From contig JADBWK010000004.1 in the NCBI GenBank assembly GCA_020404895.1, positions 1 through 64,000 on the forward strand: a stretch of 64,000 bases of DNA, written 5' to 3'. The notes below the pieces were generated by a model. It did no database searches. It saw only the letters and a program-made list of their open reading frames with translations, and was not told where the DNA came from. Positions 1-64,000 of the stretch are shown here, one piece after another. The DNA is from Pseudanabaena sp. M085S1SP2A07QC. GTDB lineage: Bacteria > Cyanobacteriota > Cyanobacteriia > Pseudanabaenales > Pseudanabaenaceae. A program made the translations under genes and the position numbers. The first letter of the stretch is position 1, and each line of letters opens with the position of its first letter.

Positions 1-1
1 A

Positions 2-118
2 CGGCACTTTGCTCTTAATCTCTTAAGCCGTGATAAGTCTTCTAAGTCCAGTATGCGAGCTAAACGTCATAAGGCGGCTTGGGATCTGGCTTATCTTGAA
101 CATCTCCTTTCCCTTTGA
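2..118 (+). pseudogene. C-terminal end of an ISAs1-family transposase (cut by window edge)
   Basis: Frame 2 is open from the window edge to a TGA at 116-118. It reads like the last 38 residues of an ISAs1 / H-repeat-associated DDE transposase: an ALNLLSRDK stretch, a basic run, AKRHKAAWD, then a YLEHLL end. Family members end with the same Ala-Leu-xx-Leu-Leu, basic linker and Lys-Ala-Ala-Trp-Asp-x-x-Tyr-Leu pattern. Only the tail is visible, so whether the element is intact outside the window cannot be judged. The following 120 bases hold no convincing gene. Confidence 0.6.
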
Positions 119-239
119 TTTTTTATGCGGTTGCCCTGCATCGATCAGGTGGGAGACATATCGTGCGATCGCCGATGATTTAGAATCTCAAAGAAAATGC
201 TTTGATTCGGCAGGTACGTGAATGGGCGATAAATACTGT

Positions 240-366
240 CGGAATCACGGATTAAAAGGATTATTTGATTTCACGGATTTTGTTTGAGTTAAATTGTTTA
301 CAACTTCCCGCCTCTCCATCGAAGAATCTGCGTCATCCCTAAATCCGTCTAATCTGTGATTCTGAT
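240..366. repeat. Inverted repeat flanking the 3' end of coaE
   Basis: The sequence around 242-265 (GAATCACGGATTA...) reappears inverted at about 338-366 (AATCTGTGATTC on the + strand). The second arm runs into the last codons of coaE, so the final residues Ile-Thr-Asp and the stop are written by repeat sequence. The inner part (267-282) carries a further partial copy. No gene is seen in the stretch 119-348. Confidence 0.5.
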
Positions 367-951
367 GATTGATGAGCTAAATAGCGCACGATCAACTTGA
401 AAGAATAGCTCTTCGGTATCGTCTGAGTTAACTATTACTACGTCAGCCAACTCAATTTTTTCGGATTGAGACATTTGACTAGAGATTCTTTGTAATGCTT
501 CGGATTCTGAAAGATGATTGCGGTTAATTAGTCTTTGTAACTGTTGCTGGGGAGCGCAAACGATCGCCCAAATTTCGGTCACTAATTCTTGCATTTTTGC
601 CTCAAACAGCAAAGGAATCACCATTACCACTGTTGATGGCTCTAAATGTTTTGCTTGAGCAATTAAGCATTCTTGGACATAGGGATGGATTAGTCCTTCT
701 AGCCATTGACGCTCAAGTTCACTCTCAAATACGATCGCGCCCAACTTGCGGCGATCAAGGTTTCCTTGATCATCAAATATTAATTTGCCATAGCGATCGC
801 GAAGTTTTGCAAGGCGATCGCCTGTTAAAGCTTGTCTAGCATATAAATCAGCATCAAGAATTGGCAGTCCATAGGTCTGATGTAAATAATCAGAGACAGT
901 GGTTTTACCTGTGGCAATGCCTCCTGTGATGCCGATAATGCGCTGATTCAT
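349..951 (-). CDS. coaE: Dephospho-CoA kinase
   Basis: Phosphorylates the 3'-hydroxyl of dephospho-CoA, the last step of coenzyme A synthesis in the cytosol. The product starts MNQRIIGITGGIATGKTTVS, giving the P-loop GGIATGKTT at residues 9-17. The family DADLYAR motif and a LIHPYV segment follow, and the 200-residue length is normal. I chose the ATG at 951. An upstream in-frame ATG at 993 would add 14 residues, but these are encoded by a perfect intergenic hairpin (966-1000) and are not conserved family sequence. The C-terminus runs into a repeated sequence. Divergently transcribed from the SemiSWEET gene. Confidence 0.95.
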   Translation of the reverse strand: MNQRIIGITGGIATGKTTVSDYLHQTYGLPILDADLYARQALTGDRLAKLRDRYGKLIFDDQGNLDRRKLGAIVFESELERQWLEGLIHPYVQECLIAQAKHLEPSTVVMVIPLLFEAKMQELVTEIWAIVCAPQQQLQRLINRNHLSESEALQRISSQMSQSEKIELADVVIVNSDDTEELFFQVDRALFSSSIIRITD

Positions 952-965
952 ATGATTTAATTCTA

Positions 966-1000
966 ATTTGGGATGTTCTGCCAAGCAGAACATCCCAAAT
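966..1000. repeat. Perfect 15-bp hairpin in a divergent promoter region
   Basis: Arms 966-980 (ATTTGGGATGTTCTG) and 986-1000 are exact complements around the loop CCAAG. It lies between coaE (minus) and the SemiSWEET gene (plus), which point away from each other. It therefore cannot be a terminator of either, although its geometry matches the hairpins that end genes elsewhere in the window. Confidence 0.85.
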
Positions 1001-1019
1001 TATCCTATTTATTGAACTA

Positions 1020-1274
1020 ATGGATTTCACCAATATTCTTGGATTTACGGCTGCTTCTCTGACAACTATTGCCTTTTTGCCCCAAGTAATAAAGGTTTGG
1101 CGATCGCACTCAACTAAGGATATCTCTTTGCCTATGTTGGTTACTTTTATTGGAGGGATAACACTCTGGCTAATTTATGGCTTATTGGTCAATGCTGCAC
1201 CGATTTACCTTGCTAATGGCATTACCTTGATTTTGAACCTACTGATTTTACGCTTTAAACTTAAATATGGATAA
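1020..1274 (+). CDS. SemiSWEET-type sugar transporter (MtN3/PQ-loop family)
   Basis: An 84-residue inner-membrane protein with three predicted hydrophobic helices (about residues 5-24, 38-57 and 61-79). The PQ motif sits in helix 1 (TIAFLPQVIKVWRS), and a KDIS segment leads into helix 2. Family knowledge: a SemiSWEET is a single three-helix bundle that dimerises to move sugars down their gradient. Length and motif fit well; the substrate cannot be read from sequence. The downstream Z-ISO gene starts 52 bases after the stop, with a hairpin between them, so co-transcription is possible. Confidence 0.85.
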   Translation: MDFTNILGFTAASLTTIAFLPQVIKVWRSHSTKDISLPMLVTFIGGITLWLIYGLLVNAAPIYLANGITLILNLLILRFKLKYG

Positions 1275-1276
1275 AC

Positions 1277-1309
1277 TAGTGAGAGTGGTGCAAAGCACCA
1301 CCCTCACTA
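1277..1309. repeat. Intergenic hairpin, 14-bp stem
   Basis: Arms 1277-1290 (TAGTGAGAGTGGTG) and 1296-1309 pair with one G-T wobble around the loop CAAAG. There is no T-run on the + side. It separates two co-directional genes, so it may trim or attenuate the transcript rather than end it. Confidence 0.8.
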
Positions 1310-1326
1310 AAGTTAAAAGTTTTAAT

Positions 1327-2052
1327 ATGACCTCTCTTAGCTCCTTCTTCTCGACTTATTTCACCCATTTTCTAATGCTGGGTCTGATTTTGACCTTTGC
1401 GATCGCCCATAGTGGGCTTGCCGAATTACGGATGTGGGCTGAGGAGCGGATTGGCGCAAGGCTATATCGGGTGATTTTTGCACTAGTTAGCATTCCCCTT
1501 GCCGTAGTATTACTGATTTATTTCTTCAACCATCGCTATGACGGGGCGCAGTTGTGGAATGTGCAAGGAGTTACAGGCGTAAGTGAGTTTGTCTTAATTC
1601 TTTCAGCAATTTCCTTCCTTTTTCTCTATCCAGCTACGTTTAACTTAACTGAAGTAGCCGCAATCAAAAAGCCAGAGGTACATTTATTTGAAACGGGGAT
1701 CATTCGTATTTGTCGTCATCCACAAATGATTGGTCAATGTCTATGGGGTATAGCCCATGCCCTGTGGTTAGGAACATCTTTTACATTGGTAACGGCGATC
1801 GCGTTGGTTGTTTACCATTTATTCGCTGTGTGGCATGGTGATCAACGTTTGTTTAAGCGTTATGGAGATGCTTTCTTGGCTGTGAAGGAGCGAACATCGA
1901 TAATGCCATTTGTAGCGATCGCTCAAGGCCGTCAGCAATTAGTTCTAAAAGAATTTGTGCGCCCTGCTTATATTGGTGTTGCAATTACGATTGTTTTATT
2001 TAGATGGCTACATCCGATCGCAATTACTGCGTCTGCAAATGTAAATTGGTAA
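1327..2052 (+). CDS. 15-cis-zeta-carotene isomerase (Z-ISO, NnrU family)
   Basis: A membrane protein of 241 residues with about six hydrophobic segments. The C-terminal half matches plant and cyanobacterial Z-ISO: GIIRICRHPQMIGQ, then LWGIAHALWLG, a YHLFAVWHGDQRL block, KERTSIMPF and an EFVRP end. In that family, conserved histidines of this kind bind the heme used to isomerise 9,15,9'-tri-cis-zeta-carotene during carotenoid synthesis. The start is the ATG at 1327. An in-frame ATG at 1267 would place the intergenic hairpin in the protein. NnrU-type membrane protein is the fallback call. A bidirectional terminator follows. Confidence 0.85.
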   Translation: MTSLSSFFSTYFTHFLMLGLILTFAIAHSGLAELRMWAEERIGARLYRVIFALVSIPLAVVLLIYFFNHRYDGAQLWNVQGVTGVSEFVLILSAISFLFLYPATFNLTEVAAIKKPEVHLFETGIIRICRHPQMIGQCLWGIAHALWLGTSFTLVTAIALVVYHLFAVWHGDQRLFKRYGDAFLAVKERTSIMPFVAIAQGRQQLVLKEFVRPAYIGVAITIVLFRWLHPIAITASANVNW

Positions 2053-2058
2053 AATTCA

Positions 2059-2100
2059 AATCAAAAAAAGAGGGTGTTTTACACCCTCTTTTTTTTGATT
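2059..2100. terminator. Bidirectional intrinsic terminator between Z-ISO and sasA
   Basis: Stem GAGGGTGT / ACACCCTC with a TTT loop, flanked by seven A's on the left and eight T's on the right. It therefore acts as a hairpin plus U-tract on both strands. It lies between two convergent genes and overlaps the sasA stop codon. Confidence 0.9.
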
Positions 2101-3211
2101 AATAAACGGGAAGCGTAAATCGGAAACAACTGCCTTTTTTGCCGATCGCATCATCCACCCAGATATGACCATAATGCGCGGTAATAATGCGGCGACAAAG
2201 TGATAAGCCAATACCATAGCCATCAGCATCGCCATCACGTTCTAGTCGATAACGCTCCTCGAAAACGCGATCGCGCATTTCCGCAGGTATCCCTGGTCCG
2301 TTGTCAGTAATGCTAACTTCAATCTTCTGAGAAGTACGATGCATAACTGTTAGCTCGATTTTGCCGCCTTCGGGGGTGTATTTTGTCGCGTTACCTAAGA
2401 GGTTGATTAAGACTTGACGAATTTTTTCTTGATCGATATAAACAGGCGGCAAATCGGTAGGAATATCCTTGACTAATTTTTGGTGCTTCCCCTCAAGACA
2501 TTTACTGAAATAAAAATCACTCACTACGCTATGACATAGCTGATCAAATTGGATTTTTTGGCGTTGCGTACGAAATTGGGCATTAGCACCTCGTCCTGCT
2601 TCAAGAATGTCGGTGATCATGCTGTCAGCATCACGCGCTTTGTTGCGAGCATGTTTGAGTAAGCGAGACACCGTTTGTGGATCGATTTTGTCTCCGCTTT
2701 TTTCGATCGTATCGATCGCTAATAAAATTGCGGTTAAGGGATTTCGCAGATCATGGGCTAGCATCCCTAAGACTCGATCCTTAAAACGAATTTGCTCCTC
2801 AATTTCAGATTTTTCTTGTGACAGTCTAAACACGTCATCAGCAAGACGTGCAACTTCATTCATATAGTCAATATTCTGAGCAAGTTCGGGCGGATGATTA
2901 TTTGTTTTGTCTAATACCTGCTGTTTCCAAGTATCCAAGCTATTTTCTAGCTGTTTAAGTATGTTTTTCCCCGCGATCGTTTGTCTTGGTAAAGGAGACA
3001 ATTTAAGCAAAGCTGGCGACATGACGACTTTAAATAGTTCGGCAAGTTGTGGCTGACTTGCCACATTAATTATTTGGAGTTCGGATTTGCAATCATTTTC
3101 TCGTTGCAAAAATTCCTCCACTTCCTTGACTAAATCCTTTGCCTTGGGGCGATCGTCAATAAATAGTAAGAGTTGTAGGGTTGATTCAGGTAATGTTGGA
3201 ATAGTCCTCAT
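2099..3211 (-). CDS. sasA: Circadian clock output histidine kinase SasA
   Basis: Has the N-terminal KaiB-like thioredoxin-fold domain diagnostic of SasA (residues about 5-95: LQLLLFIDDRP, SPALLKLSPLPRQT). A helical linker follows, then a HisKA domain with the phospho-acceptor H153 in LAHDLRNPLT. The HATPase_c domain has N-box LLGNATKYTP, G1 DNGPGIP and G2 GYGIGLSLC. Known role: reads the KaiC phosphorylation state and phosphorylates RpaA to drive rhythmic transcription. ATG at 3211 is preferred; a TTG six codons upstream is possible. Soluble, no membrane segment. No response regulator is adjacent, as is usual for this gene. Confidence 0.93.
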   Translation of the reverse strand: MRTIPTLPESTLQLLLFIDDRPKAKDLVKEVEEFLQRENDCKSELQIINVASQPQLAELFKVVMSPALLKLSPLPRQTIAGKNILKQLENSLDTWKQQVLDKTNNHPPELAQNIDYMNEVARLADDVFRLSQEKSEIEEQIRFKDRVLGMLAHDLRNPLTAILLAIDTIEKSGDKIDPQTVSRLLKHARNKARDADSMITDILEAGRGANAQFRTQRQKIQFDQLCHSVVSDFYFSKCLEGKHQKLVKDIPTDLPPVYIDQEKIRQVLINLLGNATKYTPEGGKIELTVMHRTSQKIEVSITDNGPGIPAEMRDRVFEERYRLERDGDADGYGIGLSLCRRIITAHYGHIWVDDAIGKKGSCFRFTLPVY

Positions 3212-3271
3212 TAGTTTTCGGACTCGCAACGGATTTTTTAAGACATTCTTAATAATTATATTATTGTTCTC

Positions 3272-5728
3272 ATGGTTTTACCTCAACAGCGATGGCAGAT
3301 TTTCTCACCACAACCAGATTTGTCACGAGAGATCGCTGATTCTACGGGACTTTCACCCATAATCGCGCAAGTTTTGCTAAATCGCGGTATTAACACGACC
3401 GAAGCTGCCAAGGTTTTTCTTGATCCCGAACTGGAAGATTTGCCTGACCCAAAACAAGAATTTCCTGACTTAATCAAGAGTATTGACCGTATTGAACTAG
3501 CCATTAAAAATGGCGATCGTGTTAACATCTGTGGCGATTACGATGTCGATGGCATGACCAGCACGGCTTTACTGATTCGTACTTTGCGATTATTAGGAGG
3601 AAATGTCGAATATGAAATTCCTAATCGGAAGAAGGATGGCTATGGAATTAATAAGACGATTGTGAAGGCTTGTCATGATCGCGGCGTGAAATTAATTATT
3701 ACTGTAGACAATGGCATAAAGGCTTATGATGCGATCGCCTTTGCCAAATCCTTAAATATTTCTGTAATTATCACCGATCACCACGATATTCCCAAAGAAA
3801 TTAGCGAAATTCCTCCCGCAACGGCGATCCTCAATCCTAAATATCAAGTCGATCCAAATTCACCTTATGCATCGATCGCTGGAGTTGGTGTTGCATACGT
3901 CTTGGCTTTGGAATTAAGCGATCGCTTTGGCAAACGTTCTGAATTAGAAAATCCATTATTAGAATTATTTACACTAGGTACAATTGCTGATCTCGCTTCA
4001 CTCACAGGCATCAATCGCCGCTTAGTAAAAAAAGGTTTGCGCTTACTTTCTCAGTCGAAAGTGATAGGAATTATTGCTCTAATTAATGAAACGGGAATTG
4101 CCAAGGATAAACAAACGGGAATGAAACCTGAAGCGATCGGGTTTGGTTTAGGTCCCAGAATTAATGCGATCGGTCGCATTGGTAATCCGCAGGTAATTAT
4201 TGATCTTTTAACTTGTGAAGAAATGGGAGAAGCGATCGCTTTAGCTCAAGAATGTGAAGCCACTAATCGCAAGCGTAAAAAGTTGTGTACAGATATCGAA
4301 GAAGAGGCGATCGCCTATATGACCCAAAAAAAGTCGGAAGGTTTTGATATTACGCAGGAACGGGTTTTGGTAATTGTCGATCGGGAAGTTCAAAATGCCC
4401 TCACTTCGTTTAAAAATAAAAAAACAAAATCTACATCACCTGAAGAAAATGATTTATCTAAGTCTAAGGGCTGGGATCATGGAGTAATCGGAATTGTTGC
4501 TTCTCGACTAGTGGAACGTTATGGCGCACCCGTATTTATCGGTAGTTATGAAGATGCTCATTCCGAGGATTTAGGAACAGATTGCCAAGAAGCAAATCAT
4601 CAAGGCGCAACTATTAGATTCTCAGTGCGAGGTATTCCCGAATTCCATGTTTCCGATTCCCTAGAATATGAGTATATCAAGAGTATTCGGAATAAAGGTG
4701 GTGGACATAAAGCCGCAGGAGGATTTACACTTCCTGCGGAGAACATAGAGAAGTTACGAAGCGGACTAAGAGAATTTGCCGATCGCGAAAATATTCTCCC
4801 TAGTCACATTAGCCCACTGATTAATGTCGATGTCCTAGCTGATCTTAGTGATATCTCGATGACGATGTTGCAAGCCTGCGATCGCCTCCAACCTTGTGGA
4901 CTCGGCAATCCCGATCCTGTATTTTATAGCGAAAATGTGCGAGTACTTGCTCAACAAACTCGTGGTAAAGATAAAGTCAAACATCTTTCGCTTACGCTGG
5001 ATACGGGCAATGGCGAAAAGCTGAAGGCGATCGCATGGCGATGGGGAGAATATTGTCCTGTGCCTGATTATGTGGATATTGCCTATAAGTTAAGGGCTAA
5101 TCAATGGCAAGATACAACTTCAGTAGAATTAGAAGTAGTTGGTATTCGCGAGGCAACAGGTACAGCGATGAAAAGTTCTCAAAATTTGCCTAAGCAATTA
5201 CAATTGCAATATAACCCTGCTCCAATAATTACGAAATTTCCTCAATGGCAGAAACTGAGTGAAGCGCCAAGACCTTTGCCTCGTCCGTTATTGCTATATG
5301 GGTGTGATCGCCCTGCTGATAAATTTCAAGGTGATGTCGATTGCGATCGCCCTCAAAGAGGTCGAGGTTATCAAGCGATCGTGCTTTGGTCTATGCCGCC
5401 ATCTTTCACGCATCTACAATGGCTAATTGCGATCGCGAAACCCGACTATATCTATCTCGGCTCCCATATTCCTTCTGTTCCTTCTATCGATCAATTTCGC
5501 GCCCAAGTTCAATCTCTCGATTTAGAGAATATCAAGATTCTCAATCTCTTAGATCTTGCCCAGCAATGGTGGATTGCTCCTAGTGCGATCGTCTCGGCTT
5601 TACGCGAATTAAACTACATCTGCGATTTCCCTCCGACATTACCACTTGATGGCGAACTTCTCAGAATGCAAAAATGGTATGGAATTGCGATTAATAAAAT
5701 TGCAGTAATTCTTGCTGATCAAAAATAA
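3272..5728 (+). CDS. recJ: Single-stranded-DNA-specific exonuclease RecJ
   Basis: A 5'-3' ssDNA exonuclease for recombination and mismatch/base-excision repair. DHH-family motifs: CGDYDVDGMTST near residue 88, TVDNGIKAYDA, and the name motif TDHHD near 170. The DHHA1 motif GGGHKAAGG follows near 475, then an OB-like nucleic-acid-binding domain ending near 620. The protein has 818 residues, longer than the E. coli enzyme (about 577). It carries an insert around residues 370-400 and a C-terminal extension typical of cyanobacterial RecJ. Many HIP1 octamers mark it as native. It is divergent from sasA with a short shared upstream region. Confidence 0.95.
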   Translation: MVLPQQRWQIFSPQPDLSREIADSTGLSPIIAQVLLNRGINTTEAAKVFLDPELEDLPDPKQEFPDLIKSIDRIELAIKNGDRVNICGDYDVDGMTSTALLIRTLRLLGGNVEYEIPNRKKDGYGINKTIVKACHDRGVKLIITVDNGIKAYDAIAFAKSLNISVIITDHHDIPKEISEIPPATAILNPKYQVDPNSPYASIAGVGVAYVLALELSDRFGKRSELENPLLELFTLGTIADLASLTGINRRLVKKGLRLLSQSKVIGIIALINETGIAKDKQTGMKPEAIGFGLGPRINAIGRIGNPQVIIDLLTCEEMGEAIALAQECEATNRKRKKLCTDIEEEAIAYMTQKKSEGFDITQERVLVIVDREVQNALTSFKNKKTKSTSPEENDLSKSKGWDHGVIGIVASRLVERYGAPVFIGSYEDAHSEDLGTDCQEANHQGATIRFSVRGIPEFHVSDSLEYEYIKSIRNKGGGHKAAGGFTLPAENIEKLRSGLREFADRENILPSHISPLINVDVLADLSDISMTMLQACDRLQPCGLGNPDPVFYSENVRVLAQQTRGKDKVKHLSLTLDTGNGEKLKAIAWRWGEYCPVPDYVDIAYKLRANQWQDTTSVELEVVGIREATGTAMKSSQNLPKQLQLQYNPAPIITKFPQWQKLSEAPRPLPRPLLLYGCDRPADKFQGDVDCDRPQRGRGYQAIVLWSMPPSFTHLQWLIAIAKPDYIYLGSHIPSVPSIDQFRAQVQSLDLENIKILNLLDLAQQWWIAPSAIVSALRELNYICDFPPTLPLDGELLRMQKWYGIAINKIAVILADQK

Positions 5729-5787
5729 TCACATATACTTATAGCTGATCTACTTGAAGATTCTTTGGAAAATTTTGGAGACTAATT

Positions 5788-6018
5788 ATGACCGTCGCAA
5801 CATATCCAAACTTGCTCAAAAGGACTGTTCTTCTCTATCGCGATGAAGATGGCTATTTTATTGTGGAAGTTCCCAGTTTAGCTGGTTGTGTCAGTCAAGG
5901 TGAAACTAGAGAAGAAGCTCTAGCCAATATCCAAGAAGCGATCGCTTTGCATATCGAAGTTTTACAAGATCGGGGTGAGCCTATTCCCAATGACAATATC
6001 GAAGTCATTTCGCTATAA
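5788..6018 (+). CDS. HicB-family antitoxin
   Basis: 76 residues with the HicB fold signature: a DEDGYFIVEVPSLAGCVSQG strand region, then TREEALANIQEAI and a short C-terminal tail. Family knowledge: HicB binds and blocks the HicA mRNA interferase and represses its own operon. The usual C-terminal DNA-binding helix-turn-helix or ribbon-helix-helix is absent in this short form. Transcribed just upstream of the HicA gene; antitoxin-first order is common in cyanobacteria. A HIP1-like GCGATCGC within the gene suggests long residence. Confidence 0.88.
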   Translation: MTVATYPNLLKRTVLLYRDEDGYFIVEVPSLAGCVSQGETREEALANIQEAIALHIEVLQDRGEPIPNDNIEVISL

Positions 6019-6087
6019 GTAAACTTTATTGCCAAAAAAACATGTTTGCTTTATTTTGCGAATAATAACGTTAAAGGCTATTTTGAT

Positions 6088-6309
6088 ATGAGTAAACTCC
6101 CTGTAATTTCGGGTGCGGAGTGCATAAAAGCATTAGAAAAAGTTGGCTTTGTTGTCAATCGTCAACGTGGTAGCCACATTACATTAGTTCGACAAGAACC
6201 ATCAACTCAGTTAACCGTTCCCAATCATAAAACTATAGCCAAAGGGACTTTGAGAACAATCATTCGTGATTCAGGCTTGACAGTGGACGAGTTTGTGGAT
6301 TTATTGTGA
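6088..6309 (+). CDS. HicA-family mRNA interferase toxin
   Basis: 73 residues with a double-stranded-RNA-binding-like fold: LPVISGAECIKALEKVGF, then RQRGSHITLVR with the catalytic-type Gly-Ser-His, and VPNHKTIAKGTLRTIIR. Family HicA toxins cleave mRNA using this histidine. The start is taken at the ATG at 6088 (MSKLPVISG); an in-frame upstream start at 6046 would add 14 non-conserved residues. It lies 69 bases after HicB, so the two probably share a transcript. Every expected motif is present, so it looks intact. Confidence 0.87.
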   Translation: MSKLPVISGAECIKALEKVGFVVNRQRGSHITLVRQEPSTQLTVPNHKTIAKGTLRTIIRDSGLTVDEFVDLL

Positions 6310-6364
6310 GAATTTTATTTGACATAAAAAACTGATCAGATTTTTTTGATCTAGAAAAATATCC

Positions 6365-6520
6365 TTAAAGCTTTGCCATATTTGCTTTCATGATAAATCT
6401 TTCGAGAGTGACAATCTCTACGCGATCGCCATAGGGAATATATTACTGCAAATCACCTGAAATATAGAATTCGCGCAGAGTCCAACCTTCACCACCAAGG
6501 ACTAAAGAGCGCCTCAAAAA
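6365..6520 (-). pseudogene. Degraded coding remnant of unknown family
   Basis: On the minus strand one frame reads about 50 plausible residues (LVLGGEGWTLREF, then YIPYGDRVEIVTLERF, then MKANMAKL). It is interrupted by a TAA after GDLQ and has no start upstream of 6520. Codon use and the single internal stop suggest the end of a decayed gene. I do not recognise the family. The rest of 6310-6614 is AT-rich, with one HIP1 site at 6423 and no gene. Confidence 0.35.
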
Positions 6521-6614
6521 TCAATCGCAAGAATAACGTACTATATTCATATATAGAGATCATTTTTGTTGTAAGCTAATTAGCCATTTGTTTTAAAAAT
6601 GTGTAAAAATTTCC

Positions 6615-7550
6615 GTGAGTATAACAAAAACAGAAATGACTGAATTATATCAGCCTGAAAAAACGACATCTCGGCGTAGAAGTAGTAATCTTGTTTTACG
6701 TCCGTTTCTCAAATGGGCTGGTGGTAAAAGACAACTATTACCAGTCTTAAGACAATATATTCCTAAAAACTGGAGTTCTGGTTCTAGTAAATATTTTGAA
6801 CCATTTATTGGGGCTGGGGCATTTCTATTTGATTTACAACCCAAAAAAGCACTTATTAATGATACTAATAAAGAGCTAATCAATTGCTATCTAACAATTA
6901 AAGATAATCCAGATGAATTATTAGAACTTACCAGAGAATATCAAAAGAATATTTCTAAAAAACGTTACTATGAGTTGCGTGAATTAGATCGTGACCCAGA
7001 AGAATTTGAACAGCTTTCTAACGTACAAAGAGCCGCAAGAATTATTTATCTAAATAAGACTTGTTTTAATGGACTATTTCGAGTCAATAGTCAAGGTCAG
7101 TTTAATGTTCCTTATGGTGACAATAAAAACCCTATAGTTGCAGACGAAGCTATTATTAAAGGAATAAGTAAATACTTAAACAAAAATAAAATTGAAATTA
7201 CAAGTCAAGATTTTAAAGATGCAGTTTCCAAAGCAAAAAATGAGGATTTTATATACTTTGATCCTCCCTATGATCCTGTATCTGATTCATCATCCTTTAC
7301 TGGCTATGACATGAATGGTTTTGGCAAAGAAGAACAAATTTGTCTACAAAAATTAAGTGAGCGTCTAATTGATAAAGGCTGTAATGTTTTACTCAGTAAC
7401 TCATCAACAAATTTTATTAAAGATCTTTATAGTGACAAACAATATTATTCAATTATTGAGGTGGCTGCAACCAGACATATTAATTCTGTTGGCACAGGAA
7501 GAGGAAAAATTAATGAAGTAATAATTTTTAGTAAGTACGATGTCAAATAA
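6615..7550 (+). CDS. Dam-type DNA adenine N6-methyltransferase (D12 class)
   Basis: Transfers a methyl group from SAM to adenine N6. The SAM-side motif FLKWAGGKRQ is at residues 31-40, and FEPFIGAGAF near 62 corresponds to motif I. The catalytic DPPY starts at residue 216 and is followed by a SSSFTGYDMNGF segment like that of GATC-specific Dam and DpnM enzymes. GATC specificity is therefore likely but inferred. Starts with GTG at 6615 (ATG at 6636 is an alternative). Its stop lies 11 bases inside the next gene, making a tight R-M operon. The gene is AT-rich and lacks GCGATCGC, unlike its neighbours, which points to horizontal acquisition. Confidence 0.92.
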   Translation: MSITKTEMTELYQPEKTTSRRRSSNLVLRPFLKWAGGKRQLLPVLRQYIPKNWSSGSSKYFEPFIGAGAFLFDLQPKKALINDTNKELINCYLTIKDNPDELLELTREYQKNISKKRYYELRELDRDPEEFEQLSNVQRAARIIYLNKTCFNGLFRVNSQGQFNVPYGDNKNPIVADEAIIKGISKYLNKNKIEITSQDFKDAVSKAKNEDFIYFDPPYDPVSDSSSFTGYDMNGFGKEEQICLQKLSERLIDKGCNVLLSNSSTNFIKDLYSDKQYYSIIEVAATRHINSVGTGRGKINEVIIFSKYDVK

Positions 7551-8853
7551 CTCAAAAAAAGAAAAATCAAAGAATGATAAAGCTTGGGAAATTCTTTTCC
7601 ACAAGTACAATATTTTAGATGAGATTCACAAGAATGGAATATATAAAATTTCTGCAACAGTAATCAATGAAGAGCGAGAAGCTCGTTTAATGACAAAGTT
7701 TGATCATAAGATTCAACTTCCTCTTATTTTTCAAGACAATCATCTTACTATTCAACCTGATTCGAGGGGAACATATATTATTGGGAAATTTGAGAGTTAT
7801 AAAGATATTTCCAAAAGGGAAGCAGAATTTACAAGCATTTCAGAAATTCCTTTTCCAGAGTATATTGAAACTCTAACTCCAACAAATATTTACTCAGAAT
7901 CAGCTTCTATTCTCTGTGCTTATCATGCCGAGATTATAAGTGATCTTGTGGGGGAGGAAGTCTTATTTACTGTTTCAGGACGTATGTCAACAGGTAGATT
8001 TAGTTACTCTATAAATAATTCTCAAGAAGATATCCACTATGAAATAAGTGTCGAAAATTCACAATGTGAAATTGATGGAGGATTTGAAGGTGCAAATGTA
8101 TTTGCAATTATTGAAGCCAAGATTGGAGAAATAGATGATATTTTGATTCGACAACTCTATTATCCTTACCGACTTTGGACAGATAAAACTTCCAAGCCAG
8201 TTATTCCGATTTTCATGTACTATTCCAACGATATCTTTTCTTTTTATATTTATGAATTTAAAGATAAATTTAACTATAACTCAATTGAACTAGTAAAGCA
8301 AAAAAGGTATCAAATAGGCTCAAATGATATCGAATTAGATGATGTTACGAATATCCTTGCAAAGGTTAAAGTTACACCTGCACCAACTGAAATACCTTTC
8401 CCTCAAGCTAATATTTTTATTAGAATTGCAGATCTACTAATGCAAATTCATGGTGTTAATCCTGTGTTATCAAAAGAAGACATAGCTATTAACTATGCGT
8501 TCAATATTAGACAAGCTGGATATTATGCAGACGCGGCTAGATATCTTGGTCTTTTACAAAAAGATCGTAATAAAGAGCAAGGTGTATTTTATTCAATGAC
8601 TGAAAAAGGTCATACAATTATGGCAAAAACTACTAGGAATAGAAATCTAGCTCTAGTTGAATGCATTATTGAGAAAGAGATTTTCAACAAAACCTTAAAA
8701 ACTTATCTAGATGAAGGCGGCGAACTGAATCAACATCTAATTTGTGAAATAATGACAAATGAAAATATTGGACTCAGTAAATCGACTATTGAAAGGCGAT
8801 CTTCGACCGTTTTCGGTTGGGTTAAATGGATAATGGGACTTACCCAGCGATAA
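7540..8853 (+). CDS. Probable type II restriction endonuclease partner of the Dam-type methylase
   Basis: 437 residues, overlapping the methylase gene by 11 bases. A PD-(D/E)xK-like core is visible: an Asp in IDGGFEGANV near 178, then IIEAKIG with E193-A-K195, then a hydrophobic RQLYYPYRLW helix containing the Gln often found after the motif. The C-terminal third (ISKEDIAINYAFNIRQAGYY..., then a YLGLLQKD turn and STIERR) resembles a winged helix for DNA contact. I do not recognise homology to DpnII, MboI or Sau3AI. Function is inferred from context plus the core motif; it presumably cuts the site its partner protects. AT-rich and HIP1-free. Confidence 0.72.
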   Translation: MSNNSKKEKSKNDKAWEILFHKYNILDEIHKNGIYKISATVINEEREARLMTKFDHKIQLPLIFQDNHLTIQPDSRGTYIIGKFESYKDISKREAEFTSISEIPFPEYIETLTPTNIYSESASILCAYHAEIISDLVGEEVLFTVSGRMSTGRFSYSINNSQEDIHYEISVENSQCEIDGGFEGANVFAIIEAKIGEIDDILIRQLYYPYRLWTDKTSKPVIPIFMYYSNDIFSFYIYEFKDKFNYNSIELVKQKRYQIGSNDIELDDVTNILAKVKVTPAPTEIPFPQANIFIRIADLLMQIHGVNPVLSKEDIAINYAFNIRQAGYYADAARYLGLLQKDRNKEQGVFYSMTEKGHTIMAKTTRNRNLALVECIIEKEIFNKTLKTYLDEGGELNQHLICEIMTNENIGLSKSTIERRSSTVFGWVKWIMGLTQR

Positions 8854-8894
8854 CAGAAATTTTGAGTAATAGCTGAGTAAGTAAACTATTCAAA

Positions 8895-9611
8895 TTAAGC
8901 AGCAACTAGCAAGCCTGCACTAGATTGTTTTGGCAGCACATCGACAACATCTATCTTGGCGCAGTAGGCGATATCTTCAGCACCATTGAGGTTCAACAAG
9001 CGTTTACCATGACTCGCTTGATAAAATAAGTCTTCAACCTCACCTTTCCAAGCTTTGTATAGGGTTGCGGCTGCGATCGCTTCATCATTTCCAAAATCAG
9101 CCTCATCTTCAAGGTTGAAGGCGATCGCACCCGCACAGGTTGTATCTTCAAGCGAATAGCTACCTTCCCAGCCAGAGCCAACGATCCACACAGTTTCAGG
9201 CTTAGTTTCGCGGAGATACCTCAATACTGAGCCAAGATTAATCATCGCGCAAGCAAGAACACTCTTAGCATTGGCGATTTTTTGTAGCGATCGCGTGCCA
9301 TTAGTTGTACTCATAAAAATCCGTTTACCCTTCACAACTTCGAGCGTAAAGTCAAAGGGTGAATTTCCTAAATCACAACCTTCTACAGTCTTCCCCCCAC
9401 GCTCACCAACGCGAATCCGTAACTCAGGTGGGTGTGCTTCGCTGACGCGCATTAGCTCATCAAGATCGGAAAATACTTGCACTCCCTCAGCTCCCGCAGC
9501 TAGGGCTGTGGCGATCGTAGTGGTTGCTCGCAAAATATCTACAGCGATCGCGCAATCTGGATTTCCTTCAGCAGGCACTAACTCAGGCGTGTGATAAACA
9601 AAGATTTTCAT
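8895..9611 (-). CDS. comB: ComB-family 2-phosphosulfolactate phosphatase
   Basis: 238 residues with the ComB signature: [18 protein letters not shown] near the N-terminus, [26 protein letters not shown] and a [19 protein letters not shown] segment. In methanogens ComB dephosphorylates phosphosulfolactate in coenzyme M synthesis. Cyanobacteria keep a homologue whose physiological substrate is unsettled, so the biochemical name is by family only. The end of the gene faces the restriction-modification pair. HIP1 octamers return here, marking the right edge of the island. Confidence 0.85.
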
Positions 9612-9719
9612 TTATAGATCTAATGGTTTAGCTATCTACTATAAATTAAACTCTATGTTTGCCTGTTTGGCAAATTTATTGTGATGAAGAAAAGCTGATG
9701 TTGTTCAACTGCTCTTTAT

Positions 9720-9822
9720 ATACCAATTCACGAAAGTGTGACAACACTTTTGTGAATTAAAAACTAAACCCAGTAAGGTTTTTAAAATCAAGAAATGGCA
9801 TAGCCATTTCTTGATTTGGTAT
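9720..9822. repeat. Composite palindromic element, family A (complete copy)
   Basis: Ends are ATACCAA (9720-9726) and TTGGTAT (9816-9822). Inside are two hairpins: 9725-9739 with 9744-9758 (AATTCACGAAAGTGT, one mismatch) and 9785-9799 with 9803-9817 (AAATCAAGAAATGGC, exact). Between them lies the core AAACCCAGTAAGGTTTTT. The same architecture occurs at 56289-56389, and half of it at 25800-25856. The rest of 9612-9878 holds no gene. Confidence 0.8.
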
Positions 9823-9878
9823 TATTCACAATTTTTATACCGTAGATTTTCAAACCTCACAATACTGGACAATCCATT

Positions 9879-11735
9879 TCATCTTGTTTCATCAATTTGC
9901 CATTGTCCCGAATCTTTATTCCATATTAAATTCATTTGCTTGATTTCAGAGGTGATTTTAGCTCCCTGTCGGTAAGTTAGTTTAATCTCTAAGACAGCTG
10001 AATTTTCTGTTGTTGTGACAAGTTGTGTTCCATCTACTGATACTTGGTCAACACTTTTCCACCAATTTGTAAATCCATCCACCCCATTTGCCTGATCGCG
10101 ACGAAATTTTGGGGTAAGTTTTTGCCACGCTGCTGAGAGTTGACGAGCATTTACCAAACTGTAATAATCTCTGACAAATTGCTCTGGAGAAGGTTTAACC
10201 TGCTCTATTGAAGATGGATTCGGAGTTGGTGTAGGAGTCAGTGAAGGTGCTGCCGTTGGTGTTTTTGAAGGAGTTGGAGATGAGCTTTGTGACGGTGTTG
10301 CAGTTGGTGAAGGGGTTGAGGATAATTCGTCCTTAGAAATTCTTTGTACTTTATCGTTTACATTGGGGCTAGCGAAAGCACAATAAGCATCATTAACATC
10401 TTTAACATATTTGGAATATTCTTTTAGTTCGATAATGCAGCTATTAATATCTTCAAATTTAGCAGCATATACTTGTTGTAATTGACTATCACCTAGGTTT
10501 GGATAATCAGATATAGCGAATATTCCAGCATTCTTGTATCTTATATCTTTCAACTTTTCAACTCTAGGACGAGCTTTGTCTATATCTAGAGCAGAATCTG
10601 CCAGAAAATAAAATGGAACTTTAGCAGCAGTTTTATTAAATGGGGAAATTTTGTTCCAGAATGCAACGATGCCGCCATTTTGAGAGATGACCACACCTAA
10701 CGCGATCGCAGCCCCAACAGCTCCACCGACAATTACTGTTACAAATAATTGACCAAAGATCTTCTTTTTAGGATCTTTTTGAGGCTGATATACATAAACA
10801 GGTTGATCGGGAATAATAGGCGGAGTATAGCCTCTAGGTGTAACCGCCACCGTCTGCATATTCGACATAGCTGGTGGCGTTGGAGGTTGTTTTGGCGGAG
10901 ATTGATTTAATATTTGAGTTGGCTGCAACGCTTCTAGCATTTCTCTCGCCGAACTATAGCGATCGCGTGGATCAAATTGCAGAACCTTTGCAAATATTGC
11001 TTTTAAATCAGCGCTAATTCCTGTTAAGTGTTTCTGCCAGAGGACTTCTCCAGTTTGCGGATCAGTACCTAGTTCCTGAGGATATTTACCTGTAAAAGCA
11101 TAGATTGCCGTAAGGGAAAGACTGTAAAGATCGCTTGCGAAAAATGGTCTGCCAGCAGCCTGCTCCGAGGACATAAACCCTGGTGTGCCAATCACAATCG
11201 AATGGGCTTGTTGAGACGAGTTACGAATCGAGCTGACATTGAGAGTTTCTTTAACAGCCCCAAAATCAATTAATACTGGCTCTCCAGCACGCAAGATAAT
11301 ATTATCAGGCTTAATATCTCGATGAATAATACCGCGATCGTGAACATAGATAAGGGTTTGGAGAATACTGATCATCAATTGTCGGACAGCATTCTCATTC
11401 CATTTGCCATTACGTTCAATCGTTTCCGTAAGCGTTAAGCCATCAATCCATTCTTGGACTAAATAGAATAATCCATTTTCCACGAAGTTTGCATAGAGTT
11501 TGGGAATGTAGCGGCTTTCTTCGCCCAAGGTTTCTAAGACTGCTGCCTCACGGTGAAATCGTTGCTGTAATAATTCGTACATCCGCGGATTGTCAGCAAC
11601 AGGTTTAAGCTGCTTAATCACGCATCGACGGTTAGATGGCATTTTGGTGTCTTCAGCCAAATAGGTTTCCCCAAAGCCACCACTGCCTAAGACGCTAGTG
11701 ACGCGATAGCGGTTATCTAAAAGGTTTGACATCAT
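9879..11735 (-). CDS. Membrane-anchored Ser/Thr protein kinase (Hanks type)
   Basis: The kinase domain spans about residues 10-275: Gly loop LGSGGFGET at 16-24, catalytic Lys41 in VIKQLKP, HRDIKPDN at 138-145 and DFG at 157-159. A Pro-rich linker follows, then one transmembrane helix near 328-350 (FVTVIVGGAVGAAIALGVV). The extracytoplasmic part has a Ser/Thr/Pro-rich stretch around 470-505 and ends in a small domain (RDYYSLVNARQLSAAWQKL) like the NTF2/SnoaL-type tails of other cyanobacterial kinases. It is complete, with all catalytic residues present. The signal sensed is unknown. Composite repeat family A lies downstream. Confidence 0.93.
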   Translation of the reverse strand: MMSNLLDNRYRVTSVLGSGGFGETYLAEDTKMPSNRRCVIKQLKPVADNPRMYELLQQRFHREAAVLETLGEESRYIPKLYANFVENGLFYLVQEWIDGLTLTETIERNGKWNENAVRQLMISILQTLIYVHDRGIIHRDIKPDNIILRAGEPVLIDFGAVKETLNVSSIRNSSQQAHSIVIGTPGFMSSEQAAGRPFFASDLYSLSLTAIYAFTGKYPQELGTDPQTGEVLWQKHLTGISADLKAIFAKVLQFDPRDRYSSAREMLEALQPTQILNQSPPKQPPTPPAMSNMQTVAVTPRGYTPPIIPDQPVYVYQPQKDPKKKIFGQLFVTVIVGGAVGAAIALGVVISQNGGIVAFWNKISPFNKTAAKVPFYFLADSALDIDKARPRVEKLKDIRYKNAGIFAISDYPNLGDSQLQQVYAAKFEDINSCIIELKEYSKYVKDVNDAYCAFASPNVNDKVQRISKDELSSTPSPTATPSQSSSPTPSKTPTAAPSLTPTPTPNPSSIEQVKPSPEQFVRDYYSLVNARQLSAAWQKLTPKFRRDQANGVDGFTNWWKSVDQVSVDGTQLVTTTENSAVLEIKLTYRQGAKITSEIKQMNLIWNKDSGQWQIDETR

Positions 11736-11940
11736 GTAGTTATATTCATCGCTATTAGGGATCGTACAGCATAAAAAGTGTTTTGCGGTGCTTGCAAGGT
11801 TCTATAGTTTGATTCCCTATGAATTCAAGCTGATCCTTAATCTCTTGTTTTAGGCTGTGAAAATCTGATTTTTGGTTGCTGTTCACAGGGTGCGATAGGA
11901 TTAAAATTACTACTTTTAAGTTTATAAATAAGTATTTCCC

Positions 11941-12654
11941 ATGAGTATTTCTGCTGAAGATATTAAAAAGTTAAAACAAGAAGTTGGCATCGCAGCGGCG
12001 CAACGGGTGCGGTCTGGCATGGTGGTTGGCTTGGGTACCGGCTCAACTACTGCCTTTGCGATCGAGGAGCTAGGACGACGTATTGCCGCAGGTGAACTAA
12101 CCGATATTGTCGGCATCCCCACTTCTTTCCAAGCTTCAGTCTTGGGTAAAAAATATGGTATCCCGATTCGGAGTCTTGATGACGTTGATCGTGTTGATGT
12201 AGCGATCGATGGTGCTGATGAGGTTGACCCTAATAAAACTTTGATTAAGGGTGGTGGAGCCGCACATACCCGCGAGAAAGTCGTCGATTCACTTGCAGCT
12301 CTGTTTATCGTTGTTGTCGATGAGTCGAAATTGGTCGATAAGCTCGGCTCAACTTTTGCCGTGCCAATCGAAGTTTTACCAATGGCAGTTTCTCCTGTAA
12401 CCAGAGCTGTCGAAAAGCTAGGTGGCAAGCCTGATCTGCGGATGGGTGTGAAGAAAGACGGTCCCGTGATTACCGATCAAGGCAACATGGTTTTAGATGT
12501 GACCTTTGATGCGATCGCTGACGCTGCCGAGCTTGAGAAAACCTTGAACAACATTCCTGGTGTTGTAGAGAATGGTCTATTTGTCGGTGTTACCGATCTG
12601 ATTTTAGTTGGTGAATTTAAAGACGGCAAACCCCAAATTCGCGAAATTTCTTAA
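11941..12654 (+). CDS. rpiA: Ribose-5-phosphate isomerase A
   Basis: Interconverts ribose-5-phosphate and ribulose-5-phosphate in the Calvin and pentose phosphate cycles. Family motifs: [16 protein letters not shown] near residue 30, [19 protein letters not shown] near 88 with the catalytic-type Asp/Glu, and [11 protein letters not shown]. The 237-residue length is normal. Transcribed divergently from the Ser/Thr kinase. A cluster of C-rich/G-rich palindromes follows. Confidence 0.96.
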
Positions 12655-12737
12655 CCCCTCCCTCCCCCTCCCCTTTGCAAAGGGGAGGGAACGAAATTTC
12701 TAGTTTTTCCCCTTTGTTAAGGGGGAATTAAAGGGGG
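12655..12737. repeat. C-rich/G-rich palindromic repeat between convergent genes
   Basis: A perfect 24-base palindrome at 12666-12689 (CCCTCCCCTTTG / CAAAGGGGAGGG) is followed by a CCCCTTTGTTAAGGGGG hairpin and a final AAAGGGGG. This low-complexity repeat sits exactly between the stops of rpiA and cbiT and may terminate both. Confidence 0.75.
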
Positions 12738-13337
12738 TTACAGTTTCTCGCCGCTAATAATGAACATGGGACTAACTGCCGCGAAGACTTGACGGTTTCC
12801 ACGAGTTTCTAAACGGTTCACAGAAGACTGCACAACTTCCACATTTCGCGCTTGGAGTTTGGCAAAGCTTTCAGAAATTGCATATAAACCTTCCAGACTA
12901 TTTGTAGTTGCGATCGCCCTGCCCTCATTTTGCAAACGCTCCCAACAATATTCCAGAATTTCTGATACTGATCGCCCACCTTCAATACAAATGCGATCGG
13001 GATCTGTTGCCAGACTTGTAAGGCATTCTGGTGCACTGCCAATTTTAATCTCAACATTATTTACACCAAATTTTTGGCAATTTTTGGCAATCAATCCCGC
13101 CACATCTTCATCGCGTTCAATCGCGACAATTTTTCCTTTAGGACATAGCAACCCCGTCTCAATGGGGATTGTCCCAGTACCTGCGCCAATATCCCACAAT
13201 ATCGAGTCTGCTTTGAGACGCAACTGACCGATAATTAATAGCCTCGTCTCGCATTTGCTCATCGGTATTCCTGGTAAGCGATCGAATAATTCGTCAGGTA
13301 TACCGGGGGTGACATAAGACCAAATAGGTTCTGACAT
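12738..13337 (-). CDS. cbiT: Precorrin-6Y C5,15-methyltransferase subunit CbiT
   Basis: SAM-dependent methyltransferase of the cobalamin pathway: C15 methylation with C12 acetate-chain decarboxylation. The Rossmann motif I is WDIGAGTGTIPIE near residue 47, after a TPGIPDELFDRLPGIPMSK N-terminus typical of CbiT. Next come IVAIERDEDV (motif II) and a DRICIEGG segment. 199 residues. The CbiE domain is not fused and must be encoded elsewhere. Generic small methyltransferases lack this N-terminal segment, so the specific call is fairly secure. Confidence 0.87.
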   Translation of the reverse strand: MSEPIWSYVTPGIPDELFDRLPGIPMSKCETRLLIIGQLRLKADSILWDIGAGTGTIPIETGLLCPKGKIVAIERDEDVAGLIAKNCQKFGVNNVEIKIGSAPECLTSLATDPDRICIEGGRSVSEILEYCWERLQNEGRAIATTNSLEGLYAISESFAKLQARNVEVVQSSVNRLETRGNRQVFAAVSPMFIISGEKL

Positions 13338-13397
13338 GAGCTTAGCGCACGAAGATGATTAAACATGATCAATATAACGTTTTTGCACACAAAAAAT

Positions 13398-13447
13398 AAA
13401 ACCAAAATCTGTATCACCCGCTTTGCGGACGGTACAGATTTTGGTTT
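13398..13447. repeat. 23-bp imperfect hairpin
   Basis: Arms 13398-13420 and 13425-13447 (AAACCAAAATCTGTA at the outside) pair with a few mismatches around a C-TTT-G apex flanked by GC. It lies immediately left of the family B element at 13451-13558. Confidence 0.75.
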
Positions 13448-13450
13448 AGA

Positions 13451-13558
13451 TATAGCAATGTAAGCTTTGCTTAGGACATAAAACCCAAAAGATAGCAGAG
13501 CGAAGCTCTGCCATCTTTTGGGTTTTGAATTGTCCTATCTATCTCTTACGTTGCTATA
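13451..13558. repeat. Composite palindromic element, family B (complete copy)
   Basis: Terminal inverted repeats TATAGCAATGTAAG (13451-13464) and CTTACGTTGCTATA (13545-13558) enclose subterminal TTAGGACAT / GTCCTA arms. A central 22-bp hairpin lies at 13480-13501 with 13505-13526, loop GAA. It ends two bases before the stop of the STAND gene. Parts of the same ends recur at 28002, 28733-28742 and 43697-43706. Confidence 0.8.
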
Positions 13559-13559
13559 C

Positions 13560-15896
13560 TTATGGATTTGGGTAGGGCAGATTTATCAAAAAGTCTTCCA
13601 TTTGAGCCATTTCTAATTTCATTCCTAATCGATAGAAACTTTCTTTTGCTTTAATACCACATTCCTGCGATCGCTCAAGATTGCCTTTTGCAAGTTCGAG
13701 CTTGGCATGGCAACGCTCAAAAAAGGCAATTCTTTGCCGATCATGGTTGCGTTCGGCGGCAATAAATCCAGTCATTAATAATTTTTCCGCTTTTGGAAAA
13801 TCACCTTCGATGATGGCAATATCGGCAAGCCATCCCCTAGTGTAGTTAGTGTAGCGTTGCCACTGGATTTTTAAGGCTAAATCTAGGGCAGCTTGATAGA
13901 GTTCTTTTGCTTTAAGATAATTTTGCTCTTGATAGAAAATGTCGGCTTTAGTCGCTAATCCATAAATCTGAAAGCGTGTACGATCAGGATCTTCAAGTTC
14001 TAAAGTGAGGTGATCGCAGGTTTCACTCCATTGACGTGCAGTTGTGTAATCTCCTTTACGAATATGCAAAATTGCGAGATTATCGGCAATTTCACAGCGT
14101 GTAAACATCGTGCCATAGTCATTACTAAGTTGCCATCCATAGGACAAATGATGTTCTGCATAGTCAAGCTGTCCCATCATCAGCATGATCCAGCCACTCA
14201 TTGCCTTTAGCTGGACAACCGTGAGCCAATCTTCGCGCCGTTCTCCTGATTCGACTACCCATCCTAAAACTGCCATTCCACGATCCCAGTGACCATACAA
14301 ATAGAGGTAGTAAGCGAGGCTAACACCTATATCGCGTCCGTCAGTATAGCGATCGCGGATTGCGCACCAATCAAGAACTGAGACAAGATTTTCCCATTCT
14401 GCTTCGAGATAGTCATAGTGTGAGTGCCAATCTCCCCAATCTTTGCCGCCATATTTTTTCGAGAACTCCAAATGCCAATTGATCCAGCGATCGCGCATTT
14501 CTACTTCTATTTCACTTTGCTTTGCTAATTCCTGTTGGGCATATTCACGAGTAAGCGATGACATTCCATAGCGCTCTCCCTCTTGAAAAATCAAAGATAG
14601 TCTCTGCAATTTGGTTATACTTTCACTGGCAATTACATCATTTGCATCTAAACCTGCTACAGCAATTAGAGCCTCACGTCTGGGGCTTTGGTGAAATAGG
14701 GCGATCGCCAGTAACAACTGATAGGCTGGTCTTTGGGAAATCGATTGAACTGAAGTTTCAAAGCAGAACCTCCCAATATCCGCAAATAATGCAATAGAAG
14801 AATCGATTAATCTCTCAAAAGGGAATCCGTTAGCCAGTTGCCCGATCGCATAAATCATTGCTACGGGAACACCACCAAAACGTTGATATAGCTGTAATAT
14901 TTCTTCATTACTAAGATTAACTCCTTTCTCATTAGCCTGTTGTGAAATTAACTGTAAGCTATCTGTTTCCAATAAAGCTTCTAAACGCAGTGGTGCATAA
15001 ATAACTTGCTGTTCGCGACTAGTAATGATTGCTTTAGTCGTATTCGGTAAATCATTGAGAAAGCTAATAATTATATCTTTATCTTCGATAGTCTCTAGAT
15101 TATCAATGATCAAAAGTGTGGATTGATTACTCAGAGCCTCTCTAACTTTTTGCAATTGTTCATCAGGATTAATTGCTTGGGTAATTGCTGGAGCATCAAG
15201 AGTAGTGGCGATCGCTTGGAAGATATCGAGTAAACTAACCTGACGTTTGAGCTTTGCGGTAATTCCTGTAGGCAATAGATTACTTTCTTTTGCAGAGACA
15301 AAAATAATCGCCTCAAATTGTGGTGGTAAAACTTCTAAATCTGGGGTACTCAGTAACTTGAAATCACCTCTATTTTCCCGTAAATACCGATATTCTAAAC
15401 ATAGATAAGCGGCTTGCAAGACAAGAGCAGTCTTACCAACTCCGCCCATGCCACTAATGGTGATAATTGGCGATCGGTAGTCAAGGGACATAAAACGCAA
15501 CAACTTTTCTAGGTCACTTTTCCGCCCTAGAAATTCATTGGTTTGGGGAGGTAATCGCTGTTTTGGTAGACAAAGTAAGACAGTGCGATCTATGCGATCA
15601 ATTTTGGCTTTTGATTTAGTTGAAGTGGTTAGGCGATCGCGTTTCCGAGAAATCTTTTGAGTCAGGTTGGATGCTTCACTACTCTCTACTATATCTCGCC
15701 AATTTTCAATTCCGACAGCTTGACAAATCCGAATAAACGAATCATCACCGATATCTTCACCCGCCAGAAAGCGCTTGAGTCCAGAAACAGAGACGATGGC
15801 AGCCTGACACCAGCACATATCTTGTCGCTTCCACTGTTTTTTGATTCTCGCTTCATGGATTTTTTCTAAGCCTTGAACTGACGCTTTTAAGGGCAT
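13560..15896 (-). CDS. STAND NTPase: N-terminal HTH-like domain, NB-ARC, TPR repeats
   Basis: 778 residues. The N-terminus (1-75; KASVQGLEKIHEARIKKQW, then VSGLKRFLAGE, then FIRICQAVGIENW) looks like the small HTH-like domain that precedes NB-ARC in many cyanobacterial signalling ATPases. The P-loop GMGGVGKTALVLQ lies near 147, Walker B-like TLLIIDNLE near 255, and the sensor-type IITSREQ near 290. From about 480 onward the sequence is helical TPR-like repeats (AYYLYLYGHWDRGM..., QNYLKAKELYQAAL). Family knowledge: STAND ATPases are switches in transcription control, defence or cell suicide. The ligand and effector are not identifiable. A symmetric upstream region could be its operator. Confidence 0.88.
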   Translation of the reverse strand: MPLKASVQGLEKIHEARIKKQWKRQDMCWCQAAIVSVSGLKRFLAGEDIGDDSFIRICQAVGIENWRDIVESSEASNLTQKISRKRDRLTTSTKSKAKIDRIDRTVLLCLPKQRLPPQTNEFLGRKSDLEKLLRFMSLDYRSPIITISGMGGVGKTALVLQAAYLCLEYRYLRENRGDFKLLSTPDLEVLPPQFEAIIFVSAKESNLLPTGITAKLKRQVSLLDIFQAIATTLDAPAITQAINPDEQLQKVREALSNQSTLLIIDNLETIEDKDIIISFLNDLPNTTKAIITSREQQVIYAPLRLEALLETDSLQLISQQANEKGVNLSNEEILQLYQRFGGVPVAMIYAIGQLANGFPFERLIDSSIALFADIGRFCFETSVQSISQRPAYQLLLAIALFHQSPRREALIAVAGLDANDVIASESITKLQRLSLIFQEGERYGMSSLTREYAQQELAKQSEIEVEMRDRWINWHLEFSKKYGGKDWGDWHSHYDYLEAEWENLVSVLDWCAIRDRYTDGRDIGVSLAYYLYLYGHWDRGMAVLGWVVESGERREDWLTVVQLKAMSGWIMLMMGQLDYAEHHLSYGWQLSNDYGTMFTRCEIADNLAILHIRKGDYTTARQWSETCDHLTLELEDPDRTRFQIYGLATKADIFYQEQNYLKAKELYQAALDLALKIQWQRYTNYTRGWLADIAIIEGDFPKAEKLLMTGFIAAERNHDRQRIAFFERCHAKLELAKGNLERSQECGIKAKESFYRLGMKLEMAQMEDFLINLPYPNP

Positions 15897-15961
15897 GGTG
15901 TAGCTAGTTATGCAATTTTTAAAAATTATACTGTCATTAATATTTAAATTAAAATTAAAAC

Positions 15962-16018
15962 TTAGCTCAATTAAATTTAATGAGCTAAATCGAGCTAAAA
16001 AGAATATCTAAATCGAGC
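15962..16018. promoter_or_regulatory. Operator-like symmetric and repeated motifs in a divergent region
   Basis: A TTAGCTCAATTAAA / TTTAATGAGCTAA inverted repeat (15962-15988) is followed by two direct copies of AAATCGAGC (15987-15995 and 16010-16018, 23 bases apart) and another GAGCTAAA. The AT-rich block lies between the divergent STAND gene and the small secreted-protein gene. Binding by a regulator is inference; the repeats themselves are plain. Confidence 0.4.
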
Positions 16019-16111
16019 CAATCCATCCAAAAGTTTCAGCTACTTTATTAAGTGAAGTGGTTATTTCAAATATCACTCCATAAAAATTTTAATTCTCATT
16101 GGAGAAAAAAT

Positions 16112-16384
16112 ATGATTAAGAAAATCTTGACTATTACTGCTAGCGTTCTGATGATATCCATTTCTAGTAATCTTTCTGCGATCGCACAATCTTCTTCTAT
16201 GCACCCAAACACCGACATCTCGCAAGCTGCAATTAATGCAACTAAAGAGGCTATGAGAAGTGGAAGCATGAATGCAGAGAAAAAAATTAGTGATGATTCG
16301 GCAACTCTGAATATTTGGTACGAGCAAGTTGCAAAATGCCAAAAGCTGACCACAACTGAACTCCGACCTTGCCCAGTCAACTAA
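16112..16384 (+). CDS. Small secreted protein of unknown function
   Basis: 90 residues from the ATG at 16112, preceded by GGAG at 16101. A signal peptide is clear: Lys-Lys N-region, hydrophobic ILTITASVLMISISS core, and an Ala-x-Ala-type site at AIAQS. The mature part (about 63 residues) is polar, with two cysteines (AKCQKL and RPCPVN) and a DISQAAINATKEAMRSG helix. No family recognised. The leader and the bases before the ATG resemble those of the next gene. An in-frame start at 16052 is less likely because it would bury the signal peptide. Confidence 0.6.
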   Translation: MIKKILTITASVLMISISSNLSAIAQSSSMHPNTDISQAAINATKEAMRSGSMNAEKKISDDSATLNIWYEQVAKCQKLTTTELRPCPVN

Positions 16385-16404
16385 TCCATAATAGGGATGA
16401 CAAC

Positions 16405-16507
16405 TATAGCAATCCGAAATGAGTTGAAACAGGCTTCGACTTCGCTCAGCCATTAGTCCACGCTGGCTGAGCGAAGTCGAAGCCACAAATGATTTAGGAT
16501 TGCTATA
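16405..16507. repeat. Palindromic element with TATAGCAATCC ends
   Basis: Terminal inverted repeats TATAGCAATCC (16405-16415) and GGATTGCTATA (16497-16507) surround an exact 21-bp stem at 16432-16452 with 16464-16484 (GGCTTCGACTTCGCTCAGCC within it) and an 11-base loop. The ends resemble family B but the stem is unrelated. It separates the two secreted-protein genes. Confidence 0.8.
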
Positions 16508-16565
16508 TATTGATTGTTATCCCTTTAAAACTCACAAAAACTTGATTTTGACTGAACGCAAAAAT

Positions 16566-17246
16566 ATGATCAAAAGAATATCAACCGTTACTGCTAGATC
16601 ATTATTGAAATCTTTAGTGATCATTTCTCCGCTACTTCTCCTAGCATTTCCAGTAAAAGCTCAAACAATTCCAGCGTGCCGAAATATAACACCAAGTGCT
16701 GGTCGAGTCTGCTATACAGAGCATCCATTTTCTGCTAGACAAAGAGACGAAGGTGGAACCCGAACTTATAACTTCATCGTAGAGAGAGTAGCCCAGAACT
16801 GGGTTATTATCGATTATGAAGTAATTCGGGAAGGTGGGTTTGGTGCTGTCTCCAATCCAACTGGAAGTATTGTGAGTTCCAATGGCAATGCTTCAATTGT
16901 TAATGTCACTCAAAGTGAAACTCAGCGATTAAGTGAGGTAAAATCTCAGTTAGAAGCTAAAGCACAAGGTTGCTATCCTCCTGTGTGCGGACAAATTCAA
17001 GGTCAATTGTCTTCAGTTGATCGAGAAATTCAAAAACTATCAAATTATCAAAGCTTGGCTGTGCAATCTGGCGGTAATGAGAAGATATCGTTTAGTTACA
17101 CAACAAGTGTTTCATGCAATAGGTTCGCGTGTGGAGGTGGAGCTTCTATTCAGGGCAAAGTCAAAGTCTATCAACGATATTTAGGGAATCCCAATGAATT
17201 ACAACGAAGTTCAGAGTCATTAGTACGATCAGTGCTTAGGCGGTGA
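16566..17246 (+). CDS. Secreted cysteine-containing protein of unknown function
   Basis: 226 residues from the ATG at 16566 with a signal peptide (MIKR..., hydrophobic SLVIISPLLLLAF, cleavage near VKAQT). The mature protein is Gly/Ser/Asn-rich with paired cysteines (ACRNITP, RVCYTEH, GCYPPVCGQ, SCNRFACGGG). A central coiled stretch (TQSETQRLSEVKSQLEAKAQ) is present. The many cysteines suggest disulfides in the periplasm or outside. No family recognised. The leader and preceding bases resemble those of the gene at 16112, indicating a duplicated 5' cassette. A TTG at 16500 in the same frame lies inside the repeat and is rejected. Confidence 0.65.
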   Translation: MIKRISTVTARSLLKSLVIISPLLLLAFPVKAQTIPACRNITPSAGRVCYTEHPFSARQRDEGGTRTYNFIVERVAQNWVIIDYEVIREGGFGAVSNPTGSIVSSNGNASIVNVTQSETQRLSEVKSQLEAKAQGCYPPVCGQIQGQLSSVDREIQKLSNYQSLAVQSGGNEKISFSYTTSVSCNRFACGGGASIQGKVKVYQRYLGNPNELQRSSESLVRSVLRR

Positions 17247-17370
17247 CAATGGCGGTACTGGCGTTAACGCGGTTCGTCGTGATGTTGGTCTTTAATTCTA
17301 AAAGTATTAGGGTGGGAAACTCTCACTCTAATACTTCAAAGTTAGTCTACAATTGTAGAAAACAGAAACA

Positions 17371-18132
17371 ATGAAAATGATTTTTGCGCGATCGCTTTTA
17401 TTATTTGGTATTACATCTACTTTATTTATAGGATGTTCCACAATATCCAATTTTAAAAGAGACAATGTCCCAATTGTCAAACAGTGTGTACAAAATTTTG
17501 AAGTCGCAATTGGCAGTCAATGGATTGCTAGAGCAACAATTCCTCCTAATTGTCTAGAGCAAACTTTACATATAAGTGAACTATTACAACAAAATCAAGG
17601 TAGAGTCAAAGACACAGATTTCCAGAAAGTTGACATCTCTAATTTAGTAGGTTCATTCATCAATGATGGATACAAAGTGAACGGAAATTGGAAGTTGCAA
17701 ATCAGAGAAGTAATCCTTATAAACCGTGACAACAACAAAGTCCACTACACACCTTGGACAGATGATACGGGTAGTTTTTCTCAAGAAATTTCCATAAGAA
17801 TTGATAATGGAACTATTTTTGTTCAAGCAACAAATCATTCTCTCAATCGAGATAAACAAGGATTGATTAGAGATTTACTTGGTGACTTTCTTGTTTATGG
17901 CAAGGGCAACTTTAGAGATAAGCTAGTTACTCAGGTTAGAGATGGACTAAATGCACTTAATGGTGCGACGATCGCCGATATGTTGATAGAAAATGGTGCA
18001 GCCAAACAACTTACCACCAAAGTACCAATTAACGAACAGCAAGCAATTACTCTGATTAATGCTGCTTCTAAAAGAATGAATGCCCGAATTAGTCCTAAAG
18101 GTTTAGATATATCTCTCATTTTAAAATCATAG
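17371..18132 (+). CDS. Putative lipoprotein of unknown function
   Basis: 253 residues with a lipoprotein signal peptide: MKMIFARSLLLFGITSTLF followed by the lipobox IGC, so Cys22 would be acylated and anchored to a membrane facing the periplasm. The mature part contains a QSLISR-like helix and a beta-rich centre (NWKLQIREVILINRD, SIRIDNGTIFVQATNHS). It ends in helical LVTQVRDGLNALNG and ITLINAASKRM segments. No family recognised. It lies 125 bases downstream of the secreted-protein gene, possibly on its own promoter. Confidence 0.65.
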   Translation: MKMIFARSLLLFGITSTLFIGCSTISNFKRDNVPIVKQCVQNFEVAIGSQWIARATIPPNCLEQTLHISELLQQNQGRVKDTDFQKVDISNLVGSFINDGYKVNGNWKLQIREVILINRDNNKVHYTPWTDDTGSFSQEISIRIDNGTIFVQATNHSLNRDKQGLIRDLLGDFLVYGKGNFRDKLVTQVRDGLNALNGATIADMLIENGAAKQLTTKVPINEQQAITLINAASKRMNARISPKGLDISLILKS

Positions 18133-18227
18133 AGCGATTAAACTGATTTTTTATGATATCCCTTAATATAGTGAGCTAATTGTAAATGATATAATGATCA
18201 AATTACTAGTAAATTAGGAATAGAATC

Positions 18228-18614
18228 ATGGAGATAAATACAACCCCTAGCAATCAGGAATTAATTACCCGCACAGAAAGAGGACTAACAATTACAGGCA
18301 CAAGAATTACCCTGTATGATGTGATGGATTATGTACAATATCCGCCTAAATTCGTTTGCGGACTTTTCAATCTCACAGAAACACAAATCAACGCTGCATT
18401 TGCATATATTCACTCCCATCGAGAAGAAGTTGAAAAAGAGTATCAAATAGTTCTCAAAGAAGCGGAAGATCTAAAAAAATATTATCGTGAGCAAAACCGC
18501 AACTTAATTGCCAAGATCGTCAAAATGCCTCCACCAAAAGGTCGAGAAGCGGCTTGGGAAAAACTTCAAGCACAGAAAGCAAAACTTCAAACCAAGTCAG
18601 AAATTTCAGCATAA
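18228..18614 (+). CDS. DUF433-type antitoxin
   Basis: 128 residues. The core ITRTERGLTITGTRITLYDVMDYVQ is the DUF433 winged-helix pattern. It is followed by a helix-loop (LTETQINAAFAYIHSHREEVEKEY) and a long charged helical tail with MPPPKGREAAWEKLQAQ, which would grip a toxin. Family knowledge: DUF433 (COG2442) proteins pair with PIN-like DUF5615 (COG4634) toxins. Its stop overlaps the decayed start of such a toxin (ATAA at 18611-18614), so the antitoxin is intact while its partner is not. Confidence 0.78.
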   Translation: MEINTTPSNQELITRTERGLTITGTRITLYDVMDYVQYPPKFVCGLFNLTETQINAAFAYIHSHREEVEKEYQIVLKEAEDLKKYYREQNRNLIAKIVKMPPPKGREAAWEKLQAQKAKLQTKSEISA

Positions 18615-19006
18615 TTTTCTTGGTCGATCATAATCTTGAAGGTCATGCATTACTTTTGGCAGGAAGACTCACCAATCAAGGCTGGTTAGATTTATTACCT
18701 ATTCGCTTTGCATTATTAGAATAGGTGGGATTACCAGTAAATAGCAGCGATCGCGTAGTTTGGCGATTTGCCCAAACAAACCAAATGATCTTGCTAACCG
18801 CTAATAGGAGAATGAAAGGGAAAGATTCACTAGAAGAAGTATTGCAAGAAGAAAACACTTCTGCGTCTCTGCCTGTTGTCACCGTTGGAGATGCCAAGCG
18901 AATTTTAACCGATAGTAGTTATCGCGATCTCTGTCTAAACCGCCTTCTAGAAATAGTTCTATATCTGGATAATTATCTAGGGACACGCCGAATTTTTATA
19001 CCATAA
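18611..19006 (+). pseudogene. PIN-like (DUF5615-type) toxin broken by lost start and one TAG
   Basis: One frame reads the whole family sequence: FLVDHNLEGHALLLAGRL, then a TAG at 18722-18724 where the family has an acidic residue before VGLP. It continues VGLPVNSSDR, VWRFAQTNQMILLTANR, MKGKDSLEE, and a YLDNYLGTRRIFIP end. The expected ATG overlapping the antitoxin stop reads ATA (18611-18613). Both lesions are single-base changes and the rest is uninterrupted, so the loss looks recent. A truncated product could in principle start at TTG 18620 or GTG 18725. The toxic PIN-like assignment is by family and context. Confidence 0.7.
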
Positions 19007-19068
19007 GCCTTATGCGATCGCCTGAATGTTCTTAATGGCAAGGCGATCGCCCTATAGAAAAAATAGAT

Positions 19069-19467
19069 ATGGGTAATCTCACAATTATTAGCGAAACAGG
19101 CTTTCCCCATGCTGCTTGCTTATTTGAGTATGCAGAAGTCAAAACTTGGTGCGGATTTAAGCCGAAGATCCCCAAGTTTCCAGCATTCTGGGGCTATGTT
19201 GATCGCTCCAATCGTGCAATATATATTAAAAAATCAATTCGCTTTGAAATTCCTGATCGCACCTTACAAGAAGCGATCTCTATCCTAGAAGAGAAGTATA
19301 CTAATCGCTGGTTCGCTATCTGATTGGGGATTAATTGTATTGACTTTGCGATCGAGGCAGCTAAGTTATGTGAACTAAAAGTTCCAGAACAAAAGAAACT
19401 ATTTCCTTGCGATTTAATTGAGGATTTGAAGGAATTAAACAACTCCTCTAATAGAATTACTCCCTAA
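19069..19467 (+). pseudogene. Gene with one in-frame TGA; permuted papain-like fold suspected
   Basis: The first 84 codons (MGNLTIISETGFPHAACLFE...) end in a TGA at 19321-19323. The same frame then continues 47 codons (LGINCIDFAIEAAKLCELKV...) to TAA at 19465. Joined, the protein would have about 132 residues, with a His in GFPHAACLF early and a Cys in GINCIDFA late. That order resembles circularly permuted NlpC/P60-like or LRAT-like enzymes, but this is only inference. A TGG-to-TGA change at the codon after RWFAI would explain the break. Its 3' end overlaps the convergent Rpn gene by 11 bases. Confidence 0.55.
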
Positions 19468-20323
19468 GTTGAGCAACTTCCTCCACACTCAACCCCGAAG
19501 CCTGACTAATCGCCTCATCATCAAGGACATCAAGCAATTTTCGAGCCATCTCTAGTTTTGCCAACACTTTGCCATGCTCAACTCCTTCCTCTAAACCCTC
19601 TTGCCGACCCTGATTTAGAGCTTTCTTAATCGCATTCCTTTGATCATGAATAAACATTTCCTGCATTTCCATATCCTCAATCTGTTCAGGTGTGAGATTG
19701 ACCTCATTCGCGATCGCAAAAGCTTGTTTAATCTCAGGGACGAGATTCATGCTCTCAGGAACAACATCTAACTGTCTCGCACATTTGAGAAAATATAACC
19801 ACTTATCAGCCAATGTTTGTAAGTGATCGACTTCTTTATCAAACTTCGGCAACTCGACAAATACCAACTCGATGTCATAAATAGGATAATCAATCAAAAA
19901 ATCTTTTTCTTTGAGAATAAATCTCGAGATTAATTGATTCATTTCTGGAAACATCTCAAAATCCGTAATTGTCAAGGCAATCACTGGATCTAGCAAGTTA
20001 TAGTCTTGACCGACTCCCAACTGTGTCGAATACGCCTTGGCGGCATTGTAGAGAATCCGTTTTTCAAAACCTTCGATATTTAAGACCTGCATCTCGATGA
20101 TTACCGTTGTGCCATTTTCAAGACGTGCTTTGACATCTAAATAAGTCGCTTTAACGCCGCGTATTCTTGGGGCTAAGTAAGGATTCAGGATCTCTAAATC
20201 TTTGATTACAACGTTTCCATCATAAAGAATCGCATTGAGAAAGCTGATTAAGATATTGTGGCTCTGCTCTGAGCCAAAGATCTTTTTAAATGCATAATCG
20301 GTTTTAGGATTGATAAATCGCAT
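19457..20323 (-). CDS. Rpn-family PD-(D/E)XK nuclease (recombination-promoting)
   Basis: 288 residues. The N-terminus FINPKTDYAFKKIFGSE is the family hallmark. The nuclease core follows: YLDVKARLENGTTVIIEMQV near 80-100, giving the Asp and Glu-x-Gln catalytic pattern, then YNAAKAYSTQL. The C-terminus has the usual Gln/Gly/Glu-rich stretch (NQGRQEGLEEGVEHG) and ends SQASGLSVEEVAQLRE. Family knowledge: RpnA-like proteins are DNA endonucleases that stimulate RecA-independent recombination and are very common in cyanobacteria. All core residues appear intact. Confidence 0.88.
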   Translation of the reverse strand: MRFINPKTDYAFKKIFGSEQSHNILISFLNAILYDGNVVIKDLEILNPYLAPRIRGVKATYLDVKARLENGTTVIIEMQVLNIEGFEKRILYNAAKAYSTQLGVGQDYNLLDPVIALTITDFEMFPEMNQLISRFILKEKDFLIDYPIYDIELVFVELPKFDKEVDHLQTLADKWLYFLKCARQLDVVPESMNLVPEIKQAFAIANEVNLTPEQIEDMEMQEMFIHDQRNAIKKALNQGRQEGLEEGVEHGKVLAKLEMARKLLDVLDDEAISQASGLSVEEVAQLRE

Positions 20324-20570
20324 ATCTTTAAGTTAAATAATACCTCTCCTTAATATTATCTCCTCTTCTTCGCAAACCCTGCTGAAACAGGCGCATTAAC
20401 AATTCAGAACTTGCAAAATTGTATTATTCTTAATTATTATTTTATAATTGCTTAACAAAAGCTAAAATAAGCCCTAGATTTTTTGGCTCAGTAAAAAAGC
20501 TTAGCTAAGAAGATTAAACTTTTAGAATTATGGCAATTTTCGATCAAGCAAACCACAATCAAAATTTTGG

Positions 20571-20678
20571 TATAGCGGTTTTCAGTTGAGTATGACACAA
20601 AAAATGTAGGGGCAATTCATGAATTGCCCCTACATTCTTTAATTCTATTTGTACAGCAGTCACTTGAAAATCGCTATA
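20571..20678. repeat. Composite palindromic element with TATAGCG ends
   Basis: Ends TATAGCGGTTTTCAGTTG (20571-20588) and CACTTGAAAATCGCTATA (20661-20678) are inverted repeats with few mismatches. Inside is a perfect 34-base palindrome at 20603-20636 (AATGTAGGGGCAATTC and its complement). This dominates the 438-base gap 20324-20761, which holds no gene. The remainder is AT-rich. Confidence 0.8.
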
Positions 20679-20715
20679 GTGCTAAAGATTTAAAGATAGT
20701 TCCTATTAATGACTA

Positions 20716-20760
20716 TAAAACCCCTAAAAGTGTTGCTTTGCAACACTTTTAGGGGTTTTA
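20716..20760. terminator. 20-bp hairpin at the 3' end of the RNase J gene
   Basis: Arms 20716-20735 (TAAAACCCCTAAAAGTGTTG) and 20741-20760 are exact complements around CTTTG. It lies one base beyond the RNase J stop on its transcript, with an A/T end on both sides, so it plausibly terminates that gene. Confidence 0.75.
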
Positions 20761-20761
20761 T

Positions 20762-22657
20762 CTAAACAGTTGCAGCAGTACGCTTGCGTCTGCCAACGCT
20801 AGCTGTAGCAGCACCAGTCGCGACAGGGGCTTCAATGGCAGCGCCATTACCATTACTACTCTCTTGTTCAACTTTAGGAATAACCTTATTACTGCCTGAT
20901 TTTAAGGTCACACCTAAGGCATTAGGCTTTGCGGCAGGAGCAGGAGCTGATTGAGTGGAATTGGGAGGTGTTTGCAACAGGAATACAATCATTGGCTTAC
21001 TTTGAATCTGTTGACGCAAGACACGAGTGAGGTCGCGCTCAAGTTGACCACGTAAACCGATCCAATCAATTTCTAAAGAACCGACATTGCGAGCATAGTT
21101 GCCCCAAGAATTAGCCAAAGAATTATCGATCGCCTTAGCAACTAAAGCAATAATTTGGGAATGTTCCATCGGTAGAACCACGCCACTTAGTTGAATGTCA
21201 GGATTGGTGGAGAGCTTACCGTCAAGACCGACAGATACAGCGATCGTGAAGATACCTTCGCCAGAAATTTGTTGGCGATCGCGCAACACATCACCTTTAA
21301 CCATGCCATCACGAGAAGAATCAACTAGTTCGACACCAGAAGGAACTTTATCGACAATCCGCATATAATCTTGACAAACTTCGACAACATCACCATTTTC
21401 GGCAATCACGATATTTTCGCTAGGAATACCCATGGATTCTGCCATCTTCGCGTGCTGTCTGAGCATTCTCAACTCACCGTGAGCAGGGAAGAAAAACTTT
21501 GGACGAACCAGCGCCAACATCATTTTATGTTCTTCTTGAGAACCATGTCCCGAAACGTGAATACCTTTATCCTTGCCGTAGATTACATTTGCCCCAAGTG
21601 CCATCAAGCGGTCAATGGTACGCACAACTGGAATCGTGTTACCTGGAATCGGATTTGCCGAGAAAATCACTGTATCGCCTTGACGTACTTCCAATTGTCT
21701 ATGACTAGAATTTGACATTCTTGTTAGCGCCGACATCGACTCACCTTGAGAGCCTGTGGTCAAAATCAGAATTTGATCATCACGATAATGACGGAGATTT
21801 TGTAAAGGTTGGAATAGGTCATCGCGGCACTTGATGTAGCCAAGATTGCGGGCATGGGCAATGACGTTGAGCATCGATCGCCCGACTACACCAACCACAC
21901 GACCTTGCTTATCGGCAATGTCCAAAATCATGTTGACACGATGGACTGAAGACGCAAAGGTGGTAATGATTACGCGCCCTTTTGCCATCATGATGTATTT
22001 CTCAAGGTTAGGATATACAGCTCTTTCTGAAGGCGTAATCCCAGGAAGTTCAGCATTAGTTGAATCACTAATCAAAGCCAATACACCTTTTTCGCCATGT
22101 TCAGCTAGACGAGCGAGGTCAAAAAATTCACCATCAACGGGAGTATGGTCAATCTTGAAATCTCCAGAGTGAATTACCATCCCCGCAGGTGTATTAATAG
22201 CGATCGAGAAACTATCAGCGATCGAGTGAGTGTTGCGAATAAACTCTACAAAGAAGTTAGTACCGACACGGACAACATCACGGGGCATAACTCTGCGCAA
22301 TTCAGTACGATTTAGTACGCCAGCTTCACGGAGTTTATCTTCGAGTAGCGCCATTGCTAAACGGGGACCATATATAACAGGAATTTCAAACTGTTTTAAA
22401 TGGAAAGAGATTGCACCAATATGATCTTCGTGACCGTGTGTGACAATCATGCCCTTGATCTTATGCTTGTTTTCGCGCAAATAAGTCATGTCAGGCAAGA
22501 CGACGTTTACACCTGGCATCATGTTGTCAGGGAACGACAGACCACCATCGAGGAGCATGATTTCGTCATTGTATTCAAACACCCATGTGTTTTTGCCGAT
22601 TTCATGGAGTCCGCCGAGAGCGATTATTTTAAGAGCAGGAGCGTTGGTTGTAGGCAT
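20762..22657 (-). CDS. rnj: Ribonuclease J
   Basis: Metallo-beta-lactamase/beta-CASP ribonuclease with endo- and 5'-3' exonuclease activity in mRNA decay and rRNA processing. Zinc-binding motif HGHEDH is at residues 74-79. The early GGLHEIGKN, the SGDFKIDHTPVDG segment, beta-CASP motifs around 200-400 and the later HVSGHGSQEE are all present. The 631 residues include an Ala/Pro-rich C-terminal tail after about 560 that ends in a basic RRKRTA cluster, seen in cyanobacterial members. The order rnj-dapA-asd on one strand matches other cyanobacteria. A strong hairpin follows. Confidence 0.94.
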   Translation of the reverse strand: MPTTNAPALKIIALGGLHEIGKNTWVFEYNDEIMLLDGGLSFPDNMMPGVNVVLPDMTYLRENKHKIKGMIVTHGHEDHIGAISFHLKQFEIPVIYGPRLAMALLEDKLREAGVLNRTELRRVMPRDVVRVGTNFFVEFIRNTHSIADSFSIAINTPAGMVIHSGDFKIDHTPVDGEFFDLARLAEHGEKGVLALISDSTNAELPGITPSERAVYPNLEKYIMMAKGRVIITTFASSVHRVNMILDIADKQGRVVGVVGRSMLNVIAHARNLGYIKCRDDLFQPLQNLRHYRDDQILILTTGSQGESMSALTRMSNSSHRQLEVRQGDTVIFSANPIPGNTIPVVRTIDRLMALGANVIYGKDKGIHVSGHGSQEEHKMMLALVRPKFFFPAHGELRMLRQHAKMAESMGIPSENIVIAENGDVVEVCQDYMRIVDKVPSGVELVDSSRDGMVKGDVLRDRQQISGEGIFTIAVSVGLDGKLSTNPDIQLSGVVLPMEHSQIIALVAKAIDNSLANSWGNYARNVGSLEIDWIGLRGQLERDLTRVLRQQIQSKPMIVFLLQTPPNSTQSAPAPAAKPNALGVTLKSGSNKVIPKVEQESSNGNGAAIEAPVATGAATASVGRRKRTAATV

Positions 22658-22866
22658 ATTGTTTGGTAAGGAAAAGGTAAAAAGGTAGAAGGAAAAAACG
22701 GGAAATTGAATTTTGAAAATGATTCAATTTGGATGGTGATGGAAAGCTTTACAGTTATAAATACCTAGATAGAATGACTAGAAAGGTTTATTCCCCCCAC
22801 AAGTTCATCGTTATCCGAAGTAATCAAGTTCTATGTCTCTGGACTGAAGTTATCAGCCTTTGTTTG

Positions 22867-23760
22867 TTAAGCAAGAATTCCAAGTTTTTGTAATACAACT
22901 TTCAGCTTGGCTTCGAGTTCAGTAGTACCTGTAACTAGAGGCGATCGCACCACGCCTGTATCTAATCCCAGCAAGCGCATAGCCACTTTGAGAGGAATAG
23001 GATTACTGGTTAGGAACAAAGCCTTAAACAAAGGGAAAAGCTGAATATGAATTTGCAAAGCTTCTTGCACTTTACCTGCGACAAAGCATTGCATCATTGC
23101 TTGTAGTTGCTTACCAACTAGATGGGAGGCAACGCTGACTACCCCCTTTGCACCCACAGCCATTAGTGGCAATGTTAGAGAGTCATCGCCTGAATAGATC
23201 GCAAATTCGGCTGGTGTGAGGGCGCGAATTTGGCTAGCTTGATCTAAATCACCTGTTGCTTCCTTAATCCCAATAATATTAGATATTTCGGCTAATTTGG
23301 CAACCGTGTCAGGTTCTAGTTTGCAACCCGTGCGACTAGGAACATTATAGAGAAGAATTGGAAGCTCTGGTGCAGCTTCAGCAATCGCCCGAAAATGTTG
23401 ATATAAACCCTCTTGCGGAGGCTTGTTGTAATACGGAGTTACTTGCAGTGTACCATCTAATCCGAGATGTGCGGCTTTAATGGTAGCTGAGATTGCCTCT
23501 GAAGTAGAATTAGATCCTGTACCTGCCATAATTTTCGCTTTACCAGCGACCGCCTGTTGTAGCACCGAAAACAATTTATATTCTTCATCCCAACTAAGAG
23601 TTGGCGATTCGCCTGTCGTACCGCACACGACAATCGTATCAGTTCCTGTCTCAACCAAATGAATGGCAAGCTGCTCTGCTTTCGCATAATCAACATTCCC
23701 TTCTATATCAAAGGGAGTAATCATTGCCGTTAGTAAACGCCCGAAATCGATTTCACTCAT
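22867..23760 (-). CDS. dapA: 4-hydroxy-tetrahydrodipicolinate synthase
   Basis: Condenses pyruvate with aspartate-semialdehyde, the committed step of lysine/diaminopimelate synthesis. Class I aldolase TIM barrel of 297 residues: [13 protein letters not shown] at 48-59, Tyr138 in [10 protein letters not shown] and the Schiff-base Lys166 in GIKEATGD. Lies downstream of asd, which makes its substrate, with a 52-base gap, and upstream of the RNase J gene (209 bases). Complete. Confidence 0.97.
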
Positions 23761-23812
23761 AGATTCTCATAAATAGAAGCTTGCTAAAAGTCTATTAAAA
23801 GTCGATAAACTT

Positions 23813-24829
23813 TTAGATAAGATCTTTGGCAACTAGTAATTCGGCAATCTGAACAGCATTCAATGCAGCTCCTTTACGGATTTGATCGCCACATAGCCAT
23901 AATTCCAAACCGTTAGGGTGAGAAATATCTTGACGGATTCGTCCTACTAGCACGTCATCTTTGCCACTAGCATCAATGGGCATTGGGAAATAATTCTTGC
24001 TGAAGTCCTCTACCACCTTTACACCATCAGCTTTAGCCAGAATTTCTCTAGCTCTGTCTGGATTAAATGGATGGGCAAACTCTAGATTAATCGCTTCAGA
24101 ATGCGCTCGCAATACGGGAACCCGTACACAGGTCGCCGTGATCCGAATATCATAATCGCCAAAAATTTTACGAGTCTCATTCACCATTTTCATCTCTTCC
24201 TCGCAATAGGCGTTATCCGTCATAGGCGAATTATGAGGGAAAAGATTAAAAGCGAGAGGATAGGGAAGAATTTCAGGTACAGCAGGTTCACCATTGAGAA
24301 TTGCTTGAGACTGTATTTTCACTTCCTCCATGGCTCTTGCGCCTGCGCCACTTGCTGATTGGTAAGTAGAAGCAACAATACGCTGAATCGGCTGCACCTG
24401 ATGTAGTGGATAGATTGCAACAGCCATGAGAATGGTTGTGCAGTTGGGATTAGCAATAATGCCTTTATGATAATGGGCGGATTCAGGATTGACCTCTGGC
24501 ACAATCAATGGCACATCGGGATGCATCCGAAACGCGCTGGAGTTATCAATGGATACGGCTCCTGCTTTGGTGGCGATCGGTAACCACTTTTTGGAAATAC
24601 TGCCACCTGCGGAAGCGAGGACTATATCTACACCATCAAAAGAAGTTTTGGTGACCGATTCAATGATTAATTCTCTCCCAGCAAATTTAATCGACTGACC
24701 AGCCGAACGTTCCGAAGCCAGAAGCTTCAAATTACCCAAAGGAAAATTTCTTTCTTCCAACAATGCCAGAAGTTCTGTTCCAACTGCGCCTGTTGCTCCA
24801 AGAATCGCAACATTATAATTCTTACTCAA
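23813..24829 (-). CDS. asd: Aspartate-semialdehyde dehydrogenase
   Basis: Reduces aspartyl phosphate to aspartate-semialdehyde with NADPH, feeding lysine, threonine and methionine. NADP-binding GATGAVGTELL is at 11-21, the catalytic Cys130 in ANPNCTT, and a later SGKDDVLVGRIRQD region completes the fold. 338 residues. The start is a TTG, and a strong GGAGG sits about 8 bases before it, which fixes the choice. First gene of the asd-dapA-rnj row. Confidence 0.96.
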   Translation of the reverse strand: MSKNYNVAILGATGAVGTELLALLEERNFPLGNLKLLASERSAGQSIKFAGRELIIESVTKTSFDGVDIVLASAGGSISKKWLPIATKAGAVSIDNSSAFRMHPDVPLIVPEVNPESAHYHKGIIANPNCTTILMAVAIYPLHQVQPIQRIVASTYQSASGAGARAMEEVKIQSQAILNGEPAVPEILPYPLAFNLFPHNSPMTDNAYCEEEMKMVNETRKIFGDYDIRITATCVRVPVLRAHSEAINLEFAHPFNPDRAREILAKADGVKVVEDFSKNYFPMPIDASGKDDVLVGRIRQDISHPNGLELWLCGDQIRKGAALNAVQIAELLVAKDLI

Positions 24830-24990
24830 TGAACCTCCAAAATAAAAACATCAAGTTAGGGTGGAAAACTTTTGCTAAGACGATGAAATTAATGAAATGA
24901 CTTATGTATAGTTTCGTCATTCATAAATTGAATCTATGTCCTGCTAGATCACATATTAACAAACTTTCAGAATATTGCTAATGTTTTTGG

Positions 24991-25263
24991 CTAAGGACCT
25001 GTAAAAATTGCGTCTTCAACATCTTGGCGACTGAGTGAATAGGGAAATGCCCGTTGAATTTCTTTGCCGCCGTAAGCATCTTGAATGTAACGCACACGAA
25101 TATCTTCAATATCCATGACGATTTCTGCTTGCCATGACGATCGCGTAACTCGCCAGACATTGGGGTTTGACTGATCTTGGTAACATCCTTGCTCATCTAA
25201 CCATGCTTCAAGTGCAGGCAAAGGATGATTGTAGAGTGGTGTCGTAGGAGAGGGAAGCGCCAT
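24991..25263 (-). CDS. DUF3143 family protein
   Basis: 90 residues from the ATG at 25263. The sequence LYNHPLPALEAWLDEQGC, then WRVTRSSWQAEIVMDIEDIRV and FPYSLSRQDVEDAIFTGP, is the cyanobacterial DUF3143 pattern. Function unknown. It follows the DnaJ-like gene on the same strand, and that gene ends 38 bases beyond this start, a pairing I would expect to be co-transcribed. An upstream in-frame start at 25320 would overlap the DnaJ-like gene and is not conserved. Confidence 0.8.
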   Translation of the reverse strand: MALPSPTTPLYNHPLPALEAWLDEQGCYQDQSNPNVWRVTRSSWQAEIVMDIEDIRVRYIQDAYGGKEIQRAFPYSLSRQDVEDAIFTGP

Positions 25264-25301
25264 AGCAGACGAGTTTATGTGGGATGGTATTGATAAGGGG
25301 G

Positions 25302-25751
25302 TTATAAAAAGTAAAGCCAAAAAGTTGATATGGATGCGATCGCATCGGGAAAAAGGCGATCACCACGTAGCCATGCTACTAAAACAACTAACACTAAACA
25401 AGCAACTAGCGTAGCACCAATCAACAAGAGTGCAAATAGTTCGCCACCAGATAATGGTCGTTCACTGGGCAAACCATCATCGTCGTTGGTCTGGAGGTTT
25501 TTCGGTGGTTGATTTGTTGTGTACTGAAATCGTGAAAACTGAATGCGACAATCATAGGCACTGCGTCGCTCGGCATTACTAAGTGTGGCGTAGGCTTCGT
25601 TAATTTGTCGAAAATGCTCAACTGCGTCATCCTTGGGAAGTTGAGTAGTGTCGGGGTGGTAGAGCTTACTGAGGTCTCGATAGGCTCGACGAATATCGAT
25701 TTCACTAGCCCAAGGAGTAACACCGAGGATGGCGTAATAGGTTTTAGACAT
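25302..25751 (-). CDS. J-domain protein with a C-terminal membrane helix
   Basis: 149 residues. The J domain covers 1-65, with the Hsp70-stimulating HPD in LYHPDTTQ, a preceding RRAYRDLSK helix and a following FRQINEAYATLSN helix. A polar linker leads to one transmembrane helix (about 108-130: LFALLLIGATLVACLVLVVLVAW) near the end. It lacks the Gly/Phe and zinc-finger regions of DnaJ, so it is a type III J-protein that would recruit DnaK to a membrane. Confidence 0.88.
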   Translation of the reverse strand: MSKTYYAILGVTPWASEIDIRRAYRDLSKLYHPDTTQLPKDDAVEHFRQINEAYATLSNAERRSAYDCRIQFSRFQYTTNQPPKNLQTNDDDGLPSERPLSGGELFALLLIGATLVACLVLVVLVAWLRGDRLFPDAIASISTFWLYFL

Positions 25752-25799
25752 AGTGCTTTCGGTTATGTTCTAAGTTATGGTTTATCCAATCTACAGTTA

Positions 25800-25856
25800 A
25801 TACCAAATCACAAAATGGCTATGCCATTTTGTGATTTCAAAAACCTTACTGGGTTT
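25800..25856. repeat. Composite element family A, left half only
   Basis: ATACCAA at 25800, hairpin 25805-25819 with 25823-25837 (AAATCACAAAATGGC, exact), then the core AAAAACCTTACTGGGTTT. The second hairpin and the TTGGTAT end seen at 9720 and 56289 are missing, so this copy is truncated. Confidence 0.75.
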
Positions 25857-25895
25857 GCTTTTTATAGCCTTAGCCAATTTATCAAGACAAATCCA

Positions 25896-25946
25896 AACCC
25901 AAATAGTGAGAGGCGGCGTAAAGCGCCGCCTCTCACTATTTGGGTT
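25896..25946. repeat. Perfect 23-bp hairpin with GGCGGCG apex
   Basis: Arms 25896-25918 and 25924-25946 are exact complements (AACCCAAATAGTGAG outside, AGGCGGCG inside) around TAAAG. It is followed by TTTTATGTCCTAAC, the same flank that follows the hairpin at 28033-28087. Confidence 0.85.
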
Positions 25947-25976
25947 TTATGTCCTAACAAGAATGGCGACAGCTAT

Positions 25977-26010
25977 AATCCCCAAAAGTGTTGCAACACT
26001 TTTGGGGATT
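25977..26010. repeat. Perfect 34-base palindrome
   Basis: AATCCCCAAAAGTGTTG and its complement meet without a loop (25977-26010). The inner AAAAGTGTTG...CAACACTTTT is shared with the rnj hairpin at 20716-20760. With the two preceding repeats it fills the 424-base gap 25752-26175 upstream of cdsA; no gene is seen there. Confidence 0.8.
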
Positions 26011-26175
26011 GACATAAACACTAAAGGCAAAATTCTCAAAAACACAAGAATTCACAAATTTGCATAACGATTTTGTTGCTTCAACAGTTGATAGGAGTAT
26101 ATTTACTTCTGAGGTAGCACAATGTCTAGCTTTGTGTAAATTGCCCATATCCACTTTCTCATCTGTGCCATTTTC

Positions 26176-27087
26176 ATGCATTGGACTCGCATTATCAGTG
26201 CTTTATTAGTCGTACCACTCGTACTAGCGGCGATCGCCCTAGGTGGATGGGCGTTCACCGCAGCATTTGCTTTGCTGGTGATTTTTGGTGAGATGGAATA
26301 TTTTGCATTGGTACGCGCCAAAGAGATTTTTCCAGCAAGCAAGATCACAATTTTTGTTAGTTTAGCATTGCTTATTGTTTCGCAAGTGAGAGTCGATCTT
26401 GCGGATGCTGTGATCCCTATCGCAGGTACTTTTATATGCTTTTATTTATTGTTTCAAACCAGAATTGCGACAATTTCCGATATTTCTGCTTCGATATTAG
26501 GATTGTTTTATGGGGGTTACTTACCTAGCTTTTGGGTAAGAATTAGAGGGCTTGGTGATGGCAATCTATTTGAAATTAGCGATCGCTTGCACCAGTTTGA
26601 TTTTTTTAACCAATTACGCAATATTGAACAGCTCTCTTGGTTGCGAATTACTTTCCCTGTAACTGATGGCTCTGTTTATGTGGTGATGGGTTTTTGTTGC
26701 ATTTGGGCTTCAGATGTTGGTGCATATATATTTGGCAAGATTATTGGACGGACAAGACTTTCGGATATTAGTCCTAAGAAAACGGTGGAAGGTGCGATCG
26801 CAGGATTGCTTTGCTGCTGCTTGACGGCGATCATCTGGGCTTATAGTCTGGGTTGGGCGCAATGGTGGCTGTTGGGTGCAATTTTAGGGTTATTGATTGG
26901 TATTGCAGGGTTGCTGGGCGATTTGACTGAATCGATGATGAAACGTGATGCTGGGGTCAAAGATTCTGGGCAGATCATGCCAGGGCATGGCGGCATTCTT
27001 GATCGTGCTGATAGTTATGTCTTTACTGCGCCTTTGGTGTATTACTTCATTACTTTGATTTTGCCTATTGTCCACAAGGCATCTTGA
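26176..27087 (+). CDS. cdsA: Phosphatidate cytidylyltransferase
   Basis: Makes CDP-diacylglycerol from phosphatidic acid and CTP at the inner membrane, for phosphatidylglycerol synthesis. 303 residues with about seven hydrophobic helices and the family signature near the C-terminus: LLGDLTESMMKRDAGVKDSG, then MPGHGGILDRADS. The upstream WASDVGAYIFGKIIGRTRLS and SPKKTVEGAI motifs also match. Complete; a hairpin ends the gene. Confidence 0.95.
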   Translation: MHWTRIISALLVVPLVLAAIALGGWAFTAAFALLVIFGEMEYFALVRAKEIFPASKITIFVSLALLIVSQVRVDLADAVIPIAGTFICFYLLFQTRIATISDISASILGLFYGGYLPSFWVRIRGLGDGNLFEISDRLHQFDFFNQLRNIEQLSWLRITFPVTDGSVYVVMGFCCIWASDVGAYIFGKIIGRTRLSDISPKKTVEGAIAGLLCCCLTAIIWAYSLGWAQWWLLGAILGLLIGIAGLLGDLTESMMKRDAGVKDSGQIMPGHGGILDRADSYVFTAPLVYYFITLILPIVHKAS

Positions 27088-27103
27088 TCATTTCTTGTGA
27101 AAA

Positions 27104-27138
27104 AATAAAGAGTCGGCACTTCGTGCCGACTCTTTATT
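27104..27138. terminator. Terminator-like hairpin between convergent cdsA and prepilin peptidase genes
   Basis: Exact 15-bp stem AATAAAGAGTCGGCA (27104-27118) with 27124-27138 around CTTCG. An A-run precedes and a T-rich arm end follows, suiting termination of cdsA. It lies 4 bases from the opposing gene. Confidence 0.8.
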
Positions 27139-27142
27139 ATCG

Positions 27143-27970
27143 TCAGGTTAGTCCAAACCAACCCAGATATGTTGAGAGGATCGACTTACCAAAAAACAGA
27201 GAAATTGCTCCGCCCACAGCTAAAAAGGGACCAAAGGGAATGGGTTGCTGTTTCCTTAAATCTTGGGTAATTATAACGATCGCGCCAATGAGAGTACCGA
27301 TCGCTGAAGCAATCAAGATTGTCAGCAAAACATTTTGCCAACCCAGCCACATGCCGATCATGGCAGCGAGTTTGGGATCACCACCACCCATTGCTTCTTT
27401 TTGCAGAAAAATTTTGCCTGCAATGCGCATGATGTCTAAAAGCCATATGCCTAGTACAGCTCCACCAATACCAAATAGCAACAATCTAGGAAAAGCTAGG
27501 CGATCGCCATTACTGAGCGAGGCGAGGCTAACTTGATAAATTAGCCCTAATAACAATCCTGATTGCGTTAAGGAATTAGGTAATGTCATCGTATCAATGT
27601 CAATCATGGCAAGCGCTAATAACCAACTGAGAAACGCGGCATAAAAACATAAACTCAAGATTGGTATTGAAGTTCCAAAATATGCCGCTACACTCCAAAA
27701 CAGAAATGCAGTTAAAGCTTCGATCGCAGGATAGCGCCATGATACTGGCGTATGACAATAACGACATTTACCTTTAATTAGAAACCAGCCAATAATCGGG
27801 ATATTATCGCGTGGTGCAAGTTGGCGTAGACAATGTGGGCAACGCGAAGGTGGATGCAGAATTGATAAGCCCGCAGGAACGCGATAAATCACCACGTTTA
27901 AGAAGCTCCCAATACAAGCCCCAAGCGTGATTGCAAAACATTGTAAGATGAGAGATTCGATTAATAGCAA
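27143..27970 (-). CDS. pilD: Type IV prepilin peptidase / N-methyltransferase
   Basis: Cleaves and N-methylates prepilins (and pseudopilins) at the inner membrane; needed for type IV pili, motility and competence in cyanobacteria. 275 residues. GSFLNVVIYRVP lies near residue 20, with a zinc-type four-Cys cytoplasmic loop (RCPHC...KCRYC). Two aspartates of the GxGD-type aspartyl protease are visible: D in AMIDIDTMTLPN and D in GGGDPKLAAMIG. Multiple hydrophobic helices. Complete bifunctional form. Confidence 0.94.
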   Translation of the reverse strand: MLLIESLILQCFAITLGACIGSFLNVVIYRVPAGLSILHPPSRCPHCLRQLAPRDNIPIIGWFLIKGKCRYCHTPVSWRYPAIEALTAFLFWSVAAYFGTSIPILSLCFYAAFLSWLLALAMIDIDTMTLPNSLTQSGLLLGLIYQVSLASLSNGDRLAFPRLLLFGIGGAVLGIWLLDIMRIAGKIFLQKEAMGGGDPKLAAMIGMWLGWQNVLLTILIASAIGTLIGAIVIITQDLRKQQPIPFGPFLAVGGAISLFFGKSILSTYLGWFGLT

Positions 27971-28001
27971 AAAAGTTTTAAACAGACTGTTAAATCAATA
28001 A

Positions 28002-28145
28002 TATAGCAATGCAAGGGGTAGCAAAATAAACCAAAAAACAAAAGATAAGTGGCGGCACTTCGCTCCGTCACTTATCTTTTGTTTTTTATGTCCTAACCAA
28101 AACCCGTAAAGTTGCGCCCCGCAGGGGCGCAACTTTACGGGTTTT
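28002..28145. repeat. Family B left end plus two stacked hairpins
   Basis: TATAGCAATGCAAG at 28002 matches the left end of the 13451 element. Hairpin 1 lies at 28033-28051 with 28069-28087 (AAAAAACAAAAGATAAGTG, exact) and is followed by TATGTCCTAAC. Hairpin 2 lies at 28099-28120 with 28124-28145: an exact 22-bp stem, GC-rich at the apex, loop GCA. Together they separate prepilin peptidase from the DUF4189 gene; hairpin 2 ends 24 bases beyond the DUF4189 stop. Confidence 0.8.
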
Positions 28146-28169
28146 GGCATTTTTATTTTGTACAAACAC

Positions 28170-28568
28170 CTACTTGGGTAAGCAGATCGTGCGAGTTACT
28201 CTACAATCTACGCCATCATAATCACGGCAAACTTGACGAGCTTTAGATTCTGCTTGTCTACTACTAGTTGACCAAGCTGTTCCTGCTGCTCCATTACTTC
28301 CCTCTGCGATCGACATACAGGCATTACGAGTCCACATCAGTACTTCACAGTCCCCAGGCTCTGAGCTACTTTCGCATTCTTGTATGGCTCTTCTTTCAGC
28401 CGCCGCACGAGTTGAGTAATTCCAAGAATAACCTTTATCTTGAGTTGAGGGAGAGCGAGCAATCGCTCCATAGCTATTTTGAGCTGAGGCTTCTAACACT
28501 CCCACTGAGATTGTCGGGATTATAACAGCAGCAGCGATCGCTAAAGAATTCCAGAATTTTTTAGACAT
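28170..28568 (-). CDS. Secreted DUF4189 domain protein
   Basis: 132 residues from the ATG at 28568. A signal peptide (KKFWNSLAIAAAVIIPTISVGV, site near ASAQN) precedes a DUF4189 domain: NSYGAIARSPS, then a YSTRAAAERRAIQEC helix and NACMSIAEG, and a second SSRQAESKARQVC helix. Six cysteines suggest three disulfides in the periplasm. Function of DUF4189 is unknown. A TTG two codons upstream is the only alternative start. Confidence 0.82.
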   Translation of the reverse strand: MSKKFWNSLAIAAAVIIPTISVGVLEASAQNSYGAIARSPSTQDKGYSWNYSTRAAAERRAIQECESSSEPGDCEVLMWTRNACMSIAEGSNGAAGTAWSTSSRQAESKARQVCRDYDGVDCRVTRTICLPK

Positions 28569-28669
28569 ACTCAATCCTCTTTAGACTAACGGTTAAACTC
28601 TATATTTTGTATACTACCCCGCAAATTATATTTTGATTAATTCCGTTACCATATTTGTAACATCACCCA

Positions 28670-28742
28670 AAAGATGAGTGGCGGCACGAAGCGCCGCCAC
28701 TCATCTTTATTTTATGTCCCAGCTATTTCTTGCATTGCTATA
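28670..28742. repeat. Hairpin with GCGGC apex plus family B right end
   Basis: Stem 28670-28685 with 28693-28708 (AAAGATGAGTGGCGGC, exact), then TTTATGTCCC and the right end CATTGCTATA (28733-28742). It sits in the divergent region between the DUF4189 and RNA methyltransferase genes, so it is not placed as a terminator. Confidence 0.8.
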
Positions 28743-28785
28743 TACTAAAATGCGGATAAAAAATATTTGTTGTAGGAATTAGCAA

Positions 28786-29568
28786 TTGCTCACCAGTACA
28801 AAAAATCCATTAGTTAAGCAATTGCGATCTCTTAGTGAGAGTGCTAAAGATCGGAAAGAACAAGGGCTATTTCTAGTAGAAGGAACTCATGCTCTGATAG
28901 AAGCGATCGCCACAGCTTATCCACTCTCAATCGTCTGTTGTACCGAAAAATGGATCGCGGTGAATCCTGATTTGTATGAGCAGATCGAGTCGATTGATGA
29001 AATCGAAAGATTAGAAATTGTCTCAGAAGAAGTGCTTCAGGCGATCGCTACCACTAAAAATCCTGATGGGGCGATCGCAGCAGCATTTATGCCATCTCGC
29101 GAAGTTGCCAAGATCAAGTCATTGGGTTTAGCTTTAGAAACAATTCAAGATCCAGGTAATATTGGAGCAATCGTGCGATCGGCAGTTGCCGTGGGGATTG
29201 ATGGCATGTTAGTGAGTAGCGATAGTGTCGATTTGACTAACCCCAAAATTATTCGGGCTACCGCTGGACAATGGTTTCGCTGTGCGATGCAAACATCCAC
29301 AGATATCGCCAATGATATTCGCAAATTGCAAGCACAGGGCGTAAAAGTAATCGCCACATTAGCAAATGCACCCAAAACCTATTGGGACTATGACTTTACT
29401 CAACCGACTTTGATTTTGCTAGGTAATGAAGGCAATGGACTATCTCAAGAATTAATTGAACTTGCGGATGAAGCTGTATCGATTCCACAAAGCGATCGCG
29501 TGGAATCCTTAAATGTGGCTATTTGTGCGGCACTGCTGCTCTATGAAGCAAAACGTCAGCGATCATGA
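28786..29568 (+). CDS. SpoU/TrmH-family RNA 2'-O-methyltransferase
   Basis: 260 residues. An N-terminal L30e-like substrate-binding domain (NPLVKQLRSL, FLVEGTHALIEA) is followed by the SPOUT methyltransferase domain: motif 1 QDPGNIGAIVRSAVAVGI, motif 2 LLGNEGNGLS and motif 3 IPQSDRVESLNVAICAALLLYE. Methylates a ribose 2'-OH in rRNA or tRNA; the exact target is not deducible. The start is a TTG at 28786, the only start that keeps the conserved SxxNPLVK N-terminus; no ATG is available. Confidence 0.88.
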   Translation: MLTSTKNPLVKQLRSLSESAKDRKEQGLFLVEGTHALIEAIATAYPLSIVCCTEKWIAVNPDLYEQIESIDEIERLEIVSEEVLQAIATTKNPDGAIAAAFMPSREVAKIKSLGLALETIQDPGNIGAIVRSAVAVGIDGMLVSSDSVDLTNPKIIRATAGQWFRCAMQTSTDIANDIRKLQAQGVKVIATLANAPKTYWDYDFTQPTLILLGNEGNGLSQELIELADEAVSIPQSDRVESLNVAICAALLLYEAKRQRS

Positions 29569-29570
29569 TA

Positions 29571-29615
29571 TTAAAATGCTGTGGCGTGCACTCAGCTTAC
29601 GCCACAGCATTTTAA
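29571..29615. terminator. 17-bp hairpin after the RNA methyltransferase gene
   Basis: Arms 29571-29587 (TTAAAATGCTGTGGCGT) and 29599-29615 are exact complements with an 11-base loop, three bases after the stop codon. The distal arm ends TTTTAA. Confidence 0.8.
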
Positions 29616-29679
29616 TAAAAATTTCTGAAAACACAAAAATCGGTTTACACTTTTTTGAAGCAGCACATCGGAATCGTGT

Positions 29680-30324
29680 ATGAACTTAAAAGAGATCAAC
29701 TCACAAGAGCCCCCAATCCCTAATCGCTTAAATGTAGTTCCTTTCCAATCCAGCCTAGAAGATCACTCGCTATTAATAGCGTCTCAAGCCGCGATCAAGT
29801 TACAAACAAATTTACTAAAAAGTTCGATCGCTTACGCTCAGTCCATAAGTGGCAGCCTAATTCTCAAAACTACGCTCAAACATACATTGGAAATTCTCAC
29901 CCAATATACTAGTGCTGGTGAAGGGAGTATTTTTTTGATTGATGAAGATGGGGAAATCGTGGAGAGTATCTTGGCTCGGAGTCCTGTGACAAGAGATCTC
30001 AAAGATTCTGTGATTTCTAAAGTTTTAGATGATGGTTTAGCAGGATGGACTTTACGCCATCGACAGATCGGTATTATCTATGATGCGGTTATCGACGATC
30101 GCTGGGTACAGTTGGCAGATCAACCATATGCCGCACGTTCAGCTTTGGCAATTCCTTTAATCTACGGCATTGAGGTGCTCGGGATTATTACGCTGACTCA
30201 TCCTCAGCCAAACCATTTCAACGAAGATATCGCCATGATGATGCAATACAGCATGGAAATTATTGCGGCAATAATTGTTAACGCCCAATTACATGCTAAT
30301 TATCGTCCTTTGGATTTAGTTTAG
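29680..30324 (+). CDS. GAF domain protein
   Basis: 214 residues, almost all one GAF domain (about 60-205): TLEILTQYTSAGEGSIFLIDEDG, then DGLAGWTLRHRQIGIIYDA, DDRW, and SALAIPLIYGIEVLGIITLTHP. No kinase, cyclase or HTH output is attached, so it would act by binding a ligand and a partner protein. There is no chromophore-type Cys-His pair in the usual place, so a bilin photoreceptor role is unlikely. Its stop overlaps the convergent membrane-protein gene by four bases. Confidence 0.82.
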   Translation: MNLKEINSQEPPIPNRLNVVPFQSSLEDHSLLIASQAAIKLQTNLLKSSIAYAQSISGSLILKTTLKHTLEILTQYTSAGEGSIFLIDEDGEIVESILARSPVTRDLKDSVISKVLDDGLAGWTLRHRQIGIIYDAVIDDRWVQLADQPYAARSALAIPLIYGIEVLGIITLTHPQPNHFNEDIAMMMQYSMEIIAAIIVNAQLHANYRPLDLV

Positions 30325-30860
30325 TGCGGAAGTGTTAATGCCGTATAAATCGTCCAGCCATCCATTAGTAGTAATAACAGAGTAAACATCAGCAAAATTA
30401 GATACATCCAAGGTTGAGCGAGAGGACGAATATCTCTTGTGTCAATACCTGTTTGTTCTTCAACATGTTTTACTAATCGCGCAAAGCCAACTACTCGTAT
30501 CGGCAATAAATAAGCCTGCTCAGAGTCTTTACTGACAAAATAATAAACAATTCCACCTTGCCCCGTAGTTCTTGGTTTGAGAGCCTTGATATCTTGCCAA
30601 GCAAGCGTCCAGCCCTTACGAAAAAAACTGGGGAACCAGCGCGGATAGACTAAGCTGATGCCTTGGTTATCAAGAATTACGCGATCGCTAAGAGCCCCAT
30701 ATAAAAATACAAGACCGATTGCTAAGCCAATACTTAACCAAGAGGCAGGAATAGCAGCATGGGTAAAGTTGCTCAAAAAGGGTAAAGGAGCAGTGAGAGC
30801 AATATACAAAAGCAGTAATGTAATCCGAATCAGTGGTGAAACTTTAAAGACATCGATCAT
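30321..30860 (-). CDS. Conserved cyanobacterial membrane protein of unknown function
   Basis: About 179 residues from the ATG at 30860 (a GTG two codons earlier is possible). Hydrophobic helices lie near 12-30, 40-58 and 152-172. Between the second and third is a soluble segment resembling a bacterial PH-like domain (DRVILDNQGISLVYPRW..., LAWQDIKALKPR, YLLPIRVVGF). It looks complete; no function is assigned. Confidence 0.7.
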   Translation of the reverse strand: MIDVFKVSPLIRITLLLLYIALTAPLPFLSNFTHAAIPASWLSIGLAIGLVFLYGALSDRVILDNQGISLVYPRWFPSFFRKGWTLAWQDIKALKPRTTGQGGIVYYFVSKDSEQAYLLPIRVVGFARLVKHVEEQTGIDTRDIRPLAQPWMYLILLMFTLLLLLMDGWTIYTALTLPH

Positions 30861-30988
30861 ATTCACTAGGGATTTTATGTTTTAGGCGATCGCAATTAAC
30901 TTAACATTGTTTTTTAGGGGTAATCTGATAAATGATGAATATGATTAAACATCAAAAACACTTACATACAGTACGGATGGTGTAAAAC

Positions 30989-31369
30989 GTGGGTTGGCGT
31001 GTACGTGGCGTTCGTGGTGCAACAACAGTTGAGGCAAATACATACGAAGCCCTAGAGAGGGCTGTGCTAGAGCTTATGGAGGAGATCGAGGCACAAAATG
31101 ATATTGATCCGCGCGAAATTGTAAGTGCGACTTTTTCGGTAACAACAGATATTGATGTAGTATTTCCTGCCAAAATCGCCCGATCGCGATCGCAATGGGA
31201 AAATGTCCCGCTTTTAGATGTGCAGCAAATGTATGTTAATGGCAGTCTAGAGCGTTGTATCAGGGTATTAATTCATGTGAATACACCACTTGAGCAGCAT
31301 CAAATCAAGCATATTTACCTAAATGGAGCTAGAGATTTACGTCCAGATCTCGTTTACGCTCAAATTTGA
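30989..31369 (+). CDS. aroH: Chorismate mutase, AroH type
   Basis: Monofunctional chorismate mutase of the trimeric AroH class: chorismate to prephenate, for Phe and Tyr. 126 residues starting at a GTG (30989): MGWRVRGVRGATTVEANT carries the active-site Arg of the N-terminus. DIDVVFPAKIAR and the C-terminal half CIRVLIHVNT with its Arg complete the site. The stop codon lies inside the first arm of a terminator hairpin. Confidence 0.95.
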   Translation: MGWRVRGVRGATTVEANTYEALERAVLELMEEIEAQNDIDPREIVSATFSVTTDIDVVFPAKIARSRSQWENVPLLDVQQMYVNGSLERCIRVLIHVNTPLEQHQIKHIYLNGARDLRPDLVYAQI

Positions 31370-31408
31370 GAAAATATAGGGAGTGCGATGCACTCCCTAT
31401 ATTTTCTC
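31368..31408. terminator. 19-bp hairpin at the aroH stop codon
   Basis: Arms 31368-31386 (GAGAAAATATAGGGAGTGC) and 31390-31408 are exact complements around GAT. The first arm begins within the aroH stop, so the hairpin directly ends the transcript; the distal arm is T-rich. Confidence 0.85.
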
Positions 31409-31442
31409 GGTACAATCAGTTCAAACGTAAGATAATATCCCT

Positions 31443-33485
31443 ATGGTCACAAGAATTTTTCTGTGTAACGAGCAGACAGAGCCAGAGATTCGCGATTTTA
31501 TTCGTGAAGCGATCGCCGATATCTCTGAGGGTGAGCAGTATATCGTTACGTGGAACTGCGGCAATATTCAAACCCTCAAAGTGGGCGATCGCGCTTATTT
31601 TAAGCGGATCGGGAGTGCCAATCAGGGTTATTTCGCGGCGGGGACAGTCGTTCCTGCCGATCGCGAATATCAGCTTAAGCTGCGATCAGCTCGGTATCGC
31701 GAACTGAGTGAAGCCTATGACATTGACTCACAAGCCAATAACTTTCGGATATGGGTAGCTTGGGATGCTTGCGTTACCTTTGATGAGCCACTCAGGACAG
31801 ATTATTTACGGCAGTTGCCCCACTTTCAAGGAATGCCTCTCGAACCGCAGACTGATGCGGGGGTATTTCGTGAAGAATATGTGCGGATGCTCGATCGCGA
31901 ATGGGAGAAACAAACTCAAAAGGCGTTTCGAGCTGGCAAGGGGATTAGCTTAATCGATGTGTATTACCGCTGGGGATTAGAAGATATTCAGCAAGGGTTC
32001 CCACAGGATGCTCTAGAGTCATTTCGGCAAGCACTTAAGCTCAACCCTAATTTCATCAAGGCATATTTGGGTTTAGGTGATGCCCATGTCAGTTTACGCG
32101 AATATGCTAAAGCTGTAGGTGACTATGGCAAAGCAATATCTATGCGACCCGACAAGGCGCGTCTAGCATATTTTAAACGCGGAGAAATCAATTTGTTGTT
32201 GGGACAACTTCAGCAAGCGATGGCAGATTTCCAAGCATCGATCGCTATCGATCCAAATTTTGCTGACGCTCATATGTCTCTTGGCAATACATACTTCAAG
32301 CTCAAGAGTTACGAGCAGGCGATCGCTTGCTATAGTCGTACCATGGAGTTAAGCCCCAACCTCGACCTAGCTGCATTTCGGCGGGGGCGATCGCATTACA
32401 TTCTCAAAGAATTTCCTGAAGCGCTTCGCGATTTTAGCTATGCGATCGAGTTACAGCCGAGTAACGTTGATGCATACTACTATCGCGGCTTAACCTATTC
32501 TCAACCTGATATTGCTGATGAGACTCTCGCGGGTGATGATTTACGAAAGGCGATCGTCCTATATCAAACTCAGGGTAAACCTGACAAGGCGAAAAAAGCT
32601 AAGGAATTTTTAGAAACTCTTGCGATTGATTCTCTACCTAAGGCAAGACCAAGAAGTAGCTTTGCGATCGCAGCTTCTGCCACAGACCCAGTTATGGATA
32701 CTGCCACCGAAGCGATCGCTGTGGAAGTCCCACTAGCTATGGCTACAAGTAATAATGATGATATTGATGATAGGGATGAGGAGTCTAGCAAGCTGATTAT
32801 TGCGACAGAGCCAATTGCTAATGAGGTCGCCATCTCAAAAGCTGAAGAAGCGATATCGGACTTGACTGAAGCGATCGAAAAGATCATGGAAGTTGAAAAG
32901 ATTGTCGAAAAAATTGTTGAAGTAGAAAAAATTGTTGAGGTTGAGAAGATTGTTGAAGTAGAAAGAATAGTCGAGGTTGAGAAATTTGTTGAAGTTGAGA
33001 AAGTTGTCGATCGCGTGGTCGAAAAGTTTGTCGATCGAGTAGTCGAGAGAGTAGTCGAAAAACCGATTCCCTTCTCCATTGAAGATCCGAGTACTGCGGA
33101 AAAACTGGCGATGATCTCAGTGATGGCGCAATATATGCGCGATGGCTGGATGGTGCGATCGGTGGATAAATCTCAAGTTGGCTACGATCTTGAATGTACT
33201 AAAGATAATACTTGCGAAGCAGTAGTAATTAAGAGCTTCACTAGCGATCGAGAGTCCTTTGCAATTTCTGCGATCGAGATTGAAAATGCCCGTAGCAATA
33301 AGGATTTTGTATTGTGGGTAGTAAGCGGCGCAGCCGAAAATCCTGAATTACGCTGTCTACGCGGTCGGGAGCTATTCGAGCAATTTGATCTCGATCCTCT
33401 CGCCTTCGCCGCCAAAGTTCGGCAGTCAGCAGTGCAATTAGAATTTACGCCAGTTTCTCTAGAAATGCCACAATTCGAGCAGTAA
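31443..33485 (+). CDS. Mosaic protein: EVE/PUA-like domain, TPRs, VEK-rich coil, nuclease-fold-like C-terminus
   Basis: 680 residues in four parts. Residues 1-135 resemble EVE/PUA-like base-reading domains: EGEQYIVTWNCGNIQTLKVG, DRAYFKRIG and GYFAAGTVV. Residues about 165-395 are TPRs (DALESFRQALKLNPNFIKAY and repeats). Residues about 481-540 are a run of VEKIV/VEVEK units, probably coiled. Residues 555-680 contain GYDLEC, CEAVVIKSF and FVLWVVSG, the layout of DUF3883/PD-(D/E)xK domains, but Val stands where the catalytic Glu-x-Lys glutamate is expected. It may be a modified-DNA or RNA sensor with a degenerate nuclease. Function is inferred from layout only; the gene itself is clear and HIP1-rich. 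Confidence 0.7.
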   Translation: MVTRIFLCNEQTEPEIRDFIREAIADISEGEQYIVTWNCGNIQTLKVGDRAYFKRIGSANQGYFAAGTVVPADREYQLKLRSARYRELSEAYDIDSQANNFRIWVAWDACVTFDEPLRTDYLRQLPHFQGMPLEPQTDAGVFREEYVRMLDREWEKQTQKAFRAGKGISLIDVYYRWGLEDIQQGFPQDALESFRQALKLNPNFIKAYLGLGDAHVSLREYAKAVGDYGKAISMRPDKARLAYFKRGEINLLLGQLQQAMADFQASIAIDPNFADAHMSLGNTYFKLKSYEQAIACYSRTMELSPNLDLAAFRRGRSHYILKEFPEALRDFSYAIELQPSNVDAYYYRGLTYSQPDIADETLAGDDLRKAIVLYQTQGKPDKAKKAKEFLETLAIDSLPKARPRSSFAIAASATDPVMDTATEAIAVEVPLAMATSNNDDIDDRDEESSKLIIATEPIANEVAISKAEEAISDLTEAIEKIMEVEKIVEKIVEVEKIVEVEKIVEVERIVEVEKFVEVEKVVDRVVEKFVDRVVERVVEKPIPFSIEDPSTAEKLAMISVMAQYMRDGWMVRSVDKSQVGYDLECTKDNTCEAVVIKSFTSDRESFAISAIEIENARSNKDFVLWVVSGAAENPELRCLRGRELFEQFDLDPLAFAAKVRQSAVQLEFTPVSLEMPQFEQ

Positions 33486-33612
33486 TCAACTAATAGCTTT
33501 TAATTTATCTGTAATGTTAAATGTCATGCTCCCTTTCGGCTATTATTCTCCCAACTCTTTTGAGATTGCTATATTATGGTGAAATCAAGGCATGTATTAG
33601 AGATCAAGTTAT

Positions 33613-36252
33613 ATGACACGCAAATCTTGGGATAACTATTTGGAATTAGGCTCAGAATTGGGCTTCTGGGATGGAGATGGTGACAAATCGAAAAAGCATA
33701 AATCTTTCCACATGCCAGGAGCAAAGCCACATTACAATCCCGATCGCCCAGGACAAGTTGAGCATATTGCTCTAGATTTAGTGCTTGATATTCCACAACA
33801 AGCGATCGCAGGTACTTGCAAGATTCGGCTGCGACCTGTTCGCGATGGCATCATGGAAATGACTTTGGATGCAGTAAGTTTGCGGATTGATAACGTGTCT
33901 ATTACTGATCAAATAGAAGCGAAACCTGATCCAGATAAATCTAAGTGCAAATTTGATTATGACGGTGAATTCCTGAAGATTTATCTCAATCAGCCAACGC
34001 AAGTAGGTGTGCCGATTGAAATTGCGATCGCCTATGCTGCCGAGCAACCACAACGCGGTATTTACTTTGTGCAGCCCACCGAAGCACAGCCCAACAAGCC
34101 CACACAAGTCTGGACTCAGGGCGAAGATGAGGACTCTCGCTATTGGTTCCCTTGCTTTGATTATCCTGGGCAATTGGCGACTTCGGAAATTCGGATTAAG
34201 GTTCCTAAAGACTTGATGGTGATTTCCAATGGAGAATTGATCGAGGTTAAGGAACAGAAAAAAGAGAAGATTTATCATTGGTCACAAAAAGAAGTTCATC
34301 CTAGCTATCTGATGACTCTTGCGATCGGGGATTTTGTCGAAGTAAAGGATGAATGGAAAGGCAAACCTGTAACTTACTATGTCAATAAGTCTCGTACTGT
34401 CGAAGAAGCGATCTTGACGATGGGCAAAACCCCACAGATGATCGAGTTCTTTAGTGATAAATATGGCTATGACTATGCATTTCCTAAATATGCTCAGGTT
34501 TGCGTCGCTGATTTCATCTTTGGCGGCATGGAAAATACCTCCACAACTTTGTTAACCGATCGCTGTGTATTGGATAGTAGAGCTGCACTTGATAATCGCT
34601 CAAGCGAAAGTTTGGTTGCCCACGAATTAGCGCACCAGTGGTTTGGCGATTTGTTGGTGATCAAGCATTGGTCACATGCATGGGTAAAGGAAGGCGCAGC
34701 CACCTATGCAGAAGTGCTATGGACAGACCATGAATATGGTGCTGAGGAAGCTGCCTATTATTTGTTAGGTGAAGCGCGGCGGTATATTTCCGAAGATAAA
34801 GATCGCTATCGCCGCCCGATGGTGACCCATATCTATCGCGAAGCGATCGAGCTATACGATCGCCATATCTACGAGAAGGGCGGCTGTGTTTATCACATGC
34901 TGCGGACTGAACTAGGTGATGATTTGTTCTGGAAAGCGATTCATCATTTTGTGCGGACAAATGCCCACAAGACCGTTGAGACAATTGATCTGCTAAGAGC
35001 GATCGAAGAAGCAACGGGTAAAAACTGTATGTTTCTCTTCGATCAATATGTATTTCGTGGTGGACATCCAGAATATAAGATTGGCTATAGCTGGGATAGT
35101 GATAATAAATTGGCGAAGGTCACGGTTTCCCAAACTCAAGATGAACTCTTTGATTTGAAGATTCCGATTGGCTTTGGTTTTGAAGAAGTTTCAGACAGCC
35201 AAGTTTTCACAGTGCGCGTATTTGAGAAAGAACAAGCTTTTTACTTCCCATTGTCCAAAAAACCCAAGTACATCAGTTTTGATCGCGGCAACAACTATCT
35301 CAAACAAGTCAGTCTTGAATATGGTGTTGCTGAACTAAAAGCTGGCTTGCAGTCAAATCCCGATCCAATCGCTAGAATCCAATGTGCGGAAGCCTTGGCG
35401 AAAAAAGGTGGCTTAGAATCGGTAAAAGCTCTTGGACAATCTCTCTTAGATGAAAAATTCTGGGGTGTGCGCGTGGAGATTGCCGAAAATCTTGCCTCGA
35501 TTAAGCTCGATCAAGCTTTTGAAGCTTTGGCAAAGGGTTTAGAAGATGCAGAAGCAAAGGTGAGAATGGCAGTAATCAGTGGCTTGGCACAAAACAAGGT
35601 GCAGAAGAGTTTAGATTTGATTAAACCATTCATCAAAAAAGGTGATCCTAGCTACAATGTGGAAGCAACCGCAGCAAGGCTAACTGGTGAATTGGCGGCG
35701 GATTTGAGCACAGAGCGTGAACCTTCTAAGGTGGTGAAGCTATTACAGACAGTTCTCAAAGAGAGAGCAGGTTGGAATGAAGTCGTGCGATCTGGCGCGA
35801 TCGCAGGTCTATCTAAAATCAAGGATTCTGATGAAGCTTTGGAAACTGTCATCAAATATACGGAACCTGATGTGCCGCAGCCATTGCGTTTAGCTTCCAT
35901 CAGAGCCTTAGGAGCAATGGGTAAATCGCAATCGAAACCTAAAACTGAACAGATTCTCAATCGCTTGAAGGTAATCGCACAAGAGACATTTTTCTTGACA
36001 CAAATGGCTTCGGTTGGGGCGTTGGGGCAAGTTGATAGTGCGGCAGCAATTGGCATATTGCGATCGCTGTCTGACTCGACTCCTGATGGGCGAGTGCGGC
36101 GTGCTGCCGACGAAGCAGTTCAGCGCGTACAGCGAGCGATCGGTAAGGACGCAGGTCTGAAGCAACTGCGAGAGGAACTCGATCAAGTTCGTAAAGACAA
36201 TCAGGATCTGAAGAGTCGCCTAGAAGCGATCGAGGCAAAAGCCAAAGCATAA
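33613..36252 (+). CDS. pepN: M1-family aminopeptidase with HEAT-repeat tail
   Basis: Zinc metallopeptidase that removes N-terminal residues in the cytosol. 879 residues. The exopeptidase motif GGMENTS lies near 300 and the zinc site HELAH at 337-341, with Glu360 in WVKEGAATY completing HExxH-x18-E. The catalytic-type Tyr region EKGGCVYHMLR follows. From about 580 onward the sequence is HEAT-like helical repeats (DPIARIQCAEALAKKGGLES..., VRSGAIAGLSKIKDSDEAL) ending in a coiled coil. This matches the cyanobacterial long form. A terminator follows immediately. Confidence 0.93.
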   Translation: MTRKSWDNYLELGSELGFWDGDGDKSKKHKSFHMPGAKPHYNPDRPGQVEHIALDLVLDIPQQAIAGTCKIRLRPVRDGIMEMTLDAVSLRIDNVSITDQIEAKPDPDKSKCKFDYDGEFLKIYLNQPTQVGVPIEIAIAYAAEQPQRGIYFVQPTEAQPNKPTQVWTQGEDEDSRYWFPCFDYPGQLATSEIRIKVPKDLMVISNGELIEVKEQKKEKIYHWSQKEVHPSYLMTLAIGDFVEVKDEWKGKPVTYYVNKSRTVEEAILTMGKTPQMIEFFSDKYGYDYAFPKYAQVCVADFIFGGMENTSTTLLTDRCVLDSRAALDNRSSESLVAHELAHQWFGDLLVIKHWSHAWVKEGAATYAEVLWTDHEYGAEEAAYYLLGEARRYISEDKDRYRRPMVTHIYREAIELYDRHIYEKGGCVYHMLRTELGDDLFWKAIHHFVRTNAHKTVETIDLLRAIEEATGKNCMFLFDQYVFRGGHPEYKIGYSWDSDNKLAKVTVSQTQDELFDLKIPIGFGFEEVSDSQVFTVRVFEKEQAFYFPLSKKPKYISFDRGNNYLKQVSLEYGVAELKAGLQSNPDPIARIQCAEALAKKGGLESVKALGQSLLDEKFWGVRVEIAENLASIKLDQAFEALAKGLEDAEAKVRMAVISGLAQNKVQKSLDLIKPFIKKGDPSYNVEATAARLTGELAADLSTEREPSKVVKLLQTVLKERAGWNEVVRSGAIAGLSKIKDSDEALETVIKYTEPDVPQPLRLASIRALGAMGKSQSKPKTEQILNRLKVIAQETFFLTQMASVGALGQVDSAAAIGILRSLSDSTPDGRVRRAADEAVQRVQRAIGKDAGLKQLREELDQVRKDNQDLKSRLEAIEAKAKA

Positions 36253-36253
36253 A

Positions 36254-36283
36254 GAAGAAGCACCCTCTGGGTGCTTTTTCTTT
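36254..36283 (+). terminator. Intrinsic terminator after the aminopeptidase gene
   Basis: AAGAAGAAGCACCC pairs with GGGTGCTTTTTCTT across a short TCT loop, followed by more T's. The A-rich side begins at the stop codon. Confidence 0.85.
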
Positions 36284-36339
36284 TACAGAATTTTCCGCTG
36301 TATAATCGAAACAATCTATAAGTTCAGGAGCCAAAGCCA

Positions 36340-36690
36340 ATGGTCAGCCAACTGAGCAAATCTAACATCATTTATCCCGAAAGCGACGGGAAACCTATAG
36401 CAGACAATACTAAACAGTTTGAACTGATTGTCGAAATTAAAAAAGGGTTGAATCTGCTTTTCATCAACAATCCTCAAGTATTTGTGGCTGGCGATTTGTT
36501 TTGGTATCCTGTTGAAGGTCAATCTAAAATTGTTACTGCACCTGATGTGATGGTGGCGGTGGGTCGTCCTAAAGGAGACAGAGGCTCTTACAAGCAATGG
36601 GAATAAGACAATATCGCCCCCCAAGTTGTATTTGAAATCCTCTATTGAGGTGAATTTGATGCTAGAGCAAGAGCGTCAACGTGCCGAGTG
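36340..36690 (+). pseudogene. Broken Uma2-family gene
   Basis: An 88-residue N-terminal piece (SQFELIVEIK-like start, then LFINNPQVFVAGDLFWYP, APDVMVAVGRPKGDRGSYKQ) stops at TAA 36604-36606. The same frame continues DNIAPQVVFEILY, then another stop. A short further piece in a different frame (LEQERQRAE) matches the usual Uma2 tail. The central catalytic half is thus interrupted and mostly deleted. Family knowledge: Uma2 (DUF820) is a PD-(D/E)xK nuclease-like family expanded in cyanobacteria. An intact relative lies just downstream on the other strand. Confidence 0.75.
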
Positions 36691-36704
36691 TAGGTCAATT
36701 ATTT

Positions 36705-37268
36705 CTAAAAAATCACATCTTCATAGAGAGAGTCAAATTCCCCTTCAAAGTTGATGCTCGATAATTGGAATTTATCTTGCTCTCCAGAATATGTCTGTAA
36801 AAACCAGCGTCCCTCTTCTTTCCGAAAACAATCAAGGCGTTGACGTTTGGTGTTAACTAAAGCATATTCTTCGAGACTCTCTAGTTGTTGGTAATCAGCA
36901 AATTTATCCCCTCTATCAAATGCTTCTGTAGACTTTGATAGAACTTCGATAATTAGTTTTGGGAAACGCTTATGATTTGGAGTTTGGGTATCTCTAGGAT
37001 CGCAAGTCACCATGACATCTGGGTAATAAAAGCGATTCAATGCATCTATTCTTGCTTTCATGTCAGACATATAGACTCGACAACTAGTACCGCGCAAATG
37101 GTTTCGGATTACAAAAGCCATGTTTAGGGCGATCGTGACGTGAGGATCGTTTGCACCAGCCATTGCATAAACATACCCATCGATATACTCATGTTTAATA
37201 TCGCTTTTTTCCTCCATTTCGAGATATTCGTCTGGAGATATGTAATTAAATTTTGGACTGGCAATCAT
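36705..37268 (-). CDS. Uma2-family PD-(D/E)xK protein (DUF820)
   Basis: 187 residues: YISPDEYLEMEEKSDIKHEY and IDGYVYAMAGANDPH, then the core FYYPDVMVTCDPRD (Asp) and KLIIEVLSKSTEAFDRG (Glu), and YQQLESLEEYALVNTKRQR with a C-terminal beta region. Core residues are intact. The family is nuclease-like by fold; its biological role is not established. It lies convergent to the broken Uma2 gene; sequences differ enough that they are not a recent tandem copy. Confidence 0.9.
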   Translation of the reverse strand: MIASPKFNYISPDEYLEMEEKSDIKHEYIDGYVYAMAGANDPHVTIALNMAFVIRNHLRGTSCRVYMSDMKARIDALNRFYYPDVMVTCDPRDTQTPNHKRFPKLIIEVLSKSTEAFDRGDKFADYQQLESLEEYALVNTKRQRLDCFRKEEGRWFLQTYSGEQDKFQLSSINFEGEFDSLYEDVIF

Positions 37269-37328
37269 GGCTTACTTACAATGGGGTGCTGATAGATATT
37301 TTTATTTTAGCCTTCTCATGACTGATCA

Positions 37329-37637
37329 CTAAACAATCAACTGCTGCGGTAAGTACTGTGGCTCTAGTAAATCACCTATTTCACGCAACTCTCTCACGGC
37401 TAGCAACATACTTAGGGCGACTTTGCCACTCATCAATAGGTTGTAATCATCGGGATAGTTTTCGAGATGAGTGGAAACTTGATGGAAGCCTTCAAAGTAG
37501 ACTTTATCTTTGTCGTGACAGCCATGTTTGCTGGTGTCGAGGAAGCCACGCTTGGCACGGGTGATGATATCAAAGGCTTCGTCTTTGGTGGTGTATTTGG
37601 TGAGTTCGCAAAATACTTCATAAAAGCTGTGGGGCAC
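37329..37637 (-). pseudogene. C-terminal fragment of a DUF1704 (QEGLA-motif / tyrosine-carboxypeptidase-like) protein
   Basis: About 102 residues: AFDIITRAKRGFLDTSKHG, KDKVYFEGFHQV, SGKVALSMLLAVRELREIG and LLEPQYLPQQL match the end of DUF1704 proteins, which are normally several hundred residues and have an HExxH-type zinc site further upstream. The N-terminal part is missing: upstream on the minus strand the reading runs directly into a 98-bp MITE at 37633. No remainder of the gene is found between the MITE and 37843. Family assignment is by recognised tail motifs. Confidence 0.6.
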
Positions 37638-37730
37638 TGGTCAGCTAATGGGGGATGGGTTCTGAAATGCCCATTTCACGCCAACGAAAAAGACGTAAAT
37701 ACGTCGATCACGCTTTAACTGACCAGTGCC
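37633..37730. mobile_element. 98-bp MITE with 16-bp terminal inverted repeats
   Basis: GGCACTGGTCAGCTAA (37633-37648) and TTAACTGACCAGTGCC (37715-37730) are inverted repeats with one mismatch. The interior is too short for a transposase, although one frame reads a basic peptide that may be the remains of one. It sits exactly at the truncation point of the DUF1704 fragment. Confidence 0.75.
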
Positions 37731-37842
37731 GAACTCTTTGGTGGGTAATTTTGCGATCACACTTTGAAATGGGATAATTTTGCGTTCGCAGTTTTAATCA
37801 TGTGAATGCTAATTTGCTAGTAGCAAGAGAGTTATCAGCATT

Positions 37843-39654
37843 TTAAAACTGTGGCTTAGCTGGTGGTGGCGTGATGAAAATTGCGATCGCATTGTGTACA
37901 GGTGCAATCTCAGTTATAGGACGATTGAGAATCTCACCACCAAGAAATAAGCTCGAAGAACTACCACCATCAAGATTGAGTGCATCAACTGCTCCCATCT
38001 TTTTGAGGACTTCCGCAGTTTGCAAGAGATTGGGGGCAAATCCTTCGGGGGCAGCTTGGACAGTAGCAAGAATTAGTTTGCCCTTTTCTTTAGTAGTAGC
38101 GATCGCGCTACGATTCGCCGATTGAGTATCAAATCCCGTTTGAAATTGTTCCAGTTTTCCATCTAGAGATAGACTTCCATTTTTTAACAGCAGCGGACCT
38201 GCACCAATTAAATTAGAAAAACTGGCAAACTTATCAGGAATAAAGGCTTGACGACCACGCACAGTCATCCCCACAGGTAATTGCTTGGCAGCCTCAGGAG
38301 TTTGTCGCGCTACTAAAACATAGCCATCACTGGGGATGGCGATCTGTCCCACACCGACAGCATTACCTTGATATTGAGCAACAACGCGATCGCCACGTAC
38401 CACGATTAAAAGTTCATTTTCAGTAAGTGGAGAGTACACACTGCCCCAATTAGGAGTGTAGCGAGCAATTCCTCTCTGCACATAACCACTATTGAGATTA
38501 GTAAGGGCAATGTTTACTTGACTTGCCGTACTGATCTCTTCCTTGAAATTGAGCCGATCAACAAGAGTTTCTCCTTTCTCATTCCAAGCGATCGCACCTC
38601 TAACTAATGCGGTTCCTGCTAGCCAGCGATTGCCTTCCCGAATTGCACCAACTGGTAATTTCCGAATCCGATTAAAAAATCCGCCATTAATTGCTCCTAC
38701 CGCTTGGGCTTGCTGTACCATTTGCGGAAGAGGCATCAAACCTAAGATTCCATTGGGAGAGCCATCGGGATTACTCCAAATTGGACGTAATTTCAATCGC
38801 GGTGATTTTAAATCAACTTCTAAAGCCGTAACTGAAAACTTAATTGTTTTAGGTTCTTTATCTGTTTTTGGCTTGTTAGGAATTTCGACAACTCGCTCAA
38901 TCCTTCGCAAGCCTTCTGCCCACTGTACTGTTAAGCTTGGTGGAATATAGTCGCGCCGTAAGTCAATCACAATCTTAGGTGTCGGACTACTGAGCATCTC
39001 GATCGCAGGATTAATAGATTCATTCATTTGAATCTGAATCTGCGTTAATTTCCCCTGCGGTTGCACATTAACAGACTTCACCAAATTCCCAGCGATCGCA
39101 TTCATGCCAATGGGCAGCCCAGATGCTACCTCAGCGGATACAAATACCGTAATCACATTACCTTGCTGAGTAACGCGCCAAGGAGTGCGGCGATTTAGAT
39201 CAATCACAATGCGATCGCCCCAAGGCTGCTTACTGCGTCGGACAGCTTGCATTGCAGCATCAGGGGTGTAAATATTCAGAGCATTTCCCGCAATCTCTGT
39301 GCGCCATTGCTCGGCGAAAGGCGCAAGATCGAGATAGCGAAATTGCCCTGTATTGTCAAAAGCAACCAGCGAAAATGTAGGACTGGAAAACCATCGCAAT
39401 CTTTGGCGATCAGCTTTGTCTGAATCCATCATCTGCACACCTAATCCACCTGTCAGCCAGTCTTCCTGCACATACAAGCTTTGCCGTCCTTGCTCCACTT
39501 TCCTGATCCAACGCCCTGACCAAGGCTGTCCATTTAATTGAATTACATTTCCACTATCGGGTATGGTCGCCGAGGGGGCGCTGTCAGCAATGACAACTTG
39601 GCAGCAAACTGCGGCAAGAAAGGGAATTAGCGTTTTAGAGTATGTCATTTTCAT
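37843..39654 (-). CDS. Secreted phosphodiester glycosidase (NAGPA) family protein with AMIN-like domain
   Basis: 603 residues with an N-terminal signal peptide (KTLIPFLAAVCCQVVIADSAPSA). The first half contains an AMIN-like beta domain (IVIDLNRRTPWRVTQQGNVITVFV), a module that binds cell wall. The second half is the NAGPA domain: AINGGFFNRIRKLPVGAI, GLMPLP, then FSNLIGAGPLLLKNG, and the diagnostic DALNLDGGSSSSLFLGGE near the end. Family knowledge: removes sugar caps from phosphodiester-linked glycans. Likely periplasmic. Complete. Confidence 0.87.
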   Translation of the reverse strand: MKMTYSKTLIPFLAAVCCQVVIADSAPSATIPDSGNVIQLNGQPWSGRWIRKVEQGRQSLYVQEDWLTGGLGVQMMDSDKADRQRLRWFSSPTFSLVAFDNTGQFRYLDLAPFAEQWRTEIAGNALNIYTPDAAMQAVRRSKQPWGDRIVIDLNRRTPWRVTQQGNVITVFVSAEVASGLPIGMNAIAGNLVKSVNVQPQGKLTQIQIQMNESINPAIEMLSSPTPKIVIDLRRDYIPPSLTVQWAEGLRRIERVVEIPNKPKTDKEPKTIKFSVTALEVDLKSPRLKLRPIWSNPDGSPNGILGLMPLPQMVQQAQAVGAINGGFFNRIRKLPVGAIREGNRWLAGTALVRGAIAWNEKGETLVDRLNFKEEISTASQVNIALTNLNSGYVQRGIARYTPNWGSVYSPLTENELLIVVRGDRVVAQYQGNAVGVGQIAIPSDGYVLVARQTPEAAKQLPVGMTVRGRQAFIPDKFASFSNLIGAGPLLLKNGSLSLDGKLEQFQTGFDTQSANRSAIATTKEKGKLILATVQAAPEGFAPNLLQTAEVLKKMGAVDALNLDGGSSSSLFLGGEILNRPITEIAPVHNAIAIFITPPPAKPQF

Positions 39655-39677
39655 AAGGCTAAACGAGGATTAATTTA

Positions 39678-39712
39678 AAAAGTTTTGAGCCACTTTGCAG
39701 CTCAAAACTTTT
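39678..39712. terminator. 13-bp hairpin after the aldo/keto reductase gene
   Basis: Arms 39678-39690 (AAAAGTTTTGAGC) and 39700-39712 are exact complements around CACTTTGCA. It lies between the reductase stop and the start of the glycosidase gene on the same (minus) strand; the minus-strand transcript ends in U's. Confidence 0.75.
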
Positions 39713-39722
39713 CAGGAATAAC

Positions 39723-40775
39723 TTAAGGCGCAGGATTAAAATAGTGGGCGTGAACGGTGTCTATTTCTGCCAAAATCTCAGCATTTAACTGAATACTAGC
39801 ACTGTCGATATTTTCTTTGAGTTGTTCCATTGTCGTTGCGCCAATAATCGTACTAGCCACAAACCAACGGCTTTGCACAAATGCTGAAGCTAATTGGGCT
39901 AATGGCAAATCATGTTTTTGGGCGATCGCAGCATACTCTGCCGTAGCCGACTTAACATTAACTTTGTTATAGCGCTGCCCAAAGGCAGGAAATAGAGTTA
40001 TACGAGTATCAGTCACTGAACCTTGAACATACTTGCCAGACAAATGTCCAAAGGCAAGAGGACTATAAGCTAGCAAACTAATTTGCTCTCGATAACAAGC
40101 CTCAGCAAGATGGCTATCAAAGGTACGGTTGATCAGGTTGTAAGCATTTTGGATCGATAAAATCTTTGGTAAACCTAGCTGTTTTGCTGTACGGCTAAAT
40201 TCACAGATACCCCATGCAGTCTCATTGCTAACTCCTAAATAGCGAATTTTACCTGCTTGAATTAATTCGGCAAAGGTTTCTAGTTGTTCTGCAATAGAGA
40301 CCATTTCGCGCTCTTGCTGAGGCTCGAAGGCAACTTGACCAAACATCGGTACATTACGATCTGGCCAGTGAATTTGATAGAGATCGATATAGTCCGTTTG
40401 TAATCGCTTCAAGCTGTCATCTACGGCTTGCAAAATATTTTTGCGACTGAGTGCGGCGATCTCATCATCCCTTAACCATCTGTAATTGCGTCCTGTGCCA
40501 ATAATTTTGGTCGCAATAATTAACTTGTCGCGTTGCTGCTTAATACTCGGTTGGGCTAACCATTCCCCAATATATTTTTCTGTCTTACCTTGCGTCTCAG
40601 CCTTGGGTGGAACTGGATACATTTCCGCAGTATCAATAAAGTTGATTCCCTGCGCGATCGCATAGTCTAGTTGCTCATGGGCTTCAGCGATCGTGTTTTG
40701 CTGACCATAGGTCATTGTCCCTAGGCAAATCTTGGACACCAACAGTTCACTTGAGCCAAGTCTCTTGTATTCCAT
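39723..40775 (-). CDS. Aldo/keto reductase (Tas-like)
   Basis: 350 residues, NADPH-dependent oxidoreductase with a TIM barrel. LGTMTYGQQNT, then GINFIDTAEMYPVPP with the catalytic Asp/Tyr, IATKIIG with the catalytic Lys, DLYQIHWPD with His, and the C-terminal ASTIIGATTMEQL nucleotide-binding motif. The AEMYPVPPKAETQG segment is characteristic of the Tas/YghZ-like subgroup. Substrate unknown. Complete. Confidence 0.9.
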   Translation of the reverse strand: MEYKRLGSSELLVSKICLGTMTYGQQNTIAEAHEQLDYAIAQGINFIDTAEMYPVPPKAETQGKTEKYIGEWLAQPSIKQQRDKLIIATKIIGTGRNYRWLRDDEIAALSRKNILQAVDDSLKRLQTDYIDLYQIHWPDRNVPMFGQVAFEPQQEREMVSIAEQLETFAELIQAGKIRYLGVSNETAWGICEFSRTAKQLGLPKILSIQNAYNLINRTFDSHLAEACYREQISLLAYSPLAFGHLSGKYVQGSVTDTRITLFPAFGQRYNKVNVKSATAEYAAIAQKHDLPLAQLASAFVQSRWFVASTIIGATTMEQLKENIDSASIQLNAEILAEIDTVHAHYFNPAP

Positions 40776-40821
40776 GGTTAAAGCTACATATATACCGCAA
40801 ACATAACAATACTATCCAAAA

Positions 40822-40864
40822 CCAAAAAATGGGAGCACCGCTTTGCGGCATTCCCATTTTTTGG
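40822..40864. repeat. 20-bp imperfect hairpin in a divergent region
   Basis: Arms 40822-40841 (CCAAAAAATGGGAGCACCGC) and 40845-40864 pair with two mismatches, loop TTT flanked by GC. It lies between the diverging reductase and EamA-fusion genes (241-base gap), so it is not placed as a terminator of either. Confidence 0.75.
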
Positions 40865-41016
40865 ATTTACTACAAAACAAAATATGTCATATGCTCAAAT
40901 TAGTGTTATAAAGTTCGCAAACTAGACGCAACCAATTAAGCCAATTAAAAAAATTAGTGCCAAACTTAGTCCCTAACGTTATTCCATCTGGCATTGTTAC
41001 GAGGTGATTTCTTAAA

Positions 41017-42771
41017 ATGGAGAACAATAATATCCGTAATAGTTCTTACGAGCAAACCCTCGCGGGAGTCACCAAGGACTTGTCAGATCTGCGGGCAAAT
41101 ATCTTGGGCAAGCTCAGTCGTGAAATTCTGATTTTACAAGCCCAAAAAAATGCTTTAACTGATGACATTCAGCGACTCCAGTCTCAACGCAAAGAGCTAG
41201 AGGTTTTAACTGTTGCTCAGCAAGGGATGAATCAACAAGAAATCCAGCGCCAGCAATGGATCGAGCAACTTGCCCAAGCAATTACTTATCATCTAAAAAA
41301 TGATGTGATCGTTACTAACTCCAGAGTACTTAGCGATCACTCCGCAAATTTTGAGCAGTTAATGCTAAATCTTGATGGTGCTATTCGTGCCACATTCCAG
41401 TCGTTGCAACGAGATGTGGATACCTATCAGCGCGATCTTGATGATCAGATGCAACGCATGTACACACAAAGACAACAAGGCGAGCTAATGCTCTCGGCTC
41501 TTGTTGAAAGAATTGATGAATATTTGCGGCGATCTTCCGCCGATCGCTCTGTAGGAGGAAATATAGGGGGGAATCCACCAATCAACTTCACGGGGACATC
41601 TGGTTTTGCGGGGGTGATCGGTACGAATGGTAGCAACACAGCCCCGACTATTCCCAATGGCAATGGTAATTTCAACCAAATTCAGATCCCCACTTTTAAT
41701 AGTAGTCAGTTTAGGCAATATGACCAAAACGATACTCGTCCCTATACAGGTGATCCCGCCGAACCAAGTAACTCTTTAGAATCAGAACCTCCCATAGCTA
41801 AGCCAGTTAAGCGTCTTAACGATTGGTGGATTGGATTCATATTGGTTTTGGGGGCTTCGGTGGTTTTGTCCCTACAGAATATTTTGGTAAAGATAATTTT
41901 CTCCAACTCTAGTGTTTTCGGGCTATTTAATTTTGGTGGATTGATTAAAGCAACTGTCCCTAACTCTTTTATGTTGTTGCTGTTACGAATGCTATTTGCC
42001 ACACCAATTATGTGGATAGTCGCAAAGTTTATTTTTCGGGTTGATGTATTGCGGGACTTTCAGCAATTACTCACGCCTAACCGCAGATTATTATTCTGGC
42101 GGGTTTCCTTTAGTGCTTTATTGCAATTCGCCTCTTTTGCCCTCATCTATGTGGCTTTAGGCATCTTAAACCCAGGATTAGCTGTTACGCTCTTTTTCAT
42201 CTTCCCGACAGTAACAGTTCTGTTGGCTTGGTTGCTATTTGGCGATCGCCCCAGTAAGGAACGCTGGTTAGTGATTGGGCTGATCTATTTTGGTATCATG
42301 CTGACCTATAACATCTTTGGTGTAGCAAAATCTGATACATGGGGTGTCATTGCAGCAATGCTATCAGGCATTTCTTTTGCGGGATATATCATTACCTCTC
42401 AGGCTTGTTTTAAACAACTAAATCCTGTCTCATTTACTTCAATTAACTTTGCAATTATCTTGCTGATCTGTCTTGGTACATTACCCTTCACATTGGCTTC
42501 TATTTCACTAAATGGCTCACTGATATTTATGTGCTTCTTGATCGCACTAACGACTTTAAGTGGTTATTTGCTGACCAGTTTTGGCACAAAGCTAATGGGA
42601 GCTGCTCAAGCATCGCTTGTTAGCGCCAGTGGTCCAGTGTTTACCACATTCTTAGCATTCACGATCTTGGGAAGTAAACTAGAGTTTATTCAGGTATTTG
42701 GCGTGTTTCTAGTTACAGGTGGAGTCGGGATGCTCAGTTTGCAAAATATGTATAAGAGAGCTGCTAGATAA
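41017..42771 (+). CDS. EamA/DMT-family transporter with a long N-terminal coiled-coil extension
   Basis: 584 residues. Residues 1-165 are a coiled coil (KDLSDLRANILGKLSREIL, QKNALTDDIQRLQSQRKEL). Residues 170-265 are a Gly/Asn/Pro-rich linker. From about 268 ten hydrophobic helices form two EamA repeats (WWIGFILVLGASVVLSLQNI, RLLFWRVSFSALLQFAS, then the second repeat near 445-580). The soluble part would project into the cytosol and could multimerise or bind a partner. Homologous fusions exist in other cyanobacteria as far as I know; the substrate is unknown. Confidence 0.82.
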   Translation: MENNNIRNSSYEQTLAGVTKDLSDLRANILGKLSREILILQAQKNALTDDIQRLQSQRKELEVLTVAQQGMNQQEIQRQQWIEQLAQAITYHLKNDVIVTNSRVLSDHSANFEQLMLNLDGAIRATFQSLQRDVDTYQRDLDDQMQRMYTQRQQGELMLSALVERIDEYLRRSSADRSVGGNIGGNPPINFTGTSGFAGVIGTNGSNTAPTIPNGNGNFNQIQIPTFNSSQFRQYDQNDTRPYTGDPAEPSNSLESEPPIAKPVKRLNDWWIGFILVLGASVVLSLQNILVKIIFSNSSVFGLFNFGGLIKATVPNSFMLLLLRMLFATPIMWIVAKFIFRVDVLRDFQQLLTPNRRLLFWRVSFSALLQFASFALIYVALGILNPGLAVTLFFIFPTVTVLLAWLLFGDRPSKERWLVIGLIYFGIMLTYNIFGVAKSDTWGVIAAMLSGISFAGYIITSQACFKQLNPVSFTSINFAIILLICLGTLPFTLASISLNGSLIFMCFLIALTTLSGYLLTSFGTKLMGAAQASLVSASGPVFTTFLAFTILGSKLEFIQVFGVFLVTGGVGMLSLQNMYKRAAR

Positions 42772-42794
42772 CCTTTATATACCTGTCTCCGTTC

Positions 42795-42834
42795 AAAAAG
42801 CCCAAAAGATGACGCTTACCACCTTTTGGGTTTT
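42795..42834. repeat. Hairpin overlapping the likely start of the next gene
   Basis: AAAAGCCCAAAAG (42795-42809 region) pairs with CCTTTTGGGTTTT (42822-42834) with one bulged G. It follows the EamA gene and would serve as its terminator, but the preferred ATG of the next gene (42809) lies inside its loop side. Confidence 0.7.
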
Positions 42835-43663
42835 AATAAAAAGCTTAGCGATTGCAGATCGCTTACTAAACTTTTTTGATCAAAAATCCTGTAAAGTAGC
42901 TATTACAGTCCTCAGGGATAAAAGTGGTCAACCAGTGGTCAAAACCTCACTTCATCAAGATCAAGAATCAACAACACCAACTTCGCAAGTCCAACAGTTA
43001 ATGCGAGCGCTTTGGCGTGGGTTAGCTCGTGAACAGGGTTTCCCAGTGTGGGCTTTGTTGGCAATTTTTCTTGTGATGCTGCTGCTGTGGAATTGGCAAT
43101 TAATCGCGGCAACCAGTGCGGGAATTTTTGCCATGATAGCAGTCTATATGATTCAAGACTGGAACTGGAACGTGATTTTGTGGCGCATCCAGAAATTTCT
43201 GCAAAGCCCTTATCGACTTTTACCCCTATCAGTTGCGAGTGGCGCGGGGACAGTCTTACTGACATATATGGTATTGGCAGTATGGTCAGATCAAGAAAAT
43301 CATTGGTTAGCATCAGCTAACATTTTGCAGCTAGGTGCAACTCTAGGGATTTTTGTACTGCTAGTTCGTCAAGCTTTTAGGCAATGGTTGCAGCGTCAAC
43401 AAGATAATTTCGATCAATTAATTGCTCAACTTGCCGTAAATGATGATCTGGCTCGACTAATTGCCATTAAACAGATTACCCAATATGTGCAAGACAATCG
43501 GCTACCAGTAGCTCAGGAAAGGGCGATTTCTGATTATTGTCAGATATTGCTTAATCGGGAAACAGAGACAACTATGCGTGAAGCAATCTTTGCAACTCTA
43601 GAATCATTGCAATCTATTAATGACAAACCTGCTCTCAAACGATCGGCTAGCCATATTAACTAA
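42809..43663 (+). CDS. Cyanobacterial membrane protein with helical (armadillo-like) ends, unknown function
   Basis: About 284 residues if started at ATG 42809; start uncertain. A conserved-looking CKVAITVLRDKSGQPVVKT segment leads to two pairs of hydrophobic helices (about 75-110 and 132-180: WALLAIFLVMLLLWNW, LLTYMVLAVWS, LGIFVLLVRQAF). A soluble helical tail (LARLIAIKQITQYVQDN, MREAIFATLESLQSI) follows. The shape resembles cyanobacterial proteins annotated as armadillo-type fold, but I cannot confirm this. Its stop overlaps the next hairpin. Confidence 0.65.
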   Translation: MTLTTFWVLIKSLAIADRLLNFFDQKSCKVAITVLRDKSGQPVVKTSLHQDQESTTPTSQVQQLMRALWRGLAREQGFPVWALLAIFLVMLLLWNWQLIAATSAGIFAMIAVYMIQDWNWNVILWRIQKFLQSPYRLLPLSVASGAGTVLLTYMVLAVWSDQENHWLASANILQLGATLGIFVLLVRQAFRQWLQRQQDNFDQLIAQLAVNDDLARLIAIKQITQYVQDNRLPVAQERAISDYCQILLNRETETTMREAIFATLESLQSINDKPALKRSASHIN

Positions 43664-43700
43664 TGTTTTGGGAGGGCGCGAAGCGCCCTCCCAAAACATT
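43662..43700. terminator. 18-bp hairpin with GCGC-GAA-GCGC apex
   Basis: Arms 43662-43679 (AATGTTTTGGGAGGGCGC) and 43683-43700 are exact complements, loop GAA. The stem begins within the stop codon of the preceding gene. It is followed by CATTGCTATA, the family B right end. Confidence 0.85.
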
Positions 43701-43729
43701 GCTATAAAGGAAGTGTTTACTCAAGATTC

Positions 43730-44242
43730 ATGCTAACTAAAGATCAAATTCTCGATCGCCAAGTGGCTCTACTAGTTCAGGGTACTCCTGATGCAGAGAC
43801 TGCCAGTGCAGTTAGTTTGATTGCATCGGTACTAAAGGCGATCGCTCAAAATCTCAAATATACGATCTATTTTGTGATTCAAGATATTGAGGGTGGCTGG
43901 TTACTGACACCCTTAAGCAATCACGATAATCCTGAAATGGAAAAGACGACTATCTACGCCTATTGCGATCGCACTCCTGCCAATATTGATCGACTGAGAT
44001 TAAATGACGATCATCTTGAATGTGGTGAATACAATATAGTTGATATGCTGTTTCGCTTAATTGGCATGAAACAGGTAGACAGTATTGTCTTTTTTGATCG
44101 AGCTACAGATACGCAAAACGGGATTGAAATTGCACGTACTGATATTGAAGAATTATGCGAAAAACAAATAAAACGCGCTCAGTTTGGATTGCAAAAACTA
44201 AACGAAATTAAAAACAATCCCAACATTTCTAACATCGCATAA
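43730..44242 (+). CDS. Conserved hypothetical protein
   Basis: 170 residues, soluble and alpha/beta in character: DRQVALLVQGTPDAETASAV helix, then YTIYFVIQDIEGGWLLTPL and TTIYAYCDRTPANIDRL strands. A C-terminal IDSIVFFD-like strand (QVDSIVFFDRA) and helical tail (DIEELCEKQIKRAQFGLQKL) follow. No signal peptide or membrane segment. I do not recognise the family, though similar proteins occur in cyanobacteria. Good coding character and two HIP1 sites support a real gene. Confidence 0.7.
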   Translation: MLTKDQILDRQVALLVQGTPDAETASAVSLIASVLKAIAQNLKYTIYFVIQDIEGGWLLTPLSNHDNPEMEKTTIYAYCDRTPANIDRLRLNDDHLECGEYNIVDMLFRLIGMKQVDSIVFFDRATDTQNGIEIARTDIEELCEKQIKRAQFGLQKLNEIKNNPNISNIA

Positions 44243-44250
44243 TAACAAAC

Positions 44251-44294
44251 GAATAAAAAAGAAAGAACGCTAAGCGTTCTTTCTTTTTTTATTC
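44251..44294. terminator. Bidirectional terminator between convergent genes
   Basis: GAATAAAAAAGAAAGAACGC (44251-44270) pairs with 44274-44294 around TAA, with A-run and T-run on opposite sides. It overlaps the stop of the minus-strand gene at 44289. Confidence 0.9.
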
Positions 44295-44654
44295 GTAGTC
44301 GATGAATCCGCACATAACAGCTCCGTCAATGGAGCCTTTGCCGCTAACTAAACAAGCAAGGCTATCTTTATGGCTTATGGTTACAATACGATCATAACTA
44401 CGACCAGTTAGTAAACTGTCAGTGATCGCCATTACTTCAGGAGTGGTATTGACAGCAAGGATAATTTGATTGCGGTTAATGTCAGTATTTTCATAACGGA
44501 CTTCTGTTTGAGGAGCAGTAGGATTTTGATAAAGGGCGGCAACAATCGCTGTTTGAGCATTTGTTGGTGCAGCGATCGCAAAACCTGAAACGACGAAACC
44601 CGAAATGGCTAAAAATGTGGCGACGATAGTATTTTTGACGATGATATTTTTCAT
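44289..44654 (-). CDS. Small secreted protein of unknown function
   Basis: 121 residues from the ATG at 44654, with a signal peptide (NIIVKNTIVATFLAISGFVV, cleavage near TNAQT). The mature part is about 85 residues with two cysteines (LACLVSG and VMCGFIDYE) and a NQIILAVNTTPEVMAITDSLL region. No family recognised. The ATG at 44690 upstream in frame would put a charged extension before the signal peptide and is rejected. Confidence 0.7.
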   Translation of the reverse strand: MKNIIVKNTIVATFLAISGFVVSGFAIAAPTNAQTAIVAALYQNPTAPQTEVRYENTDINRNQIILAVNTTPEVMAITDSLLTGRSYDRIVTISHKDSLACLVSGKGSIDGAVMCGFIDYE

Positions 44655-44891
44655 GACTGCCTCTACTCTGCTTTCTCTAATTGCTTCCAACGAAACAGAA
44701 AACTAAACTTCTATAATTTAATTTTCTAACAAAAGTAGCAATCGCTACTTCCTGCTATGAGCTCAATCGATTGGGTGAACTCGATTTATGAGTGATTAAC
44801 TCAATAACAACATCATCAAGCTTTATTCAATAATTGCCAGTGGCATCAGATATCTACCCTTGTGATTGTGATCGCAAATCCATAGTGATTA

Positions 44892-44925
44892 GTAAAGGCG
44901 GATCTTCTCGCCGCCTTTACTTTTT
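44892..44925. repeat. 10-bp hairpin plus T-run in a divergent region
   Basis: GTAAAGGCGG (44892-44901) and CCGCCTTTAC (44911-44920) with loop ATCTTCTCG, then TTTTT. It has terminator form but lies between two diverging genes (44654 minus, 44969 plus). It could attenuate the pentapeptide gene's leader. The remaining gap holds no gene. Confidence 0.65.
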
Positions 44926-44968
44926 AGGTTTTATACTGACAATAGACTAAACAACTAAGAGCTAAAAA

Positions 44969-45370
44969 ATGAAAACTCTAATCAATTCTTGTTTGGTAAT
45001 TTCAGGGCTAACTGTAGCGATCGCCTCAATTAGCTGGACAGATCAAGCCTTTGCTGATCCCAACCAAGTTCGTCAAGTTTTGCAAACTAGAGAATGTCAA
45101 GGTTGCGATCTTTCACGCACCAAGCTCAGTTTTGCAAATCTGAGAAATGCCAATTTACGCTATGCAAATCTGTTTTCTGCGGATCTTAAACTTGCTGATT
45201 TAAGAGATGCTAACCTAATTGGCGCGATTCTTGATAAAGCTGACCTAAGAGGAGCCGATCTCACGGGTGCAGATTTAACCAGTGCTTATATGTCAGAGAC
45301 AAACTTTTGCGGCGCAATTATGCCTGATGGACAAAAATCAAGCGAAGGCTGCCCTAAAGCACCAAAATAG
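44969..45370 (+). CDS. Secreted pentapeptide-repeat protein
   Basis: 133 residues. A signal peptide ([19 protein letters not shown], site near AFADP) precedes a short Cys-x-x-Cys ([10 protein letters not shown]) and about a dozen A(D/N)LXX pentapeptides ([19 protein letters not shown]...). These would form a small right-handed quadrilateral beta-helix exported to periplasm or thylakoid lumen. It ends in a capped [11 protein letters not shown] segment. Such lumenal pentapeptide proteins are common in cyanobacteria; function is unknown. Confidence 0.88.
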
Positions 45371-45522
45371 ACAATTCTCTATTGTATTTGTGTAGAATTG
45401 TATGCAAAGGATTGAGAAAGTTGGAAATGTACTAACTAAACTCAATTAAAGCTTTAGGCTAGAGATTATTTGAGTTAATCTCACGTCCTTAATATTTATT
45501 CGTCCAAGCGGAGTTCCGCCCT

Positions 45523-46599
45523 ATGATTGACGCTATTATCATTTTTACATTCATCCTAGCTGGCGCAGGCACTGGCTTCCATGGCATTGATTTCTTACCC
45601 CCAGATACGATCGCCAATCTCAATATCCAAAATTTACGTTGGGTAACCCTTGGAGTTGGATCTGTCGTCGGTCTAGTGGCAGGATTGATTGTTCAAAACA
45701 CCTATCGCCGTGTTGAGACCAACATTCGATCAATGCCGCTTGAGACGATTTTGGGTCGGGCTGTTGGTTTAGTCTTTGGACTATTGGTTGCTAACTTGAT
45801 GCTAGCTCCATTATTTCTAATACCTATTCCCGACAATTTTGACTTTATTAAGCCACTCACCGCAATTTTAGTAAGTATTATTTTTGCCTATTCAGGGATG
45901 ACCCTGTCCGATACCCACGGACGCGCATTATTACGTTTGATTAATCCTAACAATGTCGAAAGTAGCCTCATTGCCGATGGTACATTGCGTACAGCCACAG
46001 CCAAGGTTTTGGATACTAGCACAGTGATTGATGGGAGGATTCAGACCTTAATGGAGACAGGCTTTTTAGAAGGTCAATTATTGATCCCGCATTTTGTGAT
46101 TCAAGAACTACAGACGATCGCCGATAGCTCCAATGATCAAAAACGAGTGCGTGGTAGAAGGGGGCTGGATATTCTTAATAACATGCGCGATCAATTTAGC
46201 GATCGCATTACAATTCATTCAGCAGACTACGAAGACTTACATACAGTCGATGCTAAATTAGTGCGCCTAGCCCAAGAGCTAAGCTGTACATTGATTACCA
46301 ATGACTACAACCTCAATAAAGTTGCAAATTTGCAGCAAGTCGAAGTTTTAAACATTAACGATCTTGCTCAGGCTCTGCGTCCAACCTACTTACCTGGTGA
46401 CTTGATCGAAATTAAGGTACTTAAAGAAGGAAAAGAAGTATCTCAAGGAATCGGCTATCTTGAAGACGGTACAATGGTCGTCATTGAAGAGGGTCGTGAA
46501 TATCTCGGCAAACAAATTGTTGTGATTGTTACCAGTGCTTTACAAACTTCTGCGGGGCGGATGATTTTTGCTCGCCACGAAGCGATCGCCACTGTCTAG
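45523..46599 (+). CDS. PIN/TRAM domain membrane protein (YacL-like)
   Basis: 358 residues. Four hydrophobic helices (about 3-22, 40-58, 78-100, 110-125) precede a PIN nuclease domain (KVLDTSTVIDGRIQTL with the first Asp, FVIQELQTIADSS, VDAKLVRLA, TLITNDYNLNKVA). A C-terminal TRAM domain for RNA binding follows (GDLIEIKVLKEGKEVSQGIG, GTMVVIEEGREYLG). This matches the YacL-type architecture of Gram-positives and cyanobacteria. Acidic PIN residues appear intact, so RNase activity is plausible but unproven. Confidence 0.9.
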   Translation: MIDAIIIFTFILAGAGTGFHGIDFLPPDTIANLNIQNLRWVTLGVGSVVGLVAGLIVQNTYRRVETNIRSMPLETILGRAVGLVFGLLVANLMLAPLFLIPIPDNFDFIKPLTAILVSIIFAYSGMTLSDTHGRALLRLINPNNVESSLIADGTLRTATAKVLDTSTVIDGRIQTLMETGFLEGQLLIPHFVIQELQTIADSSNDQKRVRGRRGLDILNNMRDQFSDRITIHSADYEDLHTVDAKLVRLAQELSCTLITNDYNLNKVANLQQVEVLNINDLAQALRPTYLPGDLIEIKVLKEGKEVSQGIGYLEDGTMVVIEEGREYLGKQIVVIVTSALQTSAGRMIFARHEAIATV

Positions 46600-46685
46600 C
46601 GTCAAGGCAAAGGGGAAAAGGGAAAAGGAAAACCCAATTTCTAATTACCTATTTCTAACTACCACTTACCTATTCCTAACTACCT

Positions 46686-48125
46686 ATGCAAGTTTCGCCA
46701 TCCCACTCACAGCGACAATTGGTATCAGGTAAAGTCGGTTGGGGCTGGAGGCAAGCGACTATGCCTATTTCTGCGAACTTTTTTTTTGCAGGATTGCTCA
46801 TGCTCATGGTGGCGATCGCACAATTATTGTCAATTGGAGAAACAAATTTTTTAGCAGTTTCAAGTCTTTCGTTACTTGTAGGTTTTGCGATCGGCATCTA
46901 TGTAGCCAAATCAGTGGTTAATGTATGCCAACAAAATTCAGATTATATATTTCCCCGCACTCAGTTAATTGGGATTTCAACCTATTGGTTAGCTTTAATC
47001 GCAGCCCTTAGTACTTCTCCAGAAAACTTCATTAAGGGATTTGTGGCGATTTGGTGGATTTTACCCGCCGCTATTTTTATAGGTATTTCTAGTTCGCTCG
47101 CTTTTCGCTCAGGTAAATCTAAAAAAATAGATAAAAAGCAAATCCTAGAAACTGTTAATGCTGATGTACTAAATGTAGTTACCTATTCCGATCAAACGGT
47201 TTTAGTCAGCCCCTCATCACTTGGTCAGCAACCACGACAGTTTAATAGTCTTGTGTTAATCCTGTTGGGTTTTTTCTTTTGGTCAATGATAGATTTATCT
47301 CCAAATCTAAGAGCGATCGCGGCGATCAGTTTGACCACTACGGGGCTGACAGGATTTTTTACATGGCAAGCCCAATTGAGAGCGCCCGAAAAAGTTTTAC
47401 AACTAAGATTTAGTGGTTTATGGGGAATTGCTGCCGAATATGCAATTAATGTAAAACCATTCTCATGCCTATCCGTCATCAAATTGCAAGAGTCTAGCGG
47501 CGAACTAAGCTGGATGCAGCTATCGGGGAATAATAGTGATATTACGATCCCTTTAGCGATGACAATTTTGCCATCCACCAATAAAGACGCTACAAATCAA
47601 AAAGCTTCAGATCAAAACGATGAGTTAGGGCAAGCCATCCGCGAGGAGTTCCGCCTTGCGAAGCAAGAAACTGAGCGCGACAGTTTAGGCATGGCTACTG
47701 TATTACTACCTCAGGGAGCGGGAATTTTAGCAGGTACAGCATTTATTATCTTAGGCGTGGTGTTACTGTTTATCTTTCCTTTGCCCACAAGCCTATCAGC
47801 AGAAAGTGCGATCGCTTGGCTTGGCGTTTGCTTAGTTAGTCCTGCGATCGCCAGATTTTTCTTGCAGCTAGTTGCCCCGAACAGTTTGCAAAGCGATCGC
47901 CCTAGCTACAGCAAAAATCATTTACAGTCATGGGAAATAGGTACGGCAATTTTATTAATCAGCGCTTTTCTACCAACGCAACAAACAGCAAAAATTGCAC
48001 CTCTGGCTATCTTCATGCAATCACTGCCGATACTAACGCTCATTTGCGGATGGCTTAGTATCAGTATCGGAGCCTGCATTCTAGCTTTTGTACGCCGTAC
48101 CCCTCTTTGGAATACAAACTACTAA
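46686..48125 (+). CDS. Conserved multi-pass membrane protein of unknown function
   Basis: 479 residues with about nine to ten hydrophobic segments (FFFAGLLMLMVAIAQLL near 30, then others to the C-terminus). Between the middle and last groups is a soluble stretch (PEKVLQLRFSGLWGIAAEYA, then QESSGELSWMQLSGNNSD) that looks beta-rich, followed by a polar loop. I do not recognise it. It keeps an open frame with HIP1 sites, so it is a real native gene. A second ATG near 46761 (MPISANFF) is a possible start. Confidence 0.65.
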   Translation: MQVSPSHSQRQLVSGKVGWGWRQATMPISANFFFAGLLMLMVAIAQLLSIGETNFLAVSSLSLLVGFAIGIYVAKSVVNVCQQNSDYIFPRTQLIGISTYWLALIAALSTSPENFIKGFVAIWWILPAAIFIGISSSLAFRSGKSKKIDKKQILETVNADVLNVVTYSDQTVLVSPSSLGQQPRQFNSLVLILLGFFFWSMIDLSPNLRAIAAISLTTTGLTGFFTWQAQLRAPEKVLQLRFSGLWGIAAEYAINVKPFSCLSVIKLQESSGELSWMQLSGNNSDITIPLAMTILPSTNKDATNQKASDQNDELGQAIREEFRLAKQETERDSLGMATVLLPQGAGILAGTAFIILGVVLLFIFPLPTSLSAESAIAWLGVCLVSPAIARFFLQLVAPNSLQSDRPSYSKNHLQSWEIGTAILLISAFLPTQQTAKIAPLAIFMQSLPILTLICGWLSISIGACILAFVRRTPLWNTNY

Positions 48126-48136
48126 TCAAAATTACT

Positions 48137-48168
48137 AGTCAAAAAATTGCTTTGCAATTTTTTTGACT
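48137..48168. terminator. Bidirectional terminator between convergent genes
   Basis: AGTCAAAAAATTGC (48137-48150) pairs with GCAATTTTTTTGACT (48154-48168) across TTT. It lies between the membrane-protein gene and the TPR gene on the opposite strand. Confidence 0.85.
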
Positions 48169-48182
48169 TTTTTAATTCAGCT

Positions 48183-48650
48183 TTAATTCAGCATGGCAGT
48201 ACATTCGAGAATTAGTTTTTGGTTGGTGAGCGAGTAGGGTTGAATTTCTAAGGCTCTGCGGAAAGTGGCGATCGCTTCGTGATAGTTACCGATCGCAGCG
48301 TAGCATAGACCCAAACCGTGAACTGCCCCAAAGTGGTAAGGATTAAGAGCGATCGCTTTTTGGCAATCTTTGATTGAGCGTTTGTAATCTCCCTGCATAT
48401 AAAACAAAACCGCCCGACGATTCCATGCTTCGACAAAATCTGGCTGAGCATGAATTAATTGTGTCAACATCAGCTCCGATTGTCTTACATTGCCGCTATC
48501 TGCCATCATTTGACTCTGTCGCAAGACCTGCAAACCCTGCATCCCCTTCTGCATAAACCACATTTCCCACAAACTCTGGGTGGCGCGATCGCGAATACCT
48601 TCATCTTGACTTTTGAGGTCTCTCAACAATTCTTCGATGGGTTGGGTCAT
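48183..48650 (-). CDS. Small TPR-repeat protein
   Basis: 155 residues from the ATG at 48650 (MTQPIEELLRDLKSQ). At least two clear TPR units: FVEAWNRRAVLFYMQGDYKRS and GAVHGLGLCYAAIGNYHEA, preceded by a more divergent helix pair (LRQSQMMADSGN). A soluble scaffold for protein-protein contact; partner unknown. A TTG four codons upstream is the alternative start. Confidence 0.82.
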   Translation of the reverse strand: MTQPIEELLRDLKSQDEGIRDRATQSLWEMWFMQKGMQGLQVLRQSQMMADSGNVRQSELMLTQLIHAQPDFVEAWNRRAVLFYMQGDYKRSIKDCQKAIALNPYHFGAVHGLGLCYAAIGNYHEAIATFRRALEIQPYSLTNQKLILECTAMLN

Positions 48651-48830
48651 TAGTCTAGACAAATAAATTTATACTACGCAGATAAATTTTGAAGAACATT
48701 GCTTTACGAAGGATTTCAAAATTTATTTGGATTTGCTTTGATGACAAAACTCAATCCTTTTTTAAAGTTTGAACTAAAAGCGGGACTTGTGTTAGTTTTT
48801 TAACTCATACCTAAGAGATATTTTGCTCGT

Positions 48831-49169
48831 ATGTCTATCATACAAATTACTGTCCAAGAGCTAGCCGAACGTTTGGTTGGTGAACGTCAAGACTTACAAC
48901 TGATCGATGTGCGCGAACGTGACGAGGTGGAGATTGCTGCGATCGCAGATTTTACGATCTTGCCTCTGAGTGAATATGGAGAATGGTCAGTAGATTTTAC
49001 GGAAAAGTTTAATCCCCATGCGGAAACGTTAGTGCTTTGCCATCACGGGATGCGATCGGCGCAGATGTGTCAATGGTTAATCAATCAAGGCTTTACTAAC
49101 GTTAAAAATATTGGTGGCGGCATTGATGCCTATGCCTATGCGGTTGAGCCGAGTATGGCTAAGTACTAA
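48831..49169 (+). CDS. Single-domain rhodanese-like protein
   Basis: 112 residues: LQLIDVRERDEVEIAAIADF, then the active-site loop CHHGMRSAQMCQWL with its nucleophilic Cys, then FTNVKNIGGGIDAYAYAV. The loop CHHGMRS fits the sulfurtransferase type (six-residue loop), so it may carry persulfide sulfur. Acceptor unknown. Terminator overlaps its stop. Confidence 0.9.
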   Translation: MSIIQITVQELAERLVGERQDLQLIDVRERDEVEIAAIADFTILPLSEYGEWSVDFTEKFNPHAETLVLCHHGMRSAQMCQWLINQGFTNVKNIGGGIDAYAYAVEPSMAKY

Positions 49170-49194
49170 AAAATTTGCTTCGCAAATTTTTTAG
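49166..49194. terminator. Bidirectional terminator, 13-bp stem
   Basis: CTAAAAAATTTGC (49166-49178) and GCAAATTTTTTAG (49182-49194) are exact complements around TTC. The rhodanese stop lies inside the left arm and the opposing small gene's stop inside the right arm. Confidence 0.85.
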
Positions 49195-49376
49195 TTTGAG
49201 GTCAAAAAGGGAATGCTGAAAAATACTGCTAAGCCGATCGCAGAAACAATGCTACTAATAATCGTAATCACAATAAATTTACGATCGCTAGCTCCATAGA
49301 ACTTATTGGGCAGCGAACTCGCTAATACCATTAGCCCAATTATGACGAGAATCCCAATAAATAAGGTGCGACTCAT
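49191..49376 (-). CDS. Small two-helix membrane protein
   Basis: 61 residues with two hydrophobic helices (about 4-22: LFIGILVIIGLMVLASSL, and 34-55) joined by a short polar turn NKFYGASDRK. No family recognised. Support comes from placement between a shared terminator and a hairpin, and from clean two-helix topology; it could still be spurious. Confidence 0.5.
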   Translation of the reverse strand: MSRTLFIGILVIIGLMVLASSLPNKFYGASDRKFIVITIISSIVSAIGLAVFFSIPFLTSN

Positions 49377-49399
49377 AATTTTTTAATTTTAAATTACTT

Positions 49400-49428
49400 A
49401 GAGAGGCGGCGTGAAGCGCCGCTTCTCT
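49400..49428. repeat. 12-bp hairpin with GGCGGC apex
   Basis: AGAGAGGCGGCG (49400-49411) pairs with CGCCGCTTCTCT (49417-49428), loop TGAAG, with one mismatch. It lies between the small membrane-protein gene and the diverging synthase gene. Confidence 0.75.
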
Positions 49429-49459
49429 ATAATAAAGCCATACCTTACGAAATCTCTCT

Positions 49460-50809
49460 ATGTCAGATTGGTTGTGGCTTCAGCGATCGCTACCTGAAAA
49501 TATGACTGGCGCAGATCTATGGGAAGCGCTCTATGCAGATGAACCGATTACAGTTCTACTAGAAAGTCCAGCCACAGTCCCTTCAAAATTAGCAAGATAT
49601 TCGATCGCCGCAGGAAAACCACGACAGGTTTGGACTCCTGAGGTCGGTGAGATTCTGCCATGCCTTGAAAAATTGCGATCGCGGATGCAGTCTTCTCAAA
49701 ATCCTAATTCTGATTTACCCACTCATTTACCCTTCACAGGCGGATATTTAGGTTGGTTGGGCTATGACCTCGCATGGGAAATTGAGCGATTGCCATATAC
49801 TAAGCCAGACACTTTGCCCTTTCCAGTTGCCTTTTGGTACGAGCCATCTAGCTTTGCCGTAATCGATCATCAAACTCAAAATATTTGGCTAGCGGCTAGC
49901 GATGATCACGAATTAACCGAACTAAGCGATCGCTTAAACAAAGAAATTTCTCCCACAAATCAAACTTTGCTCCTGCCGAAGGCAGGAACAAAGTTTACCT
50001 GTAGACCAGATCAACAAGGCTATGAAGCCATGGTGAATCAAGCAAAACAGCATATTTATGCTGGCGATATTTTTCAGGCAAATATCTCTATGCGCTACGG
50101 CTACCCTTGGGCATCGGATGGATGGAAACTATACCGTCACTTACAAAAAATTAATCCATCACCCTTTGCCAGCTATTGGCGGACAACTTGGGGTGAAGTA
50201 ATTAGCGTTTCCCCTGAGCGCCTAGTCAGCTTGCGCGATCGCCATGCGGAAACCCGACCGATCGCAGGCACAAGACCACGTGGGAAAGATCGACAGCAAG
50301 ATCTCGAATTTGAGAGCGAATTACTGGCTTGTACCAAAGAGCAAGCTGAACATATTATGCTTGTTGACCTTGAACGCAATGACCTCGGACGAGTTTGTGA
50401 ATGGGGTAGCGTAATAGTCGATGAACTCTTAGCGATCGAACGATACAGTCACGTTATGCATCTTGTAAGTAATGTGGTGGGGACATTACGCAGCGATCTC
50501 AACTTTGTTGATCTCATTCGGGCTACTTTTCCTGGAGGGACAATTACAGGTTGTCCTAAGGTGCGCTGTATGGAAATCGTCGAAAAATTGGAGCCCCAGC
50601 GTCGCAGCTTGTTTTATGGCTCCTGCGGCTATATTGATCGGCGCGGCAATATGGATCTGAATATTCTGATTCGGACTTTGCTGAAGACTGACAATCATAT
50701 CTGGGGTCAGGTCGGAGCAGGGATTGTCGCTGATAGCGTTAGCGATCGCGAATGGCACGAATCCTTGCAAAAAGCTCAGGCTCAGCTAGCAGTACTAGGC
50801 TTGGCCTAA
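49460..50809 (+). CDS. Anthranilate / aminodeoxychorismate synthase component I
   Basis: 449 residues of the chorismate-utilising TrpE/PabB family: amination of chorismate with ammonia from a glutamine amidotransferase partner. LLES near residue 36, FTGGYLGWLGYDL near 95, GDIFQANISMRYG, the signature PIAGTRPRGKDR near 270, and the C-terminal GGTITGCPKVR and GSCGYIDRRG. The PIAGT motif has Ala where E. coli-type PabB has a nucleophilic Lys, favouring a TrpE-like or Lys-less PabB mechanism. No partner amidotransferase is adjacent, so I leave trpE versus pabB open. Confidence 0.88.
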   Translation: MSDWLWLQRSLPENMTGADLWEALYADEPITVLLESPATVPSKLARYSIAAGKPRQVWTPEVGEILPCLEKLRSRMQSSQNPNSDLPTHLPFTGGYLGWLGYDLAWEIERLPYTKPDTLPFPVAFWYEPSSFAVIDHQTQNIWLAASDDHELTELSDRLNKEISPTNQTLLLPKAGTKFTCRPDQQGYEAMVNQAKQHIYAGDIFQANISMRYGYPWASDGWKLYRHLQKINPSPFASYWRTTWGEVISVSPERLVSLRDRHAETRPIAGTRPRGKDRQQDLEFESELLACTKEQAEHIMLVDLERNDLGRVCEWGSVIVDELLAIERYSHVMHLVSNVVGTLRSDLNFVDLIRATFPGGTITGCPKVRCMEIVEKLEPQRRSLFYGSCGYIDRRGNMDLNILIRTLLKTDNHIWGQVGAGIVADSVSDREWHESLQKAQAQLAVLGLA

Positions 50810-50816
50810 CTAACTA

Positions 50817-50848
50817 GAGATTTGCAGCGCTAAGACCTGCAAATCTCT
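50817..50848. terminator. 12-bp hairpin after the synthase gene
   Basis: AGAGATTTGCAG (50817-50828) and CTGCAAATCTCT (50837-50848) are exact complements with an 8-base loop, eight bases after the stop. No long T-run follows, so termination strength is uncertain. Confidence 0.7.
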
Positions 50849-50904
50849 CATGGGGTTTGTGATCCGATAGAATACTTAAGCAACTACTATCGCTATATCT
50901 ATCC

Positions 50905-51624
50905 ATGAGTGGAACCAAACTCTACGAAGGCAAAGCCAAAATTCTGTTTACAACAAATGATCCTAATATTTTGCTGTCGCGTTACAAAGACGACGCAACC
51001 GCCTTCAATGCTCTCAAAAAAGGCTCGATCGCTAATAAAGGGGAAATGAACTGTGCGATCGCCTCGCATATTTTTCAGTATTTAGAAGCCCAAGGTATGG
51101 CAACTCACTTCATTAAGCAAGTCTCACCTAATGAGATGCAAGTTGTTGCCGTTAAGATTTTGCCGATAGAAGTTGTCGTCCGCAATATTGCCGCTGGAAG
51201 TATTTGTAAACGTCTTGGTCTAGAGCAAGGTCATCCTCTCAAAAAGCCCCTTGTCGAATTTTTCTATAAAAATGATGACCTTGGTGATCCTCTGATTACT
51301 GATGCTCATGTGGCTATGCTCGATCTCGCCACACCTGAACAAGTTGACCAACTCAAACAGTTAGCACTAGATATTAATCAACATCTACAAACATTTTTTG
51401 ATCGCTGCAATTTGCTCCTTGTTGATTTTAAGGTGGAAATTGGTGTTGATGTTAATGAACGCTTAATATTAGCCGATGAAATTAGCCCTGATACTTGTCG
51501 TCTCTGGGATAAAGCGATATCTGACCCAACAGCACGGATTATGGACAAAGATCGTTTTCGGCAAGATCTTGGTAATATTGCAGAAGCCTATCAAGAGGTA
51601 ATGAAACGAGTCCTAGCAACTTAA
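50905..51624 (+). CDS. purC: Phosphoribosylaminoimidazole-succinocarboxamide synthase
   Basis: Joins aspartate to CAIR in purine synthesis. 239 residues: LYEGKAKILFTTNDP at the start, FNALKKGSI, then the VVVRNIAAGSICKRLGLEQG block, and VDFKVEIGVDVNERLILADE with SPDTCRLWD. Complete. Followed 215 bases later by bamA, a neighbour order seen in other cyanobacteria. Confidence 0.97.
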   Translation: MSGTKLYEGKAKILFTTNDPNILLSRYKDDATAFNALKKGSIANKGEMNCAIASHIFQYLEAQGMATHFIKQVSPNEMQVVAVKILPIEVVVRNIAAGSICKRLGLEQGHPLKKPLVEFFYKNDDLGDPLITDAHVAMLDLATPEQVDQLKQLALDINQHLQTFFDRCNLLLVDFKVEIGVDVNERLILADEISPDTCRLWDKAISDPTARIMDKDRFRQDLGNIAEAYQEVMKRVLAT

Positions 51625-51839
51625 AAATTTGGCTCTGCGAATGTCTTTTAATGTCGTCATCACTAGTTAGGCTGATTACATATGGTATGACCGACGCATA
51701 TACTAGATAAAATAAGCCCCTAGCAATATAGGGATGTTGGAAGTTATAGTAATTTATTACTAGTGTAATAAATCTCCTGTTTCTGTTTGATCGTTAATAG
51801 TTTCTTGTTAATAAATTCTGTAGGTGTTTGGAAGACTTT

Positions 51840-53843
51840 ATGCGTATAAACTTGCTCTTATTCACAGCCATTGCCGCATCCAGCACGTTACTTACAAGCC
51901 CTTTGCTGGCACAGGCTGCTCCTGCAAAGCAAGAGATTGCTCAAGCGCCAACTCCGCAGCCAACTAATCCTCCAGCATCTGAAAAGCCTGCTGAACCGAG
52001 CACGCCAATCCCCCCCAGTTCATCCCCAACTTTTACGCTACCATCTACCACGCCTGCTCCAGCAACTACAACTGAAACTCAAGTGCTGGTGGGCGAAGTT
52101 GCAATCAAAACTCCCGAAGGGCAACCTCCATTACCCCCTGAGCTAGAACAAAGAATTTATGATGCGATCGCCACAAAGCCAGGTCGGACAGTAACTCGTA
52201 CCCAACTCCAATCAGACATCAATGCTGTATTTGCTACTGGCTTTTTCTCGAATGTGCAAGCAGAACCAGAAGACACAGACATTGGGGTGCGTGTAACGTT
52301 CTTTGTACTGCCAAATCCCGTACTCAAGTCCGTCAATACAGAAGGAACAAAAGTTTTAGAGGAAGGAGTAATTGATCGGATCTTTGGCTCACAGATTGGC
52401 AAAATCACTAATCTCAAAGATGTTCAAACAGGAGTTAAAGAACTTGAGAAATACTACCAAGACAAGGGCTATGTCCTAGCTCAGATTGTTGATATTAAGG
52501 CAACTCCTGATGGAAATATTAATCTAATCGTTTCTGAAGGTGTGATCGAAGATATCAAAGTTGCCTTTATCAATGAAGACGGCAAAACCGTTGACAAAGA
52601 AGGCAAACCAGTCACTGGTAATACTCGGGACTTTATTATTACCCGTGAGCTAACGATTAAAGAAGGTGAAATCTTCAATAAAAACACAGTTCAAGGTGAC
52701 TTACAAAAAGTCTTTGCTCTCGGTTTATTTGAAGATCTCAATATAGGACTTGCGCCTGGATCAGATCCACGCAAAGTGATTGTGACTGTCAACGTCAAGG
52801 AACGCACCACAGCCTCAATTGCAGCAGGTGCTGGTATAAGTTCATCAACAGGTTTATTTGGTACAGTCAGTTTTCAGCAGCAAAACCTTGGTGGTAACAA
52901 CCAAAAACTCGGCTTAGATATTCAGGTAGGTGAACGCGAATTACTATTTGATCTCAACTTCACCGATCCTTGGCTGGCTGGTGATCCTAATCGGACTTCC
53001 TTCACCGCTAATATTTTTAACCGCAGTTTGTTTAGCTATATTTTTGATAGTCCAATTGGGATTGGTGTAAATAACAACAGTCCTCGCATCAACCGTCTTG
53101 GCACAGGTTTTAGCTTCTCTCGACCATTGGGATCTGCCACAACAGCCTCACTGGGCTTGCGATTTGAACGAGTCAGTATTACCGATAGCAACAATAATGC
53201 GATCTCTGCGACTGACTCACTGGGTAATCCGCTCTCTGCTAGTGGCACTGGTCAAGATGACTTGCTATTGCTGCAATTTGCCTATGCTACCGATCAGCGA
53301 GACAATCCGATTAAGCCATCTTCTGGTTCTGTATTTCGGATTGCCACTGAGCAGTCGATCCCCGTAGGTTTGGGTTCAGTATTTTTGAATCGAGTTCGCG
53401 CTAGCTACAGTCATTTCTTTCCCGTGAAGTTCTTGAATTTCTCTGAAGGTAATCAAACGCTTGCCTTCAACTTTCAAGCAGGCACTGTAATCGGTACTTT
53501 GCCTCCCTACGAAGCATTTCAACTCGGCGGTAGTAACTCAGTACGCGGCTGGGATGAAGGCAAAATTGGAAGCGGTCGTAGTTTTGGCATCTTCTCTGCG
53601 GAATATCGTTTTCCTGTCTTTAATATAGTCGGTGGAGTCCTGTTCTTTGACTATGGTACTGATTTAGGCTCAGCCTCATCCGTGCCAGGTAATCCTGCGG
53701 GAGCTAGAAATAAGCCAGGTAATGGCGCAGGTTATGGCATAGGGGTGCGAGTACAATCTCCTCTAGGTTCAATCAGAGTGGACTATGGTATTGGCTCAAA
53801 TGGTGGCACGCAGTTTAGCTTTGGTCTGGGAGAGAAATTCTAG
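51840..53843 (+). CDS. bamA: BamA/Omp85 outer-membrane assembly factor
   Basis: 667 residues from the ATG at 51840. A signal peptide (LLLFTAIAASSTLL, site near AQAAP) and a Pro/Ser/Thr-rich stretch precede three POTRA domains (about 80-320: TRTQLQSDINAVFATGFFSNV, VKELEKYYQDKGYVLAQI, TVQGDLQKVFALGLFEDL). The 16-stranded barrel follows, with conserved QLGGSNSVRGWDEG and the C-terminal GTQFSFGLGEKF ending in an aromatic residue. It inserts beta-barrel proteins in the outer membrane. Three POTRAs match cyanobacterial Omp85. First gene of a cluster with lpxC, fabZ and lpxA. Confidence 0.95.
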   Translation: MRINLLLFTAIAASSTLLTSPLLAQAAPAKQEIAQAPTPQPTNPPASEKPAEPSTPIPPSSSPTFTLPSTTPAPATTTETQVLVGEVAIKTPEGQPPLPPELEQRIYDAIATKPGRTVTRTQLQSDINAVFATGFFSNVQAEPEDTDIGVRVTFFVLPNPVLKSVNTEGTKVLEEGVIDRIFGSQIGKITNLKDVQTGVKELEKYYQDKGYVLAQIVDIKATPDGNINLIVSEGVIEDIKVAFINEDGKTVDKEGKPVTGNTRDFIITRELTIKEGEIFNKNTVQGDLQKVFALGLFEDLNIGLAPGSDPRKVIVTVNVKERTTASIAAGAGISSSTGLFGTVSFQQQNLGGNNQKLGLDIQVGERELLFDLNFTDPWLAGDPNRTSFTANIFNRSLFSYIFDSPIGIGVNNNSPRINRLGTGFSFSRPLGSATTASLGLRFERVSITDSNNNAISATDSLGNPLSASGTGQDDLLLLQFAYATDQRDNPIKPSSGSVFRIATEQSIPVGLGSVFLNRVRASYSHFFPVKFLNFSEGNQTLAFNFQAGTVIGTLPPYEAFQLGGSNSVRGWDEGKIGSGRSFGIFSAEYRFPVFNIVGGVLFFDYGTDLGSASSVPGNPAGARNKPGNGAGYGIGVRVQSPLGSIRVDYGIGSNGGTQFSFGLGEKF

Positions 53844-53845
53844 TC

Positions 53846-54694
53846 ATGCTCTACCAACAGACGATCGCCGCCCCATTTTCGTTATCGGGGATTGGATTGC
53901 ATAGTGGTGAGCAAGTTTCTGTAACTGTTAGTCCTGCACCCATAGACTCAGGTCGCTATTTTGTTTATGGCGATTCAAGGATACCTGCGGATACCACTGT
54001 AGTCTCGGCTTCGCAACTATCAACAGAGTTGCGACAAAATGGGACTGGTGTTCGCACAGTTGAGCATCTGTTATCAGCTTTGTTTGGTATGGGCGTACAT
54101 AATGTCTGCATTGAACTAGATCGTCCTGAACTCCCAATTCTTGATGGTTCAGCATTGCCTTGGGTTGAGGCGATCACCAAAGTTGGTGTCGAACTGCAAA
54201 TAGAGGGTGATCGCCTACTTCCCCTAGCCGAAACCATTGCAGTCACTAAAGGCGATAGCTTTGTCACTGCCATCCCGTCAGATACATTGCGCTTTACCTA
54301 CGGCATCGAATATCCGACTAAGGCAATTGGTGAACAGTGGTTTAGTTGGTCACCCGCGATCGCTAACTTTAGCGAAAGATTTGCCGACGAAATAGCTCCT
54401 GCAAGAACTTTTACGCTAGCCGCTTATATTGACCAAGCTCGTGCAGCAGGGTTGATAAAGGGCGGTAGTCTTGAGAATGCCATGGTTTGTGATGCCGATC
54501 GCTGGATCAATCCACCTCTAAGGTTTGAAGATGAACCATGTCGTCATAAACTTTTAGATCTCATTGGTGACCTAAGCTTGCTAGGATTTTTACCGAGAGC
54601 ACATATTCTTGCGTATAAAGCTAGTCATAACCTCCATGCTGAATTTGCGATCGCTTTAGCAAAGCTACAGCTACACAAAGCTTTAGCCAAATAA
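53846..54694 (+). CDS. lpxC: UDP-3-O-acyl-N-acetylglucosamine deacetylase
   Basis: Zinc deacetylase, the committed step of lipid A synthesis. 282 residues: SLSGIGLHSGEQVSVTVSPA near the N-terminus, VRTVEHLLSALFGMGVHN with zinc His, ELPILDGSALPWVEAI, and the second zinc region FEDEPCRHKLLDLIGDLSLLG with His and Asp. It starts two bases after the bamA stop, so the two are translationally close. Complete. Confidence 0.96.
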   Translation: MLYQQTIAAPFSLSGIGLHSGEQVSVTVSPAPIDSGRYFVYGDSRIPADTTVVSASQLSTELRQNGTGVRTVEHLLSALFGMGVHNVCIELDRPELPILDGSALPWVEAITKVGVELQIEGDRLLPLAETIAVTKGDSFVTAIPSDTLRFTYGIEYPTKAIGEQWFSWSPAIANFSERFADEIAPARTFTLAAYIDQARAAGLIKGGSLENAMVCDADRWINPPLRFEDEPCRHKLLDLIGDLSLLGFLPRAHILAYKASHNLHAEFAIALAKLQLHKALAK

Positions 54695-54747
54695 AAAAGC
54701 TTTAGCTAGATAATTTATTTACCTCCTATGCAAAATTATTAGTTAAT

Positions 54748-55254
54748 ATGTCAATTTTGACCGAAGAACCCTCCATAAATAGTTCTGAGCTGAATACTGA
54801 TGGGGAAGATAGCAACCCCAGTCAGATTTTGATGATCGAAGATATTCAGAAATTGTTACCCCACCGCTATCCATTCCTGTTAGTTGATCGCATTATTAAT
54901 TTTGTACCGAATAAATCCGCTACAGGAATTAAAAATGTCACCTTTAATGAGCCATTTTTTCAAGGTCATTTTCCTGAACGTCCGATCATGCCTGGGGTGT
55001 TAATTGTCGAAGCAATGGCACAAGTAGGCGGTATTGTCTTAAGACACTTACCTGGCATGGAAAATCAACTGTCACTATTTGCAGGCATTGATAAAGTCCG
55101 ATTTCGTCGCCCTGTGGTTCCCGGTGATCGCCTAACTATTACCACTGAGCTACTAGTTTCTCGCAAACGTTTTGGTAAGATGCATGGACGTGCAGAAGTC
55201 GATGGTCAATTAGCCTGCGAGGGTGAATTGATGTTTTCATTAGTTAATCTTTAA
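54748..55254 (+). CDS. fabZ: 3-hydroxyacyl-ACP dehydratase FabZ
   Basis: Dehydrates beta-hydroxyacyl-ACP in fatty-acid synthesis. 168 residues: a variable N-terminal 28 residues, then [20 protein letters not shown], with the hotdog-fold catalytic [19 protein letters not shown] (His) and [10 protein letters not shown] (Glu). C-terminal [13 protein letters not shown]. Part of the lpx cluster, where it controls the hydroxyacyl supply shared with lipid A. Confidence 0.96.
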
Positions 55255-55352
55255 TCTTTTATCACTAGTTTCAAATTTTAATTTGTCATCTGGCGATCCA
55301 AGCGATCGCAAATCAAGCGATCTAACTTAGTATCAAGCGAGCCAAACTTTTT

Positions 55353-56171
55353 ATGCCTGTGTCTCATGCGCCTGTGTCTGAATTTATTCACCCGACAGCC
55401 ATAGTGCATCCTGGTGCCCAATTACATCCGACTGTTAAAGTTGGAGCTTATGCTGTCATCGGTGAACAGGTGAAAATTGGCTCCCATTCAGTCATTGGCC
55501 ATCATGCCATTGTCGAAGGGAGAACTGAAATCGGCGATCGCAACCAGATTTATCCTGGGGCGGCGATCGGATTGGATTCTCAAGACTTAAAATATTCTGG
55601 TGCTGATAGCCTTGTCCGCATCGGTAGTGACAATCGCATTCGCGAATATGTCACCATCAATCGTGCCAATGAAGCCGATGAAGTTACTTCTATTGGTAAC
55701 GGTAACTTGCTAATGGCTTATGTCCATGTGGGGCATAATTGCGAAATTGAAGATCGAGTGATTATTGCTAATGGGGTAGCCTTAGCTGGACATGTACATA
55801 TTGAACCCAATGCCAGAATCAGTGGGGTGTTGGGCGTACATCAGTTTGTACGAATTGGTAGGCTGTCGATGGTTGGCGGTATGAGTCGAATCGAGCGGGA
55901 TGTACCTCCCTATACTCTGGTTGAGGGAAATCCTTCTCGTGTAAGAACCCTCAATCGGGTTGGGATGGATCGTGCTGGTCTGGATGTTGCCACTCAGCAA
56001 GCTTTGAAGGCAGCTTTTCGTCTGCTATATCATCAGGATTTGACCCTAGTTGAAGCTCTTGAGAAGCTGGTTACTTTTGTCGATAATCCCCATGTTCAAC
56101 ATTTACGCCAATTTTTACAAGATTCGATCACTATTTCTAAGCGACGCGGTCCAATCCCACGCCGTATTTGA
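55353..56171 (+). CDS. lpxA: UDP-N-acetylglucosamine acyltransferase LpxA
   Basis: First step of lipid A synthesis: transfers a 3-hydroxyacyl chain to UDP-GlcNAc. 272 residues with left-handed beta-helix hexapeptides (FIHPTAIVHPGAQLHPTVKV onward), the catalytic-type His in GNLLMAYVHVGHNCEIED, a GVHQFVRIGRLSMVGGM segment, and a helical C-terminus (ALKAAFRLLYHQDLTLVEALEK). Complete. Last gene of the cluster; followed by the largest hairpin in the window. Confidence 0.96.
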   Translation: MPVSHAPVSEFIHPTAIVHPGAQLHPTVKVGAYAVIGEQVKIGSHSVIGHHAIVEGRTEIGDRNQIYPGAAIGLDSQDLKYSGADSLVRIGSDNRIREYVTINRANEADEVTSIGNGNLLMAYVHVGHNCEIEDRVIIANGVALAGHVHIEPNARISGVLGVHQFVRIGRLSMVGGMSRIERDVPPYTLVEGNPSRVRTLNRVGMDRAGLDVATQQALKAAFRLLYHQDLTLVEALEKLVTFVDNPHVQHLRQFLQDSITISKRRGPIPRRI

Positions 56172-56240
56172 TTAGAACCGACCCAAGAATGATTGAGGGG
56201 GCGCGAAGCGCCCCCTCAATCATTTTTGGGTCGGTTCTAA
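56172..56240. terminator. 33-bp hairpin with GCGC-GAA-GCGC apex after lpxA
   Basis: Arms 56172-56204 and 56208-56240 pair over 33 positions with a single mismatch. The apex GGGGGCGC-GAA-GCGCCCCC is the same loop as at 43662, 57032 and 63037. The left arm starts at the base after the lpxA stop codon. Longest stem in the window. The following 56241-56288 holds no gene. Confidence 0.88.
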
Positions 56241-56288
56241 TTGCCGCTCAAAATTTATCTTGGTTTAGGTTTGAGCGCAAAGCGCTAT

Positions 56289-56437
56289 AATACCAAAACA
56301 CAAATGATTACGCCATTTTGTGTTCTTAAAACCCTTACAAGGTTTAATACCAATTCACAGAAGTGTGGTCACACTTTTGTGAATTGGTATTAAACCCCAA
56401 AATATAGCGATGGGCTATGCCCGTCGCTATATTTTGG
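56289..56437. repeat. Composite element family A (complete copy) plus a third hairpin
   Basis: ATACCAA (56289) to TTGGTAT (56389) with an imperfect hairpin around 56295-56315, the core AAAACCCTTACAAGGTTT, and a 22-bp hairpin at 56345-56366 with 56369-56390 (one mismatch). Another 20-bp hairpin, loop TAT, follows at 56395-56414 with 56418-56437. The rest of 56241-56678 is AT-rich, with one HIP1 site near 56478 and no gene. Confidence 0.8.
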
Positions 56438-56678
56438 GAATCGATTATTTTGTGTAAGCCCCTAAATTAGTTGTATGCGATCGCTTATACAGACAAATGG
56501 ATGTGTTCTGAATTATCAAAGTCATAGAAAAATTATTATCATTCTTTTTGTATATTCAATCTCATACATAAGGATGAATAATGTATCTTCTAAACTCTAT
56601 TTGAAGCAATTATGTTAAGATTAGTAACGTAAATGTTTTAAATGTACATACTCTATTTTGAGAGAGCGTTTGGTAAAC

Positions 56679-57008
56679 ATGTCAAGTATTAACAGCAATG
56701 GATTTAGCGGGGACAACTCATATATCGGCAGACCTCAATCCAAAGTAACTTTCGATCTACTAAAACCTTTGCGCCAGAAAATCGACAGCTTTGAAATCCA
56801 GAAATCACAAACAGCTCATCGCATTGCGAAATTAATTCCAGCTCAATGCCCTTTTGAGCGCACTATTAAAATCCTTGGTCACGTGATTATCAATATTCCA
56901 CCACTTTGTAAGCTCAATCCTCTTTACGATGAGTTTGTGTTTTTGCGATTTCGGGCGCTATGTTTTTTAGTTGATCGCTGTGGCGAAGATATTAGCTCCT
57001 ATTGCTAA
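56679..57008 (+). CDS. Mo-dependent nitrogenase C-terminal-domain family protein
   Basis: 109 residues from ATG 56679. The conserved block is LLKPLRQKIDSFEIQKSQTAHRI, then AKLIPAQCPFERTIKILGH, then IPPLCKLNPLYDEFVFLRFRALCFLVDRCGEDIS. This is the family Pfam calls Mo-dependent nitrogenase, C-terminus, common in cyanobacteria including non-fixers. No nif genes are nearby, so the family name should not be read as function. Four cysteines are conserved. Confidence 0.85.
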   Translation: MSSINSNGFSGDNSYIGRPQSKVTFDLLKPLRQKIDSFEIQKSQTAHRIAKLIPAQCPFERTIKILGHVIINIPPLCKLNPLYDEFVFLRFRALCFLVDRCGEDISSYC

Positions 57009-57031
57009 TTCACTCGGCACAATTAAATATA

Positions 57032-57084
57032 AAAACCGAAAATGGAGTTGCGGCGCGAAGCGCCGCAACTCCATTTTCGGTTTT
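57032..57084. terminator. Perfect 25-bp hairpin with GCGC-GAA-GCGC apex
   Basis: Arms 57032-57056 (AAAACCGAAAATGGAGTTGC, then GGCGC) and 57060-57084 are exact complements, loop GAA. It lies 24 bases after the stop of the preceding gene, with TTTT at the distal end. Confidence 0.9.
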
Positions 57085-57124
57085 GTTTGGCTCATTTATC
57101 GCCTGAATGTCTCTATAGTCGAGA

Positions 57125-57161
57125 AAAAAAATGATGTAAGCTTGGCTTACATCATTTTTTT
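57125..57161. terminator. 17-bp hairpin with A-run and T-run just before the next start codon
   Basis: AAAAAAATGATGTAAGC (57125-57141) pairs with 57145-57161 around TTG. It ends 14 bases before the ATG at 57176 and would read as an intrinsic terminator or attenuator of that gene. A perfect hairpin 41 bases upstream already ends the preceding gene. Confidence 0.75.
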
Positions 57162-57175
57162 GCTGGAAATTGGAT

Positions 57176-58444
57176 ATGACAAAAAGAATGCAGTGGCTAT
57201 GGCGAATCGTGATCGCGATGCTAATCACTTGTTTGATTTCTATTTCAGCGATCGCCTTACAGCCAGGTAACGCTGCGATCTCGCCATTGCCTGATCCCTA
57301 TCTCACGACGGGAAAACTTGCTGAAGGGGAAAAAGTCTTTAAAGATTATTTAAAAAATAATGACAAAGATGACAAAGCGCGTTTTGGGTTGGGTGTAATC
57401 CAATTTATGAGCGGTACTGAACGACTCATGCAGTCGCTCTATCGCTACGGCATGATCCAAAACCCCGCAGGTGGTTCGATTCCTTTCTTTCGATTACCTG
57501 TTCCGACCAATCCCAAACCACAAACATTAACTTACGATGGACTTCAGCAAGTTTTTCAGGGCTGGATTGATGATCTGGCTACAGTGCGGACTACCCTCGA
57601 ACCAATCAAAGATCAGAATCTAAAATTAGCATTACGCTTAGGATTAATCCGTTTAGATTTTGATGGCAATGGCAAGGCTGATGACAAAGAAATGCTATGG
57701 CAGCTTTTTAATGCAGTGACGGGTGCGAGGGTTACTGAAAAAGATGCACAGCAATTTTTAATCGCGTTTGATCGCGGTGATGCTTTGTGGCTACAGGGCT
57801 ATACCCATGTATTAGGTGCGATGGGTGAATTTTTGCGAGCCTATGATAGCCGAGAGTTGTTTGCTGCTTGCGCTCATCTATTCTTCCAAAACGTGGACAC
57901 ACCTCATAAGTTTTTACTCATACGACCAAAGAAGACTGATGAGTATTACTTCAACATTTTTGATCCTCTAGATTTGGTTACGGCTGTCCATTTAGCTAAA
58001 TTTCCTTTGGTGGAACCGCAGCGCATGACCACAATTCTCAATCACATGAAGTCGGTGATTAGTCTCAGTCGTGAGTCGTGGAAATCGATTTTGGCGGAAA
58101 CAGATAGCGATCGCGAATGGGTTCCTAATCCTAAGCAATTGTCAGTAATTCCACAGGTGCGTGTTACTGATGAAATGGTTAAATCATGGCTAAAATTCTT
58201 AGATGAAATTGCATTGATTCTTGATGGTAAAAAGAATATTCCGTTCTGGCGAGATGAAAAATTGAGCATTAATTTTGCCAAGATTTTTACTGAACCTCGT
58301 CCATTTGACCTAGTGTCATGGGTTCAAGGCACTGCGGCTACTCCCTATCTTGAGAAAGGAAATACTACTGATGCTCGTGTTTGGAATGAGATGGTAAATG
58401 CTTTTGGTAGCAATCTATTTGGCTTTGTAGTTTGGTTTAACTAA
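57176..58444 (+). CDS. Exported protein of unknown function with helical repeats
   Basis: 422 residues from the ATG at 57176, preceded by GGAAA. A signal peptide (MQWLWRIVIAMLITCLISISA, site near NAAIS) leads to TPR-like helices (LAEGEKVFKDYLKNNDKDDK). Further on is LRLGLIRLDFDGNGKADDKE, an EF-hand-like calcium loop (D-x-D-x-N-x-x-A-D-D-x-E). The remainder is helical (FLRAYDSRELFAACAHLFF, FDPLDLVTAVHLAKF). No family recognised. Its 3' end abuts the structured RNA candidate. Confidence 0.7.
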   Translation: MTKRMQWLWRIVIAMLITCLISISAIALQPGNAAISPLPDPYLTTGKLAEGEKVFKDYLKNNDKDDKARFGLGVIQFMSGTERLMQSLYRYGMIQNPAGGSIPFFRLPVPTNPKPQTLTYDGLQQVFQGWIDDLATVRTTLEPIKDQNLKLALRLGLIRLDFDGNGKADDKEMLWQLFNAVTGARVTEKDAQQFLIAFDRGDALWLQGYTHVLGAMGEFLRAYDSRELFAACAHLFFQNVDTPHKFLLIRPKKTDEYYFNIFDPLDLVTAVHLAKFPLVEPQRMTTILNHMKSVISLSRESWKSILAETDSDREWVPNPKQLSVIPQVRVTDEMVKSWLKFLDEIALILDGKKNIPFWRDEKLSINFAKIFTEPRPFDLVSWVQGTAATPYLEKGNTTDARVWNEMVNAFGSNLFGFVVWFN

Positions 58445-58665
58445 TGTGAGTGGGAAGTCCCGCACCCTATCCGTTTACAGGATGGGTGACGGGATGAAAA
58501 CGAACCAGAGAATAAATTGAGGGCTGGCGAATCAATGATAAAATAAGCATGTCTTGACCACTAACTCCCAAAGTGAAAACCAAGCTAAAGGGACGTGTTG
58601 CAAGGAAAAATATGGGTCTTAGGGACTAGGACTCTAGCCTGTGGAGGGACTGTAAGACTCGCTAT
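58445..58665 (+). ncRNA. Candidate HEARO-like (IscB-type omega) RNA with no nuclease gene
   Basis: Directly after the preceding stop codon, GTGAGTGGGAAGTCC opens a structured region. Stem 1: CCCG/CGGG, ACCC/GGGT and ATCC/GGAT at 58459-58472 with 58480-58493 (12 bp with small bulges). Stem 2: 58547-58553 with 58592-58598 (7 bp with two wobbles), capping a CACT/AGTG hairpin with ACTCCCAAAGTG. Stem 3: GTCTTA 58616-58621 with 58653-58658. The layout and these segments resemble HEARO RNAs linked to IscB. No iscB or tnpB open frame is near. The rest of 58666-58793 shows no gene. Assignment is tentative. Confidence 0.5.
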
Positions 58666-58793
58666 ATTTCGGTATAGAAAGCTCATCCCAGTGAATCAGG
58701 AAGCCAGTGTTGTATGCGTAGCATCAACGTCTGGTAGTTTACTTGAGAATCTCTACATAGCTTCTATGGCAATGTAAATTTTGACTAGGTAAA

Positions 58794-58841
58794 ACCAAAA
58801 AAATAATGGCGGCAAGAAGTGCCGCCATTATTTTTTTTGGT
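58794..58841. terminator. Bidirectional hairpin with GGCGGCA apex
   Basis: ACCAAAAAAATAATGGCGGCA (58794-58814, one base trimmed at each end also pairs) with 58820-58841 around AGAAG. A-run left, T-run right. It ends the orphan kinase gene on the minus strand. Confidence 0.85.
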
Positions 58842-58882
58842 CGGAAAAAATACTATCTTTTTTCTTCCCTGTCTTAGGTAAT

Positions 58883-60202
58883 TTAATTGGATAAAATCAC
58901 TGTAAAAGTTGTTCCCTGTCCGACTTTGCTCTCAACATTAATTTGTCCCTGATGACTATCCGCGATCGCTTTTGCGATCGCAAGTCCTAGCCCCGATCCA
59001 CTTGTCGCAGGATTTATTGATTTTGCACTAGATTTGCTGCTTTTTTGGGGTTGATAGCGATAGAATCGTTCAAAAATTTGGGATAGTTCTGCTTCAGGAA
59101 TACCGATACCAGTATCTTTGATTTGCACTTGGATTTGATTTTGAGAAGTTCTCGGTTGGGCGATGATTTGGACTTTCCCGCCTGCGGGAGTATAGGAGAT
59201 CGCATTGCTGATCAGATTTGTGAATAACCGCCCTAAGCGATCGCGATCGCCTGATACAACTAGTTTAGATTCTTGATTATGGACTTCTAAGGTGATTTGT
59301 TTTTGCTGTGCGATCGCCTGTTGTTCTTCTCCAACTTCACTCAAAATTTGCAACAAATTGCAAGGTTCACGCCTCTGACTAGTGATACCGCCATCATGCC
59401 TTGCTAAAAACAGTAAATCTTCAATTAATTTTCCTAACCGTCTGGTAATTCTTTCAACTGTTTCCATTTGCGATCGCTGAAACTCAGGATCGGGATTGGG
59501 ATCGGCGAGAGCAACTTGGACATTGGTTTGTATGACAGCGATCGGGTTGCGAAGTTCATGGGAAGCATCGGCAGTAAACTGTTTTAAGCGCTGATAGGAT
59601 TCACGCACTGGCTCCATGGCAATTCCTGCGAGCCACCAACCGCATAGGAGAACCACGAATACCATCAGCGTTGTGCCGATCGCTAGATCGAGAAATAATT
59701 GTTTAACAGGTTTAGTCACCTCAAACCAAGGATGACTAATGCGGAGATATCCTAATAATTTGCCATTAATCACAATCGGCTCGGTCATCTGCCGCAATGG
59801 CTCCACTTCTGACAAATGCACTGTCCGATAGACAGGCTGCAATATTCCTTTCTCACGGGGTTGTAATGACTCCGTATTCGCGTTAGTTGTCCAAAGAATC
59901 TTGCCACTGGGGCTAAACCAGTCAATATCAATATGATCGGCATCGATCGCTTGAGCATTTGCTGAGAAATTGCTGCCAAAATCTGATTCCAAATCAATTA
60001 AATTAGAACGAATCAGCGAGCGCTCGATCACTTCGGCAACGTGATCGATCGTGTCATCAATGCGATCGATCAAAGTTGTCTGCACATACAAATAGAACCC
60101 TGTCGCAAACACAATCAACAAAATTGCCGTGACGATTGCATACCACAGCGCTAGGCGGCGGCGCATTGACTGAAAAACAGGATTAGGAGGAGCAGTGGTC
60201 AT
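58883..60202 (-). CDS. Sensor histidine kinase (orphan)
   Basis: 439 residues. TM1 near 18-40 (WYAIVTAILLIVFATGFYLYV), a periplasmic sensor region to about 170, and TM2 near 178-200 (LAIGTTLMVFVVLLCGWWLAG). The HisKA domain has the phospho-His in FTADASHELRNPIAVI, followed by HATPase_c with LISNAISYTPAGG, KDTGIGIPEAELSQ and GSGLGLAIAKAI. The N-terminus (MRRRLALWYA, then IDHVAEVIERSL) resembles cyanobacterial ManS-like kinases, but I do not assign a ligand. No response regulator is next to it. Confidence 0.9.
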   Translation of the reverse strand: MTTAPPNPVFQSMRRRLALWYAIVTAILLIVFATGFYLYVQTTLIDRIDDTIDHVAEVIERSLIRSNLIDLESDFGSNFSANAQAIDADHIDIDWFSPSGKILWTTNANTESLQPREKGILQPVYRTVHLSEVEPLRQMTEPIVINGKLLGYLRISHPWFEVTKPVKQLFLDLAIGTTLMVFVVLLCGWWLAGIAMEPVRESYQRLKQFTADASHELRNPIAVIQTNVQVALADPNPDPEFQRSQMETVERITRRLGKLIEDLLFLARHDGGITSQRREPCNLLQILSEVGEEQQAIAQQKQITLEVHNQESKLVVSGDRDRLGRLFTNLISNAISYTPAGGKVQIIAQPRTSQNQIQVQIKDTGIGIPEAELSQIFERFYRYQPQKSSKSSAKSINPATSGSGLGLAIAKAIADSHQGQINVESKVGQGTTFTVILSN

Positions 60203-60215
60203 GGGTAATTAATAA

Positions 60216-60240
60216 CGAGAAATCACGACGTGATTTCTCG
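60216..60240. repeat. 11-bp hairpin
   Basis: CGAGAAATCAC (60216-60226) and GTGATTTCTCG (60230-60240) are exact complements around GAC. It lies between the kinase start and the DUF3181 stop on the same strand, so it may terminate the DUF3181 transcript. Confidence 0.7.
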
Positions 60241-60248
60241 TAAAGGGG

Positions 60249-60539
60249 CTAGTATTCAAAATCTTCCAGAATAGTTAATAATCTATTTTGACAAGATTTG
60301 GGAATTAAATCACTCAAAGGAATTTCACGATTGCCGCCGCCAATCGCAATCATCGTTCCATTTAATACTTTTGTAACATCTGCCGATGTAATACCATCTG
60401 GCAGCATCAGATAAAATTTTTCAGCAAGTGGGCGATGCAAATGCGCGTCATTTAGATACAAATGCCATTTAGCAATATCGATATACACATCTTCGGCGAT
60501 CGCAGCGGCTAGCTGTTCAATACGTTCTGTAATACTCAT
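60249..60539 (-). CDS. DUF3181 family protein
   Basis: 96 residues: ITERIEQLAAAIAEDVYIDIAKWHLYLNDAHLH and then LAEKFYLMLPDGITSADVTKVL and GGGNREIPLSDLIP. This is the cyanobacteria/plastid-restricted DUF3181. Soluble and small; function unknown. Start ATG at 60539. Confidence 0.85.
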   Translation of the reverse strand: MSITERIEQLAAAIAEDVYIDIAKWHLYLNDAHLHRPLAEKFYLMLPDGITSADVTKVLNGTMIAIGGGNREIPLSDLIPKSCQNRLLTILEDFEY

Positions 60540-60555
60540 TTTGTTTATTAGTATA

Positions 60556-60610
60556 AATCTAAAGGTTAGGATAGGTGGTGCAAAGCGCCGCCTATCCTAA
60601 CCTTTAGATT
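60556..60610. terminator. 26-bp hairpin with two wobbles
   Basis: Arms 60556-60581 (AATCTAAAGGTTAGGATAGG, then TGGTGC) and 60585-60610 pair with two G-T wobbles around AAA. It lies between the Uma2 stop (60609) and the DUF3181 start, and serves the minus-strand Uma2 transcript. Confidence 0.8.
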
Positions 60611-61181
60611 ATTGTAACTTTAGCAAGTCAAATATATTATTTACTGATATTTGCCAATCTCCCAAAACATCCAAAACTGGCAAAATATCTGATCCTCTTT
60701 TGGTCTCAGGGAGATGATCGCCTACATATACCATAATTAATTCTTGACTTGGGGAAATTAGCCAGCCAAGCTCAGAACCATTGGTAATTGCTAAGCCAAT
60801 TTTATTCATCACCAGTAAAGGTGACTGCCCAGGAGAAAGAATCTCAATAATCCAATCAGGAGCAAGTGGTACTTTATTCCCAACTCTTCCATTTGGCATA
60901 AACGGAATGTTCTGCCACCGCAATACACAAATATCAGGTACGAGAGATATTCCACCAAAGCTACAACGTAATTCTGGGAAAGCAAAAGCCATTTTTTTTG
61001 GTTTGACTATTTGATTTATGGAATTAACAATTTCTGCTTGAAAGATACTGTGCTGAAACTGTGGCATTGGCTTTTGATAAACTTGACCGTCAATATACTC
61101 ACTTGCAGGCTTAGTTTCTGGTAGAAGAAGAAACTCCGCTAGTGAAATTGTGTTTGGATTAGATTCTAATGAGATCGCCAT
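60609..61181 (-). CDS. Uma2-family PD-(D/E)xK protein (DUF820)
   Basis: 190 residues from the ATG at 61181. TISLAEFLLLPETKPASEYI and IDGQVYQKPMPQFQHS, then FPELRCSFGGISLVPDICVL (Asp), DWIIEILSPGQSPLLV (Glu) and the C-terminal beta strands. Core acidic residues are present, so it looks intact. The upstream in-frame ATG at 61259 would add 26 basic residues overlapping the next gene and is rejected. Third Uma2 locus in the window. Confidence 0.88.
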   Translation of the reverse strand: MAISLESNPNTISLAEFLLLPETKPASEYIDGQVYQKPMPQFQHSIFQAEIVNSINQIVKPKKMAFAFPELRCSFGGISLVPDICVLRWQNIPFMPNGRVGNKVPLAPDWIIEILSPGQSPLLVMNKIGLAITNGSELGWLISPSQELIMVYVGDHLPETKRGSDILPVLDVLGDWQISVNNIFDLLKLQ

Positions 61182-61197
61182 AGAGTCACCATTTTTG

Positions 61198-61443
61198 CTA
61201 TTGAACTTTCTGGATCTGCTTTTCCTTATATAAAACCCAAATACTATGCGCGGTAACAATTATTCCCCAGATCACGGCTACCCAAACTGACCAAATCCAG
61301 ACTTTTTCGGTAATAGATTGAATAAACCACATACAGGTCATGCAAGCCGAATAGATGGCAAGGTGCAGATAAAAATTAACGCTGAGTTCGAGCTTTTGAT
61401 ATTCAGGATCGCTTGGATCTGGTGGGTTTAATAGCTTGGGCAT
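61198..61443 (-). CDS. Small 2TM-domain protein
   Basis: 81 residues from the ATG at 61443 (MPKLLNPPDPSDPEYQKL). A cytosolic N-terminus is followed by two hydrophobic helices: VNFYLHLAIYSACMTCMWFI and VWIWSVWVAVIWGIIVTAHSI. This layout matches the 2TM domain family, whose role is unknown. It lies between the Uma2 gene (16 bases downstream) and argH on the same strand. Confidence 0.75.
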   Translation of the reverse strand: MPKLLNPPDPSDPEYQKLELSVNFYLHLAIYSACMTCMWFIQSITEKVWIWSVWVAVIWGIIVTAHSIWVLYKEKQIQKVQ

Positions 61444-61496
61444 AGAAAATCGAAAATTTGGCAAATTTAACTAAAACTTATGCTAACTCATAAGCA

Positions 61497-61541
61497 TCCA
61501 AAAATGAGTGGCAACGCTTCCCGTTGTCACTCATTTTTGGA
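61497..61541. terminator. 20-bp hairpin after argH
   Basis: TCCAAAAATGAGTGGCAACG (61497-61516) pairs with 61522-61541, one mismatch, around CTTCC. It begins one base beyond the argH stop on its strand. Confidence 0.85.
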
Positions 61542-61542
61542 C

Positions 61543-62934
61543 TTAAGCTATAAGTTTCTTGGCTGCTTCTAATTGGATTCTGACTTGATCAAATCCAGTG
61601 CCACCATAGCTATTACGAACCTTGACCACTTGTGCAGGAGCGATCGCCTCAACGATATCCGCCTCAAACTGAGGATGAAAAGTCTTCCAGCGTTCCACTG
61701 ATAGATCCTTGAGCAAAATCCCTTCGCTAGTACAGGTTTTTACCAACTTCCCAACCAATTGATAGGCCTCACGGAAAGGAACTCCTTTAGATGCAAGATA
61801 ATCAGCAACATCGGTTGCATTCGAGAAGTCTTCAGCTACGGCTTCGCCAAGGCGTTTGGTCTGAAACTCGATACCTTCATCGATCAAAATTGTCATTGCT
61901 TCTAAGCAGACCCGAACGGTGACTACTGCATCAAAGATGCCTTCTTTATCCTCTTGCATATCCTTGTTATAAGCCAGAGGCAAGCCCTTAATAATCGTTA
62001 GCAGACCTTGTAAATGTCCAAATACACGACCTGTTTTACCACGCACCAATTCGGGAACATCAGGATTTTTCTTTTGGGGCATGATGCTGGAGCCAGTGCT
62101 GACGCGATCGCTGAGTTTAACAAAACTAAATTCCTGTGATGACCAAAGAATTACTTCTTCAGACAGGCGGCTGAGATGCACCATGATCAAACTCGACGCA
62201 CAGAGAAATTCGACGGCAAAGTCGCGGTCAGAGACTCCATCAAGGCTATTGCGTCCCACAGAGCCAAAATCTAAAAGTTCGGCAGTGTAATGGCGATCAA
62301 TTGGGTGGGGCGTGCCTGCTAATGCACCCGAACCAAGCGGACAAACATTTACTCTTTGATAAATTTCATCTAATCTTGTCCAGTCGCGCTGAGCCATCTC
62401 AAAATAGGCAAGGAGATGATGGGCGAGACTAATCGGCTGGGCGCGTTGCAGATGTGTATATCCTGGGATGAACGTCTCGACATACTGCTCGGCTTTATTC
62501 ACCAAAGTTTGCTGCCAAGTCCTAATGTCTGTCTGGATTTTGCGAATCTGGTCGCGCAAATACAAACGCACATCGGTGGCCACTTGATCATTGCGCGATC
62601 GCGCTGTATGTACTTTTTTGCCAACATCTCCGATCAACTCAGTCAGGCGACGCTCTACGGCAAAATGCACGTCTTCAGCATCAATACCAGGCTTAAAATT
62701 TCCAGATCGATATTCTTGGCGGATCTGCTCTAAACCATTAACAAGCATTTCCCCTTCTTCGGCACTGATGATCCCTACTTTTGCTAACATCCGTGAATGT
62801 GCTTGCGATCCTGTGATGTCATATTCAATTAAATTAATGTCAAAACTAATACTGGCATTAAATCTAGCGATCGCAGGATGCAGCGCTGTCTCGAAACGCT
62901 GACTCCAAGGTTGGGGGGCTGTTGGCTGGCTCAT
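61543..62934 (-). CDS. argH: Argininosuccinate lyase
   Basis: Releases fumarate from argininosuccinate, the last step of arginine synthesis. 463 residues of the fumarase/aspartase superfamily: [18 protein letters not shown] and [20 protein letters not shown] near 100, [17 protein letters not shown] (catalytic His), and the superfamily signature [12 protein letters not shown] near 280. Complete; terminated by a strong hairpin. Confidence 0.97.
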
Positions 62935-63036
62935 ACAAAAAAACTGTAGTACTTGAAGATTTAGTTTACTTTTTGACCGCCAGTTTTGCGCCTTTTTGTC
63001 ATAGCTTCATTATTTATGGCTTTAAGAAATAAAGCT

Positions 63037-63077
63037 CAAAAGAGATTTGTGGCGCGAAGCGCCGCAAATCTCTTTTG
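63037..63077. repeat. 19-bp hairpin with GCGC-GAA-GCGC apex
   Basis: CAAAAGAGATTTGTGGCGC (63037-63055) pairs with 63059-63077 with one G-T wobble, loop GAA. It lies in the divergent region between argH and the DAHP synthase gene, so it does not look like a terminator for either. The rest of 62935-63205 holds no gene. Confidence 0.8.
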
Positions 63078-63205
63078 TTTTTTGATTTTCTCCTAAAAAT
63101 TAGTAGCCGCAGCTATAACTTTGTTTACTTGAAAATTAAAGTGCAAACTGCGTTTATTGAACTCGCATTAAAATAGGTGAAGAAAACAACTAAAGGAGAC
63201 TAGCC

Positions 63206-64000
63206 GTGATCGTAGTAACCAAGATTGGTACACCCGCAGAAGAAGTGGGGCGGATCTGCGAAGAACTATCTAGTTGGGGATTATCGCCAGAGAAAATTGT
63301 GGGAAAACATAAAGTTGTGTTGGGACTAGTTGGCGAAACTGCCAATCTCGATCGCCATCGCATTGAAGAACTAAGCCCTTGGATTGAGACAGTTTTGCGG
63401 GTAGAACGTCCATTTAAACGCGCTAGTCGTGAATATCGCCAAAATGAATCGAGCGTGGTGATTGTACCTACGCCTACTGGTGATATTGCGATCGGAGAAA
63501 GTCATCCCTTAGTGACAGTCGCTGGGCCCTGCTCTGTTGAGAACGAAGAAATGATTGTGGAAACAGCGATGCGAGTGAAGGCTGCTGGGGCAAAATTTTT
63601 ACGTGGTGGAGCCTATAAGCCACGGACATCGCCCTATGCTTTTCAGGGGCATGGTGAGAGCGCACTATCTCTATTAGCTGCGGCTCGTGCGGCAAGTGGA
63701 TTGGGGATTATTACAGAAGTAATGGATACTGCCGACATTGATAAAATCGCTGAAGTTGCAGACGTGTTGCAAATTGGCGCGAGAAATATGCAGAATTTCT
63801 CATTGCTAAAGCAAGTGGGCAGACAGAATAAGCCAATTCTTCTCAAGCGTGGTTTAGCGGCTACGGTTGATGATTGGTTAATGGCGGCAGAATATATTCT
63901 CGCTGAGGGCAATCCTAATGTGATTCTTTGCGAACGTGGGATTAGAACTTTCGATCGCGAATATACTCGCAATACTCTCGACTTATCCGCAATTCCTGTA
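63206..64000 (+). CDS. aroF: 3-deoxy-7-phosphoheptulonate synthase, AroF-type (3' end beyond window)
   Basis: First step of the shikimate pathway: phosphoenolpyruvate plus erythrose-4-phosphate. 265 codons are visible, starting at GTG 63206 with AAAGGAG about 10 bases before. Residues 1-70 are the N-terminal ferredoxin-like regulatory domain ([32 protein letters not shown]). The barrel follows with [38 protein letters not shown] and [14 protein letters not shown]. This is the class Ibeta form. The end lies outside the window, so the gene is partial here only by the cut. Confidence 0.93.

Follow-up and report, generated by a model that had tools for sequence, protein, structure and literature searches.

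A gene kept in every sampled Pseudanabaena genome encodes a protein that carries, on a single chain, a predicted reader of modified bases and a nuclease-like domain, here with Val in place of the expected catalytic Glu. The gene occupies positions 31443 to 33485 (+) of the window, that is, the whole stretch of 64,000 nucleotides that was analyzed, and its product of 680 aa is laid out as an EVE-like domain, a TPR region, a VEK-rich linker and a degenerate NOV_C domain. The explanation that we favor, at about even confidence, is that a modification-dependent nuclease architecture now serves Pseudanabaena as a chromosomal reader or adaptor whose nuclease is impaired or dead. The ORF starts with ATG and yields its 680 aa with no internal stop. 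The full-length orthologues that were compared are 79 to 99% identical to the product, so this is a real gene and not a chance ORF.

The N terminus is predicted to be a divergent EVE domain

The N-terminal domain occupies residues 1 to 165 (31443 to 31937, +). Pfam EVE (PF01878) matched the 680-aa protein weakly (E = 0.095, 13.1 bits), below the gathering cutoff of 23. An alignment of 14 rows, A2, served as the input for an AlphaFold2 model and for profile searches; W37, V47-G48-D49, G62, G67, Y85, S89, Y92 and W154 were invariant among the 14 aligned relatives. The model of residues 1 to 165 had a pLDDT of 90.8 and displayed a PUA-like β-barrel of the EVE type. Its top structural matches were the EVE proteins 2ar1, 2eve, 1zce and 2gbs (Z about 10 to 11), with E values of 5e-6 for 2ar1 and 2e-4 for 2eve in Foldseek and Z scores of 11.2 and 10.2, respectively, in VIA-align. 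Lower down were THYN1, whose structure was determined with 5-methylcytosine DNA (Z = 9.7), and then, at a Z of about 9, the YTH domains. The EVE/PUA-like N terminus proposed in a previous sequence-only reading was thus borne out. The fold predicted for residues 1 to 160 is that of THYN1 and of bacterial and protist EVE proteins (5j3e, 2eve and 2ar1), which differ from the window protein in being single-domain chains of 149 to 171 residues and share only 12 to 16% identity with its domain. A search of PDB sequences with the EVE-like or the NOV_C profile gave nothing meaningful. The A2 profile did reach proteins of the EVE-HNH type (L125, L124, L127 and L126; E values from 4e-16 to 3e-12), and L125 lies above the Pfam EVE cutoff, at 24.1 bits. 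We take residues 1 to 165, as modeled, to be a divergent EVE domain.

PUA-superfamily folds include RNA readers, and together with the YTH matches this would suit an adaptor on the RNA side, in which the EVE/PUA domain would read a modified RNA (mRNA, tRNA or rRNA) while a housekeeping complex would be brought in by the TPR and NOV_C parts, DNA modification playing no role. Such a role would also agree with the household genes, rather than a defense island, around the gene (see below). However, EVE proteins outrank YTH domains among the structural matches, and the nearest architectural relatives are nuclease fusions, one of them within a type I restriction-modification (R-M) operon. We consider an RNA-side role unlikely.

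The middle of the protein, where TPRs had been recognized earlier, contains five Pfam TPR_1 stretches at residues about 172 to 390 (31956 to 32612, +). The VEK-rich linker lies at residues 484 to 538 (32892 to 33056, +). It is a hexad repeat (E-K-I-V-E-V) with a period of 18/36 at the DNA level; the sequence-only reading had called it a VEK-rich coil, which was right as to the repeat and loose as to the coil, since the period is 6 and not 7. The length of the linker differs among orthologues, and it is absent from a family member of 552 aa (L049). It is probably a spacer.

The C-terminal nuclease fold has an incomplete active site

At the other end, residues 552 to 638 (33096 to 33356, +) matched NOV_C (PF13020, DUF3883) with an E value of 5.9e-10 and 39.5 bits, above the gathering cutoff of 22.1. 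The C-terminal model, of moderate confidence (pLDDT 76), displayed a restriction-like PD-(D/E)xK core. It matched mostly PD-(D/E)xK nucleases, with Z scores of 10.0 for I-Ssp6803I, 9.5 for Hjc and 8.9 for NhoI, and also RecU, DpnI and EcoRV. The C terminus is therefore of the DUF3883 type, as had been supposed. Structure prediction gave a PUA/EVE fold at one end and a restriction-like fold at the other, the outcome on which the sequence-only reading had staked its case.

The motif GYD-x12-ExK could be aligned without gaps between the window protein (GYDLECTKDNTCEAVVIKSF) and its Nostoc relatives (GYDLTCTKDSIIKNVEVKGV). Val595 (33225 to 33227, +) occupies the site where ExK has its catalytic Glu, just as the sequence-only reading had it, while the conserved Asp582 of the GYD motif (33186 to 33188, +), Lys597 of ExK (33231 to 33233, +) and the helix residue Glu612 (33276 to 33278, +) are kept. 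The canonical D...ExK site is thus incomplete, one of its three residues being changed. Across Pseudanabaena, the Glu site is Val or Ile. It is Ala in genus g7. G028 has Ser at this site and Arg instead of the Lys; genus g6 retains EVK but carries Lys in place of the Asp. As a control, 29 further NOV_C domains were read from cyanobacterial genomes, and all of them had the catalytic Glu; the count leaves out seven additional fetched loci that were not resolved. Some control domains appeared at first sight to have lost Glu, but only because a longer loop had shifted their alignment; they in fact read FIEVKG. A NOV_C-like domain, that of L117, has Asp at the catalytic Glu position.

In a tree of the N-terminal region (215 columns, with long outer branches and no inferred root), Pseudanabaena, g7, G028 and g6 came together (99/98). 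Within this group, g6 stood apart from the other three (93/83), and Pseudanabaena had g7 as its neighbor (100/98). The simplest reading of these sequences would be that Glu was lost once, in the branch of G028, g7 and Pseudanabaena, and that Asp changed separately in g6. The tree, having no inferred root, does not by itself settle the ancestral state.

One missing residue is no proof of a dead enzyme, and D582, K597 and E612 remain. In some PD-(D/E)xK enzymes, for example those of the Cfr10I type, the acidic residue has moved to another position. The protein might accordingly still be an active modification-dependent nuclease or nickase, with Glu612, 15 residues past the Lys, having taken over as the catalytic acid in a Cfr10I-like manner. 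The conservation of D582, K597 and E612 across the genus, the intact nuclease motifs of relatives and the strong purifying selection on NOV_C would all agree with such an enzyme. However, Glu612 was invariant throughout the NOV_C domains aligned, including those with an intact EVK, and is therefore not a compensating gain; the Val or Ile that replaces Glu is hydrophobic; and the gene is still kept where the Lys has gone as well (G028) or the Asp has gone (g6). An enzyme that still cuts seems doubtful to us.

Relatives in other cyanobacteria include fusions to HNH_2 and to an intact NOV_C

The N-terminal domain was found in 46 of 388 genomes of Cyanobacteriia. Outside Pseudanabaenaceae, it was joined to TPR and HNH_2 at nine loci of Nostoc and other cyanobacteria (L056, L059, L061, L062, L114, L115, L118, L119 and L122) and at a divergent tenth, L116; Pfam was run on representative relatives, and the other HNH assignments were made from visible shared sequence. 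These proteins share the N-terminal domain and the TPR with the window protein, whereas their effector is an HNH_2 nuclease instead of a degenerate NOV_C. In L122, the gene lies between hsdS and hsdR in a type I R-M operon (region 2073 to 9472), and several Nostoc copies lie amid apparent household genes. The combination of N-terminal domain, TPR and NOV_C was found outside the family at L054, L055 and L117, the last with its NOV_C-like domain. The two Nostoc proteins L054 and L055 share three domains with the window protein, with 43 to 44% identity in the EVE-like domain and a gap-free alignment of the active site; unlike it, they have an intact D-E-K (GYDLTC...VEVKG), one TPR and no VEK linker.

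The gene is conserved in sequence and in place

The gene was present in 26 of 26 sampled Pseudanabaena genomes (the source genome and 25 others), with one copy split over contigs (G006) and another carrying a single in-frame TGA (G024). Four other genera of Pseudanabaenaceae were covered by seven genomes, none of which matched the N-terminal domain. The chorismate mutase gene aroH (CM_1; 30989 to 31369, +) was directly upstream in 17 of the 19 Pseudanabaena or Pseudanabaena-type records read, L038 and L044 being the exceptions, and the downstream side varied from species to species. The earlier proposal that the gene is native is thus supported. Values of dN/dS (Nei-Gojobori, medians over nonsaturated pairs, and rough because dS was high in many pairs) were 0.033 for EVE, 0.037 for NOV_C, 0.054 for TPR and 0.139 for the linker, the fastest-evolving part. 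Both the EVE and the NOV_C ends are under strong purifying selection. The value for NOV_C is near that for EVE, which indicates that the altered domain is kept; purifying selection would be equally expected if the enzyme were active.

These data also bear on whether the protein is an ordinary active type IV restriction enzyme with a role in defense. Bell et al. (2020, PMC7641849) described fusions of EVE to PD-(D/E)xK and to HNH and proposed them as type IV restriction enzymes, and the layout of the window protein resembles that of the former: an EVE-type reader and a restriction-like nuclease domain in one chain. The window protein differs from those fusions in that a TPR array and the VEK linker lie between the two domains, the catalytic Glu is lost, and the gene is genus-wide at a conserved chromosomal place. 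The neighborhood consists of aroH and other household genes and is no defense island. With a copy in all 26 genomes of the genus and aroH upstream in 17 of 19 records, the patchy, mobile, defense-island distribution typical of type IV enzymes, though not strictly defining for them, was not seen. A search of viral contigs with the N-terminal family returned no relative, and a phage origin is therefore unsupported here; PADLOC matched nothing in the protein beyond TPR. A type IV enzyme joins a reader to a complete canonical active site; here the reader-like fold is present and the site, missing its Glu genus-wide, is incomplete. We therefore do not file the protein as a type IV restriction enzyme, and consider an ordinary active one quite improbable.

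A possible reader or adaptor derived from a restriction enzyme

Shared ancestry with the EVE-nuclease (type IV-like) architecture is well supported. The reader/adaptor explanation, which we put at about evens, draws on the domain order, the predicted folds, the loss of Glu, purifying selection, genus-wide retention, the linkage to aroH and the homology to nuclease fusions; the ligand, the loss of catalysis, the partner, the direction of evolution and the regulatory outcome are what we infer. The ancestor would have been an EVE reader followed by TPR and a PD-(D/E)xK or HNH nuclease. The EVE-like barrel may bind a flipped modified base, base flipping into the EVE pocket having been argued by Bell et al. 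(PMC7641849). The TPRs would bind a partner protein, and NOV_C, devoid of its catalytic Glu, may contact nucleic acid or offer a surface to the partner without cutting.

Since every sampled Pseudanabaena keeps the gene, a restriction-type nuclease may have become a native sensor. In a more specific and distinctly more tentative form, a restriction-type EVE-nuclease would have been domesticated in Pseudanabaena and its relatives as a native epigenetic reader of modified bases, whether those of the cell itself or those of an invader, with the pseudonuclease and the TPRs relaying the signal. The C5-cytosine methyltransferase family was matched two or more times in each of the 26 Pseudanabaena genomes, so that the ligand might be made by the cell itself. 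The "regulatory or defense sensor" of the sequence-only reading is plausible: a native role would agree with the conserved place and the purifying selection, and the proteins closest in architecture are fusions with nucleases.

That reading had found no family that it could name. This was only partly right, given the EVE-PD(D/E)xK and EVE-HNH fusions already described (PMC7641849). The main text of PMC7641849 mentions neither cyanobacteria nor TPR nor DUF3883. Among the papers searched, none matched EVE domain, cyanobacteria and TPR together, and a NOV_C query gave unrelated papers. As delineated here from sequences, the putative cyanobacterial EVE-TPR-nuclease set and its genus-wide branch with a degenerate nuclease had no description that we could find in searchable papers. 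To our knowledge, noncutting bacterial readers of modified bases have rarely been described. The genera with different changes at the nuclease site, together with intact relatives elsewhere, would offer a tractable series from restriction enzyme to regulator.

Other restriction-related and EVE-like genes

A HindVP-type restriction endonuclease gene paired with a C5-cytosine methyltransferase gene was observed between the gene and pepN in two records (L043, 8106 to 10129; L031, 8113 to 10135). The corresponding window positions (33486 to 33612) lack the pair, L031 has a broken endonuclease frame, and methyltransferase coordinates suggest a similar downstream pair in G006 and G017. A functional link to this pair was considered and dropped: a few species have it, the window does not, and of the two copies read one has a broken nuclease frame. 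A putative restriction endonuclease gene of the Uma2 family lies nearby in the window (36705 to 37268). In a genome of another family, a NOV_C protein with an intact VEVKG (L142, 5745 to 6740) is encoded between ORFs of 1104 aa and 1702 aa that look helicase- and restriction-type, possibly a defense island. Stand-alone EVE-like domains of about 165 to 190 aa were found in a Pseudanabaena MAG (L058, 5992 to 6510), a Nostoc and another cyanobacterium (L060, 6001 to 6495, and L113, 5929 to 6423); in the tree, a long branch unites L058 with L060.
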